Assembly (NCBI RefSeq): GCF_026167665.1
Contig: NZ_CP098740.1
Span: 1,054,001 to 1,118,000, forward strand
Direction: 5' to 3'
Source: Streptomyces drozdowiczii
GTDB taxonomy: Bacteria > Actinomycetota > Actinomycetes > Streptomycetales > Streptomycetaceae
Length of the DNA stretch: 64,000 nucleotides
The position numbers and the translations under genes are program-made. Below the pieces are notes generated by a model. That model searched no databases and had not been told where the DNA came from. It saw nothing but the letters and a program-made list of their open reading frames with translations. This document shows positions 1-64,000 of the stretch, piece after piece (positions within the stretch are counted from its first letter, which is position 1; the number at the start of each line of letters is the position of its first letter).

Positions 1-107
1 AAGGCGGCCGACGCCCCGCCCAGCGTGGCGGCGGCGGCCGCGACCACGGCGGCCGCGACGGTGCCCGCGCGAACGCTGCGGGCACGGACGGAAGCGGAAA
101 TACGCAT
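1..107 (-). CDS. secreted protein, N-terminal signal peptide only (cut by window edge)
   Basis: The reverse strand opens with ATG at 107-105 and stays open to the window edge, giving 35 residues. The peptide starts MRISASVRARSVRAG and continues as an uninterrupted alanine/valine/glycine-rich hydrophobic stretch, which is a Sec-type signal peptide with several arginines in its n-region. A good Shine-Dalgarno (GAAGGAG, complement of 113-120) stands about 5 nt before the start. The mature part lies outside the window, so function cannot be assigned. Confidence 0.7.
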   Translation of the reverse strand, partial: MRISASVRARSVRAGTVAAAVVAAAAATLGGASAA

Positions 108-266
108 GCTGAACTCCTTCGAGCCGGGATGATTGTCGTACTGATCAATCGATCGACCTAAGAGATGCCATGACGCACGGGATAAATGCCGCGTAACACT
201 CTGAAAAGTGGGACAAGTACCCTGAGTAGCCGATAGCGGACCGACCCGAAGGGCCCCCGGACGCGC

Positions 267-295
267 GAACGGGGCGCCCGGTGAGCGCCCCGTTC
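267..295 (-). terminator. terminator hairpin at end of dipeptide ABC operon
   Basis: An 11-bp perfect stem, GAACGGGGCGC pairing with GCGCCCCGTTC, encloses a 7-nt loop. It lies 20 bp beyond the stop codon of the minus-strand ABC operon. No T tract follows, as is common in high-GC actinobacteria. The remainder of 108-314 is the leader and promoter of the upstream secreted protein; no further structure was seen there. Confidence 0.7.
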
Positions 296-314
296 CCGCT
301 GGTGTCTCCGCAGG

Positions 315-1184
315 TCAGCCCGGGCCGACCCCGGCCTCGGCCGCCGCGCGCCGCCTGCGCTGCTCGGCCACGTCCGCCACCGGCGAGGCGAGCAGCAGGG
401 TGCGCGTGTAGGCGTGGCGCGGCTCGGAGGTGACCGTGGCGGCGTCGCCCGTCTCCACGATCTCGCCCCGGTGGATGACCGACACGCGGTGGCTCATGAA
501 GCGGACGACGGCCAAGTCGTGCGAGACGAAGAGGTACGCGACCCCCGTCTCCTCCTGGATCTCCAGGAGCAGGTCGAGCACCGTCCGCTGGGTCGTCAGG
601 TCCAGTGCGGACACCGGCTCGTCGCAGATGACCAGCCGGGGGCGCAGGGCCAGCGCCCGGGCGATCGCGACCCGCTGCCGCTGCCCTCCGGAGAACTCCC
701 GGGGCAGCCGGTCCGCCGCGTCGGACGGCAGATGGACCCGCTCCAGCAGCCCGGCGACCCTCCCCCGGGCCTCCCGTGCCCCCGTGCCCTGCCCGATCAG
801 CGGCTCGGCGAGGGTGTCCCCGATGGTGCGCGAGGGGTTCAGGGAGGTGTACGGGTCCTGGAAGATCACCTGGAGGTCGCGGCTGAGGGCCCTGCGGCGG
901 CGGGCGGTGGCGTGCTCGATGCGTTCGCCGTCGAAGGTGATCGTGCCGGAGCGCACCGGGACGAGCCCGAGGACGGCACGCCCGATGGTGGACTTGCCGG
1001 AGCCGGACTCGCCGACCAGCCCCAGGGTCTCCCCGGCCCTGACGGAGAGCCCGACGCCCTTGAGGACCTCGGTCTCCGGGGCGCGCCTCCCCTTGCCGGG
1101 GAAGGAGACCCGCAGGTCCCGCACGGTGAGCAGGGCGTCCGCGTCGGCGGCGGCGTCGGGCGCGGCGGCGTCGGGGGTCTTCAT
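315..1184 (-). CDS. oligopeptide/dipeptide ABC transporter ATP-binding protein (OppF/DppF type)
   Basis: This 289-residue ATPase powers a peptide importer as the second nucleotide-binding domain beside the ATPase half of the upstream gene. Walker A GESGSGKST is at residues 58-66, the Q-loop near 109, the signature FSGGQ at 164-168, Walker B LVICDEP at 184-190 and the H-loop SHD near 211. The C-terminal RRRRA-rich tail is short compared with OppF proteins of 320-350 residues, so the oligopeptide C-terminal extension is mostly missing. Its ATG overlaps the upstream stop in an ATGA arrangement, so translation is coupled. It is the last gene of the operon, followed by a hairpin. Confidence 0.93.
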   Translation of the reverse strand: MKTPDAAAPDAAADADALLTVRDLRVSFPGKGRRAPETEVLKGVGLSVRAGETLGLVGESGSGKSTIGRAVLGLVPVRSGTITFDGERIEHATARRRRALSRDLQVIFQDPYTSLNPSRTIGDTLAEPLIGQGTGAREARGRVAGLLERVHLPSDAADRLPREFSGGQRQRVAIARALALRPRLVICDEPVSALDLTTQRTVLDLLLEIQEETGVAYLFVSHDLAVVRFMSHRVSVIHRGEIVETGDAATVTSEPRHAYTRTLLLASPVADVAEQRRRRAAAEAGVGPG

Positions 1185-2917
1185 GCGGTGACGGTCCTTG
1201 CTTCTCGGGGCTGCCAGGGGGCGCGGGCGGGTGCGTCGTCCAGGACGGCGTCCAGGAGGGTCCGGGTGTACGGGTCCTGGGGTGCTCCGAGGATCTGTTC
1301 GGTGCTGCCGGTCTCCACGATGCGCCCGCCGTTCATCACGGCCACCCGGTCGCAGAGGTCGGCGACGACCCCGAGGTTGTGGGTCACCAGGAGGACGCCG
1401 AGGCCGCGTTCGTCCCGCAGGCGGCGCAGCAGGGCGAGCACTTCGGCCTGGACGCGGACGTCGAGGGCGGTGGTGGGCTCGTCGGCGATGAGGAGGTCGG
1501 GGTCGCAGGACATGGCACCGGCGATGAGGACGCGCTGGGCCATGCCGCCGGAGATCTCGTGCGGGTAGAGGCGCAGGGTGCGGTCCGGGTCGGGGATCTC
1601 GACCAGGCGCAGCAACTCCCGTGCCTTCTCGGCCGCTTCCTTGCGGCCGAGTCCGAGGTGGTGGCGTACGGGCTCCATGAGCTGGCTGCCGATGGTGAAG
1701 GCGGGGTCGAGATTGCTCATGGGTTCCTGCGGTACGTACGCGAGGGTGCGGCCGCGCAGCGCGCGGTGGTCGCGTTCCCGGAGGCCCGCCGTCTCCCGGC
1801 CGTTGACGGTGATGCTGCCGCGCGTGACGCGTCCGCCCTCGGGCAGCAGGCCGAGGACGGAGAAGGCCGTCTGGGTCTTCCCGGAGCCGGACTCGCCGAC
1901 CAGGCCCACGATTTCGCCGGGGCGCACATCGAGGTCGATGCCGTGCACGACCTCCTTGTCGGTGCCGTCGGGCCGGGCGTAGGCGACGGTGAGGCCGCGC
2001 ACGGAGAGCAGTCCGGCGCGCGGGGCGGCGGACTCGGTGACCGGGGCCGGGGCCTCGGCGGGCCCGGTGCGTCGGCGGCGGGCGGGACGGGGTGCCTGCT
2101 CCTCCAGGGCGTCGCGTACGGCTCCGGCGAGCAGGACGAGCGCGCAGTTGGTGAGGCCGAGGGCGAGTCCGGGCCAGAGGATGAGCCGGGGCGCGCGCTG
2201 GATGTTCTGGAACGCCTCGTTGAGCATGGCGCCCCAGGTGGCGGACGATCCGCTGCCGACGCCGAGGAATTCGAGGCCGGCCTGGAGGGCGATCGCGATT
2301 CCGGCGACCAGGGCGGTCTGGATGATGATGGGGCCGCGCACGACGGTCAGGACGTGCCGGGCGACGATGCGCGCGTCGGAGAGTCCGGAGACCTTCGCGG
2401 CGTCCACGTACAGCTCGTTCCGGACGTTGGCGACGATGCCGCGCACCAGGCGGAAGAAGCTGGGCGCCACCAGGACGCCGAGCACGATCATCAGGACGTG
2501 GACGTCCGGGCCGAGGATGGCGCGGGAGGCGAGCAGCACGACCATGGCGGGCAGGGCCATGACGAGGTTGACCGTCCAGGTGGCGGCCGAGTCGAACCAG
2601 CCGCCCCGGTATCCGGCGAAGAGCCCGGACGGCACCCCGAGCACCAGCGCGATGGCGAGGGCGAGCAGCGCGCCGCCCAGCGTGTTGCGTCCGCCGTACA
2701 GCACCCGGGCGAGGATGTCGCGCCCCGCCGAGTCCATGCCGAGGGGGTGCCCGCCGCTCGGCCCGGCGAACGCCTGGCTCAGCGAGGAGGCGCCGGGGTC
2801 CTGCGAGGCGATCACGGGCGCGAGGAGCACGGCCGCGACGACGATCAGGAGCAGGGCGGCGGAGAGCGCGCCGAGGGGGTTGCGCAGGACCCTGCGCAGG
2901 GTGCGGCCGGTACTCAT
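1181..2917 (-). CDS. dipeptide/oligopeptide ABC transporter permease-ATPase fusion (DppC-DppD)
   Basis: One 578-residue protein carries a DppC-type permease (about 1-285, with the N-terminal OppC segment and an inner-membrane BPD domain containing the EAA-like loop near AAKVSGLSD) fused through a proline/alanine/arginine-rich linker to a complete ATPase (about 310-578). The ATPase has Walker A GESGSGKTQ, signature ISGGMAQRV and Walker B LLIADEPTTALD. The start is ATG 2917, which overlaps the upstream stop as ATGA; longer readings upstream are out of family. Such permease/ATPase fusions are known in actinobacterial peptide importers. It would pair with the separate permease and second ATPase on either side. 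Confidence 0.92.
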   Translation of the reverse strand: MSTGRTLRRVLRNPLGALSAALLLIVVAAVLLAPVIASQDPGASSLSQAFAGPSGGHPLGMDSAGRDILARVLYGGRNTLGGALLALAIALVLGVPSGLFAGYRGGWFDSAATWTVNLVMALPAMVVLLASRAILGPDVHVLMIVLGVLVAPSFFRLVRGIVANVRNELYVDAAKVSGLSDARIVARHVLTVVRGPIIIQTALVAGIAIALQAGLEFLGVGSGSSATWGAMLNEAFQNIQRAPRLILWPGLALGLTNCALVLLAGAVRDALEEQAPRPARRRRTGPAEAPAPVTESAAPRAGLLSVRGLTVAYARPDGTDKEVVHGIDLDVRPGEIVGLVGESGSGKTQTAFSVLGLLPEGGRVTRGSITVNGRETAGLRERDHRALRGRTLAYVPQEPMSNLDPAFTIGSQLMEPVRHHLGLGRKEAAEKARELLRLVEIPDPDRTLRLYPHEISGGMAQRVLIAGAMSCDPDLLIADEPTTALDVRVQAEVLALLRRLRDERGLGVLLVTHNLGVVADLCDRVAVMNGGRIVETGSTEQILGAPQDPYTRTLLDAVLDDAPARAPWQPREARTVTA

Positions 2918-3855
2918 GCGACCCTCGCCTTGGGGTTGAGCCAGCCGATCAGGATGTCGACCAGGAGGTTGATCAGGACGACGCCGACGACGGTGAGCAT
3001 GACGAGCGCCATGATCACGGGGATGTCGCCGCGGGTGGTGTAGGTGACGGTCATGGAGCCGATGCCGGGGAGCCCGAAGATCTGCTCCACGAGGACGGCG
3101 CCGCCGAGCAGCCCGACGAACTGCATGCCGAGCACGGAGAGCGCGGGCGCCGACGCGTTGCGCAGGACGTGCTTGAACACGATGCGGGACGCGGGCAGTC
3201 CGCGGGCGCGCAGGGTGCGTACGTAGTCCTGCCGCAGGGCGTCGATGACGGCGCCGCGCACCTGCTGCGAGACGCCCGCGACGGAGGCCACGGACAGGGA
3301 GAGCACCGGCAGGGTGATGGTGGAGAGCCAGCCGCTGGGCGAGTCGGTGAACCCGGTGTAGCCGATGGCCGGGAACCAGCGGAGCCGTACCGCGAAGACC
3401 AGCACCAGGACCAGGGTGAGCAGGAAGCCCGGCAGGGCGTACCCGACCACGCCCAGCACCTGTACGAAGCGGTCGGCGGCGCCGCGCCGCACCCCGGCCC
3501 ACACGCCCAGCAGGAAGGCGAGGACCGTGGTGACGGCGGTGACGCCGAGCATCAGGCTGGCCGTGACGGGGAGGCGGTTGCCGACGGCCCGGCCCACGTC
3601 CTCACTCGTGAACCAGGAGGTGCCGAGGTCGCCCCGGACGGCGTGGGCGAGCCAGCTCCCGTACTGCTGGAGCACCGGGTCGTCCAGGCCCAGCGACGCG
3701 TTCTTGGCGTCGATGGCGCTCTGGGACGCGCTCTCGCCGAGCAGTTGCCGGCCCACGTCGATGTGCGGGACGGACAGCAGCAGATAGGTGAGGAAGGAGA
3801 TCACGACCAGGAGCAGGGCTCCGGAGGCGATCCTGCGGGCGATGAAGTTCAGCAT
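2914..3855 (-). CDS. dipeptide/oligopeptide ABC transporter permease (DppB type)
   Basis: The 313-residue integral membrane protein has the DppB layout: a first helix near residues 8-28, a long extracytoplasmic segment, then a BPD_transp_1 core of five helices. The cytoplasmic EAA loop is visible around DALRQDYVRTLRARGL. It forms the heteromeric channel with the DppC half of the next gene. Its stop overlaps the next start (ATGA), and it lies 28 bp downstream of the binding-protein gene, which fits one operon. Confidence 0.93.
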   Translation of the reverse strand: MLNFIARRIASGALLLVVISFLTYLLLSVPHIDVGRQLLGESASQSAIDAKNASLGLDDPVLQQYGSWLAHAVRGDLGTSWFTSEDVGRAVGNRLPVTASLMLGVTAVTTVLAFLLGVWAGVRRGAADRFVQVLGVVGYALPGFLLTLVLVLVFAVRLRWFPAIGYTGFTDSPSGWLSTITLPVLSLSVASVAGVSQQVRGAVIDALRQDYVRTLRARGLPASRIVFKHVLRNASAPALSVLGMQFVGLLGGAVLVEQIFGLPGIGSMTVTYTTRGDIPVIMALVMLTVVGVVLINLLVDILIGWLNPKARVA

Positions 3856-3883
3856 GACACTCGGTATCCGTCGGCGCGGGGCG

Positions 3884-5419
3884 CTACTTGGCGGGCGCGT
3901 AGTTGTAGATCGAGGGGACGGCCATGCCGGACTGCGGCGCGATCTTCACGGTGCCGTCCGAGACGTGCAGGTAGCTCATCCGGTAGAAGGGGACGAACCA
4001 GGCTTCCTCGACGAGGTGTTGGTTGAGTGCGCGGGCGGCCGACTTCGCCTCGGCCTCGCTGCCGGCCTTGAGGACGGGCAGCAGCTTCCGCGTCACCTTG
4101 TCCGTGGTGCCGAACATGTTGAAGGCGCCCGGGGTGACCAGCTCGTCGGCCGCCGCCCAGTCCGAGGCGGACTGGCCCATGTTCATGACCATGCCGGAGT
4201 AGAGGCGGTCCTTGAACACCTTCTGGATGGCCGAGGCGCCGTCGAGCGTGTCCCAGACGAGCTTCACACCGATGGCCTTGAAGTCGGACTGGAGCGAGGC
4301 GGCGAGCGCGTCGTTGACGATCGCCGTGACGCGCGGCAGCTTCAACGTGAAGCCGCCTCCGTAACCGGCCTGCCGGAGCAGGGACTTGGCCTTGGCGGGG
4401 TCGTGCGCGTAGTAGCCGTCCAGCTTCTTGTCGTACGCCTGGGTCTCGGGGCCGAAGACCTGCGAGGTGGTCCGGCCGCGGTTCTGGCGGATGCGGTCGA
4501 GCATGGTGTCGCGGTCGACGGCGTAGTTGAGCGCCTGGCGCACGCGCGGGTCGCGCAGGGCGGGGGTGATCTTGCCGTCGCGGTCGAAGAGCAGCAGCCC
4601 CTGGAAGTCGAACTCCTGCTTCTCCGTCTTCACCTTCGGGTCGGACTCGATGGCGATCTGCTGGTCGGCGGTCTGGAGGAGCGCCGCGTTGATCTGCCCG
4701 GTCTTGAGGCCGTTGGTGATGGCGGTCTCGTTGTCGAAGAAGCTGATGTCGATGTTCTTGTACGGGAGTTCCTTGCCCCAGTAGTCGGCGTTGCGGGTGT
4801 AGGACCACTTGGTGCCGACGGTGGTGCGCGTCTTGTCGAGGCGGTAGGGGCCGGTGCCGTCCGGGGTGGTCTTGAGGCTGTCGCCCTTCGCGAACTGCTG
4901 GGGGTTGGCCATCAGTCCGGGCGCGTCGCTGAGGTAGAACTCCATCGCCGGGTTGGGCTGCTTGAGCTTCAGCGTGACGTGGGCGGCGTCGGTGACGTCG
5001 ACGGCCTCCAGGTCGTTGAGCCACTTCGCGGAGGCGCCGCCGCCCTTCTGGAAGCGCTCCAGGTTCGCCTTGACCGCCGCGCCGTCGAAGGCGGTGCCGT
5101 CGGCGAACTTCACGTCCTTGCGCAGGGTCAGCGCGAGCGCGGTGTGCTCCTTGTTGTACGTCCACTCCGTGGCGAGCATCGGGCTGAAGGTGCCGTCGGG
5201 TTCGCGTTTGATGAGGGTGTCGTACACCGCCTGGAAGTACGGCAGGGCGCTGCCGGTGGCGACGGCGGGGTCCAGGCTCTGCGGGAGGGTCATCGTCGCG
5301 ATGTTCAGCGTGGACGATCCGGCGCCCGCGGTGCCGCCGTTGTCGCCGGCGCATCCGGCGAGGGCGAGCGAGGCCGCGACGCAGGCGGCGACCGTCGCGG
5401 TTCGGGCAGTTCTGCTCAT
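3884..5419 (-). CDS. ABC transporter substrate-binding lipoprotein (SBP family 5, peptide type)
   Basis: The 511-residue lipoprotein begins with a type II signal ending in lipobox LALAGC, with the lipidated cysteine at residue 23. The rest reads as a family 5 (DppA/OppA-like) solute-binding protein, including the segments SLDPAVATGSALPYF and NYAVDRDTMLD. The start ATG 5419 follows GGAG at about 8 nt; the reading frame is open further upstream but lacks a signal. It is the first gene of the operon and is divergent from a TetR gene. The bound ligand cannot be read from sequence and could be a non-peptide. Twin operators in the shared intergenic region suggest control by the TetR protein. Confidence 0.92.
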   Translation of the reverse strand: MSRTARTATVAACVAASLALAGCAGDNGGTAGAGSSTLNIATMTLPQSLDPAVATGSALPYFQAVYDTLIKREPDGTFSPMLATEWTYNKEHTALALTLRKDVKFADGTAFDGAAVKANLERFQKGGGASAKWLNDLEAVDVTDAAHVTLKLKQPNPAMEFYLSDAPGLMANPQQFAKGDSLKTTPDGTGPYRLDKTRTTVGTKWSYTRNADYWGKELPYKNIDISFFDNETAITNGLKTGQINAALLQTADQQIAIESDPKVKTEKQEFDFQGLLLFDRDGKITPALRDPRVRQALNYAVDRDTMLDRIRQNRGRTTSQVFGPETQAYDKKLDGYYAHDPAKAKSLLRQAGYGGGFTLKLPRVTAIVNDALAASLQSDFKAIGVKLVWDTLDGASAIQKVFKDRLYSGMVMNMGQSASDWAAADELVTPGAFNMFGTTDKVTRKLLPVLKAGSEAEAKSAARALNQHLVEEAWFVPFYRMSYLHVSDGTVKIAPQSGMAVPSIYNYAPAK

Positions 5420-5485
5420 GTCTTTCGCTCCGTCTGGAGAGCCGGGGGCACCGCCCCGGCGAAGATTGCCGGTGAGCCTACACAC

Positions 5486-5540
5486 GGAATTAACCACTTG
5501 GTAGGTTTTTTTCTCGGTGGAATTAACCAGCCGGTAAGTT
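5486..5540. promoter_or_regulatory. twin direct-repeat operator between TetR and peptide ABC operon
   Basis: Two 22-bp copies, 5486-5507 and 5519-5540, share GGAATTAACCA, three variable bases and GGTARGTT, matching at 18 of 22 positions. They repeat with a period of 33 bp, about three helical turns, so they face the same side of DNA. Each core is an ACC-N4-GGT dyad, as expected for a TetR-family dimer. The pair lies in the only intergenic space between the divergent regulator and transporter genes. Confidence 0.72.
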
Positions 5541-5576
5541 CTGCTGGACGAGGACCGATCGCGGCAGGAGACCGAA

Positions 5577-6209
5577 GTGACCGACCTTGCGCCCGAGGCG
5601 CCCCGGCGGCTGTCGAAGGGTGAGCGCACCCGCGCGCGCATCCTGGACTCCGCGGCCGAGCTGTTCGCCCGCTCCGGTTTCCTCGCGGTCTCGCTGCGGG
5701 ACATCGCCGCGCATGCCGGGCTCACCCACGCCGGGGTGCTGCACCACTTCCCCGGCAAGGAGGCCCTGCTCCTGGACGTGCTGAGCCGCCGGGACGAGCT
5801 GGACGCGCGCCGCCTCTTCCCCGGCGTGCTCGACCCGGGCGACCCTGAGCCGGAGGCCCCCGAGCGGCTGCGCCGGCTGCTCGGCGTGGTCGACCGCAAC
5901 GCCCGGACGCCGGGCCTGGTCGCGCTGTACGCGAAGCTGTCGGCGGAGGCGTCCGATCCGGACCACCCGGCCCACCTCTACTTCGTACGGCGCTACCAGA
6001 TCCTGCGCCGCGAGGTGACCGGCCTGCTGGCGGAGCTGTTCGCGGCGGCGGACGTCCGGGAGGACCCGGCCGCCGCGGCTCAGCAGCTGCTGGCCCTGAT
6101 GGACGGGCTCCAGACGCAGTGGCTGCTGGAACCGGAAGCGGTCGACATGGCGGATCAGGTCCGCGCCTTCCTCCGCCGCCACGGTGTCGCGGCGGAGGGG
6201 CGGGGCTGA
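5577..6209 (+). CDS. TetR/AcrR family transcriptional regulator
   Basis: The 210-residue regulator has a TetR HTH at about residues 18-64 (TRARILDSAAELFARSGF, then SLRDIAAHAGLTHAGVLHHF). A ligand-binding C-terminal domain follows, ending near DMADQVRAFLRRHG. The GTG start at 5577 follows GGAG by six bases. It is transcribed away from the peptide ABC operon and probably represses that operon and itself through the twin operators. Its stop is 4 bp from the convergent SGNH hydrolase stop. Confidence 0.9.
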   Translation: MTDLAPEAPRRLSKGERTRARILDSAAELFARSGFLAVSLRDIAAHAGLTHAGVLHHFPGKEALLLDVLSRRDELDARRLFPGVLDPGDPEPEAPERLRRLLGVVDRNARTPGLVALYAKLSAEASDPDHPAHLYFVRRYQILRREVTGLLAELFAAADVREDPAAAAQQLLALMDGLQTQWLLEPEAVDMADQVRAFLRRHGVAAEGRG

Positions 6210-6213
6210 GGCG

Positions 6214-7125
6214 TCAGTGGCCGAGGGCGGCGAGGACGGCATCGGCCGTGCTCCTGTGTCCGGCGGCGTTCGGGTGGAAGCCGGCGCCCTCGGCGGAGTC
6301 GGCCGGTTCGATCCAGCGCACCCCCGCGGCCCGGCAGGCGTCGTGCCCGACGGACGGACCGTAGGTGTCGACGTAATCCGCGCCACGCGTCCCGGCCCGC
6401 TGCGCCATCATCGCGTCGAGCTGCTTCTCCTTGTCCCGGACCCAGCCGAAGTCGCCCTCGGCGAGCGGGATCGTGGCGCGGCAGGCGCTGCCGTCGTCGG
6501 GGAGCAGCGAGGGGTAGCCGACGACGAGGACCCGGGCCTGCGGCGAGCGGGCGTGGATCGCGTCGAGCACCGCGTCGAGCTTCGGCGCGGTGGCGTTGAT
6601 GCGGGAGCCGATCTCGTCGGTGCCGAAGAGGGTGAAGCTGCTCTTGCAGGGCGAGCCGTGCGGCGCGAGGTAGCCGACGAGGACGCACCGGGTGATGACC
6701 CCGGCGAGGTCCAGGTCGTTGCCGCCGATGCCGAGGGTGACCAGGGTCGTGTCGGGGCGCAGCGCGTCGAGCTGGGGCGCGGCGGTGTCCTGAGGTCCCG
6801 CCATGTGTGTGGTGTCGGCCCCGGCGCAGGTGACGTCGGTGAACGACGCGGCGCCCACCGCGGCCGCCACGAGCGACGGGTAGTTGCGGTCGGAGCGCCC
6901 GCAGACGGTGTCGGTCTGCTGCGGGATGCCGAGTCCGGAGCTGTACGAGTCGCCGAGCGCCACGTACCGGACGGGCTCGCCGGACGCCGGGGCGGCGACG
7001 CCGGGGGAGGCGGCGGCCGCCAGCAGGGCGACGGCTGCCGCCGCCGCGAGGGCGAGGCGCGGGGCGCGGGCCGGGTGGCCCGCCTCCTGGCGCGCGGGGA
7101 TGGTCGACCGACCGGATACCGACAT
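6214..7125 (-). CDS. secreted SGNH/GDSL-family hydrolase (lipase/esterase)
   Basis: A signal peptide of about 45 residues, rich in alanine, precedes an SGNH hydrolase domain. Block I is GDSYSSG with the nucleophilic serine, block III is GGND, and block V is FHPNAAGH with the catalytic histidine. Several cysteines (VCGRSD, VTCAGAD, RCVL, PCKS) suggest disulfides of an exported enzyme, as in Streptomyces lipases of this type. I chose ATG 7125 because GAGGAA lies 7 bases before it; an in-frame ATG at 7143 lacks a ribosome site. The gene is divergent from the GH3 beta-glucosidase and shares its operator-bearing promoter region. Its substrate is unknown. Confidence 0.88.
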   Translation of the reverse strand: MSVSGRSTIPARQEAGHPARAPRLALAAAAAVALLAAAASPGVAAPASGEPVRYVALGDSYSSGLGIPQQTDTVCGRSDRNYPSLVAAAVGAASFTDVTCAGADTTHMAGPQDTAAPQLDALRPDTTLVTLGIGGNDLDLAGVITRCVLVGYLAPHGSPCKSSFTLFGTDEIGSRINATAPKLDAVLDAIHARSPQARVLVVGYPSLLPDDGSACRATIPLAEGDFGWVRDKEKQLDAMMAQRAGTRGADYVDTYGPSVGHDACRAAGVRWIEPADSAEGAGFHPNAAGHRSTADAVLAALGH

Positions 7126-7211
7126 GACCGTTCCTCGATTCATGGGAGAGCGGAGCCGACGGGACGGACGGCAGCAGCAGGAAGCTCATCGGAGCGGACC
7201 GCCCGAGCTCG

Positions 7212-7235
7212 AAAACCGTACGGTGATCGGTTTCT
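7212..7235. promoter_or_regulatory. dyad operator, copy 1 of 3 (AAAnCG-N9-CGGTTT)
   Basis: AAAACCG and CGGTTT arms flank a 9-nt centre TACGGTGAT. The site lies 87 bp upstream of the SGNH hydrolase start and on the same intergenic stretch as copy 2. It differs from copy 2 (read on the opposite strand) at only a few positions. Confidence 0.6.
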
Positions 7236-7314
7236 GGCCGTCAAGAGCCGCGTCCGAAATGAAATCCGGCCGATCGAGGGGGTCCCGTACGCCGCACGCG
7301 GGGACCCTTGACAC

Positions 7315-7339
7315 CGAAAACCGATCACCATACGTTTTT
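7315..7339. promoter_or_regulatory. dyad operator, copy 2 of 3, upstream of GH3
   Basis: Read on the minus strand this site has arms AAAACG and CGGTTTT around TATGGTGAT, nearly the same as copy 1. It is inverted relative to copy 1 and lies about 100 bp before the GH3 start, so each divergent gene has one copy. The stretch from 7126 to 7440 has no gene; apart from these two dyads I see nothing else in it. Confidence 0.6.
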
Positions 7340-7440
7340 GGGTCGCATGCCGTCTTGCCCCGATTCGCCCGCCGGACGGTCGCGGCCCACCCCTCGCGCC
7401 GGCGCCCCATCCCCTTCACGGAAGCCCGACAGGTACTCGT

Positions 7441-9729
7441 ATGACTCAGCGATCCACCCCCCGCCCCTCCCCCGCCACCGCCCTCCCGCTCACCGAGAAG
7501 GCGGCCCTGACCAGCGGTTCCGGGGACTTCGTCAGTGAGGGGTCCGAGGCGGCGGGGGTGCCCGTCGTCCGGATGTCCGACGGCCCGCACGGGCTGCGGC
7601 TGCCCCGCGAGACCGGCGACGGCGGCCAGCTCGACCTGCACAGCGCGGCGCCCGCCACCTGCTTCCCGCCCGCCGTCGCCCTCGGCAGCAGCTGGAATCC
7701 GGAACTGGCCGAGGAGGTCGCCGCCGCCATCGCCGCCGAGGCCGTGGCGCACGGCGTCCACGTCGTGCTGGGGCCCGGCATCAACATCAAGCGGTCACCG
7801 CTGTGCGGCCGGAACTTCGAGTACTTCTCCGAGGACCCGCTGGTCTCGTCGGAGCTGGGCGGCGCGATGGTGCGCGGGCTCCAGCAGGCCGGGGTCGGGG
7901 CCTCGCTCAAGCACTACGCGGCCAACAACCAGGAGACCGACCGGATGCGGGTCAGCGCCGACATCGACGAGCGCCCGCTGCGCGAGATCTACCTCCGCGC
8001 CTTCGAACGCGTCGTCCGCCGCGACAACCCCTGGTCCGTCATGGCCTCCTACAACGGGGTCAACGGCGTGCCCGTGGCGCAGCACACCCGCCTGCTGACC
8101 GAAATCCTGCGCGACGAGTGGGACTTCGACGGGATCGTCGTCTCCGACTGGGGCGCGGTACGCGACCGGGTCGCCGCCCTCCGCGCCGGCCTGGACCTCC
8201 AGATGCCGGGTCCGGGCGGGCACACGGACCGCGAGGTGGTCGCCGCCGTGGAGTCCGGCGCGCTGGACGAGGCGGTGCTCGACCGGACCGTCGAACGCCT
8301 CGCCCTCTTCGCGGACCGCGCGACCGGCGGGACCGGGACGCCCGCGCCGTTCGACGCGGAAACCTCGCACCGCATCGCCGGGCGCGCCGCCGACCAGTGC
8401 GTGGTGCTCCTGAAGAACGACGACGCGCTGCTGCCGCTGGACCCGGCGCGCGGCAGCCTGGCGGTCATCGGCGAGTTTGCCCGGACGCCCCGCTTCCAGG
8501 GCGCGGGCAGCTCGCAGGTCACCCCCACCCGGCTCGACGTCCCGCTGGACTGCCTGCGCGAGCTGGCGGCGGGCGCGGAGGTGCGGTTCGCCGCCGGGTA
8601 CACGCTGCCGGGCGCGGAGGACGGGCCGTCGGACGCCGGACTGGCCGACGAGGCGGTGCGGGTCGCGGAGTCGTCGGACACGGCGGTGCTGTTCCTCGGG
8701 CTGCCCGCGCAGGACGAGTCCGAGGGCTTCGACCGCGACCACCTGGAGCTGCCCGCCGCCCAGACCGAACTGCTGCGGCGGGTCCTGGACGTCAACCCGC
8801 GCGTGGTCGTGGTGCTGTCCAACGGCGGGGTCGTCCGCACCTCGCCCTGGCAGGACCGGGTGCCGGCGCTCGTGGAGGGGTGGCTGCTCGGCCAGGCGGG
8901 CGGCGGCGCGCTCGCCCGCGTCCTGTTCGGCGCGGTCAACCCGTCCGGGAAGCTGACGGAAACGGTCCCACTGCGCCTCGAGGACTCCCCGAGCCACCTC
9001 TCCTTCCCCGGCGAGGAGGGCAGGGCCCGCTACGGCGAGGGGATCTTCGTCGGGTACCGGGGGTACGACGCGCAGCGGCGCGAGGTCGCCTTCCCGTTCG
9101 GCCACGGCCTGTCGTACACGACGTTCGGCTACGAGGACCTGGCGGTGCGGGAGGACGGGGAGGGCTTCGACGTCACGCTGACCGTCACCAACACCGGCAT
9201 GGTCGCCGGGCGGGAGATCGTGCAGCTGTACGTGGGAGGGCCGGACGGTTCACGCGTCCTGCGGCCGGTGCGCGAACTGCGGGGCTTCGCCTCGGTCTTC
9301 CTGGAGCCCGGCGCGAGCGCCGAGGTGGCCGTGCGGGTGGCGCGGCACGACCTGGCGTACTACAGCGAGCGCGAGGGCGGCTGGAAGGTGGAGGACGGCC
9401 GCTACCGCTTCGAGGCCGGTGCCTCCTCGCGCGACCTCCGCGCCCAGGCGGAGATCGACGTGGCGGGCGACCCCTCGGGGCTGCGGCTGACCGGCCGGAA
9501 CACCCTCGCGGAGTGGTTCGAGCACCCGGTGGGCGGCCCGCTGCTGATGGAGGCGTTCGCCAAGGCCCGTACGGACGAGTCCGCGAGCGCGCTCGCCGAT
9601 CCCACGATGCTGCGGTTCCTCGCCGGGGTGCCGCTCGACGTGATCTGCGAGTTCCCGCAGAGCCCGCTGTCCCCCGAGAGCCTGCCCGCCCTGGCGGACG
9701 AGGTGGAGGCGCGCACGGCGGCGCTCTGA
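7441..9729 (+). CDS. glycoside hydrolase family 3 beta-glucosidase
   Basis: This 762-residue enzyme hydrolyses terminal beta-glucosides or related substrates by the retaining GH3 mechanism. It has the GH3 N-domain (MSDGPHGLR; KHYAANNQE; nucleophile Asp236 in VVSDWGAV), the GH3 C-domain (FQGAGSSQVTP, LPAQDESEGFDRDHL) and a fibronectin III-like C-terminal domain near residues 570-650 (VTNTGMVAGREIVQLYV). There is no signal peptide, so it is intracellular and probably acts on imported oligosaccharides. The ribosome site is weak (CAGG). Operator copies upstream match the one before the GH1 gene, suggesting co-regulation. Confidence 0.93.
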   Translation: MTQRSTPRPSPATALPLTEKAALTSGSGDFVSEGSEAAGVPVVRMSDGPHGLRLPRETGDGGQLDLHSAAPATCFPPAVALGSSWNPELAEEVAAAIAAEAVAHGVHVVLGPGINIKRSPLCGRNFEYFSEDPLVSSELGGAMVRGLQQAGVGASLKHYAANNQETDRMRVSADIDERPLREIYLRAFERVVRRDNPWSVMASYNGVNGVPVAQHTRLLTEILRDEWDFDGIVVSDWGAVRDRVAALRAGLDLQMPGPGGHTDREVVAAVESGALDEAVLDRTVERLALFADRATGGTGTPAPFDAETSHRIAGRAADQCVVLLKNDDALLPLDPARGSLAVIGEFARTPRFQGAGSSQVTPTRLDVPLDCLRELAAGAEVRFAAGYTLPGAEDGPSDAGLADEAVRVAESSDTAVLFLGLPAQDESEGFDRDHLELPAAQTELLRRVLDVNPRVVVVLSNGGVVRTSPWQDRVPALVEGWLLGQAGGGALARVLFGAVNPSGKLTETVPLRLEDSPSHLSFPGEEGRARYGEGIFVGYRGYDAQRREVAFPFGHGLSYTTFGYEDLAVREDGEGFDVTLTVTNTGMVAGREIVQLYVGGPDGSRVLRPVRELRGFASVFLEPGASAEVAVRVARHDLAYYSEREGGWKVEDGRYRFEAGASSRDLRAQAEIDVAGDPSGLRLTGRNTLAEWFEHPVGGPLLMEAFAKARTDESASALADPTMLRFLAGVPLDVICEFPQSPLSPESLPALADEVEARTAAL

Positions 9730-9743
9730 CCGTACGGGACACG

Positions 9744-9784
9744 CGAGGAGGAGGGACGGCGCCGTGGCGCGCCGCCCCTCCTCG
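9744..9784. terminator. bidirectional terminator hairpin between GH3 and TetR
   Basis: An outer 8-bp stem (CGAGGAGG with CCTCCTCG) and an inner 6-bp stem (CGGCGC with GCGCCG) form a long hairpin just after the GH3 stop. It also lies just after the expected end of the convergent TetR gene. Confidence 0.65.
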
Positions 9785-9793
9785 TTCCGCTGT

Positions 9794-10380
9794 TCAGGCG
9801 CCTTCGGGGCGGGGCGCGGATCCAGAATCGAGAGCAGGTCCTCGATGGGCTGTTCCATGTCCGTGGAGCGGTCGATCAGCCATTGCAGCTGGATGCCGTC
9901 GGCCACGGCGACCAGGAGCACGGCCAGCCGCTCCGGGGGGATCGCGGAGCTGATCCGCCCCTCCGCGACCCCTTCCCGGACGAAGTCCGCGACGCGCTCG
10001 CGCACCACCGGGTAGCGCTCGGCGAAGTGGGCGTGGGCGGGGTGGGCCGGGTCGCTGGCGGCGGCGGCCATCGAGACGAACAGCTCGACCAGGCCGGGCG
10101 TCTTGGCGCCCTCCCGGATGATCTCGCGGTAGCCATAGGGATCGGCGCGCTCGGCCTGCCGGGCCCGCGCGGTCTCGTCACGCATCCGCAGGACCTGGGT
10201 GAGCAGGTCCTCCTTGGAGTCGAAGTAGTGCATCAGGCCGGGCAGGCTGAGGCTGCACTTCGCCGCCACCTTCCGCAGGGAGGTACCCCGGTACCCCTCG
10301 GCGGCAAAGATCTCCAGGGCCGCGTGCAGGATCTCGCTGCGCTTGGCCTCGCCCTTCTCGTACGGGCCCCGTTTCGCCAT
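9794..10380 (-). CDS. TetR/AcrR family regulator (3' end shifted by a probable 1-nt deletion)
   Basis: The N-terminal HTH (AKRSEILHAALEIFAAEGY, TSLRKVAAKCSLSLPGLMHYF) and a C-terminal domain ending LLSILDPRP are intact. In the given sequence the frame then runs on, antisense through the GH3 3' end, to a stop at 9250. If one C is restored in the run 9806-9809 or 9811-9814, the protein ends APEGA-stop at 9794-9796, a normal length of about 195 residues and just short of the hairpin. GTG 10389 is an alternative start; ATG 10380 follows AGGG. It lies directly behind the GH1 gene (stop 10391), so the two form an operon, and it is the obvious candidate to bind the three dyad operators. Confidence 0.82.
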
Positions 10381-10390
10381 GCCGGTCACC

Positions 10391-11686
10391 CTAACGCGAG
10401 GAGGGCGAGGTCACCGACCCGAGCGGGGCCCCGGCGGGCAGCCGGCGGTCCCGGGACAGGCCGCCCAGCCAGCGCGCCGACTCCTTGGGCGTCCGGGCGA
10501 AGGTGTCGCGGTCGACCGCGATCAGCCCGAACGTCGGCCGGTAGCTCCCCCACTCGTAGTTGTCGAGGGCGCTCCAGTGCAGATAGCCGCGTACGTCGAC
10601 GCCCTCGGCCATCACCTCGGCGAGGCTCGCCAGGGCGCGGGCGGTGTAGGCGACGCGGCGCTCGTCGTCGTCCGTGGCGATGCCGTTCTCGGTGACCAGG
10701 ACCGGTACGTGCGGGCCGACCACCTCCGCCGTGTGCCGCACCGCATCGCCGAGCGCTTCGGGGTAGAACTCCCAGCCGGTGAGGGTCAGTTCGGCGCCCG
10801 GGGGCGGGGGCAGGGTGCCGTCGGGGCCGATGCGGTGGCGGGTGTACGCCTGGACGCCGATCCAGTCGTCCTCGCGGGCGGCCTCCAGGAAGACGTCCTC
10901 TCGGGGCCAGGCGTAGGCGGTGGCGGCCGACTCGCAGCCCGGCTCGGGCTGGTAGACCTGGTTGGCCACGGTCCAGCCGACCCGGACGCCCGGCACGGTC
11001 TCCTTCAGCGCGGCCGTGGCGGCCCGGTGGGCGCGGATCAGGGCCCGGATCACCTCGGGGTCGGGGGCGAAGGAGGCCGGGTCGACGGCGGCGGCCCCGG
11101 CCTCACGGGCCGCGTTCGCCCCGTGCGCGACGCTCTCCCAGCCGTGCTCGGCCGCATGCCGCTTGAGGGCGTACATCAGGGCCATGATGTTGGGCTCATT
11201 GATGGTGGCGACATGGCGGACGCCCTCGCGCAGGATGCCGGCGCAGGTGCGCGCGTAGGCCGCGAACAGTTCGTCCGCGCCGGGGGCCGTCCAGCCGCCG
11301 AAATCGCTGAACCAGCGGGGCGAGGTGAAGTGGTGGAGGGTCACGACCGGGGTCAGCCCGCGTTCCAGCGCGCCGCGCACCATGGCCCGGTAGTGCTCGA
11401 CGGCGGCCCGCGAGATCCGGCCGCGCTCCGGCTCGACGCGCGCCCACTCGATGCTGAACCGGTAGGCGTCGAAGCCGAGTTCGCGCAGCAGGTCCATGTC
11501 CTCGGGCCACCGGTGGAAGCTGTCCGCCGCATCCCCGCTGGGCTCCTGGACGAAGCTCTCGGGGTGGTTCTCCAGGGTCCACCAGTCGCTGGAGACGTTG
11601 TTGCCCTCGACTTGGTGGGCCGAGGTCGACGCCCCCATGAGGAAGCCTTCCGGCAGGGCGAAACCGGGTCCGGCCTCGTGCACCAT
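10391..11686 (-). CDS. glycoside hydrolase family 1 beta-glucosidase
   Basis: The 431-residue cytoplasmic enzyme has the GH1 acid/base Glu164 in TINEPN and the nucleophile Glu333 in VLVTENG. Other family segments are FLMGASTSAHQVEG, YRFSIEWARVEP and YLHWSALDNYEWG. GH1 proteins cleave beta-glucosides and related glycosides. ATG 11686 is chosen because AAAGGAG stands six bases upstream; the open frame begins at 11743, within the operator. It heads an operon with the TetR gene and diverges from GH20. The length is normal for the family. Confidence 0.93.
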   Translation of the reverse strand: MVHEAGPGFALPEGFLMGASTSAHQVEGNNVSSDWWTLENHPESFVQEPSGDAADSFHRWPEDMDLLRELGFDAYRFSIEWARVEPERGRISRAAVEHYRAMVRGALERGLTPVVTLHHFTSPRWFSDFGGWTAPGADELFAAYARTCAGILREGVRHVATINEPNIMALMYALKRHAAEHGWESVAHGANAAREAGAAAVDPASFAPDPEVIRALIRAHRAATAALKETVPGVRVGWTVANQVYQPEPGCESAATAYAWPREDVFLEAAREDDWIGVQAYTRHRIGPDGTLPPPPGAELTLTGWEFYPEALGDAVRHTAEVVGPHVPVLVTENGIATDDDERRVAYTARALASLAEVMAEGVDVRGYLHWSALDNYEWGSYRPTFGLIAVDRDTFARTPKESARWLGGLSRDRRLPAGAPLGSVTSPSSR

Positions 11687-11730
11687 CGGGTTCTCCTTTC
11701 GCCCGGAGGCGGGCCGTTCGCCCACTCCGC

Positions 11731-11756
11731 AAAAAGCGTTCATTGATCGGTTTTCG
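11731..11756. promoter_or_regulatory. dyad operator, copy 3 of 3, upstream of GH1
   Basis: Arms AAAGCG and CGGTTTT flank TTCATTGAT, and TGATCGGTTTTCG is identical over 13 bases to copy 2 read on its minus strand. It lies 45 bp before the GH1 start, in the region shared with the divergent GH20 gene. Confidence 0.6.
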
Positions 11757-11904
11757 TGTTAGCGTACAGGTGGCAGCGGTACGGGAGAAGAGGCGGCCGG
11801 TTCGGTCTCACCCCGGCGCCCGCGCCGAATGCCCTGGGGGCCGGACCGCCGGAACCTGACGCCGCCGCTCCGGCCCCCACCGCGTACACCTCAGGGAGAT
11901 GCCT

Positions 11905-13461
11905 GTGAACGCCGTCATTCCGCACGCCGACGCCCGACCGTCCTCGCCCGCCGGCGCCCTGCCCGCCGCCGGCCCCTGGCACGTACGGGCGGCCGACCCG
12001 GCACTGGCGGAGGTGGCGGAGACCGTACGGGCGCTGCTCGCCCCGCACCTGCCGGAGGCGCCCGGCGGATCGCCGCTGGAACTGGTCCTCGCCCTGGACG
12101 AGTCGGCGTCCGCGCCGCCCCTCGGCGTCTCCCCCGACGGGGCCGCGCAGCCGGTGGACGAGGGCTACCGGCTCCGCGTGGACGCCGACGGCATCACCTG
12201 CCACGGCCGCACCCCGGCCGGGGTGTTCCGGGGCGCGACCACGGCCCTCCAGCTCATCGCCACCGGCCAACTCCCCTACCAGGAACTGACGGACGCCCCG
12301 CGCTACGCCTGGCGCGGCCTCATGGTCGACCCCGCCCGCAGCTTCCTCACGCCGGACGAGGTGCGCCGGATCATCGACCTCGCCGCGCTCTACAAGCTCA
12401 ACGTCCTGCACCTCCACCTCACCGACAACGAGGGCTGGCGCATCGAACTGCCCGGCACCCCCGCGCTGACCGCACCGGGCACGGACTTCTACACGGCCGC
12501 CGAGTATCAGGCGCTCCAGGAGTACGCGGCCCGCCGGTTCGTCACCGTCGTGCCCGAGGTCGACCTGCCGGGCCACTGCGCGACGCTCCGGGCCGCCGTG
12601 CCCGGCCTCCCCCCGGCCCCCGCCCCGGCCGGGCTGGCGGACCGCTTCCCGTTCGTGCCCCCGCTCGACCTGACCGACGGGGCGACCCGCGCCGCCGTCG
12701 CCCGCGTCCTCACCGAGGTCTGCGCGTCGACGACCGGCCCCTATGTGCACATCGGCGCCGACGAGGCGTTCGGCGCGACCCCGGAGAGCTTCGACGCCTC
12801 CGTGCGCGAACTGCGCGCGCTCGTACGTGAGTCGGGCAAGCGCCCGGTGGCCTGGCAGGAGTCCTCACGCGCCGGGATCGGGCCCGAGGACATAGCGCAG
12901 TACTGGGTGGACGTGGAGATGATGGACCTCCCGGACACGGCGGAGGGGCTGGCCGCCCGGCCCGAACTCGTGGCCGCCGGGCGGAGCGTGGAGCTCATCG
13001 CGGCGCTGAAGACGTTCTTCGCGCCCACCGACGACGACCTCCGCCGCACCGTCGAGGGCGGCGGACGCGTGCTGCTCTCGCCGCAGTCCCACCTGTACCT
13101 GGACCGCCCGTACGCGGCCGAATGCGCCCCGCCCGAGCAGGCCGCCGAGGCAGCCCGGCTCGGCTTCGACGGATACCGGCCGCTGGGCGTCCGGCACACG
13201 GCGGCCTGGGACCCGGGCGCCTACGCGATCCCGGACGCGAACATCGCGGGTGTGGAGGCCACGGTCTTCGCGGAGAAGTTCAAGGGCTTCGAGGACGTCT
13301 CCGTGCTCCTGCTGCCCCGGTTGGCCTCGGTCGCGGAGGCCGCGTGGTGCGGGCGCGCGCCGGAGTGGGCCGAATACCGCGAGCGCCTGGCCCACCACGG
13401 CCGCGTCTGGGCCGACCGGGGCCTGCCCTACCTCGCCTCCACGGAGGTGGACTGGCGCTGA
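11905..13461 (+). CDS. glycoside hydrolase family 20 beta-N-acetylhexosaminidase
   Basis: This 518-residue protein has a GH20b N-domain (about 1-125) and a catalytic TIM barrel starting at YAWRGLMVDPARSF. The catalytic Asp-Glu pair is in HIGADEA near residue 285, and the segment LHLHLTDNEGWRIE is typical of the family. It removes terminal GlcNAc/GalNAc from chitooligosaccharides or glycans. No signal peptide is seen, so it is cytoplasmic. GTG 11905 is preferred to ATG 11899 because AGGGAG is then six bases upstream. It is divergent from GH1 and convergent with the ArsR gene. A second GH20 gene lies at 60508-62100. Confidence 0.92.
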   Translation: MNAVIPHADARPSSPAGALPAAGPWHVRAADPALAEVAETVRALLAPHLPEAPGGSPLELVLALDESASAPPLGVSPDGAAQPVDEGYRLRVDADGITCHGRTPAGVFRGATTALQLIATGQLPYQELTDAPRYAWRGLMVDPARSFLTPDEVRRIIDLAALYKLNVLHLHLTDNEGWRIELPGTPALTAPGTDFYTAAEYQALQEYAARRFVTVVPEVDLPGHCATLRAAVPGLPPAPAPAGLADRFPFVPPLDLTDGATRAAVARVLTEVCASTTGPYVHIGADEAFGATPESFDASVRELRALVRESGKRPVAWQESSRAGIGPEDIAQYWVDVEMMDLPDTAEGLAARPELVAAGRSVELIAALKTFFAPTDDDLRRTVEGGGRVLLSPQSHLYLDRPYAAECAPPEQAAEAARLGFDGYRPLGVRHTAAWDPGAYAIPDANIAGVEATVFAEKFKGFEDVSVLLLPRLASVAEAAWCGRAPEWAEYRERLAHHGRVWADRGLPYLASTEVDWR

Positions 13462-13471
13462 GGGGCGCCCC

Positions 13472-14146
13472 TCACGCCTCCACCCCGAGCAGTTCCCCGA
13501 ACGCCGTGCTCCCCGCCGGAGTCACCTTCACCGCGCGCCCCGAGCCGACGCGCCGGACCCAGCCGCGCTCCAGGGCCGCCGTGCACAGCGCCGCGCCCAG
13601 CGCTCCGGCGAGGTGGGAGCGGCGCTCGGTCCAGTCCAGGCAGGTACGGACGAGGGGGCGCCGGGCCCCGGCGGGCTGCCGGAAGTCCAGGGTTTCGGCC
13701 AGCCAGGCGCGGCCCGCCGGGGTGACGGCGATCCCGGAGCCGGTGTCGACCAGGCCGCGCGCGGCCATCGCGTCCGCCAGGTCGACCCCGAGCCGCCCCG
13801 CCAGATGGTCGTAGCAGGTGCGCGCCCGGGCCTCGGCGTCCTGCCGGACCGAGGCGCGCAGGGTGCGCGGGCGGGGCGTGCCGGGGGCGTACGCGGCAAG
13901 CGCCTCGGTGAGCGCGGCCGCCTCCGGGCCCGCGAGCCGGACATAGCGGTGCCGGCCCTGGCGCTCCTCGGCCAGCAGCCCGCCGGCGACGAGGCGGGAG
14001 ATCTGCTCGCTGGCGGTGGACGCGCTCACGCCCGCGTGCCGGGCCAGCTCGCCGGACGTCCAGGCCCGCCCGTCGAGCAGCGCCTCGCAGAAGGCGGCGC
14101 GGGTGCGGTCGGCGAAGAGGGCGGCGGTGTCGGCGAGTGAGGACAT
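13472..14146 (-). CDS. ArsR-type winged-helix transcriptional regulator
   Basis: The 224-residue protein begins with a winged HTH (residues about 5-75: LFADRTRAAFCEALLDG, WTSGELARHAGVSASTASEQISRLVAGGLL). An alpha/beta C-terminal domain follows, with the segment LVRTCLDWTERRSHLAGALG, which recurs in actinobacterial ArsR-like regulators of this size. There is no cysteine metal site in the recognition region, so an organic ligand is more likely than a metal. It is divergent from the P450/PEP-mutase gene by 65 bp and probably regulates it. Confidence 0.85.
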   Translation of the reverse strand: MSSLADTAALFADRTRAAFCEALLDGRAWTSGELARHAGVSASTASEQISRLVAGGLLAEERQGRHRYVRLAGPEAAALTEALAAYAPGTPRPRTLRASVRQDAEARARTCYDHLAGRLGVDLADAMAARGLVDTGSGIAVTPAGRAWLAETLDFRQPAGARRPLVRTCLDWTERRSHLAGALGAALCTAALERGWVRRVGSGRAVKVTPAGSTAFGELLGVEA

Positions 14147-14211
14147 GCCTCCATGGTGGCGCAGGGACGGTTCGGCGGGCGCCGAAGTGTTCCGGGCCTA
14201 CGGTCGGGGCC

Positions 14212-15786
14212 ATGAGCCACCCGACGACCCATGAGTTCAGTCAGTACGCGGAGGTCCTGGCGGCCCTCTCCGACCCCGCGCTCGTCCCGCCGCCGCCCGG
14301 CCCGGTCGACGGCCCGCCCGGCGCGAGTGTCGCGTGGCTGCGGGCCACGGTCGCGAGATTCGCCTCCGGTGAGCCGCACCGGCGGCGCCGGGCCCTCGTG
14401 GAGGCCGAACTCGCCCGGCTGACCCCGGCGGATGTGCACCGGGCGGCCTCGAAGGCCGACACCCGTGGCGATCTGCGGACCCGCGTGGTGTTCGGCCTCG
14501 CCGCCGCCCTGGGCCTGCCGGAGCCGGAGCGGGTCGCCCGGGAGGTGGGGGCGGTCGCGGACGCGTACTTCGGCGAGGACGGCGGGCCCGACGCCGACCT
14601 GGCCGTCGCCCGGCTTGTGGCGCTGCTCGCGCCGGGCCCGCTGGACGACGCCGGGCTGGAGGCCGTCGCCAGCCGCATCGGCCTCCTGGTCCAGGCGTGC
14701 GCCGCGACGGCAGCACTGGTCGAGGCGGCCGGGGACGACGGGGTGCCGACCGCCCGGGTGCTGCGGGACGACCCGCCGGTACGGGTCATGCGCCGGACCG
14801 CCGCGCGGGCCACCCGGGTCGCCGGGCGGGAGATCGCCGAGGGCGACGAGGTGGCCCTCGACCTGGTGGCCGCCCAGCGGGGCCACGCCGCCCCGCTCAC
14901 CTTCGGCGCCCCGCCCCGGGTCTGCCCCGGCAGGGCGCACGCCCTCGCGCTGGCCGAGGGGCTGCTCGGGCGGCCGATGACCCCGTTCGCCCGCCTCCAC
15001 CACCAGGGGAAGGCCCTGCTGCTGCCCAACGCCTGGGACTACGCCTCGGCCGCCGCGCTGGCCGCCGGGGGGTTCGAGGCGGTGGGGACCACCAGCCTCG
15101 GCGTGGCGGCGGGGCTCGGACTGCCGGACGGGGCGGCGGCGACGAAGGAGGCGACCGTGGGCCTGGCCCGGCGGCTCGGCCGGGGGCCGTTCGTCTTCAG
15201 CGTGGACGCGGAAGGGGGGTTCAGCGACGACCCGGCGGAGGTCGCCGTACTGGCGCGGCGGCTGTACGAGGCGGGGGCGGCGGGGATCAATCTGGAGGAC
15301 GGGCGGGCCGACGGCACCCTGGCGCCGGTGGAGCTGCACGCCGCGAAGATCGCCGCCGTGAAGGAGGCCGTGCCCGGGCTGTTCGTCAATGCCCGCACGG
15401 ACACGTACTGGCTGGGGCGCGACCGGGAGCGGACCGCCGACCGGCTCGCGGTGTACGAGCGGGCCGGTGCGGACGGGGTGTTCGTGCCGGGGCTCTCGGA
15501 CCGGGCGGGGATCGCCGCGCTGACGGCCGCCCTGGTCACCCCGCTGAACGTGCTGTACAGCCCGGCCGGACCCGGCATCGCGGAGCTGGGCGCCCTGGGG
15601 GTGCGCCGGGTCAGCCTGGGTTCGCTGCTGTACCGGGAGGCGCTGGCCGGAGCCGTGACCACGGCCGCCGCGATCCGGGACGGCGGTCCGGTGCGGGGCG
15701 CGGCACTCCCGTACGCCGACGTGCAGGCGCTGGCGCCGGGCGACGGCTCAAGGCGTCGCGGCGGAGACGACGTAGACGACGGGTGA
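14212..15786 (+). CDS. P450-like domain fused to PEP mutase/isocitrate lyase-family protein
   Basis: Residues 1-255 resemble a reduced cytochrome P450: FASGEPHRRRRALVEAEL, an I-helix-like LLVQACAATAALVEA, DPPVRVMRRTA without a clear ExxR, and a heme loop FGAPPRVCPGRA. At Met256 (ATG 14977) a complete PEP mutase/isocitrate lyase-family domain begins (LLLPNAWDYASAAAL, VFSVDAEGGFSDDP, GINLEDG, NARTDTYWLG). The two parts are in one frame here. A TGA at 14978-14980 in the +1 frame would make an ATGA junction, so two coupled genes separated by a 1-nt sequence error is the main alternative. The 3' end overlaps the convergent gene by 39 bp. Substrate is unknown; the C-terminal family acts on C-C or P-C bonds of small carboxylates. 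Confidence 0.75.
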   Translation: MSHPTTHEFSQYAEVLAALSDPALVPPPPGPVDGPPGASVAWLRATVARFASGEPHRRRRALVEAELARLTPADVHRAASKADTRGDLRTRVVFGLAAALGLPEPERVAREVGAVADAYFGEDGGPDADLAVARLVALLAPGPLDDAGLEAVASRIGLLVQACAATAALVEAAGDDGVPTARVLRDDPPVRVMRRTAARATRVAGREIAEGDEVALDLVAAQRGHAAPLTFGAPPRVCPGRAHALALAEGLLGRPMTPFARLHHQGKALLLPNAWDYASAAALAAGGFEAVGTTSLGVAAGLGLPDGAAATKEATVGLARRLGRGPFVFSVDAEGGFSDDPAEVAVLARRLYEAGAAGINLEDGRADGTLAPVELHAAKIAAVKEAVPGLFVNARTDTYWLGRDRERTADRLAVYERAGADGVFVPGLSDRAGIAALTAALVTPLNVLYSPAGPGIAELGALGVRRVSLGSLLYREALAGAVTTAAAIRDGGPVRGAALPYADVQALAPGDGSRRRGGDDVDDG

Positions 15787-16347
15787 CATCGGGTCCGTCA
15801 TGTCGACGGTGATGTCCTGGGTGGGGCGCGGGTCCTTGTTGGTGTGGGTGGTGCCCGCCCAGGAGACGCCGTCGCCGAAGTACCAGCCGGCGATCTTCGT
15901 GTCGCGCTTGCCGATGGTCACCTTGCCGGGTTCCAGGGCGGCGCGGCCGGTGCCGATGTCGGTCAGGAAGGCGTCCAGGCCGTTGGACGTCGTGCGGAAC
16001 TGCACGTACATCCGGCTGGCCTTCCAGTTGTTCGTCTCGTAGTACTGCACGCCGGTGGCGTACCCGGGGATCGGGACCTCGAAGATGCGGCGCAGCATCT
16101 TGGACGGCCAGCCGGGGCGCAGCCCCTGCGCGGCGGCCTCGGCGGCCTTGTCCTGGCCGGAGCGGCGGCTCTGGCCCGCCGAGATCAGCAGGTAGCCGGC
16201 GGGGACGCCGATGAGCAGCACGATGATCGTCGCCGTGATCAGGCGCCGGCGGATCAGATGGCGGCGGGTCTCGGCGGGCCTCCCGTCGCCCTCGTCCGGC
16301 GGGGGCGGGGACTGGCGCGGCACGACGGGGTGCTCGGCTGCGGTCAT
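15748..16347 (-). CDS. conserved actinobacterial membrane-anchored protein
   Basis: The 199-residue protein has a proline-rich cytoplasmic N-terminus, one transmembrane helix at about 36-56 (LITATIIVLLIGVPAGYLLI) and an exported domain containing VPIPGYATGVQYYETNNWKA and DITVDMTDPMSPVVYVVS. I do not recognise a named family. It follows the ROK kinase gene by 13 bp and is probably co-transcribed, so a role near sugar uptake or cell-surface sensing is an inference only. Confidence 0.75.
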   Translation of the reverse strand: MTAAEHPVVPRQSPPPPDEGDGRPAETRRHLIRRRLITATIIVLLIGVPAGYLLISAGQSRRSGQDKAAEAAAQGLRPGWPSKMLRRIFEVPIPGYATGVQYYETNNWKASRMYVQFRTTSNGLDAFLTDIGTGRAALEPGKVTIGKRDTKIAGWYFGDGVSWAGTTHTNKDPRPTQDITVDMTDPMSPVVYVVSAATP

Positions 16348-16360
16348 GGGTGTGGGGCCC

Positions 16361-17524
16361 CTAGGAAGTGCGGGTGTTGCGGTTGCTGCGGAGGGTGCTC
16401 GCCGCCTGGTCGTAGATCTGCGCGTACCGCTCGTACCGCTCGACGCGGCGGCGGTTGGTTCGGCGGAAGCGCCGCGCGACCAGCCGGGCGAGGTCCGCCG
16501 CGCCGACCATACCGGCCTCCGGGCCGAGCTGCGCCTTGCGGATCGTGGCCTCGGGGCGGTAGCCGCGCCCGGTGAGGTGGCGTTTGAAGGCGTCCCGGGC
16601 GGGGCCGATCAGCAGGTCGTCGGCGGCGCTGACCCCGCCGCCGATGACGAAGCAGGAGGGGTCGAGCGCGGCGGCCAGATTGGCGATGCCGACGCCGAGC
16701 CACTGGCCGATGTCCTGGAGGAGTTCGACGCACATCGCGTCGCCCTCGCGGGCCAGTTCGGTGATGAGCGGCCCGGTGATGTCCGGGACGTTGCCCTTGA
16801 CGCGTTCGATGATCCCGTGGGCCACCGGCGAGTCCGCGGCGGCCAGCTCGCGGGCCTCGCGGACCAGCGCGTTGCCGGAGCTGTACTGCTCCCAGCAGCC
16901 CCGGTTGCCGCAGGGGCAGCGGTGGCCGCCGGGCACGACCTGCATGTGGCCGAACTCACCGGCGACGCCGTACTTGCCGCGCTTGACCTGGCCGTCCTCC
17001 AGGATCGCGCCGCCGATGCCGGTGCCGAGGGTGATCATGACGAGGTGGTCCTCGCCGCGCCCGGCGCCGAAGCGCCACTCGGCCCAGGCGGCGGTGTTGG
17101 CGTCGTTGTCCACCATGACGGGGACGACGAGCCGGGAGGCGAGGGCGTCGCGCAGGGGCTCGTCGCGCCAGGCGAGGTGCGGGGCGAAGAGGACCTTGGA
17201 GCGGTCCGCGTCGACCCAGCCGGCCGCGCCGATGCCCACCGCGTGCACGTCGTGCCGGTCGGAGAGGTCGAGGACCAGCTCCACGATGGTGTCCTCGACG
17301 ACCTTCGGGCTCTTGGACTTGTCCGGGGTCTCGGTGCGCACGGTCTCCAGGATCGTGCCGTCGGCGTCCACGACACCGGCCATGACCTTGGTGCCGCCGA
17401 TGTCGATGCCGACGGTGGGGACCCGGGGCGCCGTGAGGTGCGAGCGCCTTTCCCGGGTGCCCACGGTCCGCAGGACGGTCGCGCGGGCGGAGCCGCGGTG
17501 TGCGAAGTCGCGGTACGTGCTCAT
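16361..17524 (-). CDS. ROK-family sugar kinase (glucokinase-like)
   Basis: The 387-residue ROK protein contains the phosphate motif GIDIGGTKV, the catalytic base segment VMVDNDANTAAWAE, the second ATP motif LGTGIGGAI and the zinc site HRCPCGNRGCWEQY. A 36-residue N-terminal extension (RGSARATVLRTVGTRERR) precedes the kinase fold but lacks a full winged helix, so it looks like an enzyme rather than a ROK repressor. It would phosphorylate a hexose or pentose on entry. It lies downstream of a sugar ABC transporter on the same strand, which supports the pairing. Confidence 0.88.
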   Translation of the reverse strand: MSTYRDFAHRGSARATVLRTVGTRERRSHLTAPRVPTVGIDIGGTKVMAGVVDADGTILETVRTETPDKSKSPKVVEDTIVELVLDLSDRHDVHAVGIGAAGWVDADRSKVLFAPHLAWRDEPLRDALASRLVVPVMVDNDANTAAWAEWRFGAGRGEDHLVMITLGTGIGGAILEDGQVKRGKYGVAGEFGHMQVVPGGHRCPCGNRGCWEQYSSGNALVREARELAAADSPVAHGIIERVKGNVPDITGPLITELAREGDAMCVELLQDIGQWLGVGIANLAAALDPSCFVIGGGVSAADDLLIGPARDAFKRHLTGRGYRPEATIRKAQLGPEAGMVGAADLARLVARRFRRTNRRRVERYERYAQIYDQAASTLRSNRNTRTS

Positions 17525-17571
17525 CGTCCCTGAAAGGTGTGGGGTGACCGGGTCAGGAGTGATCCCGGTGG

Positions 17572-17588
17572 CGGACGGCGCCCGTCCG
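17572..17588. terminator. short hairpin between sugar ABC operon and ROK kinase
   Basis: CGGACGG pairs with CCGTCCG around a 3-nt loop in the 111-bp gap between the ATPase and kinase genes. It could be a terminator or an attenuator lowering kinase expression. Confidence 0.4.
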
Positions 17589-17635
17589 TCCCGATTCTGC
17601 CACCCCGGAAGCGGCGGGGGCGCCGGGCGCCTCCG

Positions 17636-18478
17636 CTACAGGCTGTCGCCGGTCCCCGGTCCCGAGGTGCGCTCCAGCTCGTGGCTCAGCTCCTCCAGCT
17701 CGCTGCCGCCCGCCATCTGCCGGGTCAGCTCGTCCAGCGTGACGCCGTCCTTGGTGTGGCTGCCGGCCATGGCGCCCCGCTTCAGGAGGACGAACCGGTC
17801 GCCGACGAGGTACGCGTGGTGCGGGTTGTGCGTGATGAGGACCACGCCGAGGCCGGCGTCCCGGGCGGCCGCGATGTACTTCAGGACGACCCCGGACTGC
17901 TTGACGCCGAGGGCGGCCGTCGGCTCGTCCAGGACGAGGACCTTCGCGCCGAAGTGGACGGCGCGCGCGATGGCCACGCACTGCCGCTCGCCGCCGGACA
18001 GGGTGCCGATGGGCTGGTCCACGTCGCGCAGGTCGATGCCCATGCGGAGCAGCGCCGAGCGGGTGGTCTCGCGCATCAGCTTGACGTCGAGGCGCTTGAA
18101 GGGGCCGGCGCCGGTGGTCGGCTCGGAGCCCAGGAAGAAGTTGCGCCAGACCGGCATGAGGGGGACGACCGCGAGGTCCTGGTAGACGGTGGCGATGCCC
18201 CGGTCGAGGGCGTCGCGCGGGTTGGCGAGGGTGGTCTCCTCGCCGTCGATCAGGAACCGCCCGGCGTCGTGCCGGTGCAGCCCGGCGATGATCTTGATGA
18301 GGGTGGACTTGCCGGCGCCGTTGTCACCGAGCACGCAGGAGATCTCGCCCGCGTGGACTTCGAGGGAGACCCCTTCGAGCGCCTTGATGTTGCCGTAGTA
18401 CTTGGCCACGTCGTCCAGCTCGACGAGGGCCTGCCGGCCGGTGTCCTGGGGCCCGTCCTGGGCCGTGGGGGCCGTCAT
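17636..18478 (-). CDS. sugar ABC transporter ATP-binding protein (single-domain, FrcA/XylG-like)
   Basis: The 280-residue ATPase has Walker [11 protein letters not shown]-loop [10 protein letters not shown], signature LSGGERQ and Walker [15 protein letters not shown]2 sugar ATPases are often double-domain proteins of about 500 residues; this one is the single-domain FrcA form. Start ATG 18478 overlaps the permease stop (ATGA). It belongs to a three-gene operon with binding protein and permease. Confidence 0.92.
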
Positions 18479-19521
18479 TTCGTCGCCTCCGCGCGCTTGC
18501 GTACCCATGCGTTGAGCAGGGTGGCCAGGAGCAGCATCGCTCCCAGGAAGAACTTGAACCAGTCCGGGTTCCACTCCGCGTACACGATGCCCTTGCTGGT
18601 CATGCCGAAGATGAAGGCACCGACCGCCGAGCCGATCGCGGAGCCGTAGCCGCCGGTGATCAGGCAGCCGCCGATGACGGCCGCGATGATGTAGATCAGC
18701 TCGTTGCCGACGCCCTCGCCGGACTGCACGACGTCGTAGCTGAACAGCAGGTGCTGCCCGGAGACCCAGGCGGCGAAGGCGACGCCGAGGTAGAGCCCGA
18801 TCTTGGTCCGGACCACCGGGACGCCGACCGCGCGGGCGGCGTCCGCGCCGCCGCCGACGGCGAAGATCCAGTTGCCGAAGCGGGTACGGAGCAGGATCCA
18901 GGTGGCGACGGCCACCAGACCGGCCCACCACAGCAGGGTCACCTTGAGCTCGACGCCGCCGACGGTCCAGTACGAGGCGAAGAGCTTGCGGGCGGAGGGG
19001 AAGCCCTCCATGTTGCCGATGGTCTTCGTGGAGACGGTCCCGCTGATCAGCTTGGTGAAGCCCAGATTGAGACCGGTCAGCATCAGGAACGTGCCCAGCG
19101 TGATGATGAAGCTGGGCAGTTTCGTACGGGTCAGCATGAAGCCGTTGAACGCGCCGATGGCGAGCGTGACCAGCAACGACACGAGGACGCCGACCCAGAC
19201 GTTGGCCGTCATCTGGTAGCTGAACATCGAGGAGACCAGCGCGGAGCTGGTGACCATCACACCGGCGGACAGGTCGAACTCGCCGCCGATCATCAGGAGC
19301 GCGACCGGCGCCGCCATGATCCCGATGGTGGAGGCCGCGTACAGCACGGTGCCGAAGCTGGTGGCGCGCAGGAAGCTGTCGGCGACGACCGCGAAGAACA
19401 GGAAGACGGCGAGCGCGCCGACGACCGAGCCCAGCTCCGGGCGGCCGAGCAGCTTGCGCAGCGGTGAGGTGCGCAGCAGCCGTTCGTCGACGACGGCGGA
19501 CGATCCGGGCCCGGCGGTCAT
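18475..19521 (-). CDS. sugar ABC transporter permease (BPD_transp_2, FrcC/XylH-like)
   Basis: This 348-residue polytopic protein has the repeating helices of the ribose/xylose-type permeases ([65 protein letters not shown]). The GGEFDLSAG segment is characteristic of the family. It overlaps both neighbours by ATGA junctions. Confidence 0.93.
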
Positions 19522-20531
19522 CGGGTGCCCCGGTCGGCGTACTCGGCGAGCTGGTCCGCGTCCTTCGAGGTGATGATCTGCGGGCCGGTGAGGACCGGGC
19601 GGCCGCCGCCGAGGACGTTGCGGTTGTAGCGGTAGAGCCAGAGCAGGTCGATGGCCTCGTAGCCCTGGAGGTAGGGCTGCTGGTCGACGGCGAAGCCGAG
19701 GGTCTTGGACTTCAGCCCCGCGGCGACGGTGGCGTTCAGGTCGAAGGTGTCGATCTCGGCCTTGCTGCCCGCGGTCTTCTTCGCCTTGACGGCGGCGTCC
19801 GCGAAGGGCGCGCCGAGCGTGACGACCGCGTCGATGTCCTTGTCGGACTGGAGCTTCGCCTCGATGGACGCCTGGACGTCGGGCATGTTGGTGCCCTCCA
19901 CGTACAGGTTCTGCATCTGGCCGTCGAAGGTCTTCTTCGCGCCGGCGCAGCGCTGCTCGTGGCCCACGTTGCCCTGCTCGTGCAGGATGCAGAGGGCCTT
20001 CTTGCGGCCGCGCTTGTTCAGCTCGTCGCCGACGGCCTCACCGGCGATGGACTCGTCCTGGCCGATGTGGGTGAGCGCCCCGTACGCCTTGGACTCGGCG
20101 GAGCCGGAGTTCACGGTGATCACGGGGATGCCGGCGCGGACGGCCTTGGCGACGACGTCCTTCATGGCGTCGGGCTTGGCGAGCGTGACGATCAGCCCGT
20201 CGACCTTCTTGTCGATGGCCGCCTGCACCAGCTGGGCCTGCTGCTGGCCCTCGTCGTTGTGCGAGTACAGGAAGTTGATGTTGTCCTTCTTGGCCGCCAT
20301 GTCGGCGCCCTTCTGGACGATGTCCCAGAAGGTGTCGCCGTCGCCCGAGTGGGTGACCATGGCGAAGGTCCAGCGGGGCGTGTTCACCGCGGCCCGGCCT
20401 TCGGCCGCGGCCTTGGCCGCACGCTCCTCCGCCCGCTTGCCGCCGGTGCTGCTGCATCCCATGAGGGACACCCCCAGCACCGCCGCAAGCACGGCGCCCA
20501 TCGCACGTACCCCTGTCCGAACCCTTGCCAC
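19518..20531 (-). CDS. sugar-binding lipoprotein (periplasmic-binding protein 4 type)
   Basis: A type II signal with lipobox SLMGC leads to a 337-residue binding protein of the RbsB/XylF class ([55 protein letters not shown]). GTG 20531 is used; ATG 20496 with AGGGG upstream would remove only the basic N-terminus. It is the first gene of the operon. The sugar is not evident; pentose, inositol-like and hexose ligands all occur in the family. Confidence 0.9.
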
Positions 20532-20578
20532 GACGCCGTGCCCTTCTTGTGCTGCTCGCTGTGCTGCTGCCGGTGGAG

Positions 20579-20598
20579 CCGGGGCCCTGTGGTCCCGG
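20579..20598. terminator. hairpin between sugar-binding protein and P450 genes
   Basis: CCGGGGCC pairs with GGTCCCGG (one G-U) around a 4-nt loop. It lies beyond the P450 stop on the minus strand and upstream of the sugar operon. Confidence 0.45.
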
Positions 20599-20672
20599 CC
20601 CGGCTGGGCAAGTATCCCCGAGCGCGTGCCGCCGCGACCCGGAGGGGCTCGAAGAGCACGGCGGCGCGTCGC

Positions 20673-21848
20673 TCACCAGCGCACCGGCAGCCGGCGCACC
20701 CCCCGGATCAGCGTGCCGGGCAGCCAGTCGAACGGGGCGGCCTCCGGGTCGGCCTCCAGGCCGGGGCAGCGTTCCAGGAGCGCGCGGATCGCGATGCGGC
20801 CCTCCATCCGGGCCAGCGGGGCGCCCAGGCAGAAGTGGATGCCGTGTCCGAAGGCGAGGTGGCCGCGGGTGTCGCGGCGGATGTCGAAGCGGTCGGGCTC
20901 GGGGTAGCGGGCCGGGTCGCGGTCCGAGCCGGCCAGGGAGACCAGGATCGCGTCGCCGGTCGCGATGGTCCGGGAGCCGACCTCGACCGGTTCCCGGGCG
21001 AAGCGGAGGGTGGCCGTCTCGACGGGTCCGTCGTAGCGCAGCATCTCCTCGACGGCGCCGTCGAGCAGCGAGAGGTCGGCGCGGAGCGCGGCGAGCTGGT
21101 CGGGGTGGGCGAGCAGGGCGCGTACCCCGTTGGAGATGAGGTTGACCGTCGTCTCGTGGCCGGCGACGAGCAGCAGGAAGGCCATGCCGACCAGCTCGTC
21201 GGGCGAGAGCGCGTCGTCGTCCTCGTGGCGGGTGGCGATCAGGGCGCTGAGCAGGTCGTCGCCGGGTGAGCGGCGCTTGTCCTCGATCAGCTCCGTGAGG
21301 TAGCCGCCCATGGCGCGGACCGCCTCGCCCTCCTCCTCCGCGTCCACGGGGGCGACGATGCCGTTGGACAGCTTGCGGAAGGCGGACCGGTCCAGGTCGG
21401 GGACGCCGAGCAGCTCGCAGATCACGGTCATGGGGAGCGGGAAGGCCAGCGCGTCCACGAGGTCGGCGCGGCCTTCGGGGACCATCAGGTCGAGGAGTTC
21501 GCCGGTGATCTCCTCGACCCGGGGGCGCAGCGCCTCGATCCGGCGCGGGGTGAACTCGCGGGCGACGAGCTTGCGCAGCCGGGTGTGGTCGGGGGCGTCG
21601 GTCTCCAGCATGTTGGCGTTGATCGGGTCGCCGCCGGTCTCGCCGGGGAGCGCCCGCCAGTCCTTGCCGAAGCGCTGGTCGGCCAGGACGGCCCGGCCCT
21701 CGTCGTAGCCGACGACGAGCCAGATGCGGTCGAACTCGTCGGTGCGGACGAGGTGCACGGGTCCGGCCGCGCGCATCCGCTCGTAGTAGGGGTACGGATG
21801 CGCGGTGAAGTCGGCCAACCCGCGCAGATCCACAACGACTTCGGACAT
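20673..21848 (-). CDS. cytochrome P450 (CYP107-like)
   Basis: The 391-residue monooxygenase has the I-helix oxygen-activation motif AGHETT, the ExxR motif in EEMLRYDGPVE, and the heme-thiolate loop FGHGIHFCLGAPLAR. The early segment LETDAPDHTRLRKLV is the usual C-helix region. ATG 21848 follows GGGAGGG. Substrate is not predictable; no ferredoxin or reductase is adjacent. It lies downstream of the response regulator gene with an 86-bp gap. Confidence 0.93.
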   Translation of the reverse strand: MSEVVVDLRGLADFTAHPYPYYERMRAAGPVHLVRTDEFDRIWLVVGYDEGRAVLADQRFGKDWRALPGETGGDPINANMLETDAPDHTRLRKLVAREFTPRRIEALRPRVEEITGELLDLMVPEGRADLVDALAFPLPMTVICELLGVPDLDRSAFRKLSNGIVAPVDAEEEGEAVRAMGGYLTELIEDKRRSPGDDLLSALIATRHEDDDALSPDELVGMAFLLLVAGHETTVNLISNGVRALLAHPDQLAALRADLSLLDGAVEEMLRYDGPVETATLRFAREPVEVGSRTIATGDAILVSLAGSDRDPARYPEPDRFDIRRDTRGHLAFGHGIHFCLGAPLARMEGRIAIRALLERCPGLEADPEAAPFDWLPGTLIRGVRRLPVRW

Positions 21849-21934
21849 GGGCCCGCCCTCCCGGTCGTGTCGTCCCCGCTCCGAGGACCGGCCCGTGCAG
21901 CGTATGCCGGGATGCCTCCGGTGATCGAGCCGGT

Positions 21935-22633
21935 TCAGGCCGGATTCGATCCGCTCTCGTCGTCCAGCAGACCGGCGTCGTGGACGAGCAGGGCGATCTG
22001 GACGCGGTTGTTGAAGCCGAACTTGGCGAGGATGCGGGAGACCTGGGTCTTCACCGTGGCGACGCTGAGGTAGAGCGTCGCGGCGATCTCCGCGTTGGAC
22101 CGGCCCCGCCCCACCGCGACGGCCACCTCGCGCTCCCGGTCCGCGAGCAGCGCGATCCGCTCGCGCGCCCGGGCGGCCCGGTCCACGCGTTCCTCCTGCC
22201 CGGCACCGGCCGCCCGGGCCATGAGCTGCCGGGTGACGGCGGGCGAGAGGACCGGGTCGCCGGCCGCGACCCGGCGCACCGACTCCACGATCTGCGCGGG
22301 CGGGGTGTCCTTGAGGACGAAGCCGGCGGCCCCGGCGCGGATGGCGCGGAGGACCTGCTCGTCGGCGTGGAAGGTGGTCAGGACGACGATCTCCGGCGCG
22401 TCGGGCCGGGCGCGCAGCGCTTCGGTGGCGGTCAGGCCGTCCATGACCGGCATCCGGATGTCCATCAGGACCACGTCGGGCCGCAGCCGGTCGACCAGCT
22501 CCGCGGCCTCGCTGCCGTCGGCGCCCTCGCCCACGATGGCGATGTCGTCGGCGCCGCCCAGCATCAGGGTCAGCCCGGCCCGGACGAGCGGGTCGTCGTC
22601 GATGATCAGGAGCCGGACGGGCGCGTGGGTCAT
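21935..22633 (-). CDS. NarL/FixJ-family response regulator
   Basis: The 232-residue protein has a receiver domain (LLIIDDDPLVR; phospho-acceptor Asp in VVLMDIRMPVMDG; switch residues in VLTTFH and the lysine in VLKDTPP). A LuxR-type HTH follows (LADREREVAVAVGRGRSNAE, LYLSVATVKTQVSRILAKF). ATG 22633 overlaps the kinase stop as ATGA. It is the partner of the kinase immediately upstream. Confidence 0.94.
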   Translation of the reverse strand: MTHAPVRLLIIDDDPLVRAGLTLMLGGADDIAIVGEGADGSEAAELVDRLRPDVVLMDIRMPVMDGLTATEALRARPDAPEIVVLTTFHADEQVLRAIRAGAAGFVLKDTPPAQIVESVRRVAAGDPVLSPAVTRQLMARAAGAGQEERVDRAARARERIALLADREREVAVAVGRGRSNAEIAATLYLSVATVKTQVSRILAKFGFNNRVQIALLVHDAGLLDDESGSNPA

Positions 22634-23844
22634 GACGCCCACGGTAGCCAGGCCCGCACCTCGAACCCGCCGTCGGGGGCGGGCCCGTGGTCGAGGCGGC
22701 CGCCGGCCAGGGTGGCCCGTTCGGTGAGGCCGATGAGCCCCTGGCCGGAGCCGGGGACCGGGGTGAAGGGCTCGGTGGGCGCCGGGTTGCGGACCTCCAC
22801 GGTGATGCCCTGGCCGGGTCCGCCGGTGACGGCGACGGTGACCTCGGTGCCGGGGGCATGCTTGCGGGCGTTGGTCAGCGCCTCCTGGGCGATGCGGTAG
22901 ACGGTGCGCCCGGGGGCGGCGGGCACGGCGCCGGGGTCGGCGAGGCGGTTGTCGAGGGTGACCTTCATGCCCGCCTCCCGGGATTCGGCGACGAGGGCGT
23001 CGAGCGTGGCGAGGGTGGGCTGCGGGCGGTTGCCGTCGCTGTCGCGGGGACCGCGCAGGACGCCGATGATCTCGCGGAGGTCCTGGAGCGCCTCGTGCGC
23101 GCTGTCCCGGATGACCCCGGCGGCGCGGGCCACCTCGGCCGGGGGCGCGTCGGGGCGGAACTCCAGGGCGCCGGCGTGGACGCTGAGCAGGGTCAGCCGG
23201 TGGGCGAGCACGTCGTGCATCTCGCGGGCGATCTCCTCGCGGGCGAGCCGCTGGGCCTGTTCGGCGCGGAGGGCGGCCTCGGTCTCGGCGCGGACGGCGC
23301 GTTCCCGGAGGGAGACGACGAGCTGGCGCCGGGAGCGCACGACCATGCCCCAGCTGAGGACGAGCAGGATCAGCAGCAGCCCGATGATGGTGGACGCCAG
23401 GAACGACGTGTTCGGGTCGGGGCGCAGATACGGCTGTACGGGGACGACGGCCAGGGCCAGGGCGCCGACGAGGACGACCGGGCGGAACGGCCGGTGGACG
23501 GCCACGCTGAACAGCGCGACGAGCAGGGCGCCCGCCGCGACCGGTTCCACGGTGGACAGCAGGGTCAGGGCGACGGCGAGCCCGACCGGCCAGCGGCGCC
23601 GGAACCACAGGGCGCAGCAGGCGGCGGCGCCGACGAGGGAGTCCACCAGCACGAAGGTGTCCGATGTGGTGGGGTCGGCCTCGATCGTGGCGAGCGTCGC
23701 CAGGCCGATGCCCGCCGCGCAGAGGAACGCGGTGAGGTCGACCACCCAGTCCCGCACGGTGCGGCGGGACCGGCCGCGGTCGCCGGGCAGCTCGGGTCCG
23801 GCCATCGCCGAGGGCAGCAGCCAGGGGTACTCCGTACGCGTCAT
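22630..23844 (-). CDS. NarL-type sensor histidine kinase
   Basis: The 404-residue kinase has several N-terminal membrane helices (about residues 35-180), a dimerisation/phospho-acceptor segment EMHDVLAHRLTLLS with the conserved histidine, and a HATPase_c domain (QEALTNARKHAP, GSGQGLIGLTERA). No extracellular sensor domain is seen, so it probably senses the membrane. ATG 23844 has no ribosome site and could be leaderless. A dyad AAAGTC-N11-GACTTT sits 60-80 bp upstream. Confidence 0.92.
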   Translation of the reverse strand: MTRTEYPWLLPSAMAGPELPGDRGRSRRTVRDWVVDLTAFLCAAGIGLATLATIEADPTTSDTFVLVDSLVGAAACCALWFRRRWPVGLAVALTLLSTVEPVAAGALLVALFSVAVHRPFRPVVLVGALALAVVPVQPYLRPDPNTSFLASTIIGLLLILLVLSWGMVVRSRRQLVVSLRERAVRAETEAALRAEQAQRLAREEIAREMHDVLAHRLTLLSVHAGALEFRPDAPPAEVARAAGVIRDSAHEALQDLREIIGVLRGPRDSDGNRPQPTLATLDALVAESREAGMKVTLDNRLADPGAVPAAPGRTVYRIAQEALTNARKHAPGTEVTVAVTGGPGQGITVEVRNPAPTEPFTPVPGSGQGLIGLTERATLAGGRLDHGPAPDGGFEVRAWLPWAS

Positions 23845-23903
23845 GTCGACAAAGCTACGCACGCGGGCGGCGGGTTCCGGGTGTCCGGGGCGCGGGAGCG
23901 ACC

Positions 23904-23926
23904 AAAGTCGCGGAGACGGAGACTTT
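23904..23926. promoter_or_regulatory. dyad upstream of two-component genes
   Basis: AAAGTC and GACTTT form a perfect 6-bp inverted repeat with an 11-nt spacer in the 147-bp region between the kinase gene and the divergent small membrane protein gene. The position fits autoregulation by the response regulator. Confidence 0.5.
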
Positions 23927-23991
23927 CGGACCCGGCGGGGCAGCCCGCCGGCCGACGCGGTCGGACGGCCCGGGCGGCCAGGCTCGGGGCC

Positions 23992-24195
23992 ATGAAGAAA
24001 CTCTGCGAGACGGTCGGCTTCCTGGTCTTCGTCCAGGGGGTCGCCGGGCTGCTCCACGTCTGGCTGGACTGGTTCCGCTTCTTCAACCTGTGGCGGCGGC
24101 TGCCGTTCGCCGACGAGTACCCGGTCTACGTGTCGATCGTGCTGGTGGTGGCGGGCGCGGCCGTCATGATCGCGGCGGACGCGATCAAGGAGTGA
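23992..24195 (+). CDS. small two-helix membrane protein
   Basis: This 67-residue protein begins MKKLCETVGFLVFVQGVAGL, giving one hydrophobic helix, then an aromatic/basic loop (WLDWFRFFNLWRRL). A second helix YVSIVLVVAGAAVMIAADAI ends two residues before the stop. It is divergent from the kinase gene and shares its dyad-bearing promoter, so it may be a target or partner of the two-component system. No family name is recognised. Composition and hydrophobic pattern are unlike a shadow frame. Confidence 0.75.
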   Translation: MKKLCETVGFLVFVQGVAGLLHVWLDWFRFFNLWRRLPFADEYPVYVSIVLVVAGAAVMIAADAIKE

Positions 24196-24200
24196 GCCGG

Positions 24201-25130
24201 TCAGGGCGCGCTCGGGTCCGCGCTCCGCCGCCCCCAGGCGGTCCCGGCCAGGACCAGCACGGCGCCCGCCGCCCCGGCGAGGCCCAGGCGCTCGCCGCCG
24301 ATCGCGATGCCGACGGCGGCGGCCCACAGCGGTTCCGTACCGAGCAGCAGGCTGACGCGGGACGGGGAGGTGCGGCGTACGGACCACATCTGCACGAAGA
24401 ACGCGAAGAGCGTGCAGAACACCGACAGGAAGAACAGCCCGGCCCACTCCCGGGCTCCGAATCCGGCGGCGACCGTCCAGGGCGCCGCGCCCGTCCCCGG
24501 TGCGGCGGCCAGCAGGGCGAAGACGGCGACGGAGCTGCCGAGCTGCACGGTCGTCAGGGACAGCGGGTCCGCGTCCTGGACGGACTTGATGCGGGCCATG
24601 AGCAGGACGTGCAGGGTCCGGGCGAGGGCGGCGACGAGCATGAGCAGGTCACCGGCGGAGGGGCTGGTGAATCCGCCGCCCTGGGTGAGCAGCACCACCC
24701 CGGCCACGGAGAGCCCGGCGGCGGCGAGGAAGGCCCCGGTCGGCCGGGTGCGGGTGACGGCGGCCTCGGCGAGCGGGGTGAAGATCATGGTGAGGCTGAT
24801 GATGAGCCCGGCGTTGGTCGCCGAGGTGTGCACGATGCCGTACGTCTCCACCAGGAAGATCCCGCTGAGCACCAGGCCGAGCAGCCCGGCGCCCCGCCAC
24901 TGCGCGGCGCTCAGCGCGCGCAGCCGGCGCCGTCCGGCGACCGCGAGGACGGGCAGCACGACGGCGAACCGCAGCACGAGCACGGCGACGACGGTCTGCG
25001 GGGTGGTGATGCCCTTGGCGGCGAGATAGCTCGACCCCCAGACCACCGCGACGAGCAGCACGGGCAGATCGGTGAGCCAGGCCCGGCGCGGCGGGGCGAG
25101 TACGGGGGCGGGGACGGCGGCGGAGGACAC
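24201..25130 (-). CDS. DMT superfamily transporter (EamA, RhaT-like)
   Basis: The 309-residue protein has two EamA repeats, with about ten transmembrane helices starting LLVAVVWGSSYLAAKG and ending GAAGAVLVLAGTAWG. EamA proteins export amino acids, nucleosides or other metabolites. GTG 25130 is preferred because AGGAG lies five bases upstream; an upstream GTG at 25151 adds only seven residues. It is convergent with the small membrane protein (5 bp between stops). Confidence 0.9.
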   Translation of the reverse strand: MSSAAVPAPVLAPPRRAWLTDLPVLLVAVVWGSSYLAAKGITTPQTVVAVLVLRFAVVLPVLAVAGRRRLRALSAAQWRGAGLLGLVLSGIFLVETYGIVHTSATNAGLIISLTMIFTPLAEAAVTRTRPTGAFLAAAGLSVAGVVLLTQGGGFTSPSAGDLLMLVAALARTLHVLLMARIKSVQDADPLSLTTVQLGSSVAVFALLAAAPGTGAAPWTVAAGFGAREWAGLFFLSVFCTLFAFFVQMWSVRRTSPSRVSLLLGTEPLWAAAVGIAIGGERLGLAGAAGAVLVLAGTAWGRRSADPSAP

Positions 25131-25339
25131 CTGGACTCCTGCTCTCTCCACAGGGACGACGTGGAGACGGCACCGGCTCGCACTGGGGAGCGATCACGCT
25201 ACCGGGCGCGCGCCCGTCATGACGAGCCCTGGAGGGCCCCGGACTCGGCGTCCATTTCCCGCCGGTCTCCGGGCCGCCGGACGACTTTCCTGGTTCCTGC
25301 CGGCACGACCGGCAACGGACGCAACGGACAGGAATGACG

Positions 25340-26086
25340 ATGAACAGCACCCTTACCACCACCCGCACCGCGCTCGTCACCGGCGGCAGCCGGGGCATCG
25401 GGGCCGCGACCGCGCTGCGGCTCGCCCGGGACGGCGCCGACGTGGCGCTGACCTACGTACGCGACGAGCGCGCCGCGAAGGAGGTCGTCGCCGCGATCGA
25501 GGCGACCGGCCGCCGGGCGGTCGCGCTGCGCGCCGACTCGGCCGACCCGGAGGCCGCCGCCTCGGCGGTGCACCGGGCGGCGGCGGAGCTGGGGCGGCTG
25601 GACATCCTGGTGAACAACGCGGGCATCGGCGTCCTCGGCCCCATCGGCACTCTCACACCCGCCGATGTGGACCGGGTCCTCGCCGTGAACGTCCGGGCCG
25701 TGTTCCTGGCCTGCCGGGCGGCGGCCGAGGTGATGGAGCGCGGGGGCAGGATCATCTCCCTCGGTACGGCCCTGAGCCGGTACGCGGGCGGGCCCGGCTC
25801 CACGCTGTACGCGATGAGCAAGTCCGCGCTCTCCGGCCTGACCAAGCCGCTGGCCCGCGAGCTGGGCCCGCGCGGCATCACGGTCAACCTGGTGCAGCCG
25901 GGCGCCGTGGACACCGACATGAACCCGGCCGACGGCCCCTTCGCCGAGGGCCAGCGCGCGGCCAACGCGCTGGACCGGTTCGGCACGGCGGAGGAGATCG
26001 CCGCGCTGATCTCGTACCTCGCGGGCGCGGAGGCCGCGTTCGTCACCGGGGCCGAGCTGGTCGTGGACGGCGGCCACGCCGCCTGA
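25340..26086 (+). CDS. short-chain dehydrogenase/reductase
   Basis: The 248-residue SDR has the cofactor motif TGGSRGIG, NNAG in VNNAGIGVLG, the active-site Tyr-Lys of YAMSKSA and an SDR C-terminus (FVTGAELVVDGGHAA). The catalytic serine position holds SLGTALS. An arginine in RGIG and acidic/basic context after strand beta2 suggest NADP(H). ATG 25340 follows AGGA by six bases, better than ATG 25334. Substrate is unknown. It is followed by an aldo-keto reductase 83 bp downstream. Confidence 0.9.
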   Translation: MNSTLTTTRTALVTGGSRGIGAATALRLARDGADVALTYVRDERAAKEVVAAIEATGRRAVALRADSADPEAAASAVHRAAAELGRLDILVNNAGIGVLGPIGTLTPADVDRVLAVNVRAVFLACRAAAEVMERGGRIISLGTALSRYAGGPGSTLYAMSKSALSGLTKPLARELGPRGITVNLVQPGAVDTDMNPADGPFAEGQRAANALDRFGTAEEIAALISYLAGAEAAFVTGAELVVDGGHAA

Positions 26087-26169
26087 CGTCGCGCTGCCGC
26101 TCCTCCCCGCCCCGCCTACGCTGGGCGGGGAGGCATGCCCGTAACGGCAGACGACGAGAAGGGACGATC

Positions 26170-27000
26170 ATGTCCGGTATCCCGGCGCACACCCTGAACG
26201 ACGGCCGTACGATCCCGGCGGTCGGGCTCGGCACCTATCCGCTGGACGACGACGCGGCGGAGAAGGCCGTCTCCGGCGCCCTGGACCTCGGGTACCGGCT
26301 CGTGGACACCGCGCTGAACTACGGCAACGAGACCGGTACGGGGCGCGGCGTCGCCCGCAGCGGAGTGCCGCGCGAGGAGGTCTTCGTCACGACCAAGGTG
26401 CCCGGCCGGCACCACGGCTACGAGAAGACGCTCGCCTCGTTCGAGGAGTCCCGGAGCAACCTCGGCCTGGACTACGTGGACCTCTATCTCATCCACTGGC
26501 CGCTGCCCAAGGTGGGCCTCTACGTCGACACCTGGCGGGCGCTGATCAAGCTGCGCGAGGACGGGCTCGTCCGGTCGATCGGGGTCTCCAACTTCACCGC
26601 CGAGCACCTGAGGCGGCTGGAGGAGGAGACGGGTGTGGTGCCCGCGGTCAACCAGATCGAGCTGCACCCCCGGCTGCCGCAGGAGGAGCTGCGCGCGGTG
26701 CACGCGGCGATGGGGATCGTCACGCAGAGCTGGAGCCCGCTGGGGCGCGGCCGGGACCTGCTGGCCGACCCGGACGTGGTGGCGGTCGCCGAGGCGCACG
26801 GCGTCACCCCGGGCCAGGCGGTGCTGCGCTGGCACACCCAGCTCGGGGCCGTACCCATCCCGAAGTCGGCCGATCCGGGGCGGCAGCGGGAGAACCTGGA
26901 CCTGTTCGGCTTCGAGCTGACGCCCGAGGAGCTGGGGCGGATCTCGAACGGGCGGCGGGAGCGGTTCGGCGGGGACCCCGAGGAGCACGAGGAGTTCTGA
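26170..27000 (+). CDS. aldo-keto reductase
   Basis: The 276-residue AKR fold protein has the catalytic set Asp in LVDTALNYGNE, Tyr in ALNYGNE, Lys in VFVTTKVPG and His in YLIHWPLP. The cofactor-binding region IPKSADPGRQREN near the C-terminus is the NADPH site. The start ATG follows AAGGGA. It resembles AKR5-type 2,5-diketogluconate or general carbonyl reductases; the exact substrate is unknown. Confidence 0.92.
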   Translation: MSGIPAHTLNDGRTIPAVGLGTYPLDDDAAEKAVSGALDLGYRLVDTALNYGNETGTGRGVARSGVPREEVFVTTKVPGRHHGYEKTLASFEESRSNLGLDYVDLYLIHWPLPKVGLYVDTWRALIKLREDGLVRSIGVSNFTAEHLRRLEEETGVVPAVNQIELHPRLPQEELRAVHAAMGIVTQSWSPLGRGRDLLADPDVVAVAEAHGVTPGQAVLRWHTQLGAVPIPKSADPGRQRENLDLFGFELTPEELGRISNGRRERFGGDPEEHEEF

Positions 27001-27034
27001 CGCTCCCCCGTTCTGCCCCCGGGGCCCCGGCGCC

Positions 27035-28150
27035 TCAGCCGCCGAGTTCGGCGTGGCGGGCGGCCAGCCGGGCCGTGCCGCGTTCGGTGAGGGAGCCGAA
27101 GAGGCGGAGCCGGGAGATGCCGCCGTCCGGGAAGATGTCGATCCGGACCTGGTCGGCGCGGACCGCGTCGGGCAGCACGAAGCGGTGGTCGGTGTCGGGC
27201 TGGAGCCGGGTCCGGGGCAGGAGTTCGGTCCAGTCGCCGGTCTCCGCGTCCCGGGCGGTGAGCCGGGCCCAGCCGGCCGCGTTGCCCTTGAGGTAGGCAG
27301 TGTCGATCTCGACGGCGCGGATGTCCGCCTCTTCCACCAGGTGGTAGTGGATCCAGTCGTTGCCCCGGTCGCGGCGGCGCCGGGTCTCCCAGCCGTCGTC
27401 CATCTTGTGGGAGCGGCCGGGCTGGATGGTGTTGGTCGCCGGCGAGTAGAAGCGGTCGGAGGCGTCCTCGACCCGGCCGCCGTTCTCCAGGGCGACCACG
27501 TCGAACGTGCCGAGCGCGGTCAGCCAGGCGGGGTCGGGGGCGACCTCGCCGTAGACCCTCAGGCGGGCGATGCCGCCGTCCGGGTGCTGGTTGAGCCGCA
27601 GGTGCGTGAAGCGGCGCTCCACGTCGACGGCGAACCCGTTGGCCGCGTGGCCGCCGACGGCGGTACGGGGGACGAGCGTCGTCCACTTCACGTCCGGGGC
27701 GAGCAGTTCCTCCGGCGAGGGCGAGCCGGGCAGCGAGACGGCTTCGACGGAGACCGCCTGCGGGTAATTGCCCCGGAAGTGGGCGGTGTCCACGACCAGG
27801 CCGCGCACGATGCCGGGGGCGCCGAGCCGGATCAGCGCCCAGTCGTGGTCCTGGTCCACCGGGTGCGGCCGCTCGGCGCTCGCACCGCGTCGGCGGCGGG
27901 TCTCCCAGCCGTCCATGATCTTGCCCTTGTGCCCGAAGCGCTCCGGGTCGAAATGGGCGGGCTCCGGCTTGAGCAGGTTCTCGCGCTCGGCGAAGAACTC
28001 GTCGTTGGCCGCGATCACGCCCGCGCCGAGCCGCCGGTCGGCGAGGTCCACGAGGTGGGTGAAGGGGTGGTCGGCGGTGCGGTAGTCGGCGTACGGGTCG
28101 CCGCCGCCGTACGGGTTCGCGTCGCCGGTGAAGTGCGCTGTCGCCGTCAT
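27035..28150 (-). CDS. alc: allantoicase
   Basis: Allantoicase splits allantoate to ureidoglycolate and urea. The 371-residue protein shows the two tandem allantoicase (jelly-roll) repeats, each with the pattern [12 protein letters not shown] / [12 protein letters not shown] and an RLRVYGEV / RLRLFGSL strand, at about residues 75-210 and 240-355. The start overlaps the allantoinase stop as ATGA, so it is translated with allB. It is convergent with the aldo-keto reductase gene. Confidence 0.95.
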
Positions 28151-29496
28151 GCCCTGGGGTCCCTTGTCTGGAGGCGGCCGGTCGGTTCGGAGAGCACGCC
28201 GTCGGCGGCGATGCGTACACCGCGCAGCCAGGTGGAGCGCACGACGCCGGACAGGGTGCGCCCCGCGTACGCGGTGACCTGGTTGCGGTGGAACAGCTCG
28301 GCCGGGTCGACGGTGAAGGTGGCGTCGGGCGCGAGGACCGCGAAGTCGGCGTCGCGGCCCGCCTCGATGGCGCCCTTGTGGTGCAGCCCGGCCAGGGCGG
28401 CGGGGGCGGCGGACATCCAGCGGGCGACGTCGTCGAGGCTGTGGCCGCGCCGGCGGGCCTCGGTCCAGATCGCGGGCAGCCCGAGCTGGAGGGAGGAGAT
28501 CCCGCCCCAGGCGGAGGCGAAGTCCGGGGTCTTCAGGTCGGTGGTGCACGGCGAGTGGTCGGAGACGATGCAGTCGATGGTGCCGTCGGCCAGCCCCTGC
28601 CACAGCGCGTCCTGGTTGGCGGCCTCCCGGATCGGCGGGCAGCACTTGAACTCGGTGGCCCCGTCGGGGACCTCCTCGGCGGTGAGGGTGAGGAAGTGCG
28701 GGCAGGTCTCGACGGTGAGCCGGACGCCCTCGCGCCGGGCGGCGGCGATCAGCGGCAGCGCGTCGCTGGACGAGAGGTGCAGGACGTGGACGCGGGCGTT
28801 CAGCCGCCGGGCGTGGGCGATCAGGCCCTCGATCGCGGTGTTCTCGGCGTCGCGCGGCCGGGACGCCAGGAAGTTCGCGTAGGCCGGTCCGCCCTGCTGC
28901 GGCGCGGCCGCCAGGTGGTGCGGGTCCTCGGCGTGCACGATGAGCAGTCCGCCGAAGCCGGCGATCTCGGCCATGGACCGGGCCAGCTGCTCCTGGTCCA
29001 GCTCGGGGAACTCCTCGACGCCGGACGGCGACAGGAAGCACTTGAAGCCGAACACCCCGGCCTCGTACAGCGGGCGCAGGTCCTTGACGTTGGTGGGGAT
29101 CGCACCGCCCCAGAAGCCGGTGTCGACGTGCACCTTGGGCTCGGCGACGCCCTGCTTGACCCGCAGGTTCTCGACCGTGGTGGTGGGCGGCAGCGAGTTG
29201 AGGGGCATGTCGAGCAGGGTGGTGATGCCGCCGGCCGCCGCCGCGCGGGTGGCGGTCCAGAAGCCCTCCCACTCGGTGCGGCCGGGGTCGTTCACATGGA
29301 CGTGGGTGTCCACGAGCCCGGGCAGCACGACGTCGTCCCCGAAGTCCTCGACGCGGGCACCGGCCGGCGCCTCGGTGTCGTACGGGAGAACGGCGTCGAT
29401 GGTCCCGCCGGTGACGGCGACCGATGCGGGCCGGGTCCCCTCGGGGGTGACGACGCGCGTCGAGCGCAGTAGCAGCTTCACGTCCGGACCGGACAC
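28147..29496 (-). CDS. allB: allantoinase
   Basis: Allantoinase hydrolyses allantoin to allantoate. The 449-residue amidohydrolase has the metal motif [10 protein letters not shown], the bridging-lysine segment [19 protein letters not shown], a further histidine in [11 protein letters not shown] and the catalytic Asp of VSDHSP. The GTG start follows GAGGAG by six bases. A strong dyad TTCAAC-N5-GTTGAA lies 22 bp upstream of the start. It is transcribed divergently from the IclR regulator. Confidence 0.96.
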
Positions 29497-29517
29497 CGGT
29501 GCTCCTCACTTCGCACT

Positions 29518-29534
29518 TTCAACGAACTGTTGAA
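29518..29534. promoter_or_regulatory. allB operator (type B dyad)
   Basis: TTCAACGAACTGTTGAA is a perfect 6-bp inverted repeat with central GAACT. Close relatives occur before malate synthase (31987) and the uricase operon (54120). A second dyad, TGAAG-GAGT-CTTCA at 29532-29545, overlaps its end. Confidence 0.75.
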
Positions 29535-29632
29535 GGAGTCTTCACTCGGGAGCGCGACCCGTCAAGACCTCACCCTCGCACCCGGGCCGCTTCCGGAGCC
29601 GCGCTGGAGGTTTCCACAAAGTAAAAGGTGAA

Positions 29633-29647
29633 TTTCGGAGTGCGGAA
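29633..29647. promoter_or_regulatory. type A-like dyad in the allB-allR intergenic region
   Basis: TTTCGGAGTGCGGAA matches the 15-bp TTCC-N7-GGAA pattern seen before hyi and aceB with one change. It lies 164 bp before the allR start. Confidence 0.4.
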
Positions 29648-29810
29648 CGTAGAATGGGCCAGGTGGCGCGCGGCCGGGCCACCGCACCACCTGCGGACAC
29701 CCGGACAAACGGGCGCTGACCGGCCAGGACGGCCCCCGTCGGCAGTGGGCCGATCGGAAAGGGCCCGGTAGGCTGCTGCCTTGCTCCTCCGCCTCGAAAG
29801 GACCGTTGAC

Positions 29811-30611
29811 GTGCCGCCGTCCCACGCCAGCACTTCCGACTCCAAGCCCGCCGGCTCCAGCGGTGGTGTGCAGTCCCTTGAGCGCGCCTTCGACCTGCTG
29901 GAGCGGATGGCCGACGCGGGGGGCGAGGTCGGCCTGAGCGAGCTCTCCGCGAGCAGCGGACTCCCGCTGCCGACGATCCACCGCCTGATGCGCACGCTGG
30001 TCCTGTGCGGTTACGTACGCCAGCAGCCCAACCGGCGTTACGCGCTCGGCCCCCGGCTGATCCGCCTCGGCGAGTCCGCCGCGCGGCTGCTCGGCACCTG
30101 GGCGCGCCCCTATCTGGCCCGGCTGGTCGAGGAGACGGGCGAGACGGCCAACATGGCGCTGCTCGACGGCGACGAGATCGTGTACGTGGCGCAGGTGCCG
30201 TCCAAGCACTCGATGCGGATGTTCACCGAGGTGGGCCGCCGGGTGCTGCCGCACTCCACGGGCGTCGGCAAGGCGCTGCTCGCGCACACCCCGCCGGACG
30301 AGGTGCGCGCCCTCCTCGCCCGGACCGGGATGCCCGCCGCCACCGAGAAGACGATCACCACCCCGGACGGCTTCCTGGAGGCGCTGGACCAGGTGCGCCG
30401 GGTGGGCTACGCGGTGGACGACAACGAGCAGGAGATAGGGGTCCGCTGCCTGGCGGTCTCGGTCCCCAACTCCCCCACCTCCGCCGCCATCTCGATCTCC
30501 GGCCCGGCGGGCCGGGTCACCGAGGCGGCCACGGAGCGGATCGTGCCGATCCTCCAGCAGGCGGCCAAGGAGCTGTCGGACGCGCTGGCGAGCAGCGGGA
30601 CGGCGGGCTGA
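29811..30611 (+). CDS. allR: IclR-family regulator of allantoin genes (AllR-type)
   Basis: The 266-residue protein has an N-terminal IclR winged helix (about 20-75: SLERAFDLLERMADAGGEVG, LSELSASSGLPLPTIHRLM) and the IclR effector domain (MFTEVGRRVLPHSTGVGKALLA, VDDNEQEIGVRCLAV). GTG 29811 follows GAAAGGA. In S. coelicolor, AllR represses allantoin catabolic genes including hyi and responds to allantoate and glyoxylate; the divergent position next to allB makes this the ortholog. It probably binds one of the two dyad types described here. Confidence 0.9.
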   Translation: MPPSHASTSDSKPAGSSGGVQSLERAFDLLERMADAGGEVGLSELSASSGLPLPTIHRLMRTLVLCGYVRQQPNRRYALGPRLIRLGESAARLLGTWARPYLARLVEETGETANMALLDGDEIVYVAQVPSKHSMRMFTEVGRRVLPHSTGVGKALLAHTPPDEVRALLARTGMPAATEKTITTPDGFLEALDQVRRVGYAVDDNEQEIGVRCLAVSVPNSPTSAAISISGPAGRVTEAATERIVPILQQAAKELSDALASSGTAG

Positions 30612-30836
30612 GAGTCCGCCCGCGTCCCAGGCCGGCGCCGGGACCGCGAGGCGCCCGTCGGGCGTCGTGGCCGACCGCGTCGAGCAGATCGGGCGGCCGG
30701 GCGTTCGAGGAGCTTGCGGCGGCGGCCGGGCGTTCGGCGGCGGCCCCGGCCGTGGCGCACCGACCGAGGGACCGTATCCGCGCCCCCCAGGCGCTCACCA
30801 GGCGCGAGGCCGAAGGCACCCGACTCCCCCGCCCGG

Positions 30837-31123
30837 TCAGCGCTGAGGCGGCTCGCCGAAGAGGTCCACGGCGATCCGGACGTCGCGCAGGGCGGCGGCC
30901 AGTGCGCTGACCGAGCCGATCGCCCCCGCGACCAGCAGCAGCGAGCGGCGCAGCCGGGGGATCTCGGGCGCCCCGCTGAGCGCCATCGCGTCCAGCGCCG
31001 CGAGTTCGTCCTCGGCGATGGCCCGGTCGGGGAACTGCCCGGGGTGGCCGGCCAGGGCCCGCCGGAGCCGGGAGACGGCGGTACGCAGCTCCGCCACCCG
31101 GGGTCCTCACCGCTGCCGGTCAC
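30837..31123 (-). CDS. small conserved actinobacterial protein (probable 1-nt deletion)
   Basis: A GTG at 31123 with AGGAG four bases upstream opens MTGSGEDP, and the rest of the protein (VAELRTAVSRLRRAL to LFGEPPQR) is in another frame to the stop at 30837. Adding one C to the C4 run at 31100-31103 gives GEDPRVAELRTAV, a continuous product of about 95 residues. The protein is a helical, leucine/arginine-rich N-half followed by a hydrophobic helix RSLLLVAGAIGSVSALAAAL. I recall similar small proteins in Streptomyces but give no function. It is convergent with allR; 30612-30836 holds no gene. Confidence 0.55.
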
Positions 31124-31334
31124 CCGCTCCTGCCCGACGCTCTTCAACAAAGCTCCCCCTCGCACGTCCTCGTGCCAGTGTTGTTCCGACCCGCCCCGGA
31201 CGGTGGTCAAGTGTCCGGGGATGCGGGCAAGTTAACGCCATAAAAGGTCCCGGGCGCCACTCCGCGTGCGTAACACACGCCTTAGAGGTACGAGACGGTG
31301 GGCGGGAGCGGCCGCCGTGGGGTATCCAGGCCGC

Positions 31335-31928
31335 ATGACACACGCACAGATCGCCGGACTCCTGCTCGCCGCGGGCGGCGGCCGCCGGCTCGGCGGACGC
31401 CCGAAAGCCCTGCTGGAACACCGTGGCGGACTGCTCGTCGAGCACGCGGTGCGCACGCTGCGCGCGGGCGGCTGCGGCCCGGTCCGTGTGGTGCTCGGCG
31501 CCTCGGCCGACGAGGTGCGGGACCGGGCCGGGCTGGACGGCTGCGGGGTGAGCGTCAACCCGGAGTGGACCGAGGGCATGGGCTCCTCGCTGCGGACGGG
31601 GCTGGACGCGCTCGCGGGGACGGGCGCGGACGCGGCGCTCGTGCTGCTGGTCGACCAGCCGGGGATCGGGGCGGAGGCGGTGGCCCGGGTGGCCGCGGCG
31701 TACCGGGACCGGACGAGCCTGGCGGCGGCCTCGTACGCGGGGGAACGCGGGCATCCGGTGCTGTTCGGGGCGGACCGGTGGGCGGACATCGCGGCGGGTG
31801 CGGTGGGCGACCAGGGGGCACGAGGGTATCTGCGGGCGCACCGGGAGGCGCTGACGCTAGTGGAGTGCGGTGACGTGGCACAGGCGTACGACATCGACAC
31901 TCCGGCGGACCTCTCCCACCTGGAGTGA
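31335..31928 (+). CDS. MocA/MobA-like NTP transferase
   Basis: The 197-residue protein has the nucleotidyltransferase signature LLLAAGGGRRLGGRPKALL, with the lysine of GRPKAL, and the VLLVDQPGI metal-binding aspartate segment. MocA-type members add CMP to molybdopterin for xanthine dehydrogenase-type enzymes, which fits the surrounding purine catabolic genes although no dehydrogenase gene is in the window. MobA-like transfer of GMP is an alternative. ATG 31335 follows AGG. Confidence 0.85.
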   Translation: MTHAQIAGLLLAAGGGRRLGGRPKALLEHRGGLLVEHAVRTLRAGGCGPVRVVLGASADEVRDRAGLDGCGVSVNPEWTEGMGSSLRTGLDALAGTGADAALVLLVDQPGIGAEAVARVAAAYRDRTSLAAASYAGERGHPVLFGADRWADIAAGAVGDQGARGYLRAHREALTLVECGDVAQAYDIDTPADLSHLE

Positions 31929-31986
31929 ACGCCCTGGCACGCTGCGCCAGCGCATGGGCGGTTCTGTCGACCCGAAGAATCTCGAC

Positions 31987-32019
31987 ATCAACAAACCATT
32001 GAACTTCCACCATGAGGAA
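31987..32019. promoter_or_regulatory. composite operator upstream of aceB (type B + type A)
   Basis: The type B dyad TCAAC-AAACC-ATTGAA (31988-32003) is followed after one base by the type A dyad TTCC-N7-GGAA (32005-32019). The same order and 1-bp gap recur at the uricase operon (54120-54151). The region lies about 145 bp before the malate synthase start. Confidence 0.7.
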
Positions 32020-32160
32020 ACTACTATCCACTGATCAGAAGCCCTCTGCACCTCAGACGGCGGCCACAGCCGTATCCCGGAGCCCTGGCACGCCGTGCCG
32101 AATCGGGCGGCCCGGCGGCCGTGCCGCCGTCCGCACCGCCCGCTGAAGGAGTGACAGCTC

Positions 32161-33780
32161 ATGTCCGCACCAGCGCCGTCCTCGCTGGCCATCGTCGATG
32201 CCGAGCCCCTGCCCCGGCAGGACGAGGTCCTCACCCCCGCGGCCCTCGCGTTCGTGGCCGAGCTGCACCGCCGGTTCACGCCCCGGCGCGACGAGCTGCT
32301 CGCCCGCCGCGGTGAGCGCCGTGCCGAGATCGCCCGCACCTCCACGCTTGACTTCCTGCCGGAGACCGCGGCGATCCGGGCGGACGACTCCTGGAAGGTC
32401 GCGCCGGCCCCGGCCGCGCTGAACGACCGCCGGGTGGAGATCACCGGTCCGACCGACCGCAAGATGACCATCAACGCCCTGAACTCGGGCGCGAGGGTCT
32501 GGCTCGCCGACTTCGAGGACGCCTCCGCCCCCACCTGGGAGAACGTGGTCCTCGGCCAGCTCAACCTGATGGACGCGTACAACCGCTCCATCGACTTCAC
32601 CGACCCGAGGTCCGGCAAGTCGTACGCGCTGAAGCCGGCCGACGAGCTGGCGACCGTCGTCACCCGCCCGCGCGGCTGGCACCTGGACGAGCGCCACCTC
32701 CAGCTCGACGGCACCCCCGTGCCCGGCGCGCTGGTCGACTTCGGCCTGTACTTCTTCCACAACGCCCAGCGCCTGATCGACCTCGGCAAGGGCCCGTACT
32801 TCTACCTGCCGAAGACGGAGTCGCACCTGGAGGCCCGCCTCTGGAACGACATCTTCGTCTTCGCGCAGGACGAGCTGGGCATCCCGCAGGGCACCGTCCG
32901 CGCCACGGTCCTGATCGAGACGATCACCGCCGCGTACGAGATGGAGGAGATCCTGTACGAGCTGCGCGACCACGCCTCCGGGCTGAACGCGGGCCGCTGG
33001 GACTACCTCTTCTCCATCGTCAAGAACTTCCGTGACGGCGGCGCCAAGTTCGTCCTGCCGGACCGCAACGCGGTGACGATGACCGCCCCGTTCATGCGGG
33101 CGTACACCGAACTCCTGGTGCGCACCTGCCACAAGCGCGGCGCCCACGCGATCGGCGGCATGGCGGCCTTCATCCCGTCCCGCCGCGACGCCGAGGTCAA
33201 CAAGGTCGCGTTCGAGAAGGTCAAGGCCGACAAGGACCGCGAGGCGAACGACGGCTTCGACGGCTCCTGGGTCGCCCACCCCGACCTCGTCCCGATCGCC
33301 ATGGCCTCCTTCGACGCGGTCCTCGGCGAGAAGCCGAACCAGAAGGAGCGCCTGCGCGAGGACGTCTCGGTGGCGGCCGGCGACCTGATCGCCATCGACA
33401 CCCTGCACGCCAAGCCCACGTACGAGGGCCTGCGCAACGCGGTCGCCGTCGGCATCCGGTACATCGAGGCGTGGCTGCGCGGCATGGGCGCGGTCGCCAT
33501 CTTCAACCTGATGGAGGACGCGGCCACCGCCGAGATCTCGCGCTCGCAGATCTGGCAGTGGATCAACGCGGACGTGGTCTTCGAGAACGGCGAGCACGCC
33601 ACCGCGGACCTGGCCCGCAAGGTCGCCGCCGAGGAACTGGCCGCGATCCGCGCGGAGATCGGCGACGAGGCGTTCGCCGCCGGCCAGTGGCAGGAGGCCC
33701 ACGACCTGCTCCTCCAGGTCTCCCTGGACCAGGACTACGCGGACTTCCTGACGCTGCCCGCGTACGAGCGGCTGCGCTGA
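32161..33780 (+). CDS. aceB: malate synthase A
   Basis: Malate synthase condenses glyoxylate with acetyl-CoA to malate. The 539-residue protein has the family segments WLADFEDASAPTWENV, FYLPKTESHLEARLWND, TVRATVLIETI, GRWDYLFS and GMGAVAIFNLMEDAATAEIS. AAGGAG is nine bases before the start. In this context it consumes glyoxylate produced by allantoin breakdown, and its composite operator ties it to the allantoin regulon. Confidence 0.97.
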   Translation: MSAPAPSSLAIVDAEPLPRQDEVLTPAALAFVAELHRRFTPRRDELLARRGERRAEIARTSTLDFLPETAAIRADDSWKVAPAPAALNDRRVEITGPTDRKMTINALNSGARVWLADFEDASAPTWENVVLGQLNLMDAYNRSIDFTDPRSGKSYALKPADELATVVTRPRGWHLDERHLQLDGTPVPGALVDFGLYFFHNAQRLIDLGKGPYFYLPKTESHLEARLWNDIFVFAQDELGIPQGTVRATVLIETITAAYEMEEILYELRDHASGLNAGRWDYLFSIVKNFRDGGAKFVLPDRNAVTMTAPFMRAYTELLVRTCHKRGAHAIGGMAAFIPSRRDAEVNKVAFEKVKADKDREANDGFDGSWVAHPDLVPIAMASFDAVLGEKPNQKERLREDVSVAAGDLIAIDTLHAKPTYEGLRNAVAVGIRYIEAWLRGMGAVAIFNLMEDAATAEISRSQIWQWINADVVFENGEHATADLARKVAAEELAAIRAEIGDEAFAAGQWQEAHDLLLQVSLDQDYADFLTLPAYERLR

Positions 33781-33796
33781 CGTCCGTACCGCCGCA

Positions 33797-33843
33797 CGGA
33801 ACCCCGCCTCCCTGGCGTACGCGTCCGGGGGCGGGGTTTCCGC
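33797..33843. terminator. terminator between aceB and the ferredoxin-like gene
   Basis: AACCCCGCC (33800-33808) pairs with GGCGGGGTT (33830-33838), extended by CGG/CCG with one mismatch, around a 21-nt loop. It follows the aceB stop and faces a convergent gene. Confidence 0.6.
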
Positions 33844-33845
33844 GT

Positions 33846-34741
33846 TCAGGCGACGCGGATCGCGGTGACCTCGTGGACCATGGCCGCGCTCGTCGCCGGG
33901 CCGTTGCAGGTCAGCTGGTGCGGTGGGGCGCGGTGAGCGGTGACCTCCACGTCGTACGCCGTCGCGTGGGGCGGGGGCCGGTGAGGCGGATCAGCCAGTC
34001 CTGGCCGGCCCGGGAGGTGCCGGTGACCGTGTAGTCGTGGCGGCCCGCCGGGCCGAAGCGGGCGAGCACCGCCGCGACGGCCGCCTGCTGGGCCGGGAAG
34101 AGGTCGGTGTAGCCGCGCAGGTGGGTGGCGTGGACGCGGTCGGCGAGGTGCTGTTCGACCACCGCGACGGACGAAGCGGCGTCCAGGCCGCCGTAGTAGA
34201 CGCCGTCGGGGGCGATGAGCACGTTGGCGGCGAAGCGGTCGCCGCCCACATGGGTGCACTCCCACACCGGGTCCGGCCACCGCTCGGCCAGCGCGCGGGC
34301 CGCCGGACGTCCGCGCAGGGCGCAGCAGGTGTCGTGCCGGCCGTGGGCGCAGACGAGGACGACCGGCGGGTGTCCGGGCTCCCCGGGCGCGCCGAGCGCG
34401 GCGGCGGCGAGGGCCAGGTCCTCGTCGCGCTCCCAGGTCCCCCACGTCTGGCGGTGCGCGCCGGTGCCGTCGTAGCGCAGGACGGCCCAGCGCCGGGGGC
34501 CCGCGTCCTCGGGGCGGCGGCCGTGGCGGCGGATCAGGAGGATGCGGGCGCGCACCGCCCGCGCCGCCTCGTAGAGCAGGGACTTCGTCACGGGGTCCAG
34601 CGCGAGGCCGTCGTAGCCGTTGGCGGGCCAGGGCGCGTGGTGTTCGACGAGGACCCAGACCAGGCCGTACGGGGCGGTGCCGGGGAGCGCGTCGCCGCGG
34701 GCCCGGGCGGCGTCGGCGCAGAAGAAGCGTTCCGCCGTCAC
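33846..34741 (-). CDS. sucrase/ferredoxin-like (thioredoxin-fold [2Fe-2S]) protein, probable 1-nt deletion
   Basis: The protein has the family start FFCADAARARGDALPGTAP and the second motif VCAHGRHDTCCALRGRP with cysteines for a [2Fe-2S] cluster, then GDRFAANVLIAPDG. Near the end the frame breaks: LIRLTGP is followed in another frame by PPHATAYDVEVTAH and a natural end at 33846. Adding one C to the run at 33973-33977 joins them into about 298 residues; as given, the frame stops at 33911. GTG 34741 is the likely start, 16 bp after the JmjC stop. It is the third gene of a three-gene operon and could be an electron donor for the oxygenase. Confidence 0.8.
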
Positions 34742-34757
34742 CGGAGGCGTTCCGCGC

Positions 34758-35969
34758 TCACCGGGCGGCCGGGACGACGACACCGGCGCGCAGCAGCCTC
34801 CCCGCGCAGGCGAGGCCGAGGTCGCCGGCCGTGCGCACCTCACCGGCGAGCAGGCGGGCCAGGGCCGGCAGATCGGCCTCCGGGAAGTCCAGCCAGCCGA
34901 CCCGGGTGACCAGGCGACGGCCCTCCAGGCGGGCTTCCAGCGCGCCCCGGAGGCGGACCGGGGTGCCGGGGGCGAGTCCGTTGACTGCGTCGAGCTGGGC
35001 GAGTGGGCCGAGCGGTGCGGGGCGGGCCTGGGCGCGCCGGGTGCGGTGGAAGTGCGGGGCGGGGTCGGCGCCGGTGAGGGCCGCGGCGAGTCGTTCGCGT
35101 ACCGGAGCGGCCTCCTCGTCCGGGCCGGCCACGCCCAGCGGCAGGGAGGCGCGCATCCAGGGGTCGTCGCGCAGCTCCGCAAGCGCGGCGCGCATCAGCT
35201 GTTCGGCGAGGGCGTACCGGGTCCAGGTGTGGACGCCGAGCGTCAGGTGGACGGAGACCTCGCCCTGCGCCTCGGCGGCGTGCAGCCAGCCGCGCGGCAG
35301 GTAGAGGACGTCGCCCGGTGCGAGCACGGTGTCGAGATACGGCTCGGCCGCGGCGGCCTCGGCGACGGCGTCGCGGTGGTCGGTCCAGGGCTGGTCGCGC
35401 AGCGGGTCGGGGTGCACGGGGCGGTGGACGATCCAGCGCTTGGTGCCCTCGGTCTGGAGCACGAAGACGTCGTGGACGTCGTAGTGGGCGTCGAAGCCGC
35501 GGTTCTGCGGCGGGGTGACGTAGGCGTTGGCCTGCACCGGGTGGCCGAGTTCGGCGCCGAGCACGGCGGTGAGGTCGCCGACCGGGGCCCAGGTGCGGTG
35601 GAGCGCTTGCAGGACGAGCGTGGCGCCGTCGGCGAACTCCCGCCACAGCGCGGTGTCGTCGGCCTGGTCGCCGATGGTGGCGCCGACCCCGGCGGGCGAG
35701 GTGAACGAGGCGTCGGGCAGCGTGGCGCCGTTCTTGGCGACGCGGAGGAACGGCGTACGCAGTCCGCGCCGGGAGACGAGTTCGTCCACGGCGGCGGCCG
35801 GGAAGAGGTCGGAGAAGTCACCGGCCCGGCGGGTGAGCAGGGCCTCGCGGCCCCAGAAGTCGCGGGCGAACGTGTCCAGGCTCGTGCCTGGTGTCAGGCG
35901 CGACTCCAGGACCCCGGGGGCCGCCGTCGCGGCCGGGGGGTCCTGGGTGCCGGTCGGGGTTGTGCTCAA
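34758..35969 (-). CDS. JmjC-domain cupin oxygenase (ribosomal-oxygenase-like)
   Basis: The 403-residue protein has a JmjC double-stranded beta-helix: the iron ligands HYDVHD and the distal histidine in LYLPRGWLHAAEA, with the 2-oxoglutarate lysine region KRWIVHRP. A C-terminal winged region follows, as in the YcfD/MINA53/NO66 class, which hydroxylates Arg or His of ribosomal proteins. Translation begins at TTG 35969, overlapping the stop of the repeat-protein gene (TTGA), without its own ribosome site, so the two are coupled. The substrate is unknown; the coupled repeat protein is a candidate. Confidence 0.87.
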   Translation of the reverse strand: MSTTPTGTQDPPAATAAPGVLESRLTPGTSLDTFARDFWGREALLTRRAGDFSDLFPAAAVDELVSRRGLRTPFLRVAKNGATLPDASFTSPAGVGATIGDQADDTALWREFADGATLVLQALHRTWAPVGDLTAVLGAELGHPVQANAYVTPPQNRGFDAHYDVHDVFVLQTEGTKRWIVHRPVHPDPLRDQPWTDHRDAVAEAAAAEPYLDTVLAPGDVLYLPRGWLHAAEAQGEVSVHLTLGVHTWTRYALAEQLMRAALAELRDDPWMRASLPLGVAGPDEEAAPVRERLAAALTGADPAPHFHRTRRAQARPAPLGPLAQLDAVNGLAPGTPVRLRGALEARLEGRRLVTRVGWLDFPEADLPALARLLAGEVRTAGDLGLACAGRLLRAGVVVPAAR

Positions 35970-36286
35970 GAACGGTCCGCGCCGCCGTCGGCCCCGCCGT
36001 CCTGGACGCCCGGGGTGCCCGCGGCGCCGCCGTCGGCCGGGCCCTCGGCGCCACCGTCCGCGCCACCGTCGTGGACGCCCGGCGTACCGGCCGCGCCGCC
36101 GTCGGCCGGGCCCTCGGCCCCGCCGTCCGCACCGCCGTCCTGCACGCCCGGCGTACCGGCCGCGCCGCCGTCCGCGGGGCCCTCGGCCCCTCCGTCGGCG
36201 CCGCCGTCGTGGACGCCCGGCGTGCCCGCCGCGCCGCCGTCCGCGGGGCCTTCCTGCTGGTTCGGGTCCTGCTCGGGGCTGGTCAT
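35966..36286 (-). CDS. tandem-repeat protein, 4 x 23 residues
   Basis: The 106-residue product is an 11-residue leader (MTSPEQDPNQQ), four exact copies of a 23-residue unit and a tail DRS. The unit is EGPADGGAAGTPGV, then one variable residue, then DGGADGGA; the variable residue is H, Q, H, Q in order. Everything else in the protein is invariant although synonymous bases vary between copies, which indicates selection on the protein. ATG 36286 has an excellent ribosome site (GGGAGG). It is acidic, has no cysteine or aromatic residue, no signal and no hydrophobic segment. It is the first gene of an operon with a JmjC oxygenase; function is unknown. Confidence 0.8.
   Translation of the reverse strand: MTSPEQDPNQQEGPADGGAAGTPGVHDGGADGGAEGPADGGAAGTPGVQDGGADGGAEGPADGGAAGTPGVHDGGADGGAEGPADGGAAGTPGVQDGGADGGADRS
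35978..36253 (-). repeat. four in-frame 69-bp tandem repeats
   Basis: The repeats span 276 bp and encode the four 23-residue units described above. Copies differ at several third positions and at one codon (His or Gln), giving an alternating pattern that suggests a 138-bp doubled unit. Confidence 0.85.
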
Positions 36287-36316
36287 GGTTTCCTCCCGCG
36301 CATCGAACGGCTGGGG

Positions 36317-36400
36317 CCGGACCCGTAGCGGGGTCCGGTGGTGAGGCACGGCGGTGCCACGGGGGGCACCGCCGCGACCAGCCTACCGCTATGGGCGGTA
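36317..36400. promoter_or_regulatory. three dyads in the leader of the repeat-protein operon
   Basis: Upstream of the operon lie CCGGACCC/GGGTCCGG (36317-36338), GGCGGTGCC/GGCACCGCC (36350-36373) and TACCGC/GCGGTA with a 5-nt gap (36384-36400). The first two could form leader hairpins; the third looks like an operator. Confidence 0.45.
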
Positions 36401-36434
36401 AGTCTCGATTTGAGGGAAATCAACCAGTGAGGGG

Positions 36435-36625
36435 CTACTTCAGCAGCCCCTTGTCCTTCACGTAGTCGGTCTTCCTGCCGATGGACAGGTGTCGTCGAAC
36501 GACCACCACTGGCTGCCGGTGTAGCCGTACGTGGAGACGGACTGTTCGTCGTGATGGACCGTCATCGCCGGACAGGCGCCGATGAGGTTCGCGTAGCCCC
36601 GGGTGCCGGCCTCCTCCGCGAACTG
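36435..36625 (-). pseudogene. relic of a GH18 chitinase
   Basis: Reverse-strand codons read AEEAGTRGYANLIGACP, DEQSVSTYGYTGSQWWSFDDT and, after a 1-nt shift, SIGRKTDYVKDKGLLK-stop. This is the C-terminal part of a GH18 chitinase barrel (the FDD and KxDYVKDKGL segments). Catalytic DxxDxDxE and the N-terminal half are absent and the end is truncated, so it cannot be functional. The shift is at ACCTG-TCC (a lost G of TGG). It abuts a tRNA gene, a usual recombination point. Confidence 0.7.
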
Positions 36626-36715
36626 CCCGGGGGCCGGGCGCCACCGCCGGTGCCCGCGCAACTGGTGGTGCAGGTGTGCGAATTGATCGCCGCCATGGTT
36701 AGGATCACCGACGGC

Positions 36716-36791
36716 AAGGCTGTAGCGCAGAGGTCGTCGCGCCCTAGCTGCAAGCTGGAGGACGTCGGTTCGAATCCGACCGGCCTTGCCA
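36716..36791 (+). tRNA. atypical tRNA, anticodon GCA (Cys by anticodon)
   Basis: A 76-nt cloverleaf can be drawn: acceptor AAGGCTG/CGGCCTT with an encoded CCA, D stem GCGC/GCGC, anticodon loop CTGCAAG on stem CCTAG/CTGGA, and T arm GTCGG-TTCGAAT-CCGAC. The anticodon GCA at 36750-36752 reads Cys codons. Oddities are G at the discriminator instead of the U expected for cysteine, no base 26 between D and anticodon stems, a C-A pair at 27-43, and GGC/GCC flanks that would extend the acceptor stem to 10 bp. It lies 26 bp upstream of the LRR gene. Isotype is uncertain. Confidence 0.7.
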
Positions 36792-36817
36792 CCTTTTCTC
36801 AGACGCGGGGGTAAGAG

Positions 36818-37954
36818 ATGACGCAGCCGACACCGGTGCGCTGTCCGGCCATCGAACATCCGGACCTGCCCCTCGCCGACCCGGCGTCGCTGGGCCCGCT
36901 GCTCGACCGGCTGGCGGCGCAGGAGCCCGTCGCGGCCGACGAGGCGTTCCCGCTGGGCGCGCTGCGCGCCGACGGACGCGTCGACCTCTGCAAGCAGGGG
37001 CTCGGCGCGGCCGGCGCCGCCCGGGTCATGCCCGCCGTCGCCCGCTCCCCGCACGCCACCCACGTCCTGCTCGGCACCAACTCCCTGGGCGACGAGGGCG
37101 CGAGAGCCGTGGCGGCGGCGACGGCCGGGGCCGACCACGGGCTGCACACCCTCTACCTCGGCTGCAACCGCATCGGCGCCGAAGGGACCGCCGCCCTCGC
37201 CGCCGCCCTGGCCGACGACGCCACCGTCCGGGCCCTCTGGCTCAAGCGCAACCCCCTCGGCGACGCGGGGGTCCGCGCCCTGGTCCCGATGCTCCGGCGC
37301 AACACCGCGCTGCGCACCCTCGACCTGGTCAACACCGGGGTCACGGCCGACGGACTCGCCGCCCTGCTGGACGTCCTGAGCACCCGGCCGCGCCCCGTCG
37401 AGCGGCTCTTCCTCGGCGGCAACGGGCTGGGCGCCGACGCCGCGCCGCTGCTCGCCCGGCTGATCCTGGACGCCGGGGTGCGGGAGCTGTACCTGCCGTC
37501 CAACCACCTCGGCGACAAGGGCGCCGCCGTCCTCGCGGGCGCCGCCGACCCGTCCCGCCCCATCCGGCTCGGCCTGGGCGGCAACGGCATCGGGCCCGAG
37601 GGAGCCCGCGCCCTGGCCGGTGCGCTCGACGGGATCGAGGCGCTCGACCTGGGCCGGCCGCCCTCGGAACGCTCCCTGGGCGCCCCGCCCAACGCCACCG
37701 GGGACCTCGGGGCGCACGCGCTGGCCGAGGCGCTGCCCGGCAGCCCGCTGCGCCGCCTCGAACTCAGCCACACCGGGCTGACCGGGCGCGGGGCGAAGAC
37801 CCTGCTCGCCGCCGTCGCCCCCGGGTCCCGGCTGGAGTACGTGGGCCTGGGCCCCGGGCTGCCGCGCCGGGTGAAGCGTTCCTTCGCGACGCTGCTGCGC
37901 CCGGACGGCGGGGCCCACGCCGATCTGCGCGCGGTCAGGAGCCTGTACCGATGA
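36818..37954 (+). CDS. leucine-rich repeat protein (ribonuclease-inhibitor type)
   Basis: The 378-residue protein has about eight RI-type repeats of 27-29 residues, recognisable as LYLGCNRIGAEGTAALAAAL, LWLKRNPLGDAGVRAL, LFLGGNGLGADA, LYLPSNHLGDKGAAVLAGA and LGLGGNGIGPEGARALAGAL. Such LRRs form protein-binding horseshoes; no enzymatic motif is present. The start follows GGGGGTAAGAG. Only 26 bp separate it from the tRNA gene, so its promoter must be in or before the tRNA. It heads a four-gene operon in which each next gene overlaps or nearly touches the previous one. Confidence 0.88.
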   Translation: MTQPTPVRCPAIEHPDLPLADPASLGPLLDRLAAQEPVAADEAFPLGALRADGRVDLCKQGLGAAGAARVMPAVARSPHATHVLLGTNSLGDEGARAVAAATAGADHGLHTLYLGCNRIGAEGTAALAAALADDATVRALWLKRNPLGDAGVRALVPMLRRNTALRTLDLVNTGVTADGLAALLDVLSTRPRPVERLFLGGNGLGADAAPLLARLILDAGVRELYLPSNHLGDKGAAVLAGAADPSRPIRLGLGGNGIGPEGARALAGALDGIEALDLGRPPSERSLGAPPNATGDLGAHALAEALPGSPLRRLELSHTGLTGRGAKTLLAAVAPGSRLEYVGLGPGLPRRVKRSFATLLRPDGGAHADLRAVRSLYR

Positions 37955-39699
37955 GCCGGCGGGACACCGCTCTGTTCCTGTCGTCGGAGCAGGCGGCGAG
38001 CTGGCGCCAGGTCCGCCGCTACGCCGTGCCACGGGCCGTCATCGAGGAGTCGGCCGCGCTGCGGGAGGCCGGCGACTGGCGCGGGGCCTGCGCGGCGGCC
38101 GGCTTCGAGGTGCGCATCGACCCGGACAAGGTCTCCGCCCGGTACGGCCCCGAGACCGCCGAAGCCCTCCTCGCCGACCTCCGGGACCTGGTGCCGGACC
38201 TGGTGCGCTGGCACCTGCCCCGGATCCTGGCGGGCCGCTCGACCCTGGCGACCGACCGGACCGTCCTCCTCGCGGGCTACGGCTCCGCGCCCGGCGCCTA
38301 TCTCCAGCTGTCCACCCCGGCCATGGTCGACGGCCCCCAGCGCCTCCCGCTCCGCTTCGGCCCGCCGAAGCGCCGGGCCGGGTACGGACTCACCGACGAC
38401 TGGCGGTCGCTCGGGCACCTGTGGCGCGCGAGCGAGGCCGGTGGGCTGCGCGCACGGGCCGGCGGCGCGGACCGGCTGCCGTTCCTCGCGGCCGACGGCA
38501 CCCCGCTCCCGGCGGACCTGCTGCCGCCGGACGAGGACCCGGGCAGCGGCGACCCGGTGGCCCGCGCCGAATGGATCCATCTGCTGTACGCGGACGAGCG
38601 GATCGCCGACGCGCTGGCGGCGGCCGGGATCGAGTGGGACCCGACGCCGCCGGAGATGCCCTCGTACTACCGGACCACCCCGGAGACGATCGTGGCCGGT
38701 CTCGCGCTGGACGTGCCCCGGCTGGAGGCGGAGGTGCGCCGGTTCGCGGAGCTCGTCGGGGCGGAGGTGTTCCAGATCGGCCAGGACTGGCGGGCGCGGG
38801 TCCGGCTCGACTTCACCGGCCCCGGCCTCGGCGGCCGGCTGCGGATCAGGCTCGTCAACCGCGAGGCGGCCGACGGCGCGGTCTTCCTGCCCGAGGCGGT
38901 CTGGCGCAGGATGCCCGACCTGGAGCTGCTGGCCGACGGCGTCCTGACCCCCACGGACCTGCATCCCCTGGTGGCCCGGTCGCTCTTCCCGGACCACGAG
39001 GGGCCGTTCGGGCCGCCCGGGGTCACGCCGCCCGCTCCGGTCCGGGTGCGCTGCCGGGGCGAGTGGCACGAGGTCGGCTTCCGGGACGGGACGCTGACCT
39101 CTCCGCACACCGCGCAGGAGCGGCAGCGCGAGAGCGCCCTGCGCGCGTTCGGCGGGGCGGTCACCGGCTGCTTCGCCGTCGAGCACGCCTGCCTCACCGG
39201 GACGGGCCGGCTGCCCAGGGCGCTGGCCGCCCAGCGGCGCGACCTCTTCCTGCGCGCCCAGCACGGGGACACGGCGGGGGTCGTGGCGCTGCTGGACGCG
39301 GGCGTCGATCCGCGCGTCCGGGACGGCGGCAAACACACGCTGCTCCACGTCCTGCCGCTGCTCGACCACACCGTGCTGCTCCCCCGGCTGCTGGCGGCCG
39401 GCCTCGACCTGGAGGCCAGGGACCACCGCGAGCGCACCCCGCTGAGCGCCGCCGTGTCGGGGCGCGGGACGGCGGCGCTCGTCCGGGACCTGCTCGACGC
39501 GGGCGCCCGGATCGACGTGAGCGACCAGACGGAGCTCTCGCTGGAGCAGATGATCCGCAAGTACCGGCGGACCGATCTGCGGTTCCTCGCGGAACGGGTG
39601 CTGAAGGAGCACCCGGACGCCGGCTCGGAGTGGTGGGACGAGTGGGACGAGGACGCGGAGGACGACGGCTACGACGACGAGGAAGGTGACGACGCGTGA
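37951..39699 (+). CDS. ankyrin-repeat protein with unknown N-terminal domain
   Basis: The 582-residue protein starts inside the LRR stop (ATGA). The first ~430 residues are not a family I recognise; they contain segments such as WHLPRILAGRSTLATD and VFQIGQDWRARVRLDF. From about 430 ankyrin-type repeats appear (LFLRAQHGDTAGVVALLDAG, TLLHVLPLLDHTVLLPRLLA, ERTPLSAAVSGRGTAALV). The C-terminus is highly acidic (DEWDEDAEDDGYDDEE). It probably acts as adaptor or substrate recogniser for the MoxR/vWA pair. Confidence 0.82.
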   Translation: MSRRDTALFLSSEQAASWRQVRRYAVPRAVIEESAALREAGDWRGACAAAGFEVRIDPDKVSARYGPETAEALLADLRDLVPDLVRWHLPRILAGRSTLATDRTVLLAGYGSAPGAYLQLSTPAMVDGPQRLPLRFGPPKRRAGYGLTDDWRSLGHLWRASEAGGLRARAGGADRLPFLAADGTPLPADLLPPDEDPGSGDPVARAEWIHLLYADERIADALAAAGIEWDPTPPEMPSYYRTTPETIVAGLALDVPRLEAEVRRFAELVGAEVFQIGQDWRARVRLDFTGPGLGGRLRIRLVNREAADGAVFLPEAVWRRMPDLELLADGVLTPTDLHPLVARSLFPDHEGPFGPPGVTPPAPVRVRCRGEWHEVGFRDGTLTSPHTAQERQRESALRAFGGAVTGCFAVEHACLTGTGRLPRALAAQRRDLFLRAQHGDTAGVVALLDAGVDPRVRDGGKHTLLHVLPLLDHTVLLPRLLAAGLDLEARDHRERTPLSAAVSGRGTAALVRDLLDAGARIDVSDQTELSLEQMIRKYRRTDLRFLAERVLKEHPDAGSEWWDEWDEDAEDDGYDDEEGDDA

Positions 39700-40907
39700 G
39701 CACCGCCGCTCCCCGCATCCCCGCACAGGCGCCGCACCCCCTGGACGCCGCCGACGCGCTCAACGGGCGGCTGCGCGCCACCCGGACCGAGACCGTGGCG
39801 AACCCGCAGCTCGAAGCGCTGGCCCTGGCGGTGACCGCCAATCAGCCGGTGCTGCTCTGGGGCGAGCCGGGCATCGGGAAGTCGGCGGGGCTCGAACAGC
39901 TCGCGGCGGGCCTCGGCCTCGGCCTGGAGACCGTCATCGCCAGCGTGCACGAGCCGTCGGACTTCGCGGGGCTGCCCGTCGTCGGGGACGACCCGGCCAC
40001 CACCGGGGTCCCGATGGCGCCGCCGGACTGGGCGGTCCGGCTCGCCCGGAAGGGCCAGGGGCTGCTGTTCTTCGACGAGTTGTCCTCCGCTCCCCCGGCC
40101 GTGCAGGCCGCCCTCCTCCGCGTCGTCCTGGAACGCCGGGTGGGCAGCCTGACCCTCCCCGACGCCGTACGCATCGTGGCCGCGGCCAATCCGCCGTCCA
40201 GCGCGGCGGACGGCTGGCACCTGAGCCCCCCGCTCGCCAACCGCTTCGTGCACCTGCACTGGACGCACGACCCGCGCACCGTGGCACGCGGCATGGCCGG
40301 CACCTGGCCCGAGGCGCCCGTCCCCGTGGTCGATCCCGCCCGGACCGCCGGTGCGGTGGCCAGGGCCCGGGGCGCGGTCTCCGGGTTCCTCACCGCGCGC
40401 CCGGGTCTGGTGCACCACCTCCCCGCCGACGCGGAGGGCCGGGGCAGGGCCTGGCCGTCACCCCGGACCTGGGACATGGCGCTGCGGCTGCTCGCCGCCG
40501 GCTACGCGACCGGCACCGGCCGGGACGCCGTCGCCGCCGCCCTGACGGGGGCCGTCGGGGACGGGGCGGGCATCGAGCTGCTTTCGTACCTGGAGAATCT
40601 GGACCTTCCCGACCCGGACCGGGTGCTGGCCGATCCGGACGCCTTCGCGCTGCCCGAGCGCGGCGACCGGCAACTGGCGTTCCTGATCGCGGTGGTGGCC
40701 GCCGTGCAGGCCGAGCCGACCCGCCCGCGCTGGGAGGCGGGCTGGGCGGTGCTGGCGAAGGCCGTCGCAGCGGGCGTGCCGGATGTGGCGGCCCGGGCGG
40801 CGATGGACCTGGCGGCGATGCGGGACACCGACTGGCCGGTCCCGGAGGGCATCGACGCCTTCCTGGAACTCCTCCAGCTCTCCGGCGCGCTGCCGGGAAG
40901 CGCCTGA
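39696..40907 (+). CDS. MoxR-type AAA+ ATPase
   Basis: The 403-residue AAA+ protein has Walker A GEPGIGKSA, Walker B LLFFDELSSA, sensor 1 RIVAAANPPSSAADG and a second-region arginine ANRFVHLHW. This is the MoxR pattern of chaperone-like ATPases that work with vWA proteins. GTG 39696 overlaps the ankyrin stop as GTGA. The gene is followed after 4 bp by the vWA gene. Confidence 0.9.
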   Translation: MSTAAPRIPAQAPHPLDAADALNGRLRATRTETVANPQLEALALAVTANQPVLLWGEPGIGKSAGLEQLAAGLGLGLETVIASVHEPSDFAGLPVVGDDPATTGVPMAPPDWAVRLARKGQGLLFFDELSSAPPAVQAALLRVVLERRVGSLTLPDAVRIVAAANPPSSAADGWHLSPPLANRFVHLHWTHDPRTVARGMAGTWPEAPVPVVDPARTAGAVARARGAVSGFLTARPGLVHHLPADAEGRGRAWPSPRTWDMALRLLAAGYATGTGRDAVAAALTGAVGDGAGIELLSYLENLDLPDPDRVLADPDAFALPERGDRQLAFLIAVVAAVQAEPTRPRWEAGWAVLAKAVAAGVPDVAARAAMDLAAMRDTDWPVPEGIDAFLELLQLSGALPGSA

Positions 40908-40911
40908 GGCC

Positions 40912-42099
40912 GTGTCCGTACCCGCGCGGCTCACGCTGGACCACACCAAGCTGCTGGCGGCGCGTTACCGGGCGGCGAGCGAACGGCCCTATCTCGCCAC
41001 GGCGTTGTACGCGCTGTCGGTGGTGGCGAGCGACCGGGTGCCGACCATGGGCGTGGACCGGCACTGGCGCTGCTATGTGTCGCCCGACTTCGTGGAGCGG
41101 ACGCCGGTCGCCGAGCTGGCCGGGGTGTGGGTGCACGAGGTCGCGCATCTGCTGCGCGACCACCACGGCCGGGCCGCCCGGCTCCCGGCGGCCGACCAGC
41201 GCGACGCGCACCGGGTCAACGTCGCCCAGGACTGCGAGATCAACGACGACCTGATCAGCGACGGGCTGGCGCTGCCGGAGGGGCGGATGGAACCGGGGCT
41301 CTTCGGGCTGCCGTCCGGTCAGCTCTTCGAGACGTACCTGCCCGCGCTGCCGCCGGGTCCGCCGCGGCACAACTGCGGTTCCGGCGCACACGGCCGCCCC
41401 GAGCCGTGGGAGCTGCCCGGTTCGGAGGGGCCGTCCCCGCTGGGCGCCACGGAGGCGGAGGCGCTGCGGAGGCGTACGGCGGAGTCGATGCGCGCCCATC
41501 AGCGCACCCGGGGCAGCCTTCCGGCGGGCTGGCGGCGGTGGGCCGAGGAAATCCTGGAACCGACGGTGGACTGGCGGCAGGCGCTGGCCGGTGCGGTACG
41601 GGAGGCGGCGGCCTGGGCCTCCGGGGCGGTGGACTACACCTACCGCCGCCCGTCCCGGCGCGGCGCGGCCCTGCGCGGTGTCGTCCTGCCGACGCTGCGC
41701 CGCCCGCTGCCCCGGGTGGCCGTCGTGGTCGACACCTCGGGCTCGATGGGCGACGACGAACTGGCCGCCGCGCTCGGCGAGGTCACCGGGGTGCTGCGGG
41801 AGGTGGGCATCCGGGGCAACCGGGTCGCCGTGCTGGCCTGCGACGCCGATGTGCACGCCGTGTCCCGGGTGACCTCCGCCGACCAGGTCGCGCTGGGCGG
41901 GGGCGGCGGCACCGACATGCGGGTGGGCATCGCCCGGGCGCTGGCCGCCCCGGAGCGCCCCGGCATCGTGGTGGTCCTCACCGACGGGCACACCCCGTGG
42001 CCCGACGAGTCGCCCTCGTGCCGGCTCGTCGCCGCGCTCATCGGGCCGGACGCGCCGCAGCCGCCGTCGTGGATCGAGACGGTCCGGGTCCCCTCCTAG
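40912..42099 (+). CDS. DUF2201-type metallopeptidase-like protein with vWA domain
   Basis: The 395-residue protein has an N-terminal zincin-like motif in VWVHEVAHLLRDHHG (HExxH with further histidines), then a variable middle, then a C-terminal vWA-like domain. The vWA domain has the MIDAS sequence VVVDTSGSMGDDEL and the segments GGGGGTDMRVGI and VVLTDGHTPW. This matches the putative metallopeptidase/vWA family that accompanies MoxR ATPases. It ends in CTAG, sharing its stop with the convergent lipoprotein gene. Proteolytic activity is inferred only from the motif. Confidence 0.88.
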   Translation: MSVPARLTLDHTKLLAARYRAASERPYLATALYALSVVASDRVPTMGVDRHWRCYVSPDFVERTPVAELAGVWVHEVAHLLRDHHGRAARLPAADQRDAHRVNVAQDCEINDDLISDGLALPEGRMEPGLFGLPSGQLFETYLPALPPGPPRHNCGSGAHGRPEPWELPGSEGPSPLGATEAEALRRRTAESMRAHQRTRGSLPAGWRRWAEEILEPTVDWRQALAGAVREAAAWASGAVDYTYRRPSRRGAALRGVVLPTLRRPLPRVAVVVDTSGSMGDDELAAALGEVTGVLREVGIRGNRVAVLACDADVHAVSRVTSADQVALGGGGGTDMRVGIARALAAPERPGIVVVLTDGHTPWPDESPSCRLVAALIGPDAPQPPSWIETVRVPS

Positions 42100-43076
42100 T
42101 CGCCCAGCACGACCGTGCGGGCGGCCGAGAAGTCGCCCCACTTGCCGTCCGGCAGCTTGGCGCGGAGCTTCATCGCATAGCGGGTGCCTCGGGGGTCGTT
42201 GACGGTCAGTTCGTAGTGCGCCCGGCCGGCGGGCGGCTCGCCTCCCCAGACGATCGTGGTGGTCAGCCTGCCGTTCATGTAGAGCTGGTACGCGGGGATC
42301 TTGCCGCCCGTCTCGGGCTGCTTCCAGTCCAGCTCGACGGTGTGCTCCTTGCCCTCGGCCCGGTTGGTGATCCGCAGGTCGGTCGGGGCGGTGGAGGCGG
42401 GCGCGCCGGGGGCCGACGCGGTGGTGAGGTCGAGGCTCGCGCTGTCCGGCGACGAGGTGTCGGCCGCGTCCCGGGCCCGCACGGTGAAGGTGTAGATGGT
42501 GCCGGGGCGCAGTCCGGTGAGCCGTGCGGTGGTCTGCGTACCGGGCACGCTGTGGATGCGGGAGCCCTCTTGGTAGATGTCGTACGCGGTGACGCCGACG
42601 TCGTCCGTGGAGCCGCCCCAGGACAGGGTGGCGGCGCGGCTGCCGTCCGCCTTGCCGCGCGGTTTGCCGGGCCGGGTCGGGGGCTTGTGGTCGGCGGGGG
42701 TCGGCGCGGGGGTGGTGACGGAGGCGGCGGCGCTCGGCGCGGAGAGGTTGCCGGCCTTGTCGCGGGCCCGGACGGTGAAGGTGTAGGCGGTGGAGGCGGT
42801 GAGCCCGTCGATGTCGATCATCACCCGGCTCGCGGCCACCGACTTGACCTTCTTGCCCTCGCGGTAGACGTCGTAGCCGGTGACGGCCGTGTCGTCGGTG
42901 GCGGCCTCCCACATGACGTGCGCGGAGGTGGCGCTGCTCGCCTGCGCGGTCACCCCGCGCGGCGCGGTCGGCTCGCTGGTGTCCGCGTGGGCCTCGGAGC
43001 CACAGGCGGTCGTCAGCGCGGCGAGGAGCAGGGCGGCGGAGCAGGCCAACGCGGCATGCGTGTGGGGGGATCGCAC
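42096..43076 (-). CDS. fibronectin type III lipoprotein
   Basis: The 326-residue exported protein has a signal peptide ending LTTAC (lipobox) and three FN3 domains: starts near PTAPRGVTAQASSATSAHV, PTRPGKPRGKADG and PTDLRITNRAEGKEHTV. FN3 domains 1 and 2 share VTGYDVYREGKKV / VTAYDIYQEGSRI and YTFTVRARD. No catalytic domain is present, so it is probably a cell-surface binding protein. GTG 43076 has GGAAGG seven bases upstream; ATG 43091 would add five residues. Its stop shares CTAG with the convergent vWA gene. Confidence 0.88.
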   Translation of the reverse strand: MRSPHTHAALACSAALLLAALTTACGSEAHADTSEPTAPRGVTAQASSATSAHVMWEAATDDTAVTGYDVYREGKKVKSVAASRVMIDIDGLTASTAYTFTVRARDKAGNLSAPSAAASVTTPAPTPADHKPPTRPGKPRGKADGSRAATLSWGGSTDDVGVTAYDIYQEGSRIHSVPGTQTTARLTGLRPGTIYTFTVRARDAADTSSPDSASLDLTTASAPGAPASTAPTDLRITNRAEGKEHTVELDWKQPETGGKIPAYQLYMNGRLTTTIVWGGEPPAGRAHYELTVNDPRGTRYAMKLRAKLPDGKWGDFSAARTVVLGD

Positions 43077-43235
43077 GGTCTTGCCTTCCATCCGGGAGCA
43101 ATGGTCCAGACCTGTATCGCACGGGTCGGGGGTCGCGGACAAGAGGGTCGACGGAACGACGGAGCGGAACCTTCCGCAATGTGCCGGTGTGCCCCCGCCC
43201 CTTGGTCCGCGCGGCGCCTGACGTACCGTCGGCGG

Positions 43236-44297
43236 ATGCTGTGCGTACGAGGTGTGGTGCTGCCGGAACGCGAGGAGCGGGCCTTCTGGATCGACGGCGA
43301 GGTGCTGCGCGAGGGTGCCCCGCCGGGCGGATTCGCGGGGCGCCACGCCGAGACCGTGGTGGACGGCGGCTGGCTGCTGCCCGGGCTCGTCGACGTACAC
43401 ACGCACCCCGGGGCCACCGACACCAGCGAGCCGTTCAGCGAGGAGCTGCTGCGCGAACAGCTGCGCGCGCACCGGGACGCCGGGGTCCTCGCCGTCCGCA
43501 CCCCGGGCACGGCCGCGCGGATGCCGGCCTGGGTGGACGAGGACCGGGAGCTGCCCCGGGTCACATCGGCGGGCCGGTGGCTGGCCACCCCCGGCAGGTT
43601 CATCCCCGGCTTCGGCCGGGACGTGACCGAGGCGCAGCTCGTGCGGGCCGCCGTGGAGGAGTCGGCGGCCTCCTCCGGCTGGTGCAAGGTCGTCGGGGAC
43701 TGGCGCCAGGACGAGCCCCCGGTGCCCCTCTCCCTGCTCACCGAGGTGGTCGCGGCCGTCCACGCGGCGGGCGGCAAAGTCGCGGTGCACTGCCAGACCG
43801 CCGAGGGCACGCGGAACGCGGTCCTCGCGGGGGCGGACAGCCTGGAGCACGGCATGCATCTGGACCCCGGGCTGCTGGACCGGATGGCGGCGCAGGGCAC
43901 GGCGTTCGTGCCGACGCTGGCGGCCTTCGGCAAGGGCGTGGACGCGATGCGGGCCCGGGAGCCGAGTGCGCGCCGCGATCTGTGGCTGGCCGGCTGGGAG
44001 ACCATGTTCGGCAACGTCCGGGCCGCCCACGAGGCGGGCGTCACGGTGCTGGCCGGCACCGATTCGTTCCCCTGCGGGACCGTCGCGAGCGAGGCGTCCT
44101 GGCTGCTCAGGGCCGGGCTGCCGGCCGATGCGGCGCTCGGCGCGGCGTCCTGGACGGCGCGGGCCTGGCTCGGCCTGCCGGGTCTGGTGGACGGGGCACC
44201 GGCCGACCTGGTCGCGTACGACACCGATCCGACCGCCGATCCGGTGGCGCTGGACCACCCCCGGCGGATCATTCTGCGGGGGCAGGTGGTGCGCTGA
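43236..44297 (+). CDS. amidohydrolase family protein
   Basis: The 353-residue protein has the metal motif VDVHTHPG near residues 55-60, later histidines in KVAVHCQTAEG and SLEHGMHLDP, and the aspartate of VLAGTDSFP. It belongs to the imidazolonepropionase/prolidase-like amidohydrolases. The start has no strong ribosome site. Substrate is not identifiable. Confidence 0.87.
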   Translation: MLCVRGVVLPEREERAFWIDGEVLREGAPPGGFAGRHAETVVDGGWLLPGLVDVHTHPGATDTSEPFSEELLREQLRAHRDAGVLAVRTPGTAARMPAWVDEDRELPRVTSAGRWLATPGRFIPGFGRDVTEAQLVRAAVEESAASSGWCKVVGDWRQDEPPVPLSLLTEVVAAVHAAGGKVAVHCQTAEGTRNAVLAGADSLEHGMHLDPGLLDRMAAQGTAFVPTLAAFGKGVDAMRAREPSARRDLWLAGWETMFGNVRAAHEAGVTVLAGTDSFPCGTVASEASWLLRAGLPADAALGAASWTARAWLGLPGLVDGAPADLVAYDTDPTADPVALDHPRRIILRGQVVR

Positions 44298-44334
44298 CCG
44301 ATGAGCCGTCGGCGGTCGGGCAGTCTGCACTGGT

Positions 44335-44916
44335 ATGGACACACAACCGCTCGACCTGGAACCGGCCGCGCGCCGGATCACCGCGCAGCTCGACGCCGTG
44401 GACGACGGGGCGCTGGGGGCCGTGACACCGTGCCCCGGCGTGACCGTGGGCGCCCTGCTCGCCCATATCGAGGGCTTGGCCGTCGCCTTCCGCGACGCCG
44501 CCCGCAAGGAGCCGGGGCCCGTCACCGACTCGGCGCCCGACGTGGAGTCCGGCGTCCTCGCATCCGGCTGGCGGACCACGCTGCCCGCCGCGCTCGACGG
44601 GATGGTGGCCGCCTGGCGCTCCCCCGACGCCTGGGAGGGCATGACCAGGGCGGGCGGCATCGACCTGCCCGGCCAGGTGGCGGGGATGGTCGCGCTCAAC
44701 GAGCTGGTCCTGCACGGCTGGGACCTCGCGAAGGCGACCGGGCAGCCCTTCGACGCCGAGGAGGCCCACCTGCGCAACACGCTCGCGCTGCTGGCGGACC
44801 AGGGCGACGACCCCTCGCCGTTCGGTCCGCCGGTTCCGGTCGCCGACGATGCGCCGCTGCTGGACCGGGCGGTGGCGCGGGGCGGACGGCGGCCGGACTG
44901 GCGGCCCGGGAGCTGA
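44335..44916 (+). CDS. TIGR03086-type DinB/maleylpyruvate-isomerase fold protein
   Basis: The 193-residue protein has the actinobacterial pattern VTPCPGVTVGALLAHIEGLA and LNELVLHGWDLAKATGQPF. The histidines of LLAHI and LVLHGWDL are the usual metal ligands. Members are thiol-dependent or of unknown activity. It follows the amidohydrolase by 37 bp and may be co-transcribed. Confidence 0.87.
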   Translation: MDTQPLDLEPAARRITAQLDAVDDGALGAVTPCPGVTVGALLAHIEGLAVAFRDAARKEPGPVTDSAPDVESGVLASGWRTTLPAALDGMVAAWRSPDAWEGMTRAGGIDLPGQVAGMVALNELVLHGWDLAKATGQPFDAEEAHLRNTLALLADQGDDPSPFGPPVPVADDAPLLDRAVARGGRRPDWRPGS

Positions 44917-44947
44917 CGAGGGGCGGGGCCGCCGGAGCGCGCGCCCC

Positions 44948-45631
44948 TCAGCTCGTGAAGAACTCCGTGATCCGCTGCGCCGTCTGCTCCGGATCGGCCT
45001 CGTGCGGGCGGTGACCGCCGCCCATCGTGACCAGGTGGCAGTCCGGGATCATCGAGGCCATGTCCTGGAGCCGCCCCTGCGGCATCGTGCTCGTCGGTCC
45101 GCCCGCGAGCAACAGCGTCGGCGCGACGATCTCCCCGAGACCCCGCGCCCACGCCGGATCCGGGTCCGCCAGCTCGCCGTTCACCGGGGCGAGCGCCGCC
45201 TCGTCGTAATCGGCGGGCCCGTCCGGCTCGACCGCCGGGCCCGCCGCCCCGGGGAACGGCGGCGGGGTCTCCACCAGCACCAGCCGCTCCACCCGGTCCG
45301 GGTGCTCCTGCGCGAGGAGGTGGGCGACGACCCCGCCCATGCCGTGGCCGACCACGCCCGCCCGGTCGAGTTCGCACTCGTCCAGGAAGCCGAGCACGTC
45401 GTCGCGCATCAGCTCCAGGTCGTACTCGTCGGGCCAGTCGCTCTCCCCGTGGCCGCGCAGGTCGATTGCGTACACCCGCCATTCCCGCCCCAGCAGGCTC
45501 CCGGCCGCTTCCCAGCTCGCCGCGCTCGCGCCGAGATCGTGCAGCAGTACGACGGGCGACCCGAACGGGTCACCCCAGGTCCGGTACGCCAGCCGCACGT
45601 CGCCGACATCCACCACAGACTGATCATCCAT
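44948..45631 (-). CDS. alpha/beta hydrolase with altered nucleophile
   Basis: The 227-residue alpha/beta fold protein has the oxyanion region VVLLHDLGASAASW, DLRGHGESDWP, and a terminal histidine in MGGGHRPHEADPEQ. The nucleophile elbow reads VVGHGMGG: glycine replaces the serine usually found in GHSMGG. If correct, it is not a standard serine hydrolase. Codon reading at GGC CAC GGC ATG GGC is unambiguous. It is transcribed convergent with the TIGR03086 gene. Confidence 0.83.
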   Translation of the reverse strand: MDDQSVVDVGDVRLAYRTWGDPFGSPVVLLHDLGASAASWEAAGSLLGREWRVYAIDLRGHGESDWPDEYDLELMRDDVLGFLDECELDRAGVVGHGMGGVVAHLLAQEHPDRVERLVLVETPPPFPGAAGPAVEPDGPADYDEAALAPVNGELADPDPAWARGLGEIVAPTLLLAGGPTSTMPQGRLQDMASMIPDCHLVTMGGGHRPHEADPEQTAQRITEFFTS

Positions 45632-45691
45632 GCCCCCGACGCTACCGCCGAATGCGCCGGTATCACGCCTCTGGCCTGGCAGGCTGGACCG

Positions 45692-46522
45692 GTGAAGCTC
45701 ACCACGCGCGCCCTGGTCACCCCCTTCGCCGCCCTCCTGATGACCGCCACCACGCTCACCGGCTGCGCCCAGGCCGGTGGCTCCTCCGGCAAGGGGGCGG
45801 CGGACGGGCTGGCCGCCCCGGCGAAGAAGGACATCGCCATGCAACTGGTCTCCAGCGCGGAGAACTCCACGCTGGACTGGAAGGCGCAGTACGGCTACAT
45901 CGAGGACATCGGGGACGGGCGCGGCTACACGGGCGGCATCATCGGCTTCTGCTCCGGCACCGGGGACATGCTCCGGGTCGTGGAGCGGTACGCGAAGTCC
46001 CGGCCGGGCAACGCGCTGGAGCGGTTCCTGCCCGCGCTGCGGAAGGTGAAGGGCAGCGACGCGCACACGGGGCTCGGCTCCCCGTTCGCCCGAGCCTGGG
46101 CCGAGGCGGCGAAGGACGCGAAGTTCCGGGAGGCGCAGGACGCCGAGCGGGACGCGTCGTACTTCGATCCGGCGGTACGGCAGGCGAAGCGGGACGGGCT
46201 GGGCACGCTGGGCCAGTTCGCGTACTACGACGCGTACGTCATGCACGGCGAGGCCGACGCGGACGGCACCACCGGTTTCCGCACGATCCGGAGCCAGGCG
46301 CTCGACGCGGCCAGGACGCCCGCGGACGGGGGTGACGAGACCGCGTATCTGGACGCCTTCCTCGACGCCCGGGTCGACGCGATCCGCGAGGAGCCCTCGC
46401 ACAGCGACACCAGCCGGGTCGAGACCGCGCAACGGGTCTTCCTGGACGAGGGCAACCTCGATCTGGACCCGCCGCTGGCCTGGAAGGTGTACGGCGACAG
46501 CTACGAGATCAAGAGCTCCTAG
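45692..46522 (+). CDS. GH46 chitosanase, lipoprotein form
   Basis: The 276-residue protein begins with a lipoprotein signal ending TTLTGC and continues as a GH46 chitosanase with the catalytic glutamate in SSAENSTLDW and aspartate in YIEDIGDGRGYTGGIIGF. Full family segments follow (FCSGTGDML, FAYYDAYVMHG, ETAYLDAFLDARV). Lipid anchoring would keep it on the cell surface. GTG 45692 is the start. No operator like that of the second copy is seen upstream. Confidence 0.93.
   Translation: MKLTTRALVTPFAALLMTATTLTGCAQAGGSSGKGAADGLAAPAKKDIAMQLVSSAENSTLDWKAQYGYIEDIGDGRGYTGGIIGFCSGTGDMLRVVERYAKSRPGNALERFLPALRKVKGSDAHTGLGSPFARAWAEAAKDAKFREAQDAERDASYFDPAVRQAKRDGLGTLGQFAYYDAYVMHGEADADGTTGFRTIRSQALDAARTPADGGDETAYLDAFLDARVDAIREEPSHSDTSRVETAQRVFLDEGNLDLDPPLAWKVYGDSYEIKSS
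45818..45912 (+). repeat. 95-bp block identical to part of the second chitosanase
   Basis: Positions 45818-45912 and 46808-46902 are identical over 95 bp, an offset of 990 bp. They encode the catalytic-glutamate segment. The flanks are less similar. Confidence 0.85.
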
Positions 46523-46584
46523 CCCGGGTAACGTTCCTCAACTCGCCCGTGTCGAAGGGGTGTACGACCACCGTTCGCGCCTGA

Positions 46585-46599
46585 TAGGAAAGCTTCCTA
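46585..46599. promoter_or_regulatory. chitosanase operator palindrome (CsnR-type)
   Basis: TAGGAAAGCTTCCTA has perfect 6-bp arms around AGC and lies 38 bp before the second chitosanase start. A palindrome before streptomycete chitosanase genes is known to bind the ROK repressor CsnR. Confidence 0.7.
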
Positions 46600-46636
46600 A
46601 CAGAACAGCGGAACGACGAACTCCTTTGGAGGACAG

Positions 46637-47500
46637 GTGTACGCTCCCCACAAGCGCACCGCACGTCGCACCACCCGATCCGTGCGCCTCGCGCTCGTCG
46701 CGGTCGGACTGACCCTCACGGCGGTGCCCGCCACCGCCTTCGCCGGCACCACGCCCGTCCCCACGGCGGCTCACCAGCAGGAGGCGGCCTTGGCCGGTCT
46801 CGACGATCCGGCGAAGAAGGACATCGCCATGCAACTGGTCTCCAGCGCGGAGAACTCCACGCTGGACTGGAAGGCGCAGTACGGCTACATCGAGGACATC
46901 GGCGACGGCCGCGGCTACACCGCGGGCATCATCGGCTTCTGCTCCGGCACCGGCGACATGCTCGACCTGGTGGAGCTGTACACGCGGCGCAAGCCGGACA
47001 ACGTACTGGCCGGGTATCTGCCGGCCCTGCGCGAGGTGGACGGCAGCGACTCGCACGACGGTCTGGACCCGGGCTTCCAGGACGCCTGGGAGACGGCCGC
47101 CCAGGATCCGGACTTCCAGCAGGCGCAGAACGACGAGCGCGACCGGGTGTACTTCGACCCGGCGGTCGGCCGGGCCAAGAGCGACGGCCTGGGCACGCTC
47201 GGCCAGTTCGCCTACTACGACGCCATCGTGATGCACGGCGACGGCGGCGACAGCACGAGCTTCGGGTCCATCCGGCAGCGGGCCCTGGCACAGGCGAAGC
47301 CGCCGGCCCAGGGCGGTGACGAGGTGGCCTACCTCGACGCCTTCCTGGACGCGCGGGTCTGGGCCATGGAGCAGGAGGAGGCCCACTCGGACACCAGCCG
47401 GGTGGACACCGCCCAGCGGGTCTTCCTGCGGAACGGCAATCTGAACCTGGACCCGCCGCTCGACTGGAAGGTGTACGGGGACAGCTTCCACATCGGCTGA
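46637..47500 (+). CDS. GH46 chitosanase, secreted form
   Basis: The 287-residue protein has an arginine-rich signal (RRTTRSVRLALVAVGLTLTA) cleaved near FAG, followed by a GH46 domain with SSAENSTLDW and YIEDIGDGRGYTAGIIGF. It hydrolyses chitosan to glucosamine oligomers outside the cell. GTG 46637 follows GGAGG. It is a close neighbour of the lipoprotein chitosanase and has its own palindromic operator and a downstream terminator. Confidence 0.94.
   Translation: MYAPHKRTARRTTRSVRLALVAVGLTLTAVPATAFAGTTPVPTAAHQQEAALAGLDDPAKKDIAMQLVSSAENSTLDWKAQYGYIEDIGDGRGYTAGIIGFCSGTGDMLDLVELYTRRKPDNVLAGYLPALREVDGSDSHDGLDPGFQDAWETAAQDPDFQQAQNDERDRVYFDPAVGRAKSDGLGTLGQFAYYDAIVMHGDGGDSTSFGSIRQRALAQAKPPAQGGDEVAYLDAFLDARVWAMEQEEAHSDTSRVDTAQRVFLRNGNLNLDPPLDWKVYGDSFHIG
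46808..46902 (+). repeat. 95-bp block identical to part of the first chitosanase
   Basis: Second member of the identical pair described at 45818-45912. The exact match of synonymous sites suggests recent gene conversion between the two adjacent genes. Confidence 0.85.
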
Positions 47501-47517
47501 GCACCGGCGGAACCACT

Positions 47518-47551
47518 CGTGGCGCGTACGGCCAACCCCGTACGCGCCACG
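47518..47551. terminator. strong hairpin between chitosanase and purine permease
   Basis: CGTGGCGCGTACGG pairs perfectly with CCGTACGCGCCACG, 14 bp, with a 6-nt loop. It lies between two convergent genes and can serve both. Confidence 0.75.
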
Positions 47552-47567
47552 CTGTGCTGACCGTACG

Positions 47568-49019
47568 TCAGTGAGCGGCGACCTCCATCGCCTTGACCGG
47601 GTCGTGGCCGCCAGGTGCGGTGCCCGCCTCGTCCGTGTCGGCTTTGCGGCCGAGGTGGTTGAAGGCCAGGTTGAGGACGATCGCCACCACGCATCCCGTC
47701 GAGATGCCGGAGTCCAGGACGACCAGGAGGTCCTTCGGGAAGGCGTGGTAGAAGTCGGGCGCCGCGATCGGTATCAGCCCGACGCCGACGGCCGCCGCGA
47801 CGATCAGCGCGTTCTCGCCCTTCTCCAGCGCGGCGCCGGCCAGGGTCTGGATGCCGCTGGCCGCGACCGAGCCGAACAGGACGATGCCCGCGCCGCCGAG
47901 CACCGGCAGCGGCACCAGCGCGATGACGGACGCGGCCACCGGGACCAGGCCGAGCAGGATCAGGATGCCGCCGCCGGCCGCGACGACGAAGCGGCTGCGG
48001 ACCTTGGTCATCGCGACCAGGCCGATGTTCTGGGCGAAGGCGCTGCACATGAAGCCGTTGAACAGCGGGCTGATGGCACTGCCCAGGGTGTCGGCGCGCA
48101 GCCCGCCCTCGATGGTCCGTTCGTCGGCGGGGCGGTCCACGATCTTGCCGAGGGCCAGCATGTCCGCCGTGGACTCGGTCATGCAGACCAGCATCACGAT
48201 GCTCATCGAGACGATCGCGGCGATCTCGAACTGCGGGGCGCCGAAGTGGAACGGGGTGGGGAAGCCGATCGCGTCGGCGTTCTTGATCGCGCCGAAGTCG
48301 GTGATGCCGACGGGGATCGCGATGAGCGTGCCGATGATCAAGCCGAGCAGGATGGCGATCTGCTGGAGGAAGCCGCGCAGCAGTTTGCGCAGGGCCAGCA
48401 CGATGACGAGGGTGACCGCCGCCATGGTGATGTTGGTGGTGGAGCCGTAGTCGTGGGCGGTCGCGTTGCCGCCCTGGGACCAGTTGAAGGCGACCGGCAG
48501 CAGCGAGACACCGATGAGGGTGATGACGGTGCCGGTGACCACGGGTGGGAAGAAGCGGACCAGTTTGCAGAAGTAGGGCGCGAGGACGAAGCCGAGGAGG
48601 CTCGCCACGATGATCGCGCCGAAGATGACGGCGATCCCGTCGTGGCCCCGGTCCTTGCCGATCGCCACCATCGGGGTCACCCCGGCGAACGAGACGCCGT
48701 TGACGAACGGCAGCCGGGCGCCTATGCGCCAGAAGCCGAGCGTCTGGAGCAGGGTGGCTATGCCCGCGGTGAACAGGCTCGCCCCCATCAGGAACGCGGT
48801 CTCCTTGGGGCTGAGGCCCACGGCGGGCCCCACGATCATGGGCGGGGCCACCACGCCCGCGTACATCGCGGCCACGTGCTGGAGGCCGCTGGTGAACATC
48901 TTCAGCGGGGGGAGTGTCTCGTCGACCGGATGCTTCCGGTCGGACGGGGCCGTCTCCGGCGCACCGTCGGTGTGGGGGGTCGCACTTGCGTCGTCGCGAA
49001 ACCTGGGCGTAGCTGCCAC
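47568..49019 (-). CDS. NCS2-family purine (xanthine/uric acid) permease
   Basis: The 483-residue permease has about 14 transmembrane helices and the NCS2 signatures LQHVAAMYAGVVAPP, LPFVNGVSFAGVTP, VCMTESTADMLALG and NGFMCSAFAQNIGLVAMT. These match the UapA/PbuX group. GTG 49019 has GGAGGAACC upstream. It is the most distal gene of the purine cluster. The 273-bp gap from the deaminase holds no gene. Confidence 0.93.
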   Translation of the reverse strand: MAATPRFRDDASATPHTDGAPETAPSDRKHPVDETLPPLKMFTSGLQHVAAMYAGVVAPPMIVGPAVGLSPKETAFLMGASLFTAGIATLLQTLGFWRIGARLPFVNGVSFAGVTPMVAIGKDRGHDGIAVIFGAIIVASLLGFVLAPYFCKLVRFFPPVVTGTVITLIGVSLLPVAFNWSQGGNATAHDYGSTTNITMAAVTLVIVLALRKLLRGFLQQIAILLGLIIGTLIAIPVGITDFGAIKNADAIGFPTPFHFGAPQFEIAAIVSMSIVMLVCMTESTADMLALGKIVDRPADERTIEGGLRADTLGSAISPLFNGFMCSAFAQNIGLVAMTKVRSRFVVAAGGGILILLGLVPVAASVIALVPLPVLGGAGIVLFGSVAASGIQTLAGAALEKGENALIVAAAVGVGLIPIAAPDFYHAFPKDLLVVLDSGISTGCVVAIVLNLAFNHLGRKADTDEAGTAPGGHDPVKAMEVAAH

Positions 49020-49292
49020 GGCGGTTCCTCCGGTCGGTTACACGTCGGCGGTGACGTGGGGTTCAGGGAGGTGGTGCCGGGGCCGGTCCGCCGGACCGGG
49101 CCCCGTGTGCTGCGGTGGTGCGGTGAGGCAGGTCGAACGGCTGGTGCGGGCAGCCGGGATCGCCGGTGCGGGAGGCGCGTGCGCGTGGGCGGCGCGCCTC
49201 CCGCGCCGGTTGCCGCGGACCCCGCTCGGGTCCGCGGCGGCCGGGCCGAGGGCCGTCCCCCTCGTCCGGCCGCTTTCGGGGCCGCCGGGCCG

Positions 49293-50690
49293 TCAGGCTC
49301 CGGCGGCGATCTGGGCGAGGCGGCGGGCCTCGTCGCGGGTGGCGCGGGCGATGGCGTCCTCGTCCGCGGTGACCAGGCGGCCGGACTCCACGACCGGCTT
49401 GCCGTCGACCAGCGACAGGGTGACCGGGGCGGCGGCGCCGAAGACGAGCGCGGTGACCGGGTCGGCGATGGAGGCGTGGGCGAGGGTGTCCAGCTTCCAG
49501 AGGACCAGGTCGGCGAGCTTGCCGGCCTCCAGCGAGCCGGTCTGCGCGGCGCGGCCCAGGACCTGGGCGCCGCCGTAGGTGCCGAGGCGCAGCGCCTGAC
49601 GGGCGTTCAGGGCGCGCTCGCGGTGCGGGCCGAGGCGGTTGATGAGGAGGGCGTTGCGGAGTTCGGTGTGGAGCTCGCCGGACTCGTTGGACGCGGTGCC
49701 GTCGACGCCGAGGCCGACCGGGACCCCGGCGGCGAGCATGTCCGGGACGCGGGCGATGCCCGCGGCGAGGCGGGCGTTGGACGACGGGCAGTGGGCGACG
49801 CCGGTGCCGGTGCGGGCGAAGGCCGCGATGTCCGAGTCGTTCATGTGGACGCAGTGCGCCATCCACACATCCTCGCCGAGCCAGCCGGTGGACTCGAAGT
49901 AGTCCGTGGGGCCCATGCCGAACAGCTCGTGGCAGAACTTCTCCTCCTCCACGGTCTCCGAGCCGTGGGTGTGCAGCCGCACGCCCTTGCGCCGGGCCAG
50001 TTCGGCGCCCTGGCGCATGAGTTCGGTGGATACGGAGAACGGCGAGCAGGGGGCGACGGCGACCTGGGTCATCGCGTCGAAGGAGGCGTCGTGGTGGGCG
50101 TCGACGGTCGCCTCGGTGGCGGCGAGCGCGCCTTCCAGGGTCTCCACGGCGAAGTCCGGGGGCAGCCCGCCGTCCTTCTCGCTGCGGTCCATGGAGCCCC
50201 GGGCGAGGGTGAAGCGTACGCCCATGTCGCGGGCGGCCCCGATGATGGCGCCGGACAGGTCGCCGGAGCCCTTCGGGTAGACGTAGTGGTGGTCCATCGC
50301 GGTGGTGACACCGCCGAGCGCCATCATGGCGAGCGAGCCCTGCGCGGCGGCGCGGGCCATCGGCTCGTCGATGCGCGCCCACGTCGGGTACAGCGCGACC
50401 AGCCAGTTGAAGAGGTTGTGGTCGGTGGCCAGGCCCCGGGTGATCCACTGGTAGAAGTGGTGGTGCGTGTTGATCAGGCCGGGGGTTGCCAGGTGGCCGG
50501 TTCCGTCGATCCGGCGTACGACGTTCTCCAGGCCCTCGGGTGCCCGGCCGGCGCCGACGGACTCGATGCGGTTCCCGGCGACGACGACATAGCCCGAGGC
50601 GTACTCGGTGTCGGCGGCGTCGACGGTCGCGATCGAGCAGTTCTCGATGACGATGCGCTCCACCCGGTCGGGGGCTGCCGGTGCTGCCAT
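49293..50690 (-). CDS. 8-oxoguanine/guanine deaminase-type amidohydrolase
   Basis: The 465-residue enzyme has the metal site GLINTHHHFYQW, a later histidine in VRLHTHGSETVEEE, MAHCVHMNDSD and the aspartate in VGLGVDGTASNE. These are the cyclic deaminase features and the HHH form is typical of 8-oxoguanine deaminase. Guanine is the likely natural substrate in this purine operon; other purine-type amines are possible. ATG 50690 follows GAAGGAA; the frame is open further up without a better start. Confidence 0.9.
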   Translation of the reverse strand: MAAPAAPDRVERIVIENCSIATVDAADTEYASGYVVVAGNRIESVGAGRAPEGLENVVRRIDGTGHLATPGLINTHHHFYQWITRGLATDHNLFNWLVALYPTWARIDEPMARAAAQGSLAMMALGGVTTAMDHHYVYPKGSGDLSGAIIGAARDMGVRFTLARGSMDRSEKDGGLPPDFAVETLEGALAATEATVDAHHDASFDAMTQVAVAPCSPFSVSTELMRQGAELARRKGVRLHTHGSETVEEEKFCHELFGMGPTDYFESTGWLGEDVWMAHCVHMNDSDIAAFARTGTGVAHCPSSNARLAAGIARVPDMLAAGVPVGLGVDGTASNESGELHTELRNALLINRLGPHRERALNARQALRLGTYGGAQVLGRAAQTGSLEAGKLADLVLWKLDTLAHASIADPVTALVFGAAAPVTLSLVDGKPVVESGRLVTADEDAIARATRDEARRLAQIAAGA

Positions 50691-50732
50691 GGTGCTTCCT
50701 TCTCTCATCTGGGATGTGGGCACGGCAGGACC

Positions 50733-52130
50733 CTAGGAGGATTTGAGTGCCACGGCGGTGCGGCCGTGGGTGCCGAGATGGTGGAAGAACAGGTTGAGCA
50801 GGACCGCGACGAGCGCCCCCGCACTGATTCCGGAGCCCAGGACGGTCTGGGCCCAGGACGGGAAGTCCGCGTAGAAGCCGGGCGCGGCGAGCGGGACGAT
50901 GCCCGCGCCGAGGGCCACGGCGACCAGGATGATGTTGGAGCTGTCGTCCAGGCCGGCTTCGGAGAGCGTACGGATGCCGCTGACCGCGATCGAGCCGAAG
51001 AGGACGATGCCGGCGCCGCCGAGCACGGGCATCGGGACGAGCGAGACGACCGCGCCGAGCACCGGGAAGAGGCCGAGCACCAGCAGCGCGGCTCCGGCCG
51101 CGGCGACGACGTAACGGCTGCGGACCCTGGTGAGCGAGACGACGCCCACGTTCTGCGCGAAGGCGCTGGTGGGGAAGCCGCCGAAGACCGGGCCGATCAG
51201 GGTGGCGATGCCGTCGGTGCGCAGGCCGCGGGTGAGGGTGCGTCCGTCGGTGCGGCGGTCGCAGATCTCACCGACGGCCAGCATCCCGGCGGAGGACTCG
51301 GTCATCAGGACGAGCATCACGATGCACAGCGAGAGGATCGCGGCCGGCTGGAACTCCGGCGCCCCGAAGGCGAACGGCGTGGGTACGGCGGCGAGCGGGG
51401 CGTCGCGCAGCGAGGAGAAGTCGGCGAGCCCGAACGGCACGGCGGCCAGCGTGCCGATCAACAGCCCCATGAGCAGCGCGACTTGGCGCAGGAAGCCGCG
51501 TCCGAAGCGCTGGATGAGCAGGATGACGACGAGGGTGAACGCGGCGAGCGCGAGGTACTTCATGTCACCGAAGTCGGTGGCCGTCTTGTCGCCGCCCTGC
51601 GCCCAGGAGACCGGTACGGGCATCAGGGTGACCCCGATGAGGGTGATCACGACGCCGGTGACCAGGGGCGGGAAGAAGCGCAGGAGTCTGCCGAAGAACG
51701 GCCCGACGGCCAGGCAGAACACTCCGGCGACGAGCACCGCGCCGTAGATCGCGGGCAGTTGGTGTCCGGGCGCGTTGGTCTCGGCGATGGCGAGCATCGG
51801 GGCGATACCGGCGGAGGACGCGGCGTTGACGAACGGCAGCCGGTTGCCGGCGAGGCCGCCGATGCCGAGGGTCTGGAGCAGGGTGGCGCAGCCGGCGATG
51901 AGGAGGCTGGCCGCGATGAGCCGGGTCATGCCCGCCGCGTCGAGGCCGACGGCCTGGCCGATGATCAGCGGAGGGGTGACGACACCGGCGTACATGGCGG
52001 CGATGTGCTGGAGGGCGGCCGGCAGGAGCCGCGAGGGGGTGAGCTTCTCGTCCACCGGGTGCACCGCACGCTCCGGCGGGGTGGAACAGGGGCCTTCTGC
52101 TTCCGCGGGCCCGGATGCTGGCTGTGCCAT
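50733..52130 (-). CDS. NCS2-family purine permease, second copy
   Basis: This 465-residue permease shares the same signatures (LQHIAAMYAGVVTPP, LPFVNAASSAGIAP, VLMTESSAGMLAVG, GGFPTSAFAQNVGVVSLT). Its start has GGAGGG upstream. Two permeases in one operon may divide urate/xanthine and other purines. It lies 42 bp before the deaminase start and 70 bp after the uricase stop. Confidence 0.93.
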   Translation of the reverse strand: MAQPASGPAEAEGPCSTPPERAVHPVDEKLTPSRLLPAALQHIAAMYAGVVTPPLIIGQAVGLDAAGMTRLIAASLLIAGCATLLQTLGIGGLAGNRLPFVNAASSAGIAPMLAIAETNAPGHQLPAIYGAVLVAGVFCLAVGPFFGRLLRFFPPLVTGVVITLIGVTLMPVPVSWAQGGDKTATDFGDMKYLALAAFTLVVILLIQRFGRGFLRQVALLMGLLIGTLAAVPFGLADFSSLRDAPLAAVPTPFAFGAPEFQPAAILSLCIVMLVLMTESSAGMLAVGEICDRRTDGRTLTRGLRTDGIATLIGPVFGGFPTSAFAQNVGVVSLTRVRSRYVVAAAGAALLVLGLFPVLGAVVSLVPMPVLGGAGIVLFGSIAVSGIRTLSEAGLDDSSNIILVAVALGAGIVPLAAPGFYADFPSWAQTVLGSGISAGALVAVLLNLFFHHLGTHGRTAVALKSS

Positions 52131-52200
52131 GAGGGTTCCCTCCGGCCCGGCCGGTGCCCGGCCGCCGTCGTGGGCGGGCGGGCACCGGCGCGGCGCCGCG

Positions 52201-53124
52201 TCAGAGGTTGGTCATGTCGACCGGGATCTGCGGCTCGACGCCGTCCCGGAGCACGGTGCCCTCGATGAGCCCGTACGGACGGTCGGCCGCGAAGTACACC
52301 TCGTTGTCGTTCTTGAGGCCGAACGGCTCCAAGTCCACAAGGAAGTGGTGGTTGTTCGGCAGCGAGAAGCGGATCTCGTCGATCTCGCTGCGGTTGTTGA
52401 TGATGCGCGAACCCATCTGGTACAGGGTCTGCTGGAGCGAGAGCGAGTAGGTCTCGGCGAAGGCGTGCAGCATGTGCTTGCGCGCCTGCTCGTAGGACTT
52501 CTCCCAGTTCGGCATGCGCTGCTCGTCGCTGGTCCAGTTGTAGCGCCAGCGGGCGGAGACGTCGGTCGCGAGGATGCGGTCGTACGCCTCCTTGAGCGTC
52601 GTGTACTTGTCCTTGACGTAGCCCCAGAACTCGGAGTTGGTCGAGTTCATCACGGTCAGGTCCTTGAGCCCGGAGACGACCTGCCACTTCTCACCGTCGA
52701 AGGTGATCTGGGCGGTGCGGATCTCCTGGTTCTTGCGGACGAAGGAGTGCTTGACCTCGTCGGACCCGATGAAGCGGGAGTTCGCGTCCGAGGTGGCGAT
52801 GCGCTCCCAGGCGTACTCCTCGATGCGGATGCGCGCCGTCTTGATCGGCTCCTGCGAGGTCACGAAGTGGCGGGCGAGGTGGATGCCGAACTGCTCGGCG
52901 GACTCGATCCCGTGCTCCTTGGCGAACGCGAACACCGTGTTCTTGGTGGTGTCCGTGGGCAGGACGTGCGCGTTGGAGCCGGAGTAGTGGACGTCGTCCA
53001 TCTCGCCGGAGAGCGCGACCGAGACGTTCAGGTCCTTGATGTGGTGGGTGTCGCCGTCCCGCGTGATCTTGACGACGCGGTTCTCTGCTTTGCCGTACTG
53101 GTTCTGGCCGAGAATCGTGGGCAT
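52201..53124 (-). CDS. pucL: uricase (urate oxidase)
   Basis: Urate oxidase converts urate to 5-hydroxyisourate with oxygen. The 307-residue protein has both T-fold halves (GQNQYGKAENRVVKITRDG, VLPTDTTKNTVFAFAKEHG; MGSRIINNRSEIDEIRFSLP, NHHFLVDLEPFGL). No cofactor site is required in this enzyme. Its start follows the HIU hydrolase stop by 7 bp. The next steps are encoded just upstream. Confidence 0.95.
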   Translation of the reverse strand: MPTILGQNQYGKAENRVVKITRDGDTHHIKDLNVSVALSGEMDDVHYSGSNAHVLPTDTTKNTVFAFAKEHGIESAEQFGIHLARHFVTSQEPIKTARIRIEEYAWERIATSDANSRFIGSDEVKHSFVRKNQEIRTAQITFDGEKWQVVSGLKDLTVMNSTNSEFWGYVKDKYTTLKEAYDRILATDVSARWRYNWTSDEQRMPNWEKSYEQARKHMLHAFAETYSLSLQQTLYQMGSRIINNRSEIDEIRFSLPNNHHFLVDLEPFGLKNDNEVYFAADRPYGLIEGTVLRDGVEPQIPVDMTNL

Positions 53125-53131
53125 GTGTCTG

Positions 53132-53523
53132 CTAGCTCCCTCGGTATACGGAGTAGCCGAACGGGTTGAGCAGCAGCGGTACGTGGTAGTGCTCGCCCGG
53201 GGTGACGGCGAAAGTGATCGCCACCTCGGGGAAGAACGCGCCGCTGTCCCTTACGCGGGGGCGTCCTGCTGCGCCTCGGCTTGCTTCTTGGCTGTGAAAT
53301 ACGGCTCGGTCTCGAAGTCGAGCCGTACGTGGGTGGTGCCCTCCGGCAGGGCCGGCAGGTCCTTGCAGCGCCCGTCCGCATCGGTCGCGGAGCCCCCGAG
53401 CGTCACCCACTCGGCGTCGGCACCCTGACGGGCGGCGAGCGAGACGGCGACGTCCGCGGCGGGGCGGCCGATGCTGGTGTCCAGGATGTGGGTGGACACC
53501 GATGCGGTGGCGAAGGTGCTCAA
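53132..53523 (-). CDS. uraH: 5-hydroxyisourate hydrolase, probable 1-nt deletion
   Basis: The N-terminal part has the transthyretin-like signature [14 protein letters not shown] and the C-terminal part ends VYRGS, but they are in two frames. The upstream frame stops at 53251 after AQQDAPA. One extra C in the run 53257-53261 gives [17 protein letters not shown] and a continuous protein of about 130 residues, the normal length. The enzyme hydrolyses 5-hydroxyisourate to OHCU. It lies between OHCU decarboxylase and uricase. Confidence 0.88.
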
Positions 53524-53536
53524 GACTCTCCTTGTG

Positions 53537-54046
53537 TTACGCGTCTTCCGTGACGAGGCGGGTGAGGCGGATGCGGTTGATCTTGCCCAGTTCGGTGCGC
53601 ACGATCCCCCGCTCCTGCTCGGGCGAGTTCCCGATCCGGGACTTCACCGCGTCGCGCATCTGCTCACCGGTGGCGCCGGTGGCGCAGATCAGGAAGACAT
53701 GTCCGAACCGCTCCTGGTAGGCCAGGTTGAGTTCGAGCATCTCGGCCTTGAGCTCCTCGGAGGCCCCGGCCATTCCCCGCTGTTCGCGGGAGGAGGTCGG
53801 GTCCCCGGGCTTCGGGCGGCCGATCGGCGGGTGACCGGCCATGGCCTCCGCCAGGTCCTCCGCGTCGAGTGCCGCCGTGGCGGTGTCGCTCGCGGAGAGC
53901 AGGGCTTCGGTGGTGGCGTACGGGCGGTGGGCGAGGACCGCTCGTCCCCATGCCGCACTGGCACACACCTCGTGCAGTGCGGCGGCCGCCTCGGCGTCCG
54001 CCTGGGTGTTGAACCGGGCGAGGCCCGGCGTGGAGCTCGAAGTCAC
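53537..54046 (-). CDS. uraD: 2-oxo-4-hydroxy-4-carboxy-5-ureidoimidazoline decarboxylase
   Basis: This 169-residue enzyme forms S-allantoin from OHCU. It has the catalytic region AMAGHPPIGRP and the SSREQRG segment and the lysine/arginine-rich C-terminus. GTG 54046 follows GGAGG by five bases; the longer open frame reads through the operator and terminator. It is the first gene of the purine operon. Confidence 0.92.
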   Translation of the reverse strand: MTSSSTPGLARFNTQADAEAAAALHEVCASAAWGRAVLAHRPYATTEALLSASDTATAALDAEDLAEAMAGHPPIGRPKPGDPTSSREQRGMAGASEELKAEMLELNLAYQERFGHVFLICATGATGEQMRDAVKSRIGNSPEQERGIVRTELGKINRIRLTRLVTEDA

Positions 54047-54119
54047 GGGAGCCTCCGTGGCTGTTCTTCGCTGTGCGTTGGTCGGGCTGCGGATAGCTAA
54101 CGCCCTCCGCAACACGACG

Positions 54120-54151
54120 TCAACAGTTTGTTGAAATTCCGTATACAGAAA
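54120..54151. promoter_or_regulatory. composite operator upstream of the uricase operon (type B + type A)
   Basis: TCAAC-AGTTT-GTTGAA (54120-54135) is followed after one base by TTCC-N7-GAAA (54137-54151). The layout is the same as at aceB. The type A half overlaps the T tract of a terminator for the neighbouring genes. Confidence 0.7.
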
Positions 54152-54180
54152 AAACCGCCGCCCGGTGGTACGGGCGGCGG
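54149..54180 (-). terminator. rho-independent terminator of the HTH gene pair
   Basis: A 10-bp stem (CCGCCGCCCG with CGGGCGGCGG) on the minus strand is followed by a run of T. It separates the small HTH operon from the purine operon. Confidence 0.8.
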
Positions 54181-54223
54181 CTTGATCGATCATGCATCGG
54201 CAGCCAGGGCGCGGGTGACCCAA

Positions 54224-54601
54224 CTACCCGCTCTTGGCGCCGTTTTCCCTGTTCAGGTAGTTGTACACGGTGAACCTGGAGACGCCCAGCGCCCCCGCCA
54301 CGGTCTCGACCCCATGGCGTACGGAGAAGGCACCGCGTGCCTCCAAGAGCCGGACGGCCTCCTGCTTGGCCTTGCGGTCCAGCTCGGCCAGCGGCATGCC
54401 GTGCCGGCGCTCCATCGCGGCCAGGATGTGGTCCAGCGACTCCGAGAGCTGGGGCAGCCGGACCGCCACGACGTCCTCGCCCTCCCAGGCCAGCACCACG
54501 TCGTCGGGGTGCGCCTCACCGGGTCCGACGAGTTCGGCACCCATGGCGTCCACGAGCGGCTTCACGGCGGTGACGAGGGGGTGGTCCACCGGTCCGGTCA
54601 C
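54224..54601 (-). CDS. small helix-turn-helix protein
   Basis: The 125-residue protein ends with an HTH (ETVAGALGVSRFTVYNYLNRE, about residues 97-117). The N-terminal 90 residues begin HPLVTAVKPLVDAMGAELVG and hold no named domain I am sure of; a remote YheO-like relation is possible. GTG 54601 overlaps the upstream stop (GTGA). Its position at the head of the purine operon makes it a possible second regulator. Confidence 0.8.
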   Translation of the reverse strand: MTGPVDHPLVTAVKPLVDAMGAELVGPGEAHPDDVVLAWEGEDVVAVRLPQLSESLDHILAAMERRHGMPLAELDRKAKQEAVRLLEARGAFSVRHGVETVAGALGVSRFTVYNYLNRENGAKSG

Positions 54602-54849
54602 TTCGGGTCCTCTCCGATGACGTTGACCTGGAGCGAGACCCGGGTGGCACCCGATGCCAGCGCTTGCCGCAGCAGGCTGTCGACCGCGGTGAGCACCTCG
54701 TCGGCACCGCCCTCCGCCGTGTTGCCGAACGGGCCGACGTCGACGGCGTCCAGCTCGGCCCCCTGAATGACCTCGCGCGCCACGACCGCGTGCGCGGGCG
54801 CCTCGTCCAGATCGAAGGGCTCGGTGGTGAACTCCACTCTCAAGCGCAT
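54598..54849 (-). CDS. MTH1187/YkoF-like (DUF77-type) small protein
   Basis: The 83-residue protein has the DUF77 pattern: VEFTTEPFDL at the start, VDVGPFGNTAEGGADEVL and ATRVSLQVNVIGED at the end. Members of this fold bind thiamine or related ligands. It is translationally coupled to the HTH gene and has a good ribosome site (GGGAGG). Ligand is unknown. Confidence 0.7.
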   Translation of the reverse strand: MRLRVEFTTEPFDLDEAPAHAVVAREVIQGAELDAVDVGPFGNTAEGGADEVLTAVDSLLRQALASGATRVSLQVNVIGEDPK

Positions 54850-54914
54850 GGTGCCTCCCTCATACGTCGCACCGCGTCCGGTGCGACCTGCGGCTCGGGC
54901 TCGACCCTAACGCC

Positions 54915-56096
54915 CTACACCGGCAGCACGCAGACCGCCGCCGGGGCCGCGTACGGGGTCCCGACCGAGGTCAGGGAGCCGGATGCGGCGTCCACCCGGA
55001 AGGCGGTGACCGTGCCGGACTTCTGGTTGGCGGCGAAGAGCAGCGTGCCGTCCGGCGAGAGCGCGGTGTGCCGGGGGAAGTCACCGCCCACGGGCACGGT
55101 GTCGAGCAGGCTCAGCGCGGCCCCGCCGTCCTCGATCGCGTACCGGGTGATGCTGTTGTGGCCCCGGTTCGCGAGGTAGGCGAACCGGCCGTCGCCGGTG
55201 ACCAGGAACTGCGCGGGGTAGCTGGTGCCGGAGCCGGTGCCGGTGGACTGCGGGTCCCCCGGGGTGAGCACGCCCGTAGCGGGGTCGTAACCGCAGACCA
55301 CCGCCGTGTTGTCCAGCTCGCAGGCCAGGTAGGCGTGGCGCCCGTCGGGGTGGAAGGTGAGGTGGCGGGGGCCGGCGCCCGGCCGCAGCGCGGCGTAGGA
55401 GGTCTGCTCCAGGGTGCCGTCCGTCTCGTCGAGCCGGTACGTGTAGACCGTGTCGTTGCCCAGGTCGACAGCCAGGATGTGGTCGCCGTCGGGGGCCGTG
55501 ATGATCTGGTGCGCGTGCGGGCCGTCCTGCCCCGGTCCGGGGGCGGGCGAGCTGTGCGCGACCAGGTCGGTCCGCTCCCCCACCGACCCGTCGTCGGCCA
55601 GCGGGTGTACGGCAACGCTGCCGGAGGTGTAGTTGGCGCTGAGCAGCCACCGCCCGCCCGGGTGGACGGAGAGGTGACAGGGTCCGGCGCCGCCGGTGGA
55701 CCGGGTGCCGAGCACTCGGAAGTCGTCCGCGAGGGCGATCGCGGTGACGCCCCCGTTCTGCTGCTCGTCCACGGCGTAGAGCGTGCCGCCGGTGGGGTGG
55801 AGGGCGAGGTACGAGGGGTTCTCGACGCCCGTGACGACGGTGCGGGCGGTGATGCCCGCCGTCTCCGGGTCGTACGCGGCGACTCCGACGCCGGTGCCGC
55901 CGGGGCTGGTCGAGGTGTAGGTGCCGAGGTAGAGGGTGCGGGTGGCGCGGGTCGCCGGGTGGGCGGGGTGCGGCGGGTGGTGGGGGTGGTGGGGCGCGGG
56001 GCGGTGCGCGGAGCGCGGGAGGCTGGGGGCGGCGGCGAGGGCACCGCCCGCCAGGAGGGCTCCGAGCAGGGTGCGGCGGCTGGTGGGGGACGTCAT
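54915..56096 (-). CDS. lactonase-like beta-propeller protein (6-phosphogluconolactonase family)
   Basis: The 393-residue protein has a Tat-type signal (TSPTSRRTLLGALLAGGAL), a histidine/proline-rich spacer, then a seven-bladed propeller with repeats such as YLGTYTSTSPGGTGV, GPCHLSVHPGGRWLL, GPRHLTFHPDGRHAYLACEL and FPRHTALSPDGTLLFAANQ. Those repeats mark the lactonase family. It is exported, so an extracellular carbohydrate or other lactone role is likely. It lies 168 bp from the divergently unrelated GntR gene's stop. Confidence 0.88.
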   Translation of the reverse strand: MTSPTSRRTLLGALLAGGALAAAPSLPRSAHRPAPHHPHHPPHPAHPATRATRTLYLGTYTSTSPGGTGVGVAAYDPETAGITARTVVTGVENPSYLALHPTGGTLYAVDEQQNGGVTAIALADDFRVLGTRSTGGAGPCHLSVHPGGRWLLSANYTSGSVAVHPLADDGSVGERTDLVAHSSPAPGPGQDGPHAHQIITAPDGDHILAVDLGNDTVYTYRLDETDGTLEQTSYAALRPGAGPRHLTFHPDGRHAYLACELDNTAVVCGYDPATGVLTPGDPQSTGTGSGTSYPAQFLVTGDGRFAYLANRGHNSITRYAIEDGGAALSLLDTVPVGGDFPRHTALSPDGTLLFAANQKSGTVTAFRVDAASGSLTSVGTPYAAPAAVCVLPV

Positions 56097-56264
56097 GCGA
56101 GGCACCTCGTGGGGTCGGTTGCGTCGGATGTCGCAGCCACAGTGGCCCTCCCCGGGGCACGACGCAAGAGGCGCACCGGCCATTGCGCAGGGCGCAACGC
56201 GATGGCGCCCGTGCGGGCTTGGGCGAGGGCCGGCGCACGGCGGACCGTCGCCCCACCCGCCCCC

Positions 56265-57104
56265 TCAGTCACCGGACTGGATGTCCCCCCGCGTCGAGGA
56301 CGTGATCGGCTCACGCTGCGCGAAGTCGCCCGGCGGGATGCCCGGATGGTGGCCGCCCTCGACCGGCTCGACGGCGGCGGCCGGACCGAGGGCCAGCCGG
56401 GACACGATGCGGTAGCGGTCGCCCCGGTAGAGCGAGTGCACGTACTCGACGGGGCGCCCCGTGGTGTCCGAGGTCAGCCGCTCGAAGAGCAGGGCCGGGG
56501 ACAGCTCGGGGACGTCCAGGAGGCGGGCCTCGGCCCGGGTCACCACGGTCGGCTCGATCGCCTGGACCGCCTCGTGGACGTGCACGTCGTGGCGCTCGCG
56601 CAGGTGCTCGTACAGGTCGCCGCTCTCCAGCTCCTCGGCGGAGAGCCCGGGCACCAGCTCGGCCCGGATGTGCAGGTGCTCGATGGCCATGGGCGCGCCG
56701 TCGACCAGCCGGAGCCGGGCGACGTACACGATGTCGGCCGCCGGTGACATGCGCAGCTTGCGGCCGACCCGGGCGCCGGCCTGGACGGTGGTGAACTCCA
56801 GGAGCCGGCTCGACCAGGCCCCGGCCGCCTGCGGGACCGACAGGGCGAGGTCGGCCGAGATCAGCTCCTGGGTGATCTTCTCGGGCGCGACGAACATGCC
56901 CCGGCCGTGCTCCCGCACGAGGAGCCCCGTCGCGACCAGCTCGTCCACCGCGGCGCGCAGGGTGGGCCGGGAGACGCCGAGCGTGGCGCACAGGGACCGC
57001 TCCGAGGGGATCGCGTCGCCGGGGCGCCGGGACTCGATCATTTCCAGGATGGCGTCACGGGCCCGCTCCCGTTTGAGCACCGTCCCCGATGCGTCGGCGT
57101 CCAT
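56265..57104 (-). CDS. GntR/HutC-family regulator (DasR-like)
   Basis: The 279-residue protein has a GntR winged helix (about 10-75: PGDAIPSERSLCATLGVSRP, TLRAAVDELVATGLL) and a UTRA effector domain (PMAIEHLHIRAELVPG, ending VEYVHSLYRGDRYRIVSRL). Its tail beyond about residue 245 is extra. DasR of Streptomyces responds to GlcN-6-P; this paralogue probably senses a sugar phosphate of the adjacent system. ATG 57104 is close to a 27-bp palindromic operator. It is divergent from the sugar ABC operon. Confidence 0.9.
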   Translation of the reverse strand: MDADASGTVLKRERARDAILEMIESRRPGDAIPSERSLCATLGVSRPTLRAAVDELVATGLLVREHGRGMFVAPEKITQELISADLALSVPQAAGAWSSRLLEFTTVQAGARVGRKLRMSPAADIVYVARLRLVDGAPMAIEHLHIRAELVPGLSAEELESGDLYEHLRERHDVHVHEAVQAIEPTVVTRAEARLLDVPELSPALLFERLTSDTTGRPVEYVHSLYRGDRYRIVSRLALGPAAAVEPVEGGHHPGIPPGDFAQREPITSSTRGDIQSGD

Positions 57105-57131
57105 GCGCTGCCCCCTTCTGGCGGGTTAGGT

Positions 57132-57158
57132 ACCTGACCACTGGACCACTGGTCAGGT
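57132..57158. promoter_or_regulatory. 27-bp palindromic operator between GntR and sugar ABC genes
   Basis: ACCTGACCA and TGGTCAGGT are perfect 9-bp arms around CTGGACCAC. It overlaps the leader of the regulator gene and shares 14 bases (CACTGGTCAGGTGG) with a site near the transporter start. Confidence 0.72.
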
Positions 57159-57224
57159 GGAGTGTAGCCGCTTTCCCGAGCCATCTCTCCGGGAGATCGC
57201 CAAAATCCGTTGAATACAAGGGGC

Positions 57225-57230
57225 TTGACG
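57225..57230 (+). promoter_or_regulatory. -35-like element of sugar ABC promoter
   Basis: TTGACG lies about 107 bp before the binding-protein start, between the two GntR-type sites. No strong -10 follows at 17-18 bp. Confidence 0.3.
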
Positions 57231-57289
57231 GCTCCATTGGTCCATGCCACCTTCATCCACCAACAAGAGGTGAGCTGTCCAGCGGCCTT

Positions 57290-57309
57290 CACTGGTCAGG
57301 TGGTCAGGT
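57290..57309. promoter_or_regulatory. second GntR-type site near the sugar ABC start
   Basis: CACTGGTCAGGTGGTCAGG contains the direct repeat TGGTCAGG twice and matches the palindrome arm. It lies 22-40 bp before the binding-protein start, so a bound regulator would block transcription or translation. Confidence 0.5.
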
Positions 57310-57331
57310 CCTGTTCTCCCAGAGGTGAACC

Positions 57332-58599
57332 GTGAAGTACCGCTTGCTTGCCGGTGGGTCCGCGCTCGTGCTGGCCGCCGTCCTCAGCGCCTGTGGCTCG
57401 TCCGACGACTCGTCCGACTCCTCCGGCGACGGCCGGACCAGCATCGACGTCTGGCTGATGCGCGACAGCGTTTCGGCGCAGTTCCAGAAGGAGTTCGTCC
57501 AGGGCTTCGAGAAGGCGCACCCCGACATCCGGGCCCGGGTCCAGATCCAGGAGTGGGACGGCATCGGCGAGAAGATCACCGCCGCGCTCGCCAGCAACGA
57601 CGCCCCGGACGTCATCGAGAGCGGCAACACGCAGGTCGCCCAGTTCGCGCAGAGCGGCGGGCTGCTCGACCTCAGCGACAAGGTGGACGAGCTGAACGGC
57701 AAGGACTGGCTCAAGGGCCTCGCCGAGCCGGGGGCGTACGAGGGCAAGCAGTACGGCATCCCGTACTACGCGGCCAACCGCGTGGTCATCTACCGCACCG
57801 ACCTCTTCGAGAAGGCCGGCATCGACGCGAAGACCATCAAGACCCGCGACCAGTGGATCGCCGCCACCGAGAAGCTCAACAAGGGCGGCAACCAGGGCAT
57901 CTACCTGCCGGGCCAGACCTGGTACGCGCTGGCCGGCTTCGTCTGGGACGAGGGCGGCGACCTGGCCGCCGAGTCCGGGGGAAGTGGAAGGGCGCCCTGG
58001 ACACCCCGGAAGCGCTGCGCGGCATGGAGTTCTACAAGCAGCTCCAGGCGCTCGGCAAGGGGCCCAAGGACGCCGACGAGGCCGACCCGCCGCAGGCCGA
58101 CGTGATGGCGCAGGGCAAGGTCGCGCAGGTCATCTCGACGCCGGGCGGTGCCAACGTCGTCATCGAGAAGAACCCCGACCTGAAGGGGAAGCTGGGCTTC
58201 TTCCCGATCCCCGGCAAGACCGCGGACACCCCGGGTGCGGTCTTCACCGGCGGCTCCGATCTGGTGATCCCCACCGCCTCCGGCAAGCAGGAGGCCGCGC
58301 TCACCTTCATCAAGGAACTCACCGGTGACGCCTGGCAGAAGAAGCTCGCCGTCGCCATGAGCTACGTGCCGAACCGGACCACGCTCGCCTCCGCCGTGGC
58401 CGCCGATCCGGGCGCCGCCGCGATGGCGGTCGGCGCGGCGAACGGCCACGCCACGCCCAACACCCCGAGCTGGGCCGCGGTCGAGGCGGAGAACCCGATC
58501 AAGGACTACATGACCGCCGTCCTGACCGGCGGTGACCCGGCGAAGGAGGCCGCCAAGGCGTCCGCCGACATCACCCGGGCCATGAACTCCGGCTCCTGA
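57332..58599 (+). CDS. sugar-binding lipoprotein of CUT1 ABC transporter, probable 1-nt deletion
   Basis: The N-terminal part has a lipobox LSAC and the segments IQEWDGIGEKITAALASNDA and YYAANRVVIYRTDLFEKAG. Downstream, KWKGALDTPEALRGMEFYKQ to SADITRAMNSGS is in another frame. Adding one G to the run 57977-57981 makes a continuous protein of about 423 residues. As given, the first frame ends at 58105. It resembles DasA/NgcE-type chitooligosaccharide binders, and the following GH20 gene supports that. It is the first gene of the operon. Confidence 0.88.
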
Positions 58600-58650
58600 C
58601 CCCCGCCCGCACCGTTCGCTCACACCCGCACCGTCGAGAGGAGGCGTGCC

Positions 58651-59637
58651 GTGTCGGTCATCCGGGAACGGACCGCACCCCCCAGTCCCAAGCGCCGGGC
58701 CGTTCCCGGCACGTCCGGACCGCCGCCCCGCCGGCGGCGGTCCGGGGAACCGCGCGGCCTCTGGCCGTACGCCCTGATCGCACCGGCCGTCGGCGGCATG
58801 CTCTACCTGCTGGTCTATCCGCTGCTGCGGGCGGTCCTGATCTCGCTCCAGGATTTCCGGCTGCGGCAGCTGATCACGGGTGACGCGGAGTTCGTCGGAC
58901 TGCGCAACTACCGCACGCTGCTGAGCGATCCGCGGTTCTGGGAGGTGGTCCGGCGCACCTTCCTGTTCATGGCGGTCAACGTGGTCCTGATCATGGCGAT
59001 CGCGACGCTGGTCGCCCTGATGACCGAGCGGCTGGGCAGGATCGCCCGGACGGTGGTGCTCAGTTCGCTGGTGCTGGCCTGGGCGATGCCGGTGATCGCG
59101 GCCACCACGGTCTTCCAGTGGCTGTTCCACTCCGAGTTCGGCATCGTCAACCACCTGCTGACCGGCGCGGGCTTCTCCTCGTTCGACCGGTATCCGTGGT
59201 TCGCGCACGGCACCGCCGCCTTCGCCATCCTGGTGCTGCTGGTCGTGTGGCAGTCGGTGCCGTTCGCGGCGATCACCCTCTACTCCGGGCTGACCACGGT
59301 CCCGACCGAGCTGTACGAGTCGGCGCGGCTGGACGGGGCGAGCGGTGCCCGGATCTTCCGCTCGGTCACCCTGCCGGTGCTCCGGCCGATCTTCCTGCTG
59401 GTGTTCTCGCTGGAGGTGATCTGGACGTTCAAGGCGTTCGTCCAGATCTGGGTGATGACCCGGGGCGGCCCGGGCGACGCCACCACGATCCTGCCCGTGT
59501 ACGCGGTGCAGACCGCGCTCTCCGGCCAGCGTTACGACCTGGGCTCGGCCGCCTCGATGGTCACCGTGGTCCTGATGTCCGGGGTGCTCGTCCTCTACTT
59601 CCGCCAGATGCTCCGCCAGGAGGACGAGATCCGATGA
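58651..59637 (+). CDS. CUT1 sugar ABC transporter permease 1 (DasB-like)
   Basis: The 328-residue protein has an arginine/proline-rich N-terminus and six helices, with the EAA loop around ELYESARLDGASGARIF. GTG 58651 follows GAGGAGG. It overlaps the next gene by ATGA. No ATPase is encoded in the operon, so a shared ATPase such as MsiK is likely. Confidence 0.93.
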   Translation: MSVIRERTAPPSPKRRAVPGTSGPPPRRRRSGEPRGLWPYALIAPAVGGMLYLLVYPLLRAVLISLQDFRLRQLITGDAEFVGLRNYRTLLSDPRFWEVVRRTFLFMAVNVVLIMAIATLVALMTERLGRIARTVVLSSLVLAWAMPVIAATTVFQWLFHSEFGIVNHLLTGAGFSSFDRYPWFAHGTAAFAILVLLVVWQSVPFAAITLYSGLTTVPTELYESARLDGASGARIFRSVTLPVLRPIFLLVFSLEVIWTFKAFVQIWVMTRGGPGDATTILPVYAVQTALSGQRYDLGSAASMVTVVLMSGVLVLYFRQMLRQEDEIR

Positions 59638-60476
59638 GCCGTCTCCGTAGCGCCCGACTGCGGCGGCTTCCGCTGAACGCCGCGGCCGCGCTGACCGTCC
59701 TGATCTGTCTGTTCCCCGTCTACTGGATGATCTCCACCGCGTTCAAACCGTCCAAGGACATCCAGTCCTCCGACCCGCAGCTCTTCCCGCGCACCTGGAC
59801 GCTCGACCACTTCCGCACCGCCGTGCAGGCCGACGGCTTCGGCATGTTCTGGCGCAACAGCGTGCTGGTGACGGTGAGTTCGATCCTGCTGGCCCTGATC
59901 GTCGCCCTGGCCTCGGCGTACGCGGTGGCCAGGCTGCGCTGGAGGGGGCGGCGGCAATTCATGCTCATGGTGTTCATCGCGCAGATGGCGCCCTGGGAGT
60001 CGCTGATCATCCCGATCTACATCATCTCCCGCGACACGGACATGCTGGACCGGCTGCCCACGCTGACCCTCGTCTACTTCATGGTCACGCTGCCGTTCTC
60101 GGTGATCGTGCTGCGCGGGTTCATCGGGACGATTCCGCCGGAGCTGGAGGAGGCCGCGCAGGTCGACGGCTGCACCAGGACCGCCGCGTTCCGGAAAGTG
60201 GCGCTGCCGCTGCTCGCGCCGGGTCTCTTGGCCACCTCGCTCTTCGGATTCATCACCGCCTGGAACGAGTTCGCGTACGCCAACTTCCTGATCATCAAGC
60301 ACCAGGACAGCCGCACGCTGCCGGTCTGGCTGTCGTCCTTCCAGAACACCTTCGGCACCGACTGGGGCGCCACGATGGCCGCCTCCACCCTCTTCGCCCT
60401 GCCCGCGCTGGTGGTCTTCCTGCTGCTCCAGCGCCATGTCACCTCCGGCTTCGCGGCCGGCGCCGTCAAGGGCTGA
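59634..60476 (+). CDS. CUT1 sugar ABC transporter permease 2 (DasC-like)
   Basis: The 280-residue permease has six helices and the EAA loop PPELEEAAQVDGCTRTAAF. It begins at ATG 59634, coupled to permease 1 by ATGA. It pairs with it to form the channel. The GH20 gene follows after 31 bp. Confidence 0.93.
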   Translation: MSRLRSARLRRLPLNAAAALTVLICLFPVYWMISTAFKPSKDIQSSDPQLFPRTWTLDHFRTAVQADGFGMFWRNSVLVTVSSILLALIVALASAYAVARLRWRGRRQFMLMVFIAQMAPWESLIIPIYIISRDTDMLDRLPTLTLVYFMVTLPFSVIVLRGFIGTIPPELEEAAQVDGCTRTAAFRKVALPLLAPGLLATSLFGFITAWNEFAYANFLIIKHQDSRTLPVWLSSFQNTFGTDWGATMAASTLFALPALVVFLLLQRHVTSGFAAGAVKG

Positions 60477-60507
60477 CCGTCCCCCGCTCCCCTCCCGGAG
60501 GCCCCGC

Positions 60508-62100
60508 ATGCCCGCACCCCGCCCCGAACACTCCCTCGTCCCCCGCCCCCGCAAGGTCTCCGCGCGCCCCGGCCGCTTCACTCTGACCCCGGACACCGGC
60601 ATCCGCGCCTACCCCGGCGCGGAGGGCGCCGCCGACCTGCTGCGCACCCTGCTCGCGCCCGGCACCGGGCTCCCCCTCGCGCCCTCCGCCACCGGCCGCA
60701 TCGTGCTCGCCCTGGACCCGCAGCTGAGCGGCCTCGGCGAGGAGGGGTACGGGCTCACCATCGGCCCGGACACGGTGCTGCTGCGGGCGGCCAGGCTGCC
60801 CGGCCTGCTGTGCGGGGTCCAGACGCTGCGCCAGCTGCTGCCCGCCGAGGCGCTGTCGGCGGGGGCCCGGCGCGGCGGGGCCTGGACCCTGCCGTGCGTG
60901 GAGATCAGCGATGTCCCGGCGCATCCGTGGCGCGGCACGATGCTCGACGTGGCCCGGCACTTCCAGCCGGTCTCCTACCTGCGTCGTTACGTGGACCTGA
61001 TGGCCCTGCACAAGCTGAACACGCTGCACCTCCACCTCACCGACGACCAGGGCTGGCGGATGCCGATCGCGGCCTACCCGAAGCTGACGGGGATCGGCGG
61101 TCACCGCAGCCAGTCGATGGCCGGTCCGCCGGGCGGCCCGGTCGAGAGCTTCGACGGAGTCCCGCACTCGGGGGCGTACACCACTCAGGAGCTGCGCGAC
61201 CTCGTCCGGTACGCGGAGGCGCGCGGGGTGCGGGTGGTGCCGGAGATCGAGATGCCCGGCCATGTCAGGGCCGCTCTCGCCGCCCATCCGGAGCTGGGCA
61301 ACGACCCGTCGCGGCGGCTGGGCGTGTGGACCAAGTGGGGCGTGTGCGACACGGTGTTCGGCGTCCACGAGGAGGTCTTCGACTTCTGCCGGACGGTCCT
61401 TGACGAGGTCATGGACGTCTTCCCGTCGCCGTACATCCACGTCGGCGGCGACGAGTGCCCGACCACCGAGTGGGAGAACAGCCCGGCGGCCCGGGAGCGG
61501 GCCGCCGCGGAGGGGCTGCCCGACGCGCGGGCCCTGCACGGCTGGTTCATGGGCCGCATCGGGGCGCACGTCACCGAGCGGGGCCGCATCCCGGTCGGCT
61601 GGGCCGAGACCGGCACCGAACTCCCGCCCGAATTCACGGTGATGACCTGGCGCGACCCGGCCCACGCCCGCGCCGCCGCCCGCCGCGGCCACCAGGTGGT
61701 CGCCGCCCACTACCGGGCCACCTACCTCGACTACGCCGAGACGGACGCCCCCGGCGAACCGCTCACGCAGCCGGGTCCGCCCGTCGAGCTGCGCACGGTG
61801 CACGGCGACCGCTCGCTGACCGACGACTGGGAGCCGGGCGACGCGGTCCGACTCCTGGGCACACAGGCCCAGTTGTGGACGGAGTACGCGCCCACTCCGG
61901 ACCGGATCGAGTACCAGACGTATCCGAGGCTGTGCGCCCTCGCGGACCGCGCCTGGTCCGGCGGCGGCGACGGCTGGCCCGGCTTCCTCGCCCGCCTCGG
62001 CCACCACACCACCCGCCTGGACGCATTGGGCGTCCGCTACCGCCCCCTGACCCCCAGGCCGCTCACCGCGGCGTCCCCAGGAACAGCGCCAACTTCGTGA
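60508..62100 (+). CDS. GH20 beta-N-acetylhexosaminidase (DasD-like)
   Basis: The 530-residue protein has a GH20b N-domain and a barrel with the catalytic Asp-Glu pair in IHVGGDECPTTEW near residue 313. It also has HPWRGTMLDVARHFQP, LHLHLTDDQGWRMP and the late LWTEYAPTPDRIEYQTYPR. It lacks a signal peptide and so degrades imported chitobiose-like sugars. GGAGG is six bases before the ATG. Its place after a sugar transporter mirrors the dasABCD arrangement. Confidence 0.94.
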   Translation: MPAPRPEHSLVPRPRKVSARPGRFTLTPDTGIRAYPGAEGAADLLRTLLAPGTGLPLAPSATGRIVLALDPQLSGLGEEGYGLTIGPDTVLLRAARLPGLLCGVQTLRQLLPAEALSAGARRGGAWTLPCVEISDVPAHPWRGTMLDVARHFQPVSYLRRYVDLMALHKLNTLHLHLTDDQGWRMPIAAYPKLTGIGGHRSQSMAGPPGGPVESFDGVPHSGAYTTQELRDLVRYAEARGVRVVPEIEMPGHVRAALAAHPELGNDPSRRLGVWTKWGVCDTVFGVHEEVFDFCRTVLDEVMDVFPSPYIHVGGDECPTTEWENSPAARERAAAEGLPDARALHGWFMGRIGAHVTERGRIPVGWAETGTELPPEFTVMTWRDPAHARAAARRGHQVVAAHYRATYLDYAETDAPGEPLTQPGPPVELRTVHGDRSLTDDWEPGDAVRLLGTQAQLWTEYAPTPDRIEYQTYPRLCALADRAWSGGGDGWPGFLARLGHHTTRLDALGVRYRPLTPRPLTAASPGTAPTS

Positions 62101-62141
62101 ATCCCCCGCTCCCCCACGACGTTCCCGGAAGGAACAGACGC

Positions 62142-63593
62142 ATGAAGTCACACGCGAAGACCCGGCTGCGCGCCGCCGCGGCGGCCGCCGTCACCGTGGC
62201 GCTCGGCTGTACGGCCCTGGCCGCCGTCCCCACGACGGCGAGCGCCGCCGGCGAGCCGATCGCCGTGCAGTACCGCACCGGCGCGTCCGGCGCGAGCGCC
62301 GACCAGAGCGAGCCGTGGCTGAAGGTGCGCAACACCGGCAGCCAGTCCGTGCAGCTCAGCAACGTGAAGATCCGCTACTACTTCAAGGGCGACGCGGTCG
62401 GCGAGGTCTACCGGTTCGCCTGCTCCTGGGCGGTGAAGGGCTGCGGGAACATCACGGGGACGTTCGGCACGCTCGCGAAGCCGACCGCCACCGCCGACCG
62501 CTACCTGGAGATCGGCTTCACCTCCGGCGCGGGCTCCCTGGCACCGGGTGCCGACACCGGTGACATGCAGCTGCGGTTCTACCGGTCCAACTGGCAGCCG
62601 CTGGTGCAGAGCGACGACTACTCGTTCGGCGCCGGCGCGACCTCGTACGCCGACTGGACGAAGGTGACCGCGCAGCTCGGCGGCACCAAGGTCTGGGGCA
62701 CGGCGCCGGAGGGCAACGACCCGACCGACCCCACCGATCCGACCGACCCCACGGACCCGACCGACCCGGGTGACCCGGGCGAGAACGGGCCGACGCTCTT
62801 CGACGACTTCAACTACAGCAGCCACAGCGACCCGCAGATCGCCGCGCACGGCTGGAGCGTCCGCTCCAACGCGGGCGGGCCCGGCGTGCCCGGCGCCACC
62901 TGGGCGCCGGACAAGGTCACGTTCGCCACGCAGAGCGGCAACTCCATCATGAACCTGGAGACGTCGACCGCGGGCACCGGCGAGTCCACGAAGCAGACCG
63001 AGATCCTGACCCAGTCCATGAAGTTCCGCAACGGCACCTACGCGGCGCGGGTCAAGTTCAACGACGCGCCGAAGTCGGGCCCGGACGGGGACCACCTCGT
63101 CCAGACGTTCTTCACCATCAACGACCTCAAGGCCCCGATGGCGGACGACTACGCCGAGTACGACTTCGAGTACCTGCCCAACGGCGGCTGGGGCGAGAGC
63201 GGCAACATCCTCTACACGACCTCGTGGGAGACCTACCGGCCCGACCCGTGGGAGGCCGTCAACCAGCACACCGAGTCCCGGCAGAGCTACGCCGGCTGGC
63301 ACGACCTGGTGGTGACCATCGACAACAACGCCATCACGTACTACATCGACGGCCAGCTCTTCGGCACGCACGGCGCGGCCTATCTGCCGGAGCGCGGGAT
63401 GTCGATCAACTTCAACCAGTGGCTGATCGACCTCGCCGGGCAGACGAGCACCACGCCGCGCGCGTACGACCAGCAGGTCGACTACGTCCTGCATGTGAAG
63501 GACAAGGTCCTCACGCCTTCGCAGGTGAACGCGAAGGTCGCCGCGTTGCGCGCGGCGGGGACGACGTTCCAGGACACGGTTCCGGCCGGGTGA
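62142..63593 (+). CDS. secreted CBM3-type protein with GH16-like domain
   Basis: The 483-residue protein has a signal peptide (about 1-36, cleaved after TASA), a CBM3 cellulose-binding domain (about 37-185: YRTGASGASADQSEPWLKV, NVKIRYYFKG), a linker of repeated DPT units, then a jelly-roll domain. The latter contains AEYDFEYLPNGGWGE, an ExDxxE-like site of GH16 enzymes. Probably it acts on a polysaccharide bound through the CBM, but substrate is not clear. It ends before a strong terminator. Confidence 0.85.
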   Translation: MKSHAKTRLRAAAAAAVTVALGCTALAAVPTTASAAGEPIAVQYRTGASGASADQSEPWLKVRNTGSQSVQLSNVKIRYYFKGDAVGEVYRFACSWAVKGCGNITGTFGTLAKPTATADRYLEIGFTSGAGSLAPGADTGDMQLRFYRSNWQPLVQSDDYSFGAGATSYADWTKVTAQLGGTKVWGTAPEGNDPTDPTDPTDPTDPTDPGDPGENGPTLFDDFNYSSHSDPQIAAHGWSVRSNAGGPGVPGATWAPDKVTFATQSGNSIMNLETSTAGTGESTKQTEILTQSMKFRNGTYAARVKFNDAPKSGPDGDHLVQTFFTINDLKAPMADDYAEYDFEYLPNGGWGESGNILYTTSWETYRPDPWEAVNQHTESRQSYAGWHDLVVTIDNNAITYYIDGQLFGTHGAAYLPERGMSINFNQWLIDLAGQTSTTPRAYDQQVDYVLHVKDKVLTPSQVNAKVAALRAAGTTFQDTVPAG

Positions 63594-63611
63594 CCCGGTA
63601 GCGGAGACACG

Positions 63612-63647
63612 GGCGGGGCGGGGCCGACGGGCCCCGCCCCGCCTTTT
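63612..63647 (+). terminator. rho-independent terminator after CBM3-GH16 gene
   Basis: GGCGGGGCGGGGCC pairs with GGCCCCGCCCCGCC around a 4-nt loop and is followed by TTTT. Confidence 0.85.
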
Positions 63648-63659
63648 CGCGTGCCCTCC

Positions 63660-63718
63660 GAGGGGCGCGCTCTCCGAGGGGCGCGCTCTCCGAGGGGCGC
63701 GCTCTCCGAGGGGTGCGC
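63660..63718. repeat. 16-bp tandem repeats
   Basis: The unit GAGGGGCGCGCTCTCC occurs three times exactly and a fourth time in part (63708-63718). It lies in the spacer between the terminator and the hyi promoter. Confidence 0.85.
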
Positions 63719-63753
63719 CGCCTCCCTGACCGGCACGAATTCCGGACACCCCC

Positions 63754-63783
63754 TTGACAGCCCCGCCACCCTCCGGGCAATCT
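63754..63783 (+). promoter_or_regulatory. hyi promoter, sigma70-type
   Basis: TTGACA at 63754-63759 and CAATCT at 63778-63783 have 18-bp spacing. The first type A site begins at 63783, at the end of the -10, as expected for repression. Confidence 0.55.
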
Positions 63784-63818
63784 TCCATTAAGCAGAAACA
63801 AACTTCCGCAATACGGAA
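63783..63818. promoter_or_regulatory. two type A dyads upstream of hyi
   Basis: TTCCATTAAGCAGAA (63783-63797) and TTCCGCAATACGGAA (63804-63818, perfect 5-bp arms) begin 21 bp apart, two helical turns. The second overlaps the ribosome-site region. Confidence 0.7.
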
Positions 63819-63835
63819 GGAGCGCCGAAACCCTC

Positions 63836-64000
63836 ATGGGCTACCCGGACCAGCGCTTCGATGTGAACCTCTCGATCCTCTTCACGGAACTCCCGCTCCT
63901 GGAGCGTCCCGCGGCAGCCGCCGCGGCCGGCTTCACGGCGGTCGAGCTGTGGTGGCCCTGGATCGAGACCCCCACCCCCGAGCAGGCCGAGCTCGACGCC
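63836..64000 (+). CDS. hyi: hydroxypyruvate isomerase, N-terminal part (cut by window edge)
   Basis: The first 55 residues read MGYPDQRFDVNLSILFTELP then FTAVELWWPW, the start of the TIM-barrel hydroxypyruvate isomerase family. Hyi interconverts hydroxypyruvate and tartronate semialdehyde in glyoxylate use. In S. coelicolor its expression is controlled by AllR, which fits the dyads before it. The rest is beyond the window. Confidence 0.85.
   Translation, partial: MGYPDQRFDVNLSILFTELPLLERPAAAAAAGFTAVELWWPWIETPTPEQAELDA

What the first reader, a model, noticed from the sequence alone, without database searches (positions are those of the whole stretch)
36716..42099. tRNA-headed operon of LRR, ankyrin, MoxR ATPase and metallopeptidase-vWA genes
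Four genes on one strand are joined by ATGA, GTGA and 4-bp junctions. MoxR-vWA pairs are known chaperone or conflict-system modules, but a set with RI-type LRR and ankyrin partners plus a zincin motif (HEVAHLLRDHH) is unfamiliar to me. The LRR and ankyrin proteins could be substrate selectors for the MoxR/vWA pair. A role in defence or protein quality control is inference.
Basis: partly seen in the sequence, partly recalled or inferred. Interest (0 to 1): 0.8.

Follow-up and report, generated by a model that had tools for sequence, protein, structure and literature searches.

The report
tRNA-like RNA with LRR–MoxR protein cassette
In the Streptomyces and related genomes searched, a small RNA shaped like a transfer RNA, but apparently not built for making protein, sits beside a leucine-rich-repeat protein and often an ATP-driven chaperone/metalloprotease pair, suggesting an unrecognised RNA-plus-protein machine.

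Summary
In detail: LRR, ankyrin, MoxR and zincin-vWA (DUF2201) genes form one operon with the stated junctions behind a tRNA call. Order is kept in 22 of 22 relatives, while flanking genes change. The new point is the "tRNA". In 23 of 23 loci it is a near-invariant tRNA-like RNA (95% mean identity; 52% in the 60 nt upstream) with a 10-bp acceptor helix (38 of 38 type-1 elements pair at least 9 of 10), an anticodon loop that differs between species, and a -10-like box 6-8 nt before its first base. Each LRR homologue found lies in a locus with such an RNA: 23 of 23 genomes with LRR among 150 Streptomyces, 17 of 17 among 384 of the class; some of these loci lack MoxR and DUF2201. The converse fails: 15 genomes have the RNA signature without LRR. 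A cousin operon without LRR has no such RNA in 9 of 9 examined. Best reading: an RNA-protein system built on a tRNA mimic; a bait role for tRNA-cleaving enzymes is inference. Ten literature searches listed no description.

The parts
36700..36705 (+). -10-like box TAGGAT, 7 nt before the first base of the tRNA-like RNA
   Evidence: TA[TG]GATC at this place in 23 of 23 aligned loci, 6-8 nt before GGC. Promoter activity not tested.
36713..36790 (+). tRNA-like RNA: 10-bp acceptor helix GGCAAGGCTG/CGGCCTTGCC, D arm GCGC-AGAGGTCGTC-GCGC, bulged anticodon hairpin, normal T arm
36818..37954 (+).
37951..39699 (+). ANK protein, 582 aa: N-terminal ~400 residues without Pfam match, C-terminal ankyrin repeats
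39247..39525 (+). ankyrin-repeat segment of the ANK protein (residues 433-525)
39696..40907 (+). MoxR-type AAA+ ATPase, 403 aa
   Evidence: PF07728; 86-97% identical in 22 relatives
39861..39884 (+). Walker A, GEPGIGKS (motif name from recall)
   Evidence: read from the sequence
40912..42099 (+). zincin-like plus vWA protein, 395 aa (DUF2201_N and DUF2201)
41134..41166 (+). zincin motif HEVAHLLRDHH
   Evidence: H75, E76, H79, H84 invariant in 29 sequences
41731..41748 (+). vWA MIDAS motif DTSGSM (T334 and D358 also invariant)

Best explanation
The cassette encodes an RNA-protein system. Transcription probably starts on a tRNA-like RNA whose elbow (D and T arms) is that of a tRNA, but whose 10-bp acceptor helix and altered anticodon hairpin should keep it out of translation. 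The LRR protein is its dedicated partner. The ANK protein links this pair to a MoxR hexamer and a zincin-vWA protein, which act as an ATP-driven remodelling or proteolytic engine. Most likely the RNA is a tRNA mimic that is bound or cut by something that normally acts on tRNA, such as an anticodon nuclease or a tRNA-modifying enzyme; the proteins read that event and act on it. Shown: the RNA sequence and its conserved pairing, its placement, and its association with LRR. Inferred from families: remodelling by MoxR/vWA, metallopeptidase chemistry. Pure inference: the promoter, the trigger and the purpose.
For: Each LRR found shares its locus with the RNA: 23 of 23 genomes and 17 of 17 (in one, L181, only a Trp-class copy was found). 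ANK above 500 bits: 17 places in 16 genomes, 16 with the RNA in the same cassette and one (G171) split over contigs; two of the 17 (L124, L142) have RNA and ANK without LRR, MoxR or DUF2201 in the 20 kb fetched. The unit from RNA to DUF2201 is kept while flanking genes change. Acceptor pairing: 38 of 38 type-1 elements, not selected for pairing, pair at least 9 of 10, against 5 of 38 for the next three outward positions; compensatory changes in acceptor and T helices (preselected rows). Copies with only a convergent gene behind them (L111, L122, L178) and arrays of 2-4 elements argue for action in trans. Type-1 RNA and a free-standing 'Trp' copy share genomes: 12 of 16 against 9 of 134 (classes assigned by eye, no correction for kinship).
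Against: No expression, binding or phenotype data. The RNA signature also occurs in 15 of 150 genomes without an LRR match. A cousin operon (ANK-N, MoxR, DUF2201) has no such RNA (9 of 9 examined), so the engine does not need it. Most type-2 elements have ordinary acceptors (full 10 of 10 in 10 of 35) and anticodon loops of normal look, so those may be real tRNAs. No defence match in the nine neighbours tested. The 50 Foldseek rows shown for the ANK model are all ankyrin-type or DARPin complexes, none for the N-domain.
Confidence: 0.4

Rival explanations
1. The element is a cis-acting 5' leader: a tRNA-like fold at the start of the operon mRNA, cut by tRNA-processing enzymes or bound by a tRNA-binding protein, that sets expression of the genes behind it.
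For: In the 23 Streptomyces/Kitasatospora type-1 loci aligned it follows a TA[TG]GATC box by 6-8 nt and lies about 25-110 nt before the LRR start codon.
Against: Copies with only a convergent gene behind them (L111, L122, L178), arrays of 2-4 elements with different anticodons, and a second free-standing copy that co-occurs by genome.
Confidence: 0.22
2. The RNA is a structural scaffold or gate like bacterial Y RNA on Ro60/Rsr, unrelated to tRNA-cleaving enzymes; the LRR/ANK/MoxR proteins use it for RNA or protein quality control.
For: YrlA RNA also carries a tRNA-like domain and lies in the rsr-yrlBA-rtcBA operon (PMC7790460, passages). MoxR-vWA pairs are known remodellers (PMC9976466, start of abstract in the listing).
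Against: The tRNA-like fold here is a complete closed cloverleaf rather than one module of a longer RNA, and in type 1 the anticodon loop is among its most variable parts.
Confidence: 0.2
3. The elements are genuine but unusual tRNA genes that decode under special conditions.
For: ARAGORN and Rfam accept them; type-2 loops look canonical, and the lone 'Trp' copy shares the loop CTCCAAA with the other tRNA-Trp call of the same genome.
Against: 10-bp acceptor in type 1, A33 in 21 of 23 type-1 loops, and anticodons that differ between species at the same locus.
Confidence: 0.12
4. An ordinary MoxR-vWA chaperone operon beside an unrelated tRNA or integration site.
For: MoxR-DUF2201 with an ANK-N protein occurs in Streptomyces without the RNA.
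Against: The RNA stays with LRR in 23 of 23 and 17 of 17 genomes and through changes of flanking genes.
Confidence: 0.04

Closest known systems
MoxR AAA+ / vWA remodelling pairs (RavA-ViaA, NorQ-NorD)
   Same: adjacent MoxR ATPase and vWA protein with intact MIDAS
   Different: the vWA protein is of the DUF2201 zincin type; LRR and ANK partners and a tRNA-like RNA head the operon
Streptomyces cousin operon ANK-N, MoxR, DUF2201 (found here; unnamed)
   Same: MoxR 60-64% and DUF2201 49-53% identical; same gene order
   Different: no LRR gene and no tRNA-like RNA in 9 of 9 examined
RNA repair operon with Rsr (Ro60) and YrlA Y RNA
   Same: a tRNA-like RNA in an operon with protein genes
   Different: no RtcB, RtcA or Rsr among the operon proteins or the nine neighbours tested; the RNA is a full cloverleaf with a long acceptor
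MoxR-vWA-beta-propeller ternary systems (eLife 2020, PMC7159879)
   Same: MoxR and vWA; weak bpMoxR score (20 bits, below its cut-off of 27)
   Different: no beta-propeller gene in the operon; in the paper's main text DUF2201 does not occur and tRNA only in a reference title (passages)

Membership tests
tRNA (functional, translation) | 7-bp acceptor helix | tested here: not met
   type 1: 38 of 38 pair at least 9 of 10, 36 of 38 with the full 3-bp extension
tRNA (functional, translation) | anticodon conserved between orthologues | tested here: not met
   23 loci: GCA 6, GCU 1, GCG 1, UCG 2, UCA 13
tRNA (functional, translation) | U33 before the anticodon | tested here: not met
   A33 in 21 of 23; U33 in the window and L003
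tRNA (functional, translation) | D and T arms that form the elbow | tested here: met
tRNA (functional, translation) | aminoacylation and decoding | not testable with these tools
MoxR-vWA module | MoxR-type AAA+ next to a vWA protein with MIDAS | tested here: met
MoxR-vWA-beta-propeller ternary system | beta-propeller partner and bpMoxR domain | tested here: not met
   bpMoxR below cut-off; no propeller match among the four operon proteins
Ro60/Y RNA (Rsr-YrlA) RNP | Ro60-type protein or RtcB/RtcA in the operon | tested here: not met
   no such Pfam match in the four operon proteins or in nine of twelve neighbouring gene calls
known anti-phage system | match to a defence-system model | tested here: not met
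   PADLOC: none for LRR or DUF2201; for ANK and MoxR only over ankyrin and AAA segments (best 5e-8 and 4e-5); none in nine neighbours

The most novel reading that the evidence does not exclude
A new class of RNA-guarded stress or immune system: tRNA mimics that cannot serve translation act as bait for tRNA-cutting enzymes (toxins, phage or rival anticodon nucleases), their anticodon loops change in an arms race, and an LRR/ANK sensor passes the hit to a MoxR-driven zincin-vWA effector.
Probability: 0.2. Interest if true: 0.92.

Novelty: categorically new. Interest (0 to 1): 0.77.

Why it matters
A tRNA-like RNA tied to one protein family, which a standard tRNA finder labels simply 'tRNA-Cys' or 'tRNA-SeC', is a hidden noncoding-RNA component of a protein system. 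It gives a concrete, testable case for tRNA mimicry in bacteria, may explain some odd extra tRNA genes in actinomycetes, and would add an RNA to MoxR-vWA machines, whose clients are mostly unknown (recalled).

Tried and rejected
Broad pattern CAGAGG...GGTTCGANYCC outside Streptomyces: 279 of 394 class genomes match, but the listed matches look mostly like ordinary tRNAs, so it was not used there. ARAGORN labels such as Asp or Leu for type 1 are partly register artefacts of the bulged anticodon stem; I counted loops from the alignment. 'SDR supplied from elsewhere in the window genome': a 53% homologue exists, but one is present in 130 of 150 Streptomyces, so it is no evidence. AlphaFold of the DUF2201 protein was poor (pLDDT 47) and was not used. 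An internal repeat in the ANK N-domain is weak (hhalign probability 30%). Viral contigs: 3 matches to the D-arm pattern, none called a tRNA. Plasmids: no LRR match. The window RNA alone is only modestly stable (z -2.64; 5 of 200 shuffles fold as well); the case rests on comparison. Alignment A4 used 40 of 46 rows preselected for acceptor pairing (one search set 38 rows aside), so the covariation is biased; one search repeats the acceptor test without that selection. Limits of the LRR census: only the 12 or 4 best candidates per genome were scored, at E 1e-15, so further homologues may be missed. Element classes for searches were assigned by eye from the lists.
Full report
What is in the window. 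Four genes on the plus strand overlap or nearly touch: LRR 36818-37954, ANK 37951-39699, MoxR 39696-40907, zincin-vWA (DUF2201) 40912-42099. ARAGORN and Rfam call a tRNA at 36716-36791. The genome is 7.39 Mb, and the named relatives are 21 Streptomyces and one Kitasatospora.

Conservation of the operon. A scan with the ANK protein returned 22 named loci; all 22 carry the four genes in the same order. Identities to the window: MoxR 86-97%, DUF2201 78-97%, LRR 74-96%, ANK 53-95%. The scan was seeded with close ANK matches, so it could not show ANK-less versions; later searches did. The genes next to the cassette differ: L003-L008 share one neighbour family on both sides, 11 of L009-L024 share another upstream pair, and L013, L014, L015 and L018 have others (L023 ends at its contig). 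What stays together runs from the tRNA-like element to DUF2201.

The tRNA is not an ordinary tRNA. In all 22 loci ARAGORN calls a tRNA at the same place but names it Cys, Ser, Arg, Leu, Asp or SeC. Aligned, it is one near-invariant RNA: 95% mean pairwise identity, against 52% for the 60 nt upstream and 77% for the leader positions downstream that the window has. Differences from a tRNA (canonical features from recall): the acceptor helix is 10 bp; the anticodon hairpin has a bulge; position 33 is A in 21 of 23; the triplet is GCA (6), GCU (1), GCG (1), UCG (2) or UCA (13). In 38 type-1 elements from 35 loci, not selected for pairing, 38 pair at least 9 of 10 acceptor positions, 34 all 10, and 36 the whole 3-bp extension; the next three outward positions pair in 5 of 38. 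On a 40-row alignment preselected for pairing, 8 of 10 acceptor pairs and 2 of 5 T-stem pairs show changes on both sides; 98.8% of cells are paired against 31-42% when partners are slid. A TA[TG]GATC box lies 6-8 nt before the first G of the extended helix in 23 of 23, so transcription may start on the RNA itself; no -35 box was evident.

A family of such RNAs. The D-arm signature TAGYGCAGAGGNNGNCRCRC is in 37 of 150 Streptomyces genomes (62 places; 3 matches to the reversed control). Other members have different stems and anticodons and often lie in arrays of 2-4.

The constant partner of LRR. A profile of the LRR (A3) found it in 23 of 150 Streptomyces genomes (12 best candidates scored per genome). 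In all 23 a same-strand tRNA-like RNA lies upstream: 41-124 nt in 15 genomes (type 1), 1.4-1.7 kb in 8 (type 2). In all 8 type-2 genomes an SDR gene fills that gap (Pfam adh_short; the zinc finger is my reading of CxxC motifs). In 384 genomes across the class, 17 had the LRR (4 best candidates scored); all 17 loci contain a tRNA-like RNA. In 16 it is upstream on the same strand, one of these (L175) found only by eye; L181 shows only a Trp-class copy beyond its MoxR/DUF2201 genes. Seven of the 17 are in another family (f19). Two of those, L170 and L172, join both types in one run: tRNA-like RNA, SDR, LRR, ANK, MoxR, DUF2201; G431 shows the same parts on two contig ends (L176, L177). MoxR/DUF2201 is not constant: of 13 Streptomyces or near type-2 loci read, 7 have a MoxR plus zincin-vWA pair next to the LRR, L111 a remnant, 5 none. 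In G067 no DUF2201_N match was found anywhere. L124 and L142 have RNA and ANK without LRR or MoxR; the L124 ANK match contains a stop. The converse does not hold: 15 of the 37 genomes with the signature have no LRR match.

Contrast. The ANK profile matches 81 of 150 Streptomyces, mostly weak cousins (about 95-132 bits). Nine examined are ANK-N, MoxR, DUF2201 operons with no tRNA-like match and no LRR. So MoxR-DUF2201 is probably an older, commoner module to which RNA and LRR were joined.

Second RNA. Genomes with the type-1 RNA usually also hold a free-standing 'Trp CCA' tRNA-like copy: 12 of 16, against 9 of 134 without (Fisher 2.4e-9, classes by eye, not corrected for kinship). In the window genome it lies at 3413489, while another tRNA-Trp call lies around 2878806.

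Proteins. Across 29 DUF2201 relatives HExxH and the MIDAS positions are invariant. The ANK N-terminal ~400 residues have no Pfam match; the model (pLDDT 76.6) returned ankyrin-type or DARPin complexes in the 50 rows shown of 930. The LRR of the window is basic (pI 9.2), a type-2 LRR acidic (5.8), so charge does not settle RNA binding.

Mechanism and limits. The data show a conserved RNA, its pairing and its association. That MoxR and vWA remodel a client is taken from RavA-ViaA and NorQ-NorD (listing). That a tRNA-like domain may inhibit an anticodon nuclease was raised for YrlA RNA, where fragments of YrlA were not detected (PMC7790460, passages). SDR proteins can sit in tRNA-binding complexes, as in human mitochondrial RNase P (PMC10602865, abstract and outline). 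That VapC toxins cut tRNAs such as tRNA-Trp is recalled. From these I favour a tRNA-mimic RNP; a bait or sensor role is inference. Ten literature searches listed no paper that I recognised as describing this combination; I saw listings, passages of three papers and one abstract, and only open-licence papers are held.

Noticed in passing
G000:C1, around 3413489-3413565, minus strand (L085:9973-10049): Free-standing tRNA-like gene with Trp anticodon loop CTCCAAA in the window genome, beside tRNA-Ser; body like the operon RNA, distinct from the other tRNA-Trp call.
   Followed up: partly
L136-L141, L146-L148: Unnamed operon ANK-N, MoxR, DUF2201 without RNA or LRR, nine examples read; the ANK profile suggests it is common in Streptomyces.
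   Followed up: partly
G004, G015, G018, G026, G111, G123, G133, G152, G167, G168, G170 (places): A tRNA-like body with D arm CAGAGGTARTGCGCCGCG and T side ATCTCGGAGGACGYCGG, nearly constant in 11 genomes while the anticodon triplet is GTC 2, GGC 2, AGC 1, GAC 2 or ATC 4; none of the 11 has an LRR match.
   Followed up: no
L086, L087, L094, L095, L098, L103, L104: Arrays of 2-4 tRNA-likes with differing anticodons between a ~405-aa protein (no Pfam match for the one tested, L087) and an MFS-like gene in another family of the order.
   Followed up: no
L006-L014, L016-L024, between tRNA-like RNA and LRR start: A conserved ~100-nt leader stretch with an apparent inverted repeat (CGGTCCGTC...GATGGACCG in several); missing in the window, L003-L005 and L015.
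   Followed up: no
G000:C1:6927289-6930107 (L135:7290-10108): A second, divergent MoxR plus DUF2201_N gene pair in the window genome; no tRNA-like element in the 20 kb searched.
   Followed up: partly
window 35966-36349 (minus): Small ORF of near-perfect repeats (EGPADGGAAGTPGVHDGGADGGA) just before the JmjC-domain gene.
   Followed up: no
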